Assembly (NCBI GenBank): GCA_946478865.1
Contig: CAMLDO010000047.1
Coordinates: forward strand, 1-10,922
DNA length: 10,922 bases
Direction of reading: 5' to 3'
DNA from: an uncultured Methylobacillus sp.
GTDB lineage: Bacteria; Pseudomonadota; Gammaproteobacteria; Burkholderiales; Methylophilaceae
Part shown: positions 1 through 10,922 of the stretch, one piece after another
Numbering within the stretch: the stretch's first letter is position 1
Layout of the letters: each line of letters opens with the position of its first letter
Notes under the pieces: model-generated
Told to the model about the DNA's origin: nothing
Seen by the model: only the letters and a program-made list of their open reading frames with translations
The model's database searches: none
Made by a program: the position numbers and the translations under genes

Positions 1-20
1 GAAGTAAAGCCAACCACACT

Positions 21-51
21 CGAAACGGCCACGCAAGTGGCCGTTTTGTTT
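21..51 (+). terminator. Rho-independent terminator of an off-window upstream gene
   Basis: The core stem is 10 bp: AAACGGCCAC (23-32) pairs with GTGGCCGTTT (37-46) across a GCAA loop. Outer G-T and C-G pairs extend it to positions 21-48, and a T-rich run follows. The T-run lies on the right, so it terminates plus-strand transcription entering from the left edge. It insulates the cytochrome operon that starts at 129. Confidence 0.8.
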
Positions 52-74
52 ATATACCCGGCAACACTTCGGGT

Positions 75-80
75 TAGAAT
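75..80 (+). promoter_or_regulatory. Candidate -10 element for the cytochrome c / ndh operon
   Basis: TAGAAT matches five of six bases of the sigma70 -10 consensus and lies about 50 bp before the chosen start at 129, just after the upstream terminator. No convincing -35 hexamer is seen at 16-18 bp: the region is AT-rich (tatata) but not TTGACA-like. The call rests on position and a single hexamer, so it is weak. Confidence 0.3.
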
Positions 81-128
81 TAAATCAAAAATAAAAATGT
101 CATGATTCAAAATCAGAAGGAGATAGAT

Positions 129-674
129 ATGCAGAAGAAGCAAATGACTCTTATCGCAGCTTTGGTTTTGTTAGGTTTGAGCGCCTGCGGCAAGAACGGC
201 GGTACGGATAGCGCTCCCGGCGCGAGCGGCGAAGCGGCATCTGATTCAGGCGGCAAGATGATCCAGTTCGTAACCACGCAAGACGGCTCCCCTCTGGAAA
301 TCAAGCCCGAACTGTTCGATACCCCCGCCGCGAAGGAATTCATGACTACGGGCAAGAACCCGTATGTCGGCAAGGAAGAAGAGATTGCCAAGGGGAAAAA
401 GCTGTTCCAGCTATATTCCTGCACCCAATGTCATGGCGGTGATGCACAAGGACAGACCGGACCCAGCCTGCATGGACCGGATTTCAAATACGCCAAGGAC
501 GCCACCAACAAGGGTATGTTTGAAACGATCTGGCACGGCACGAATGGCGGCATGGGCGCAAAAGGCAAGGGTCTGATGGATCCGACCGATCCAAGCAATG
601 GTTTGTCGCCAGACGAAGCCTTGAAGATTATCGCCTGGGTGCGTTCGCACGGCACAACAACAGGCAACGAATAA
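129..674 (+). CDS. Lipoprotein monoheme c-type cytochrome, cytochrome cL (MxaG/XoxG)-like
   Basis: The product is a 181-residue exported electron-transfer cytochrome. The ATG at 129 is chosen over an in-frame ATG at 102 because AAGGAGAT (117-124) sits just upstream and the protein then begins with a classic lipoprotein signal: KK, a hydrophobic core, and lipobox L-S-A-C with the lipidated Cys20. A Gly/Ser/Ala-rich linker to about residue 50 follows. The heme site is C98-T-Q-C101-H102. M142, in a Gly-Gly-Met-Gly stretch, is the likely sixth ligand; M150 is an alternative. The segments around TGKNPYVG, the GP after the heme, GMFETI and the C-terminal IAWVRSHG resemble cytochrome cL, the acceptor for PQQ methanol dehydrogenases (family knowledge, recalled rather than searched). 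A dehydrogenase partner is inferred and none is present. The ndh gene begins 25 bp downstream, so the two are probably co-transcribed. Heme c attachment is near certain; the cL assignment is less so. Confidence 0.88.
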   Translation: MQKKQMTLIAALVLLGLSACGKNGGTDSAPGASGEAASDSGGKMIQFVTTQDGSPLEIKPELFDTPAAKEFMTTGKNPYVGKEEEIAKGKKLFQLYSCTQCHGGDAQGQTGPSLHGPDFKYAKDATNKGMFETIWHGTNGGMGAKGKGLMDPTDPSNGLSPDEALKIIAWVRSHGTTTGNE

Positions 675-699
675 AAGTTCGACCTAGGGAAGGGTTTTT

Positions 700-2040
700 A
701 TGGCATTGAAATCCCAAACGCCGGTGGCGCCACATCATGTGGTAATTGTCGGCGGAGGAGCGGGCGGCCTGGAATTGGCCACCCGCTTGGGTGACAAACT
801 GGGTAAGAGCGGCAAGGCTGCGATTACCTTGGTAGACAAGGCTTCCACGCACTTGTGGAAGCCGCTGCTGCACGAGGTGGCCGCTGGCAGCATGGATATC
901 GACCAGCATGAGCTGGAATATCTCGCGCAAGCCCGCTGGCATCACTTCAGGTTCAGGCTGGGAGCGATGGAAGGCCTCAGCCGTACCATGAAGGAAATCA
1001 CGCTTTCACCCGTGCATGACGATGAAGGCAAGGAGCTGATCCCGAAACGAACGATCAAGTACGATACGCTGATTATTGCGGTCGGAAGCGTCTCGAACGA
1101 TTTCGGCGTTCCCGGGGTCAAGGAGCACTGCATTGCGCTCGACACCCAAGCTGATGCGGCTGTTTTCCACAAGAAGCTGATCAATTCATGTTTGCGTGCG
1201 CAAACGCAGCAATGGGCCTTGGGTCCAGGGCAGCTTGATGTTGCGATTATCGGCGGTGGCGCGACAGGCGTGGAGTTGGCCGCTGAACTGCACAATACGA
1301 CACGTGAATTGACGGCTTACGGGCTCGACCGCATCGATCCTGACCGCGATATCCGGCTGAGTGTCATCGAGGCGGCTCCCCGTGTATTGCCAGCCCTGCC
1401 TGAACACTTGTCGCTTGCAGTGCAGAAGCAACTTACAGGACTGAAGGTTGATCTGCATCTTGGCAAGCGTGTGACCAAGGTGGATGGCAATGGTGTTTAT
1501 ACAGGCGAGGATCACTTTATTCCTGCCAAGCTGGTTGTCTGGGCCGCGGGGATCAAGGCGCCTGACTTCCTGAAGAACATCGACGGACTGGAAACCAACT
1601 GGTGCAACCAGCTGGTGGTAAAGCGGACCTTGCAAACAACGCAGGATCCGAACATCTTTGCCTTTGGCGATTGCGCTGCTTGTCCTTGGCCGGAACAAGG
1701 CGAAGGCCAGCTTGTTCCGCCGCGCGCGCAGGCAGCACACCAGCAGGCTTCTATGCTGGTCAAGAGCGTCATCAACCGGATCAATGGCAAATCCTTGCCG
1801 GAATACAAATACCGCGACTTCGGTTCGCTGGTCAATCTGGGCAAGTACACCACGGTCGGGAACCTGATGGGCGGGCTCACCAAGGGTGATCTGTTCATCC
1901 AGGGCATGGTCGCACGCATCATGTATCAGTCCTTGTACAAGATGCATTTGTTTGCCTTGCATGGCATGACCAAGGTTGTGCTCGACACCATCGCCCACAT
2001 GATCACGCGCCGCACAGAACCGCATGTGAAACTACATTAA
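700..2040 (+). CDS. ndh: Type II NADH:quinone oxidoreductase (NDH-2)
   Basis: This 446-residue flavoprotein oxidises NADH and reduces membrane quinone without pumping protons. It acts as a peripheral protein on the cytoplasmic face of the inner membrane. Two Rossmann motifs are visible: GGGAGG at residues 18-23 binds FAD, and GGGATG at 185-190 followed by VE binds NADH. The FAD-contacting motif FAFGDCA lies at 320-326. The C-terminal 60 or so residues hold the amphipathic, Lys/Met/Leu-rich membrane-anchoring helices typical of the family (LGKYTTVG, then a hydrophobic tail ending in HVKLH). Length fits bacterial NDH-2 enzymes. A purine-rich AGGGAAGGG element precedes the ATG by about 7 nt. It is the second gene of the operon after the lipoprotein cytochrome and ends 25 bp before a strong terminator. 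Confidence 0.95.
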   Translation: MALKSQTPVAPHHVVIVGGGAGGLELATRLGDKLGKSGKAAITLVDKASTHLWKPLLHEVAAGSMDIDQHELEYLAQARWHHFRFRLGAMEGLSRTMKEITLSPVHDDEGKELIPKRTIKYDTLIIAVGSVSNDFGVPGVKEHCIALDTQADAAVFHKKLINSCLRAQTQQWALGPGQLDVAIIGGGATGVELAAELHNTTRELTAYGLDRIDPDRDIRLSVIEAAPRVLPALPEHLSLAVQKQLTGLKVDLHLGKRVTKVDGNGVYTGEDHFIPAKLVVWAAGIKAPDFLKNIDGLETNWCNQLVVKRTLQTTQDPNIFAFGDCAACPWPEQGEGQLVPPRAQAAHQQASMLVKSVINRINGKSLPEYKYRDFGSLVNLGKYTTVGNLMGGLTKGDLFIQGMVARIMYQSLYKMHLFALHGMTKVVLDTIAHMITRRTEPHVKLH

Positions 2041-2065
2041 CTAAGTAGCTGGTTTGTTACTCAAT

Positions 2066-2090
2066 AAGCCGCCCCTTGGGCGGCTTTTTT
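2066..2090 (+). terminator. Rho-independent terminator after ndh
   Basis: AAGCCGCCC (2066-2074) pairs with GGCGGCTT (and the preceding G) at 2078-2086 across a short CTT loop, followed by a T run to 2090. The uninterrupted T tract is on the plus strand, so it ends the cytochrome c-ndh transcript. It also lies immediately beyond the stop of the convergent lplT (2096), but the U tract in that direction is poor. Confidence 0.88.
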
Positions 2091-2095
2091 ATTGT

Positions 2096-3277
2096 TTAAT
2101 GATGAGTGGAATGCAGCGGTCGCTGCTTGAGATGGATGTGATAGATGATGCTCATCGTGAGGCTGACGAAGGCACCGAAAATGATGACGATGGGCATGAT
2201 GGACATTTCGGCCTTAACCATCATCGTATAGGCACCGATCATCACAAGGATGCCGAGGTTTTCGTTGAAATTCTGTACGGCAATCGAATGGCCGGCCCCG
2301 ATGAGAATATGGCCGCGATGCTGCAACAGCGCGTTAAGAGGGACGACGAAGTAACCCGCCAGTACACCGATCAGGAAAAGCATCACCGCCGCCACATGCC
2401 ATTCGGTGATCAATACCATGCCGGCAACTAGAAAGCCCATCAGGATGCCGGCAGGAAGCACCTTCACGGATTCCTGAAGCTTGACGTATTTGGCGGCGAA
2501 AATGGATCCGAAGGCGATGCCGAATGCGACCATGGCAGTGAGCTGCGTAGACTTGTCCAAGCCGAAATTGAGCGCTGCAGCAGCCCAGGCTATCACGACC
2601 AACCGCATGGTTGCGCCAGCACCCCAGAACAAGGTCGTGACCGCGAGGGCTACCCGGCCTTGCGGGTCGCGCCAGAGTGCGACGAAGGCGTGCCAGAAAT
2701 CATGCAGAAGATAGAAGAGTGTCTTCTTCGGAATGGTGTGGTCAATCGGGACATGCGGGATGTAGAAGTTGAATCCGGCAGCCGCGAGATACAGAGCCGT
2801 GATGATAATCATGGCCAGGTGAGGGTCGGAAGAGGCTATGTGGCCGCCGATGACTGCGCCGAGAATGATGGCTGCAACAGTGGTCCCTTCCATCCAGCCA
2901 TTCGCCTTGACCAGTTGTTCGGGCGGAAGATATTCGGTCAGGATGCCGTATTTGGCGGGCGAATAGGAGGCCGCCCCGATACCGACGATCGCATAGGAAT
3001 AAAGAGGCGGCATGCCGAGCATCATCGCGAGCGAACCGATGAACTTGATCGCGTTGGAGATGAACATCACGCGCCCCTTCGGTAGAGAGTCGGCGAATGA
3101 GCCGACAAACGGGGCGAGTATGATGTATGCAACGACGAAAACGCCTTGCAGGACTGGCGTATGCCAGTCCGGCGCGCTCATTTCGACCAGCAATGCGATG
3201 GCGGCGAATAGCAGCGCATTGTCCGCGAGTGCGGACAAGAACTGCGCCGCCAGTATGATGTAGAAACCTAGATTCAT
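2096..3277 (-). CDS. lplT: Lysophospholipid transporter LplT (MFS)
   Basis: This 393-residue integral inner-membrane protein of the major facilitator superfamily is related to E. coli LplT, which flips lysophospholipids inward for re-acylation. Recognisable family segments, recalled from E. coli LplT, are AQFLSA.xDNALLFA in the first transmembrane helix, the AYSPAKYGIL stretch near residue 110, LFWGAGAT near the middle, and FVVPLNALLQ.RG and AVQNxxEN in the C-terminal half. Length matches the family (about 390-400) and hydrophobicity fits about 12 helices. The ATG at 3277 begins directly before helix 1, and no clear Shine-Dalgarno is visible ahead of it. The gene starts 42 bp after the phoH-like stop, so it is probably the last gene of a bcp-phoH-lplT transcript. 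The partner acyltransferase Aas is not in the window. Confidence 0.94.
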   Translation of the reverse strand: MNLGFYIILAAQFLSALADNALLFAAIALLVEMSAPDWHTPVLQGVFVVAYIILAPFVGSFADSLPKGRVMFISNAIKFIGSLAMMLGMPPLYSYAIVGIGAASYSPAKYGILTEYLPPEQLVKANGWMEGTTVAAIILGAVIGGHIASSDPHLAMIIITALYLAAAGFNFYIPHVPIDHTIPKKTLFYLLHDFWHAFVALWRDPQGRVALAVTTLFWGAGATMRLVVIAWAAAALNFGLDKSTQLTAMVAFGIAFGSIFAAKYVKLQESVKVLPAGILMGFLVAGMVLITEWHVAAVMLFLIGVLAGYFVVPLNALLQHRGHILIGAGHSIAVQNFNENLGILVMIGAYTMMVKAEMSIMPIVIIFGAFVSLTMSIIYHIHLKQRPLHSTHH

Positions 3278-3319
3278 GATTCAGGCGCGTGCATAAAACA
3301 GGCGCACATGGATACCTTG

Positions 3320-4717
3320 CTAGAGAATTTCGGCGGCGAAATCGGCCAGCCGTGAGCGTTCGCCGCGCATCAGGGTGACATGGCCGTTGTGTTGCCATCC
3401 CTTGAAGCGGTCGACGACATAGGTCAGGCCGGAACTTCCTTCCGTTAGATAAGGCGTATCGATCTGGGCGATATTGCCCAGGCAGACGACCTTGGTGCCG
3501 GGGCCCGCACGCGTAATCAGCGTTTTCATCTGCTTCGGCGTCAGGTTCTGGGCTTCGTCGATGATCAGAAACTTGTGCAGGAATGTGCGGCCGCGCATGA
3601 AGTTGAGCGACTTGATCTTGATGCGCGTGCGGATCAGATCCTGCGTCGCGGCGCGGCCCCAGTCGCCGGCCTCGTCATCCGTCTTGTTGAGCACGTCGAG
3701 GTTGTCCTCCAGCGCACCCATCCATGGCGCCATCTTTTCCTCCTCGGTGCCGGGCAGAAAGCCGATATCTTCCCCTACGGGAACCGTGACGCGCGTCATG
3801 ATGATCTCGCTGTAAATCTTTTTATCCAGCGTCTGGGTCAGCGCCGAAGCGAGCGTGAGCAGAGTTTTCCCGGTGCCGGCCTGGCCGAGCAGTGTGATGA
3901 AATCGACGTCCGGATCCATTAGAAGATTCAAGGCAAAATTCTGCTCGCGATTGCGCGCGGTGATGCCCCAGATGCTGTTTTTCTGCTGCGTATAGTCCTT
4001 GACCACTTCGAGCACGGCAGACTTGCCTTCCTGCTGGCGCACGATCGCATGGAATGGCTTTTCGTATTCGTAATACACGAATTCGTTGACGATGAAGCTG
4101 GAGCACATGGGGCCGGTAATGCGATAGAACATGCGCCCGGATTCCTGCCACGATTCCATGGCCTTGCTGTGCTTTTCCCAGAAGTCTTCCGGCAGTTCTT
4201 TCATGCCGGAATAGAGCAGTTCCGTATCTTCCAGCACCTTGTCGTTGAAGTAGTCCTCGGCCGCGATCCCCATGGCGCGCGCCTTGATACGGATGTTGAT
4301 GTCCTTGCTGACGAGGATGACCTGGCGTTCCGGATACTGTTTCTGCAAGTAAACGACGACGCCCAGAATCTGGTTGTCGGCCTTGCTGCCAGCCAGCATA
4401 GGCAGGTCGACGCTGACGGCCTGGGTCTGCAGGAACAGGCGGCCAGTGCTGAAGTTATTGTTGTTGACTGTCAAGGGACAGCCGTCTTCCAGGTTGGCGA
4501 GATCGCCAGAAACGATTTCCTCCAGATTCCGGCTGGCCTGGCGGGCGTTGCGGGCGACTTCCGTCAGGCCCTTTTTGTTGTTGTCGAGTTCTTCCAGCGT
4601 CACCATCGGCAGGTAGACGTCGTGTTCCTCGAAGCGGAACAGGCTGGAAGGGTCGTGCATCAGGACATTGGTATCGAGTACGAACAGCTTGGTAGGAGCG
4701 CCGCGTTTTTTTGCCAT
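3320..4717 (-). CDS. phoH: PhoH family protein with N-terminal PIN domain (PhoH2-type ATPase/ribonuclease)
   Basis: This 465-residue cytoplasmic two-domain protein starts with a PIN nuclease domain (about residues 10-150). The first acidic residue is D15 in LFVLDTNVLMHDP, and further conserved acids include the E-E-L-D segment. A PhoH P-loop ATPase domain fills the C-terminal half: Walker A GQAGTGKT at about 278-285 with K284, and Walker B LIIDEAQN with D387 and E388. Characterised PIN-PhoH proteins (mycobacterial PhoH2) act as ATP-dependent RNA helicase/RNase; the same role here is inferred from domain order. The start at 4717 is preferred over an upstream in-frame ATG at 4795: AGGAAAG lies at a fair distance, the family begins at this point, and the longer version would run 64 bp into bcp. 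The gene follows bcp by 14 bp, and its SD overlaps the bcp stop. Confidence 0.92.
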   Translation of the reverse strand: MAKKRGAPTKLFVLDTNVLMHDPSSLFRFEEHDVYLPMVTLEELDNNKKGLTEVARNARQASRNLEEIVSGDLANLEDGCPLTVNNNNFSTGRLFLQTQAVSVDLPMLAGSKADNQILGVVVYLQKQYPERQVILVSKDINIRIKARAMGIAAEDYFNDKVLEDTELLYSGMKELPEDFWEKHSKAMESWQESGRMFYRITGPMCSSFIVNEFVYYEYEKPFHAIVRQQEGKSAVLEVVKDYTQQKNSIWGITARNREQNFALNLLMDPDVDFITLLGQAGTGKTLLTLASALTQTLDKKIYSEIIMTRVTVPVGEDIGFLPGTEEEKMAPWMGALEDNLDVLNKTDDEAGDWGRAATQDLIRTRIKIKSLNFMRGRTFLHKFLIIDEAQNLTPKQMKTLITRAGPGTKVVCLGNIAQIDTPYLTEGSSGLTYVVDRFKGWQHNGHVTLMRGERSRLADFAAEIL

Positions 4718-4731
4718 GCCGTTAAGCTTTC

Positions 4732-5187
4732 CTAGAGGGTTTTGATGAAATCGAGCACCGCCTGGGCATGATTGGGAACCTTCACGCCTCGCCATTCCTG
4801 CTGCAGCACGCCTTTTTCGTCGATGACGAACGTGCTGCGTTCGATCCCGCGTACCTGTTTGCCATACATGTTTTTCATTTTCATGACGCCGAACAGGGAA
4901 CAGGCGACTTCGTCGGGATCGGAAAGCAGGTCAAATCGGAAATTCTGCTTGCACTTGAAGTTTTCGTGCGATTTCAGGCTGTCGCGCGAGATTCCGAAAA
5001 TCTCGGTGTTGGCCTGCTGAAATTGCTCATACAGCGCGGTGAAATCCAGGCCTTCGGTTGTGCAGCCCGGAGTGGAATCCTTGGGGTAAAAGTAGAGGAC
5101 CAGTTTTTTGCCGGCGTATTGAGAAAGCTTGAATGGGCGATTGCCGGTCGCCGGCAATTCAAAATCAGGTATGGCTTGATTCAACAT
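4732..5187 (-). CDS. bcp: Thiol peroxidase Bcp/PrxQ (peroxiredoxin)
   Basis: This 151-residue cytoplasmic peroxiredoxin reduces H2O2 and organic hydroperoxides with thiol donors such as thioredoxin. The active-site segment YFYPKDSTPGCT places the peroxidatic cysteine at C42 with T39 and P40 in the usual TxxC arrangement. The downstream GIERSTFVID and WRGVKVPNHA segments are typical of the Bcp/PrxQ subfamily, and length fits it. The resolving cysteine found five residues later in E. coli Bcp is absent. Instead C79 sits 37 residues after C42, the spacing of PrxQ enzymes that resolve from the alpha3 helix. A third cysteine is C96. The gene is first of the leftward bcp-phoH-lplT run and divergent from thpR across 67 bp. 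No strong Shine-Dalgarno is visible before the ATG. Confidence 0.94.
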   Translation of the reverse strand: MLNQAIPDFELPATGNRPFKLSQYAGKKLVLYFYPKDSTPGCTTEGLDFTALYEQFQQANTEIFGISRDSLKSHENFKCKQNFRFDLLSDPDEVACSLFGVMKMKNMYGKQVRGIERSTFVIDEKGVLQQEWRGVKVPNHAQAVLDFIKTL

Positions 5188-5254
5188 GATGTGACAGTCT
5201 AACGCGTAACGTGCCCATTGTTGTTAAAAAAAACCGGGGAGGCAATAGATACGC

Positions 5255-5803
5255 ATGAATATTCATCAGACGAATGAAGACAGGCAAAAAGCCCGGCTGT
5301 TTTTTGCGCTATGGCCGTCCCCTGCGATACGAGATCAACTGCATGCGGAAGCGCTCGCATGCAGTACTCAGCACGGAGGGCGCGTGATGCAAAAAGCGAC
5401 TTTGCACATGACGCTGCTGTTTCTTGGCGATGTTCCTCGAAGCGATATCCCGGAACTGGTTCGACAGGTTGATCGAGTGCAGTGCGCGCCTTTTTCCTTC
5501 CACTTGGAAGCCTTGAAATGCTGGCGGCATAATCGCATCGCCTACATGTCGCCCAAAGGCCGTGTGACCGAACTTCATCAGTTGGCCGGACAATTGCGTG
5601 AGGCAGCAGCGGCCGCACAAGTCTCTTTCGACGGACGAGCTTTTACCCCGCACGTCACGCTGCTTCGGAAACTCGAAAAGTCTTTCGATGCGATAAGCGT
5701 TGAACTGCCGGAATGGCGTGTGTCTGGATTTTCATTGATAGAGTCGATGTTGCAGGCAGAGGGAGCGCGTTACCAGGACTTACATTCCTGGCGTTGTGGG
5801 TGA
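5255..5803 (+). CDS. thpR: RNA 2',3'-cyclic phosphodiesterase (2H/LigT family)
   Basis: This 182-residue cytoplasmic enzyme of the 2H phosphoesterase family hydrolyses 2',3'-cyclic phosphate RNA ends; the E. coli relative was first described as a 2'-5' RNA ligase. Both catalytic HxTx motifs are present, H51-M-T-L and H133-V-T-L, about 80 residues apart as expected. The family's opening RLFFALWP follows a short leader of about 13 residues. GGGGAGG at 5236-5242 is a strong Shine-Dalgarno, but at 12 nt it is farther from the ATG than usual; no better start lies between. The gene is divergent from bcp. Its last 24 bp overlap the convergent histidine kinase gene, and no terminator hairpin is seen between them. 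Confidence 0.92.
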   Translation: MNIHQTNEDRQKARLFFALWPSPAIRDQLHAEALACSTQHGGRVMQKATLHMTLLFLGDVPRSDIPELVRQVDRVQCAPFSFHLEALKCWRHNRIAYMSPKGRVTELHQLAGQLREAAAAAQVSFDGRAFTPHVTLLRKLEKSFDAISVELPEWRVSGFSLIESMLQAEGARYQDLHSWRCG

Positions 5804-7264
5804 CTCGATGACGTTCATCGCGCGCGGCATCTCGACAACGACCAGGGTGCCTCCGCCTTCGCGCGACTGAAAGGCGAGATGTCCTCCCAGCGCCTCGCAT
5901 GCCTTGAAAGCGAAAGGAATCCCCAGACCGGTACCGAACCGCTTGGTGGAAGGGCCAGGACTTTGCGAGCTTGAGTCGGGTTTGAATGGCATACCCGGCC
6001 CGCGATCCCCAATCCTGATTTCCACCCGGTCTTCAAAGAGGCTGCAATTGACGCTGACCTCGGAGCTCACCGGGCTCGCGTCGATGGCATTGATCAGCAG
6101 ATTGTAGAGCGCCTGTTCGAGCAGATGCTCGTCCAGAAAAACCTGATCGTTTCCTTGGCAATCAAGCACGACGGCAATATGCTTTTCCTTGAGTTTCTTT
6201 TGTAGAGGTGCCAGTGCGCCTTGCACAATCCTGGCGAGGCTGCAGCGAGTCGGCTGGGGTTTCAGCGGGTGCAGATAAGCCAGCATCGCGCCCGTCCAGC
6301 GCTCCAGACGATCCACGGCATCGATGATATCGCCCAGCGCTTCTCGCGTTTCCGGATCGAGCTCGGGGGAGTCGGCAACTTGTGCAGTGGCCCGTATGCT
6401 GGCGAGGGGATTGCGGATGTTATGCGCCAGCATCGGGACCAGTGCACCCTGTGCGGCCTGCTTCTCGCTGCGGACCAAGGCTTCCTGGCTACGGGCAAGG
6501 TCACTTGCCATGTGATTGATTGCTTCGCCCAGCGTCGCAAGCTCTGCCGCACCTGCGGTCGGAACGGTGTATTCGAGGCGCCCGGCACGAATTTCTGCCG
6601 TGGCATGCAGGATGTCGGAGATCGGGCGCACGATGGAGCGCTTGAGGAACAGGCGCGAGAACATCAGCAGCACGGCCGCAAGGGCGACGGGAATGAGCAG
6701 CAGGGTGATGGCCAGGCGATTGGCTTCCTCCAGACGGTTTTGAAGCTCGCTTTGCTTTTGGGTCAGCAGATGTTCCGCATGGGCGGAAATCGCTTCGTAG
6801 CGACTGAATACGCCACTCTCAAGGTCGGTGTTCAAAGCCTTGCGTAGCTGATCGCTGGGAATTACGCTGTGCCGATGGAGAATGTCTTGCGTCTCCTGCA
6901 GGAACTCCCGATAACTGTGCTCCAGCCGAAGCACGGCATCCTGTTCTTCCTTTCCGACCGCCATGCTGCGCAACTGGCTGAAATGAAGCTCTACGGCGCG
7001 CGTATATTCATCGTATTCCTGACGTGCCTGCGGATCATCGAGGAAATATGCGTCGAAAAGCTCCTTCATCTGGCGATAAAGGTCGCCTCGCGTTTGCTGG
7101 ATTTCCTGGATCAGGCGATTGATGCGAAGCGATTCATGCGAGGCTTGCTGCCAGAAGTGGATGCCGGTGGCGCCCGCTACGCCGGCCAGCACGATCAGCA
7201 GCACGAAAATCAGCTCATGAGTCAGCAGCAGTTGCCTGAGCGATTTCGGAGAACGCTGCGCCAT
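5780..7264 (-). CDS. Membrane sensor histidine kinase (HAMP-HisKA-HATPase), orphan
   Basis: This 494-residue inner-membrane kinase has a first transmembrane helix at about residues 17-36 and a periplasmic, mostly helical, charged sensor region from about 37 to 185. A second transmembrane helix (about 186-208) is followed by a HAMP linker (about 210-262, with the RPISDI start) and a dimerisation helix carrying phospho-acceptor H281 in LAHNIRNPLASIRA. The ATPase domain shows the N box (NLLINAIDA, N392), the G1 box (IGDRGPGMP) and the G2 box (FGTGLGI). The residue after the histidine is Asn rather than the usual Glu/Asp. No receiver domain and no response regulator gene lie in the window, so its partner and signal are unknown. 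It starts 12 bp after the tonB stop, with only a weak SD, so it is probably translated from the tonB transcript. Confidence 0.92.
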   Translation of the reverse strand: MAQRSPKSLRQLLLTHELIFVLLIVLAGVAGATGIHFWQQASHESLRINRLIQEIQQTRGDLYRQMKELFDAYFLDDPQARQEYDEYTRAVELHFSQLRSMAVGKEEQDAVLRLEHSYREFLQETQDILHRHSVIPSDQLRKALNTDLESGVFSRYEAISAHAEHLLTQKQSELQNRLEEANRLAITLLLIPVALAAVLLMFSRLFLKRSIVRPISDILHATAEIRAGRLEYTVPTAGAAELATLGEAINHMASDLARSQEALVRSEKQAAQGALVPMLAHNIRNPLASIRATAQVADSPELDPETREALGDIIDAVDRLERWTGAMLAYLHPLKPQPTRCSLARIVQGALAPLQKKLKEKHIAVVLDCQGNDQVFLDEHLLEQALYNLLINAIDASPVSSEVSVNCSLFEDRVEIRIGDRGPGMPFKPDSSSQSPGPSTKRFGTGLGIPFAFKACEALGGHLAFQSREGGGTLVVVEMPRAMNVIESPTTPGM

Positions 7265-7276
7265 GAATATGCGCGC

Positions 7277-8041
7277 TTATTCGAGGCGGAACGAAATGGG
7301 GACGCGCACGTTGAAGCTGCGGCCGCGCAACGCTTCAGGAATTGGGGGCGGTTGTAGCATGCGCTTGACCATCTCCTGAGCCTCGGTGTTGAACACCTCG
7401 CGATCGCTGGGTTCCTCGATACGTACCGAAACCACCTTGCCGTTGCTGTCGATCTCGAGCAACAGGGTGACGGTGCCTTCCCATCCGCGCATTTGCGCAA
7501 TGCGGGGGTAGCGCTTGTGTTTGCCGATTTCGCGGCTGAGCGAATTGCCATAGGCTTGACGGGCAGCATCTAGGTCCGCTTCGCTCGGCCCTACTGGCTT
7601 TGGCGGTTCAGGTGGGGGCGGCGGAGCCGTGAATGTGGGGGGCGGCTCTTCTGGCTTGGGAGCGGCCGAGATTACGGGCGGCGGTGGTGCTTCATGACGT
7701 GGCGGCTCAGGCGGTGTCGGTGCTTCCTGCACCTTGGCTGGTGCAGGCTGCTCGACTGGCTTGGGCGGCGGCAATGGCCGTTTGACAGGCTCCGGTTTCG
7801 GCTGAGGTCTGGGCGGCTCTGGCTCCGGTTTGGGCGGTTCGGGTGGCGCAATCTCTTGAGCAGGTTGCGGGGGAGGCTCCTGCTTGACGAGTTCAATCGT
7901 TAACGGCGGTTTGGGCGGCTGTTTTTTGAATTCGATCGGGTGCAGCCACAAGCCCAGCAGCACATGCGCAATGACGGAAATCCCCAGCGCCCAGATCAGG
8001 GTATGTTCTTGAAAGCGGTTGGGGGGATTGGCGCGTGCCAT
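7277..8041 (-). CDS. tonB: TonB family energy-transducing protein
   Basis: This 254-residue protein links inner-membrane proton-motive force to outer-membrane TonB-dependent receptors. One N-terminal transmembrane anchor (about residues 14-34) contains the HVLLG element that includes the conserved His. A long periplasm-spanning Pro-rich linker from about 40 to 155 is built of PP, KP and EP units. The TonB C-terminal domain (about 160-254) is marked by Y178-P and the GWEGTVTL strand, and ends in the V-x-I-S-F-R-L-E strand. The product is near average size for the family. No exbB, exbD or receptor gene is nearby, so ExbBD must come from elsewhere. An extended -10 promoter sits about 45 bp upstream, and a kinase gene follows 12 bp downstream. 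No clear SD was found. Confidence 0.93.
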   Translation of the reverse strand: MARANPPNRFQEHTLIWALGISVIAHVLLGLWLHPIEFKKQPPKPPLTIELVKQEPPPQPAQEIAPPEPPKPEPEPPRPQPKPEPVKRPLPPPKPVEQPAPAKVQEAPTPPEPPRHEAPPPPVISAAPKPEEPPPTFTAPPPPPEPPKPVGPSEADLDAARQAYGNSLSREIGKHKRYPRIAQMRGWEGTVTLLLEIDSNGKVVSVRIEEPSDREVFNTEAQEMVKRMLQPPPIPEALRGRSFNVRVPISFRLE

Positions 8042-8084
8042 GAAATGGATGGAACTTTACTGTCTGTTATGAGGAAAACGCCGC

Positions 8085-8093
8085 ATTATAGCA
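8085..8093 (-). promoter_or_regulatory. Extended -10 promoter upstream of tonB
   Basis: Read on the minus strand this is TGC followed by a perfect TATAAT, that is, a TGn extended -10 element. It is placed so transcription would begin near 8078, about 37 nt before the tonB ATG. No good -35 hexamer is seen, which extended -10 promoters tolerate. It suggests that tonB and the kinase have their own promoter rather than relying on read-through from the hydrolase gene 118 bp upstream. Confidence 0.6.
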
Positions 8094-8159
8094 GCAAGAA
8101 ATTGGCCGTTTTTTCCTTGGTCTGGGCTGCGTGCAAGGAGAGAAGATCAGGCTGAATCA

Positions 8160-9071
8160 TCACTCCCATTCAAGTTTCGGATAGAGCAGATTGACGTTGC
8201 GCCGGTTGACGGCGTCAAACAACTCCCAGTGATCGCGTTCGGCCCCGGCGGCCGTCTCCATGGCCTGCTCCATGCTCTCGCCATGCTGGATACTGGCGCG
8301 GATGTCGGCGAGCAAGGTTTCCAGATAGCGTTGCTCATTATTCAGCGCAAGATTCCAGTCGGAAACGACGGGCCCATGGCCGGGAATGGCGCGCAGTGCG
8401 GAAACGGTACGTAGTTTCTCGATCGCGGCGAGCCAACCATTGATATCGCCATCGAGCGAGGGTGTGCGCTCGACGAAAAGCAGGTCGCCGGTCCACAGTG
8501 TCGCGGATGAGTGATCGAGCACGGTAAGGTCGGTATTGGTGTGCGCTGTGGGGAAGGCGGTCAGCAGCAAGGTGCGCTCGCCGAGGTCGAGTTCCATCGT
8601 GTTCGCGACGCTTTGGGTGGGCTTCACGATCTCGCTGCCCTTGGCAGCCTCTCCCAGCCACGTCGCATTGTTGCGCAGGTAGGCGTCTGCGCGCATTTCC
8701 ATGGCGCTCGCCAGATTGGCATGCCCGACGAATACCGGTTTGTCCTGAATAAAAGCCGCATTGCCGAAGATGTGGTCCGGATGCACATGCGTGTTGATGA
8801 CGTAGAGTATGGGCAACTCGGTTACCTTGCGCACCGATTCGCGTAATCGTTGTCCAATCGCCAGGCTGCCGCCGGTATCGATGATCGCGACCCCGGTTTT
8901 GCCTACCACGAAGCCGATATTGGAGATATCGCCGTGATAGCCCTGATCGAGATCTTCGTGCGCTCCGTGATGAACATACACGCCAGGCGCGGTTTCTTCC
9001 ATGGGGAGCGGTTCGGCGAGAAGTGCGGGGGAAGCCAGCAAGGCCAGCAGCAGCATTAAAACCTTATGCAT
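8160..9071 (-). CDS. Quinoprotein relay system zinc metallohydrolase (SoxH-like MBL fold), periplasmic
   Basis: This 303-residue secreted hydrolase of the metallo-beta-lactamase fold has a Sec signal peptide of about 20 residues, cut before EPLPME. A full binuclear metal site is visible: H95-V-H97-P-D99-H100, then H177 in TAHTNTDL, D196 in TGDLLF and H232 in PGHGP. The GDISNIGF.VG and LPILYVINTH segments and the C-terminal ending LEWE fit the 'quinoprotein relay system zinc metallohydrolase' family (SoxH-related), as recalled. Genes of this group co-occur with PQQ dehydrogenases and a SoxYZ-like carrier, and such a carrier lies 0.85 kb away. The substrate is unknown; thioester or other carrier-bound acyl hydrolysis, as in glyoxalase II relatives, is inference. 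AAGG about 10 nt upstream supports the start. The gene is divergent from cytochrome b561. A generic periplasmic MBL hydrolase is the alternative. Confidence 0.88.
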   Translation of the reverse strand: MHKVLMLLLALLASPALLAEPLPMEETAPGVYVHHGAHEDLDQGYHGDISNIGFVVGKTGVAIIDTGGSLAIGQRLRESVRKVTELPILYVINTHVHPDHIFGNAAFIQDKPVFVGHANLASAMEMRADAYLRNNATWLGEAAKGSEIVKPTQSVANTMELDLGERTLLLTAFPTAHTNTDLTVLDHSSATLWTGDLLFVERTPSLDGDINGWLAAIEKLRTVSALRAIPGHGPVVSDWNLALNNEQRYLETLLADIRASIQHGESMEQAMETAAGAERDHWELFDAVNRRNVNLLYPKLEWE

Positions 9072-9122
9072 GAATTCTTAACCTTATTGATATGAAACGA
9101 AAGTCTTGGTGCTTGCAGGGCT

Positions 9123-9131
9123 ATTATGCCA
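9123..9131 (-). promoter_or_regulatory. Candidate extended -10 promoter of the relay hydrolase gene
   Basis: On the minus strand this reads TGG then CATAAT, five of six matches to the -10 consensus with a TGn extension, about 52 bp before the hydrolase ATG. No clear -35 is present. It is supported by position in the divergent intergenic region and by similarity to the TGn promoters before tonB and the SoxYZ-like gene. Confidence 0.4.
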
Positions 9132-9214
9132 TTTCCGGTTGGACTGTCGCCTTTGTACGGCGGTTCGTCTCCGATCGATGTCGATGCTTGTCAAAAAAGT
9201 GTATATTTCCGCTG

Positions 9215-9230
9215 GGATCGGCACCGATCC
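9215..9230. promoter_or_regulatory. Perfect palindrome (possible operator) in the divergent hydrolase/cytochrome b561 region
   Basis: GGATCGG (9215-9221) and CCGATCC (9224-9230) form a perfect 7-bp inverted repeat with a 2-bp centre, 32 bp upstream of the cytochrome b561 ATG. There is no T tract, so it is not a terminator. CCGATC also occurs at 9171-9176, 53 bp before the right arm, which is close to five helical turns. A regulator-binding site is the simplest reading, and a hairpin in the 5' leader is the alternative. The 190-bp gap (9072-9261) holds no gene. Confidence 0.4.
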
Positions 9231-9261
9231 TTGCAATCTTCAAATAACGACAGGTTGAAAC

Positions 9262-9864
9262 ATGAACAATACCGTACAACGTTACACGAAAACCGCGATT
9301 GTCCTGCACTGGCTGATCGGCTTGCTGATTATCGCGCTGCTTGCCTTGGGGTTATGGATGCACGAATTGCCCAAGGATGCTCCCAAAACGGCAGCCTTCG
9401 ATCTTTTTAACTGGGGACTTTATACCGTGACGATGCCGGAGCCGGTTTCGGTACGCACCTTTTATTTCAATCTGCACAAATCCATCGGTATCACGGTGAT
9501 GGTGCTGGTCCTGCTGCGGATTTTCTGGCGCTTGACCCACGTCGCTCCAGCCTTCCCCGACACCATGAAGGGATGGGAAAAGAAGCTGGCCGATCTGGGG
9601 CACAAGGCGCTCTACGTCATGATGGTGGTCCTGCCCCTGAGCGGTTTCATCATGTCCATCTACAGCAAGTGGGGCATCCTCTGGTTTGGCATGCCACTGG
9701 TTAAAGGGCTGGACAACCCACAACTGCGCGACTTCTTTGTGGAAGTGCATGAAATTTCAGCCTGGATCATCATCGTGCTGATTGTTGTACACGTTGTTGC
9801 GGCACTCAAGCACAAGGTGGTCGACAAGGACGATGTCATGAAGCGCATGTCGCTGCACGGATAA
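9262..9864 (+). CDS. Cytochrome b561 family diheme membrane protein
   Basis: This 200-residue inner-membrane protein has about four transmembrane helices (roughly residues 12-33, 70-90, 112-132 and 163-183), longer than E. coli CybB because of a periplasmic-side loop at about 36-66. Histidines expected to bind two b hemes are H16 (LHW), H72 (LHKSIG), H163 (VHEIS) and H177 (VHVV); H114 in GHKALY is also conserved in such proteins. Family members pass electrons between quinone and periplasmic partners such as superoxide or YceI-associated systems. Here the flanking quinoprotein-relay genes suggest a role in a periplasmic oxidation chain (inference). CAGG about 7 nt before the ATG is a modest SD. 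The gene has its own terminator and stands alone between a divergent and a convergent neighbour. Confidence 0.92.
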   Translation: MNNTVQRYTKTAIVLHWLIGLLIIALLALGLWMHELPKDAPKTAAFDLFNWGLYTVTMPEPVSVRTFYFNLHKSIGITVMVLVLLRIFWRLTHVAPAFPDTMKGWEKKLADLGHKALYVMMVVLPLSGFIMSIYSKWGILWFGMPLVKGLDNPQLRDFFVEVHEISAWIIIVLIVVHVVAALKHKVVDKDDVMKRMSLHG

Positions 9865-9876
9865 CATGCCGGAAAC

Positions 9877-9905
9877 AAAAGGGCGCCTCGGCGCCCTTTT
9901 TTATT
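9877..9905. terminator. Bidirectional Rho-independent terminator between cytochrome b561 and the SoxYZ-like gene
   Basis: AAAAGGGCGC (9877-9886) pairs with GCGCCCTTTT (9891-9900) around a CTCG loop, with more Ts to about 9902 on the right and A-rich sequence (ggaaacaaaa) on the left. Both strands therefore carry a U tract after the hairpin. It sits 12 bp after the cytochrome b561 stop and just beyond the convergent SoxYZ-like stop at 9917, serving both genes. Confidence 0.9.
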
Positions 9906-9916
9906 TGTCTGCCGTT

Positions 9917-10720
9917 TCAGCCTTTTACTTCGGCGGTCTGGCTGAACGACTTGCCCTCGTTGTCATCCGCCTTTACCTCCAGCGTGCCGGGACCATCGGG
10001 CAGGTAGGTGAAACGCAGATAGGGGTCCTCGGAAACGCCGACGGCGAAATCCGCTTGCATGACCGGCTTGTTGTTATGCGTAAACGCAACCTTCTGGATG
10101 AAGAACGCCGGTTTGTAGCCGCCGGAAACCAGATCGCGTTGCAAGCCTGTGAACATCGGGTGCTTGATGTGGAAGGACGCGACGGCAGGTTCGCCGGCTT
10201 GGGGAGCGGGCTCGACATTCATCTTGATCTTGCCGGCTGCGGCGCGAATGGCTGTATCGTCGCCGTCCACCAATCCGCCGCAACCGCCAGCGGCGCGGAT
10301 GACAATATCCGTCACGAACAGGCGGCCGTCCTCGGTTTCACCGACGGCATGAATGAAGGAGTCGGTTTCCATGCGGATGCGGGTTGAAAGTCTGGGTTTG
10401 CCGCTCAGATCGGTGAAGTGATAGATCGCTGCCAGCGGAATCGGATTGGCATCCACGATCACATAGACCTTCTTGATGGCATCCTGCTCGCCCAGCTTTT
10501 TATCGATCGTGAGCGTGATAGGAACTTGTGCTCCGCTTTCAGCGCGACGCGGACCTTCCAGTTTGATGAAGGTGGCGGGCTCGATGGTTTTGCCTGCGAA
10601 AAAACTTTCCTTCAGCGTGGGCCAGAGCTTGTCGGAGGCCTCAGCCCATGCATTCGCGCTATAGGCGAGGCAGAGGCCGAGAAGCGAGATGATGGACGTG
10701 TAACCCCGTACCGTGCGCAT
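9917..10720 (-). CDS. Quinoprotein dehydrogenase-associated SoxYZ-like carrier
   Basis: This 267-residue periplasmic protein resembles a SoxY-SoxZ fusion. A Sec signal peptide (about residues 1-26, ending A-N-A-W-A) is followed by a SoxY-like beta domain (about 45-140). A G-G-C147-G-G arm at 145-149 comes next, then a SoxZ-like domain (about 165-267) with the FIQKVAFTHNNKPV and DPYLRFTY stretches. In true SoxY the GGCGG cysteine at the C-terminus carries sulfur intermediates. This fused family is instead linked with PQQ dehydrogenases and the SoxH-like hydrolase (family knowledge, recalled), and the cargo is not known. A good SD, AGGAGAAGGA, precedes the ATG. Upstream, 77 bp away, an unrecognised same-strand gene ends. 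No soxA, soxX, soxB or soxCD gene is in view, which argues against ordinary thiosulfate oxidation. Confidence 0.88.
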   Translation of the reverse strand: MRTVRGYTSIISLLGLCLAYSANAWAEASDKLWPTLKESFFAGKTIEPATFIKLEGPRRAESGAQVPITLTIDKKLGEQDAIKKVYVIVDANPIPLAAIYHFTDLSGKPRLSTRIRMETDSFIHAVGETEDGRLFVTDIVIRAAGGCGGLVDGDDTAIRAAAGKIKMNVEPAPQAGEPAVASFHIKHPMFTGLQRDLVSGGYKPAFFIQKVAFTHNNKPVMQADFAVGVSEDPYLRFTYLPDGPGTLEVKADDNEGKSFSQTAEVKG

Positions 10721-10751
10721 GATGTTCCTTCTCCTGAAGTTTATTCGCTCT

Positions 10752-10760
10752 ATATTAGCA
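10752..10760 (-). promoter_or_regulatory. Candidate extended -10 promoter of the SoxYZ-like gene
   Basis: On the minus strand TGC precedes TAATAT, a TGn-extended -10-like element about 31 bp before the ATG and within the 77-bp gap after the upstream gene. The match to TATAAT is imperfect and no good -35 is seen. Co-transcription with the upstream gene remains possible. Confidence 0.35.
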
Positions 10761-10797
10761 AATTCTCACATACTGGGCACTCGCCGGAAGAGGCAAG

Positions 10798-10922
10798 TCA
10801 CTCCAAAGTCATGAGCGGTTCGAAAGGCCCTTGCATCGCACCCGCTTCCTCCTGCCCCTTGAATGCCCGATCGACGAGATAGAGCGCATTGGCGAGATGA
10901 AGATCCTCGGGCACCTTCTGGC
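10798..10922 (-). CDS. C-terminal end of an unrecognised protein (partial at window edge)
   Basis: A minus-strand frame stays open from the window edge to a TGA at 10798-10800, giving the last 40 residues. They begin QKVPEDLHLANALYLVDRAF and end GPFEPLMTLE. This frame has the expected mix of charged and hydrophobic residues and uses codons like its neighbours. The other two minus frames give Arg/Ser/Cys-rich peptides that look like shadows. I do not recognise the family. The stretch around LANALYLVDRAF could be an amphipathic helix. It lies directly upstream of the SoxYZ-like gene on the same strand, so a link to the quinoprotein relay is possible but not shown. Confidence 0.6.
   Translation of the reverse strand, partial: QKVPEDLHLANALYLVDRAFKGQEEAGAMQGPFEPLMTLE

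Follow-up and report, generated by a model that had tools for sequence, protein, structure and literature searches.

A fused SoxYZ-like carrier and a zinc metallohydrolase from an uncultured Methylobacillus as a candidate accessory module of lanthanide-type PQQ alcohol dehydrogenases

Genes and features of the locus

The window, namely the whole stretch of 10,922 nt analysed here, contains three genes on alternating strands: that of a metallo-beta-lactamase-fold hydrolase of 303 aa (8160-9071, minus strand), that of a cytochrome b561-type membrane protein of 200 aa (9262-9864, plus strand), which is divergent from the hydrolase gene, and that of a fused SoxYZ-like carrier of 267 aa (9917-10720, minus strand). 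A check of the open reading frames bears out the positions and strands given in the initial annotation, where each gene was also assigned a transcription unit of its own. The alternating strands and a terminator-like hairpin (9877-9900, assigned to neither strand) between the convergent b561 and carrier genes are consistent with the latter assignment, but it is supported only in part, because the genes of a TonB protein (7277-8041, minus strand) and then of a sensor histidine kinase (5780-7264, minus strand), both identified by family profile matches, come after the hydrolase gene on the same strand, and thus the hydrolase gene may be transcribed together with them. Across 7000-10922, promoter-like and terminator-like sites do not exceed the frequency seen in shuffled sequences, the window has no response regulator to go with the histidine kinase, and the tRNA and Rfam scans of the window gave no match.

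The carrier scores 241.6 bits against the NCBIfam family TIGR04557 (cut-off 140), and its predicted model gives SoxY and SoxZ structure matches, so the earlier call of a SoxYZ-like carrier stands: by sequence and fold the protein is a SoxY-SoxZ fusion. The SoxY-like domain (about residues 30-147) and the SoxZ-like domain (about 160-267) lie in a single chain with the arm cysteine between them. The initial annotation had pointed to C147, which is indeed present, in the arm G145-G-C147-G-G149 (codons 10274-10288, minus strand). It is invariant in all 71 aligned carrier rows, which represent 70 distinct genes, and in all 53 close homologues; in the model, arm positions 147-150 have pLDDT below 50. 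The second and last cysteine, C17, lies inside a hydrophobic N-terminal stretch. The fused chain is neither a true SoxY (TIGR04488, 76.0 bits versus a cut-off of 125) nor a true SoxZ (TIGR04490, 71.0 versus 76). With these cut-offs missed and SoxB not found in 20 of the 39 carrier genomes surveyed below, membership in the thiosulfate Sox pathway proper was also rejected. It is noted that SoxB is nevertheless enriched among the carrier genomes.

The hydrolase scores 412.5 bits against TIGR04559 (quinoprotein relay system zinc metallohydrolase 2, SoxH_rel_PQQ_2; cut-off 280), in agreement with the call of a SoxH-like zinc hydrolase. It contains no cysteine, and its predicted model has a pLDDT of 92.5. 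The motif H95-x-H97-x-D99-H100 (codons 8772-8789, minus strand) is kept in 92-98% of the 62 aligned hydrolase rows (56 distinct genes) and is invariant in 56 close homologues. Together with the expected ligands H177 (8541-8543, 98% of rows), D196 (8484-8486, 92% of rows, the bridging Asp by analogy) and H232 (8376-8378, 98% of rows), all encoded on the minus strand, it would make up a complete two-metal motif, where we take the ligand roles of H95, H97, D99, H100, H177, D196 and H232 to be those of the superfamily. An antibiotic-type subclass B1 metallo-beta-lactamase was rejected (NF033088, 42.1 bits versus a cut-off of 200), and the glyoxalase II model gives 29.4 bits (cut-off 200.8). The nearest solved structures are 8d2z (22% identity), whose title names no function, and the chlorothalonil dehalogenase 6uxu (23% identity), which catalyses a different reaction; no thioesterase is among these nearest structures, and PqsE is among the fold matches of the model.

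Association with lanthanide-type PQQ dehydrogenases

The initial annotation held that the carrier and hydrolase families accompany PQQ dehydrogenases, and it proposed surveying their neighbourhoods for co-occurrence. A survey of 299 genomes, which were requested at a completeness of at least 90% with the figure per genome not stated, leaves its model standing and supports this statement. The fused carrier occurs in 39 of the 299 genomes (TIGR04557, curated cut-off), and these are the exact union of the genomes having the type 1 hydrolase (15) and those having the type 2 hydrolase (26) at the curated cut-offs. A PQQ alcohol dehydrogenase is present in 39/39 carrier genomes versus 83/299 overall, so that all three occur together in every carrier genome. 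A typed hydrolase lies within 500 bp of 37 of the 48 fused carriers, on the same strand in 34. TIGR04557 is over its cut-off in 50/299 genomes, of which 11 (G036, G060, G071, G087, G091, G099, G103, G115, G119, G127 and G135) were left out because the match is interrupted by a stop codon, a pattern read as separate soxY and soxZ genes; with those 11 the figure is 39/50. The 83 PQQ dehydrogenase genomes include none of the 11, no hydrolase match in the 11 passes the cut-off of type 1 or of type 2, and three of them have a weaker hydrolase-like match. Weaker hydrolase-like matches, under the type cut-offs, also occur in 18 carrier-less genomes, two of which have a PQQ dehydrogenase. Since the genome searches scored the best 4 or best 7 candidates where many existed, absences in the sample are uncertain, and kinship among the sampled genomes makes the counts interdependent.

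The two proteins are also matched in type. The arm is GGGC in 15/15 carriers adjoining a type 1 hydrolase and GGC[SA]AP in 22/22 carriers adjoining a type 2 hydrolase; in two genomes (G163 and G247) both carrier-hydrolase pairs are present and the arm matches the hydrolase type in each. The GGCGG arm of the window is found in 28/28 Methylophilaceae rows and 0/43 other rows. The exact co-occurrence and the matched subtypes bring the two proteins together as one candidate module, with one testable question, namely which group sits on C147.

Among the matches listed, the Asp motif, which we take as the marker of lanthanide-type dehydrogenases, is present in 38/39 carrier genomes versus 24/44 carrier-less PQQ genomes, where the carrier-less side comprises 58 matches listed for the 44 genomes, the carrier side comprises the dehydrogenases of 40 carrier regions plus 33 chosen others, and 13 dehydrogenases were read by pattern, not by alignment. 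For the sole carrier genome without the motif, G080, two dehydrogenases were listed, and the call rests on these.

The initial annotation described the relay as lacking a dehydrogenase and Sox enzymes. Both statements are true of the window, in which no PQQ dehydrogenase is present, but they do not extend to its surroundings. In six same-order relatives with enough flank, the PQQ alcohol dehydrogenase gene (xoxF), xoxJ and a xoxG-like cytochrome lie directly past the left edge. At that edge the window has the gene of a XoxG/MoxG-related c-type cytochrome (102-674, plus strand; TIGR03872, 96.5 bits, below the cut-off of 147.8), and outward of it the relatives have a second cytochrome c (missing in L032), xoxJ and xoxF. 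Judged from these relatives, the dehydrogenase seems to be missing because the window ends there, and xoxF most likely lies just beyond the left edge in the source genome. The nearest relative, likewise, has soxB and separate soxY- and soxZ-like genes on other contigs. Among the 26 Methylophilaceae genomes, many of which are incomplete metagenome bins, the hydrolase is present in all 26 and a PQQ dehydrogenase match over cut-off in 18, and a PqqU-like TonB-dependent receptor adjoins the carrier in at least 11.

The presence of xoxJ and the PqqU-like receptor in the neighbourhood is what would be expected if the pair were a maturation or repair factor, helping in folding of the dehydrogenase, in formation of its vicinal disulfide or in insertion of PQQ or the lanthanide, with the cysteine engaged in thiol-disulfide exchange; a review (PMC12997753) suggests disulfide formation or cofactor stabilisation. 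However, almost every PQQ dehydrogenase examined keeps the vicinal cysteine pair, irrespective of the carrier (the one exception being L138), and the pair was therefore rejected as the explanation. Moreover, a cysteine-free hydrolase with a complete metal motif would be an odd partner in disulfide exchange. We thus regard a maturation or repair role as unlikely.

Cytochrome b561 in the Methylophilaceae

The b561 gene product scores 123.6 bits against Pfam PF01292 (gathering score 30.1), so that the call of a cytochrome b561 is secure. The initial annotation pictured the three genes of the window as one electron-linked relay, of which b561 would be an essential part. In line with this picture, b561 adjoins the hydrolase in 25/26 Methylophilaceae genomes, including 8/9 of those whose carrier sits elsewhere. 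In the other genomes, by contrast, b561 is found in only 2/40 carrier regions, in neither case directly adjoining the hydrolase, and in G002 the 5.5 kb upstream of the hydrolase give no b561 match. The neighbour counts in these 40 regions are lower bounds, because the codon-model script that made the gene calls missed one true b561 (L074), which was found by direct search instead; the family scan of neighbours used one member per neighbour cluster. As a general part of the relay b561 is thus not upheld, and a relay in which it is essential appears very improbable. In the explanation that we tentatively rank best as a whole, b561 is a Methylophilaceae add-on, a lineage-specific neighbour, and perhaps it serves as electron supply or drain.

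The group proposed to be carried on C147

The observations of the genes, the invariant cysteine, the metal motif, the co-occurrence, the matched subtypes and the dehydrogenase association lead us to propose, tentatively and at less than even confidence, that the carrier and the hydrolase work as a two-part module in the periplasm that is accessory to lanthanide-type PQQ alcohol dehydrogenases, with the adduct on C147 being cleaved by the hydrolase. Export, docking and hydrolysis, as well as what the adduct is, are what we infer. In the proposed module, C147 would take a covalent adduct that forms on or close to the dehydrogenase. The carrier arm would then enter the active site of the di-zinc hydrolase, which would cleave the adduct off. 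SoxYZ and SoxB follow the same logic, although the two hydrolase folds are unrelated: according to PMC5336275, carrier conjugates are bound by SoxB at a metal pair, and a solved SoxB-SoxYZ complex exists (4uwq, by its title). Against the module stand the 24/44 carrier-less genomes having a lanthanide-type enzyme without the pair, among the matches listed, and the Methylophilaceae genomes, only 18/26 of which have a dehydrogenase match over cut-off. In addition, transposon insertions in PP_2677 and PP_2678 gave minimal phenotypes on short-chain alcohols with rare earths absent, as given in PMC12997753.

In the proposed module the adduct would most likely be aldehyde-derived. In the case of methanol, a hemithioacetal would be converted to a formyl thioester, from which formate would be released; this route would parallel glutathione-dependent formaldehyde oxidation, but on a protein-bound thiol. 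Such acyl-thioester chemistry is favoured by genes of formaldehyde oxidation close to the pair: an S-formylglutathione hydrolase cluster lies near the pair in 10/40 carrier regions, and 8/26 Methylophilaceae genomes have a Fae homologue at a distance of about 1.1 kb from the hydrolase, both being raw counts; another Fae homologue lies about 3.5 kb away from the closest relative's second carrier.

By contrast, the SoxYZ ancestry of the carrier, a CXXCW neighbour and the raised SoxB frequency favour sulfur chemistry. Here C147 would trap sulfite, persulfide or groups derived from thiosulfate before they attack PQQ or the disulfide of the active site, and the hydrolase would free them. A rhodanese-like CXXCW protein lies near the carrier in 21/40 regions of the other genomes, and SoxB is present in 19/39 carrier genomes versus 6/44 carrier-less PQQ genomes (Fisher p 0.0007) and 30/260 of all non-carrier genomes, an enrichment that fits either a function in sulfur chemistry or a lifestyle in common. 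The review (PMC12997753) also proposes that PQQ is shielded against sulfur nucleophiles and cites an inhibition by thiosulfate of growth on methanol. These SoxB and CXXCW counts argue against the acyl group, as do the structures nearest to the hydrolase, 8d2z and a dehalogenase. Clearance of sulfur adducts has difficulties of its own, namely the 20/39 carrier genomes in which SoxB was not found, the CXXCW protein, which is over cut-off in 0/26 Methylophilaceae genomes (with one weak match) and was thus rejected as an obligate partner, and the unexplained need of lanthanide-type enzymes in particular for such clearance. We consider sulfur clearance possible but doubtful; that the adduct is acyl we hold to be a possibility on which we would not rely.

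Extending the acyl chemistry, one may envisage a periplasmic protein-borne acyl pathway, in which the carrier cysteine would replace glutathione and capture formaldehyde or other aldehydes at lanthanide dehydrogenases, and the thioester on the arm would be hydrolysed by the di-zinc enzyme. The arm and the enzyme would have co-evolved in two matched types, with GGCGG as a third arm form in the Methylophilaceae, where b561 would assume the redox role of the CXXCW partner. Taken as a whole, this pathway is rather unlikely.

Both families are already named, the carrier as TIGR04557 and the hydrolases as the quinoprotein relay system zinc metallohydrolases TIGR04558 and TIGR04559, and the locus resembles these systems in the families over cut-off, the arm cysteine, the metal motif and the dehydrogenase association. 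PP_2677 and PP_2678 of the Pseudomonas putida ped cluster are likened to it by family description, not by sequence. The locus differs from the known quinoprotein systems in its GGCGG arm, where their carriers have GGC[SA]AP or GGGC, in the b561 gene that splits carrier and hydrolase on the opposite strand, and in that the 26 relatives have no CXXCW protein over cut-off. With SoxYZ-SoxB it shares the SoxY and SoxZ folds, the single cysteine on a flexible GGCGG arm and a partner hydrolase expected to hold two metals; unlike SoxYZ, the carrier is one chain with the arm internal and scores under the true-SoxY and true-SoxZ cut-offs, and unlike SoxB, the hydrolase has the metallo-beta-lactamase fold. 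Glyoxalase II and PqsE are thioesterases of this fold, and the proposed thiol adduct and its hydrolysis resemble them as well as the S-formylglutathione hydrolase of glutathione-dependent formaldehyde oxidation; those glutathione-dependent and metallo-beta-lactamase thioesterase systems use a small-molecule thiol or CoA and are cytoplasmic. No reaction assigned to the carrier or the hydrolase was found in the open-licence PubMed Central literature, from which passages of PMC11582611, PMC7391723, PMC5934484, PMC10875860 and PMC6382920 were also drawn on.

Finally, lanthanide-type alcohol dehydrogenases are widespread, and many are accompanied by a SoxYZ-like carrier and a zinc hydrolase. If the group on C147 is acyl, SoxYZ-type carriers would serve outside sulfur metabolism and aldehydes would have a protein-bound periplasmic route, whereas a sulfur group there would offer part of the explanation for how lanthanide-type dehydrogenases survive sulfur nucleophiles.

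Co-occurrence of the carrier and the hydrolase with PQQ dehydrogenases

The carrier and the hydrolase exceed by wide margins the NCBIfam cut-offs of TIGR04557 (fused SoxYZ-like carrier) and TIGR04559 (type 2 quinoprotein relay zinc metallohydrolase, type 1 being TIGR04558), both already named families, and no assigned reaction for either protein was found in the open-licence PubMed Central literature. A review on the ped cluster of Pseudomonas, published in 2026, treats a similar pair, PP_2677 and PP_2678, as conserved with lanthanide and PQQ-dependent dehydrogenases, with maturation, redox control or PQQ protection as candidate roles (PMC12997753), and a Roseobacter study places soxH within the xoxF5 cluster, alongside a glutathione-dependent formaldehyde dehydrogenase gene.

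The proposal of the initial annotation that these families accompany PQQ dehydrogenases is borne out by a survey of 299 genomes sampled from the phylum to which the window belongs and searched for the carrier, both hydrolase types, PQQ alcohol dehydrogenase and SoxB. After removal of 11 genomes in which soxY and soxZ seem to be two separate genes under the carrier match, the fused carrier is present in 39 genomes; the type 2 hydrolase is over its cut-off in 26 and type 1 in 15, with both in two, and together these are the very same 39 genomes that hold the carrier. Each of them also has a PQQ alcohol dehydrogenase (vs 83/299 overall), so that carrier, hydrolase and dehydrogenase occur together in every carrier genome, where the counts are not independent events because the sampled genomes are related to one another. 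Another 44 genomes hold the dehydrogenase with neither carrier nor typed hydrolase, and the pair therefore seems to be gained and lost as a unit. A typed hydrolase lies within 500 bp of 37 of the 48 fused carriers, on the same strand in 34 of the 37; the other 11 include that of the closest relative, Methylobacillus sp. MM3, with a b561 cytochrome gene in between, and some that are placed at other sites of their genomes.

We take the Asp in DEWDYD as the lanthanide marker of the PQQ dehydrogenase. Counted together with distant dehydrogenase clades sharing it, this Asp is found in 38/39 carrier genomes vs 24/44 carrier-less PQQ genomes (Fisher p 5.7e-6, kinship ignored), and thus the pair goes with lanthanide-type enzymes, though not all of them require it. 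The vicinal cysteine pair of the dehydrogenase does not discriminate between carrier and carrier-less genomes.

Note also that the arm of the carrier varies with the hydrolase type. The arm is GGGC in 15/15 carriers adjoining type 1 and GGC[SA]AP in 22/22 adjoining type 2, while GGCGG, the arm in the window, occurs in 28/28 Methylophilaceae rows and 0/43 others, beside type 2 where a hydrolase is near. Two genomes, G163 and G247, hold both carrier kinds, each adjoining its matching hydrolase type, and are two cases where the pairing is told apart from species descent; the matched types suggest that the hydrolase recognises the arm. The arm cysteine (C147) is invariant in 71/71 aligned carrier rows (70 genes), and in 59/71 rows no other cysteine follows residue 30. 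In regions L052 and L053 a second carrier, some 7 kb away from a matched pair, has the unusual arm SGQGACAAP.

Gene order in and around the window

By ORF calls and family scans the window holds eleven recognisable genes. Profile scans give a cytochrome c (102-674) and an NADH dehydrogenase-like flavoprotein (700-2040), then, on the minus strand, LplT (2096-3277), a PhoH-PIN protein (3320-4795), a peroxiredoxin (4732-5187), a sensor kinase (5780-7264), TonB (7277-8041), the hydrolase (8160-9071) and the carrier (9917-10720), with the b561 cytochrome (9262-9864) on the plus strand; an ORF call at 5255-5803 is presumably a 2'-5' RNA ligase-like protein. The sensor kinase directly follows tonB, with no response regulator within the window. 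The top carrier match among 26 Methylophilaceae loci is that of MM3 (84% identity), where all eleven genes stand in identical order, so that a Methylophilaceae bacterium is the most probable source of the window.

The pair had been described as lacking a dehydrogenase, which holds inside the window; in the six relatives with enough flank (L027, L029, L030, L031, L032 and L033, the xoxF of the last cut by a contig end), however, xoxF, xoxJ (TIGR03871, 286.5 vs cut-off 212.15), one or two cytochromes c and the NADH dehydrogenase-like gene precede the window's order, with xoxF and xoxJ just outside the corresponding left edge. In MM3, C40:278690-280366 holds the PQQ alcohol dehydrogenase and C40:292132-292815 the carrier. 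Since the final cytochrome of this block comes directly after the start of the window, its dehydrogenase is expected about 4 kb or less beyond the left edge, although against this a dehydrogenase match passes the cut-off in only 18 of the 26 Methylophilaceae genomes, many of them fragmented metagenome bins, and the profile search gave none in G026.

The b561 cytochrome, proposed earlier as a part of the relay, is steady within the Methylophilaceae, flanking the hydrolase in 25/26 genomes (none was found beside the hydrolase of G002), but not outside them: it is present in at least 2/40 carrier regions of the 38 sampled genomes other than MM3 (L056 and, only by direct search, L074), in neither directly adjoining the hydrolase. 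In two of the 25 one beta-propeller gene (TIGR03866-like, below cut-off) intervenes (L003 1840-2793, L017 11483-12448). The carrier is placed elsewhere in 9 Methylophilaceae genomes, 8 of which keep the hydrolase-b561 pair; in G020 its placement is ambiguous at a contig end.

In the same 40 regions, where counts are lower bounds with one member scanned per cluster, the neighbours include a PQQ dehydrogenase (at least 22), the CXXCW protein TIGR03865 (at least 21), a PedC-type ABC permease (at least 14), XoxJ (at least 13), a PQQ-linked binding protein (at least 12), S-formylglutathione hydrolase and a PQQ-associated beta-propeller (at least 10 each) and Fae (at least 3). Within the Methylophilaceae, 8/26 genomes, those with the carrier elsewhere (L034, L035, L037, L178, L179, L180, L182, L183), have a Fae homologue at a distance of about 1.1 kb from the pair of hydrolase and b561. 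In at least 11/26 loci the carrier adjoins a receptor resembling PqqU, for which the three scanned copies score 564 to 668 bits against a cut-off of 1200.

Several further neighbours are noted. A second MM3 carrier (L028 5125-10029) has a Fae homologue and N-formylglutamate deformylase upstream and a gamma-lyase-like gene nearby, with no hydrolase found within the 19 kb region. In 15 Methylophilaceae loci of both genomic arrangements (L010-L016, L018-L025), a VOC/glyoxalase-fold ORF (cluster c9, one copy scanned) is no more than about 3 kb from the carrier. Cluster c8 comprises small proteins (about 120 aa) that have four cysteines (GC...CSCSID...RCF) and a hydrophobic stretch at the N-terminus and are encoded on the other strand than the carrier in 12/40 regions (L041, L044, L045, L047, L048, L049, L051, L052, L053, L054, L062, L063), and cluster c12 a larger protein (about 200 aa) that has two cysteines and likewise a hydrophobic N-terminal stretch, present in 8/40 (L042, L043, L044, L046, L047, L048, L052, L054); the c8 copy scanned (L051) had no NCBIfam or Pfam match at the thresholds used, nor had that of c12 (L047).

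Candidate chemistry at the carrier cysteine

By analogy, Sox offers a strong precedent for the general carrier-hydrolase logic: SoxYZ conjugates bind the SoxB metal pair (PMC5336275), and a SoxB-SoxYZ complex is among the solved structures (4uwq). The pair itself has no need of SoxB, which is absent from 20/39 carrier genomes. SoxB is nonetheless commoner in carrier genomes (19/39) than in carrier-less PQQ genomes (6/44, Fisher p 0.0007) or the non-carrier genomes as a whole (30/260), an enrichment, through kinship or through function, that speaks for a sulfur link or for a common lifestyle.

From its complete seven-residue metal motif and absence of cysteine, the hydrolase would be expected to cleave whatever the carrier brings, and we consider it rather probable that it acts on an adduct of C147. 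Among candidate adducts an aldehyde-derived thioester is favoured, because in every sampled carrier genome the module comes with an alcohol dehydrogenase, and because it is found near formaldehyde genes; it is nevertheless rated well under even odds, and an acyl adduct is tentative, because the CXXCW neighbour, the SoxYZ origin of the carrier and the SoxB enrichment would suit a sulfur adduct on the same cysteine about equally. Whichever group is carried, the carrier and the hydrolase probably work as a unit.
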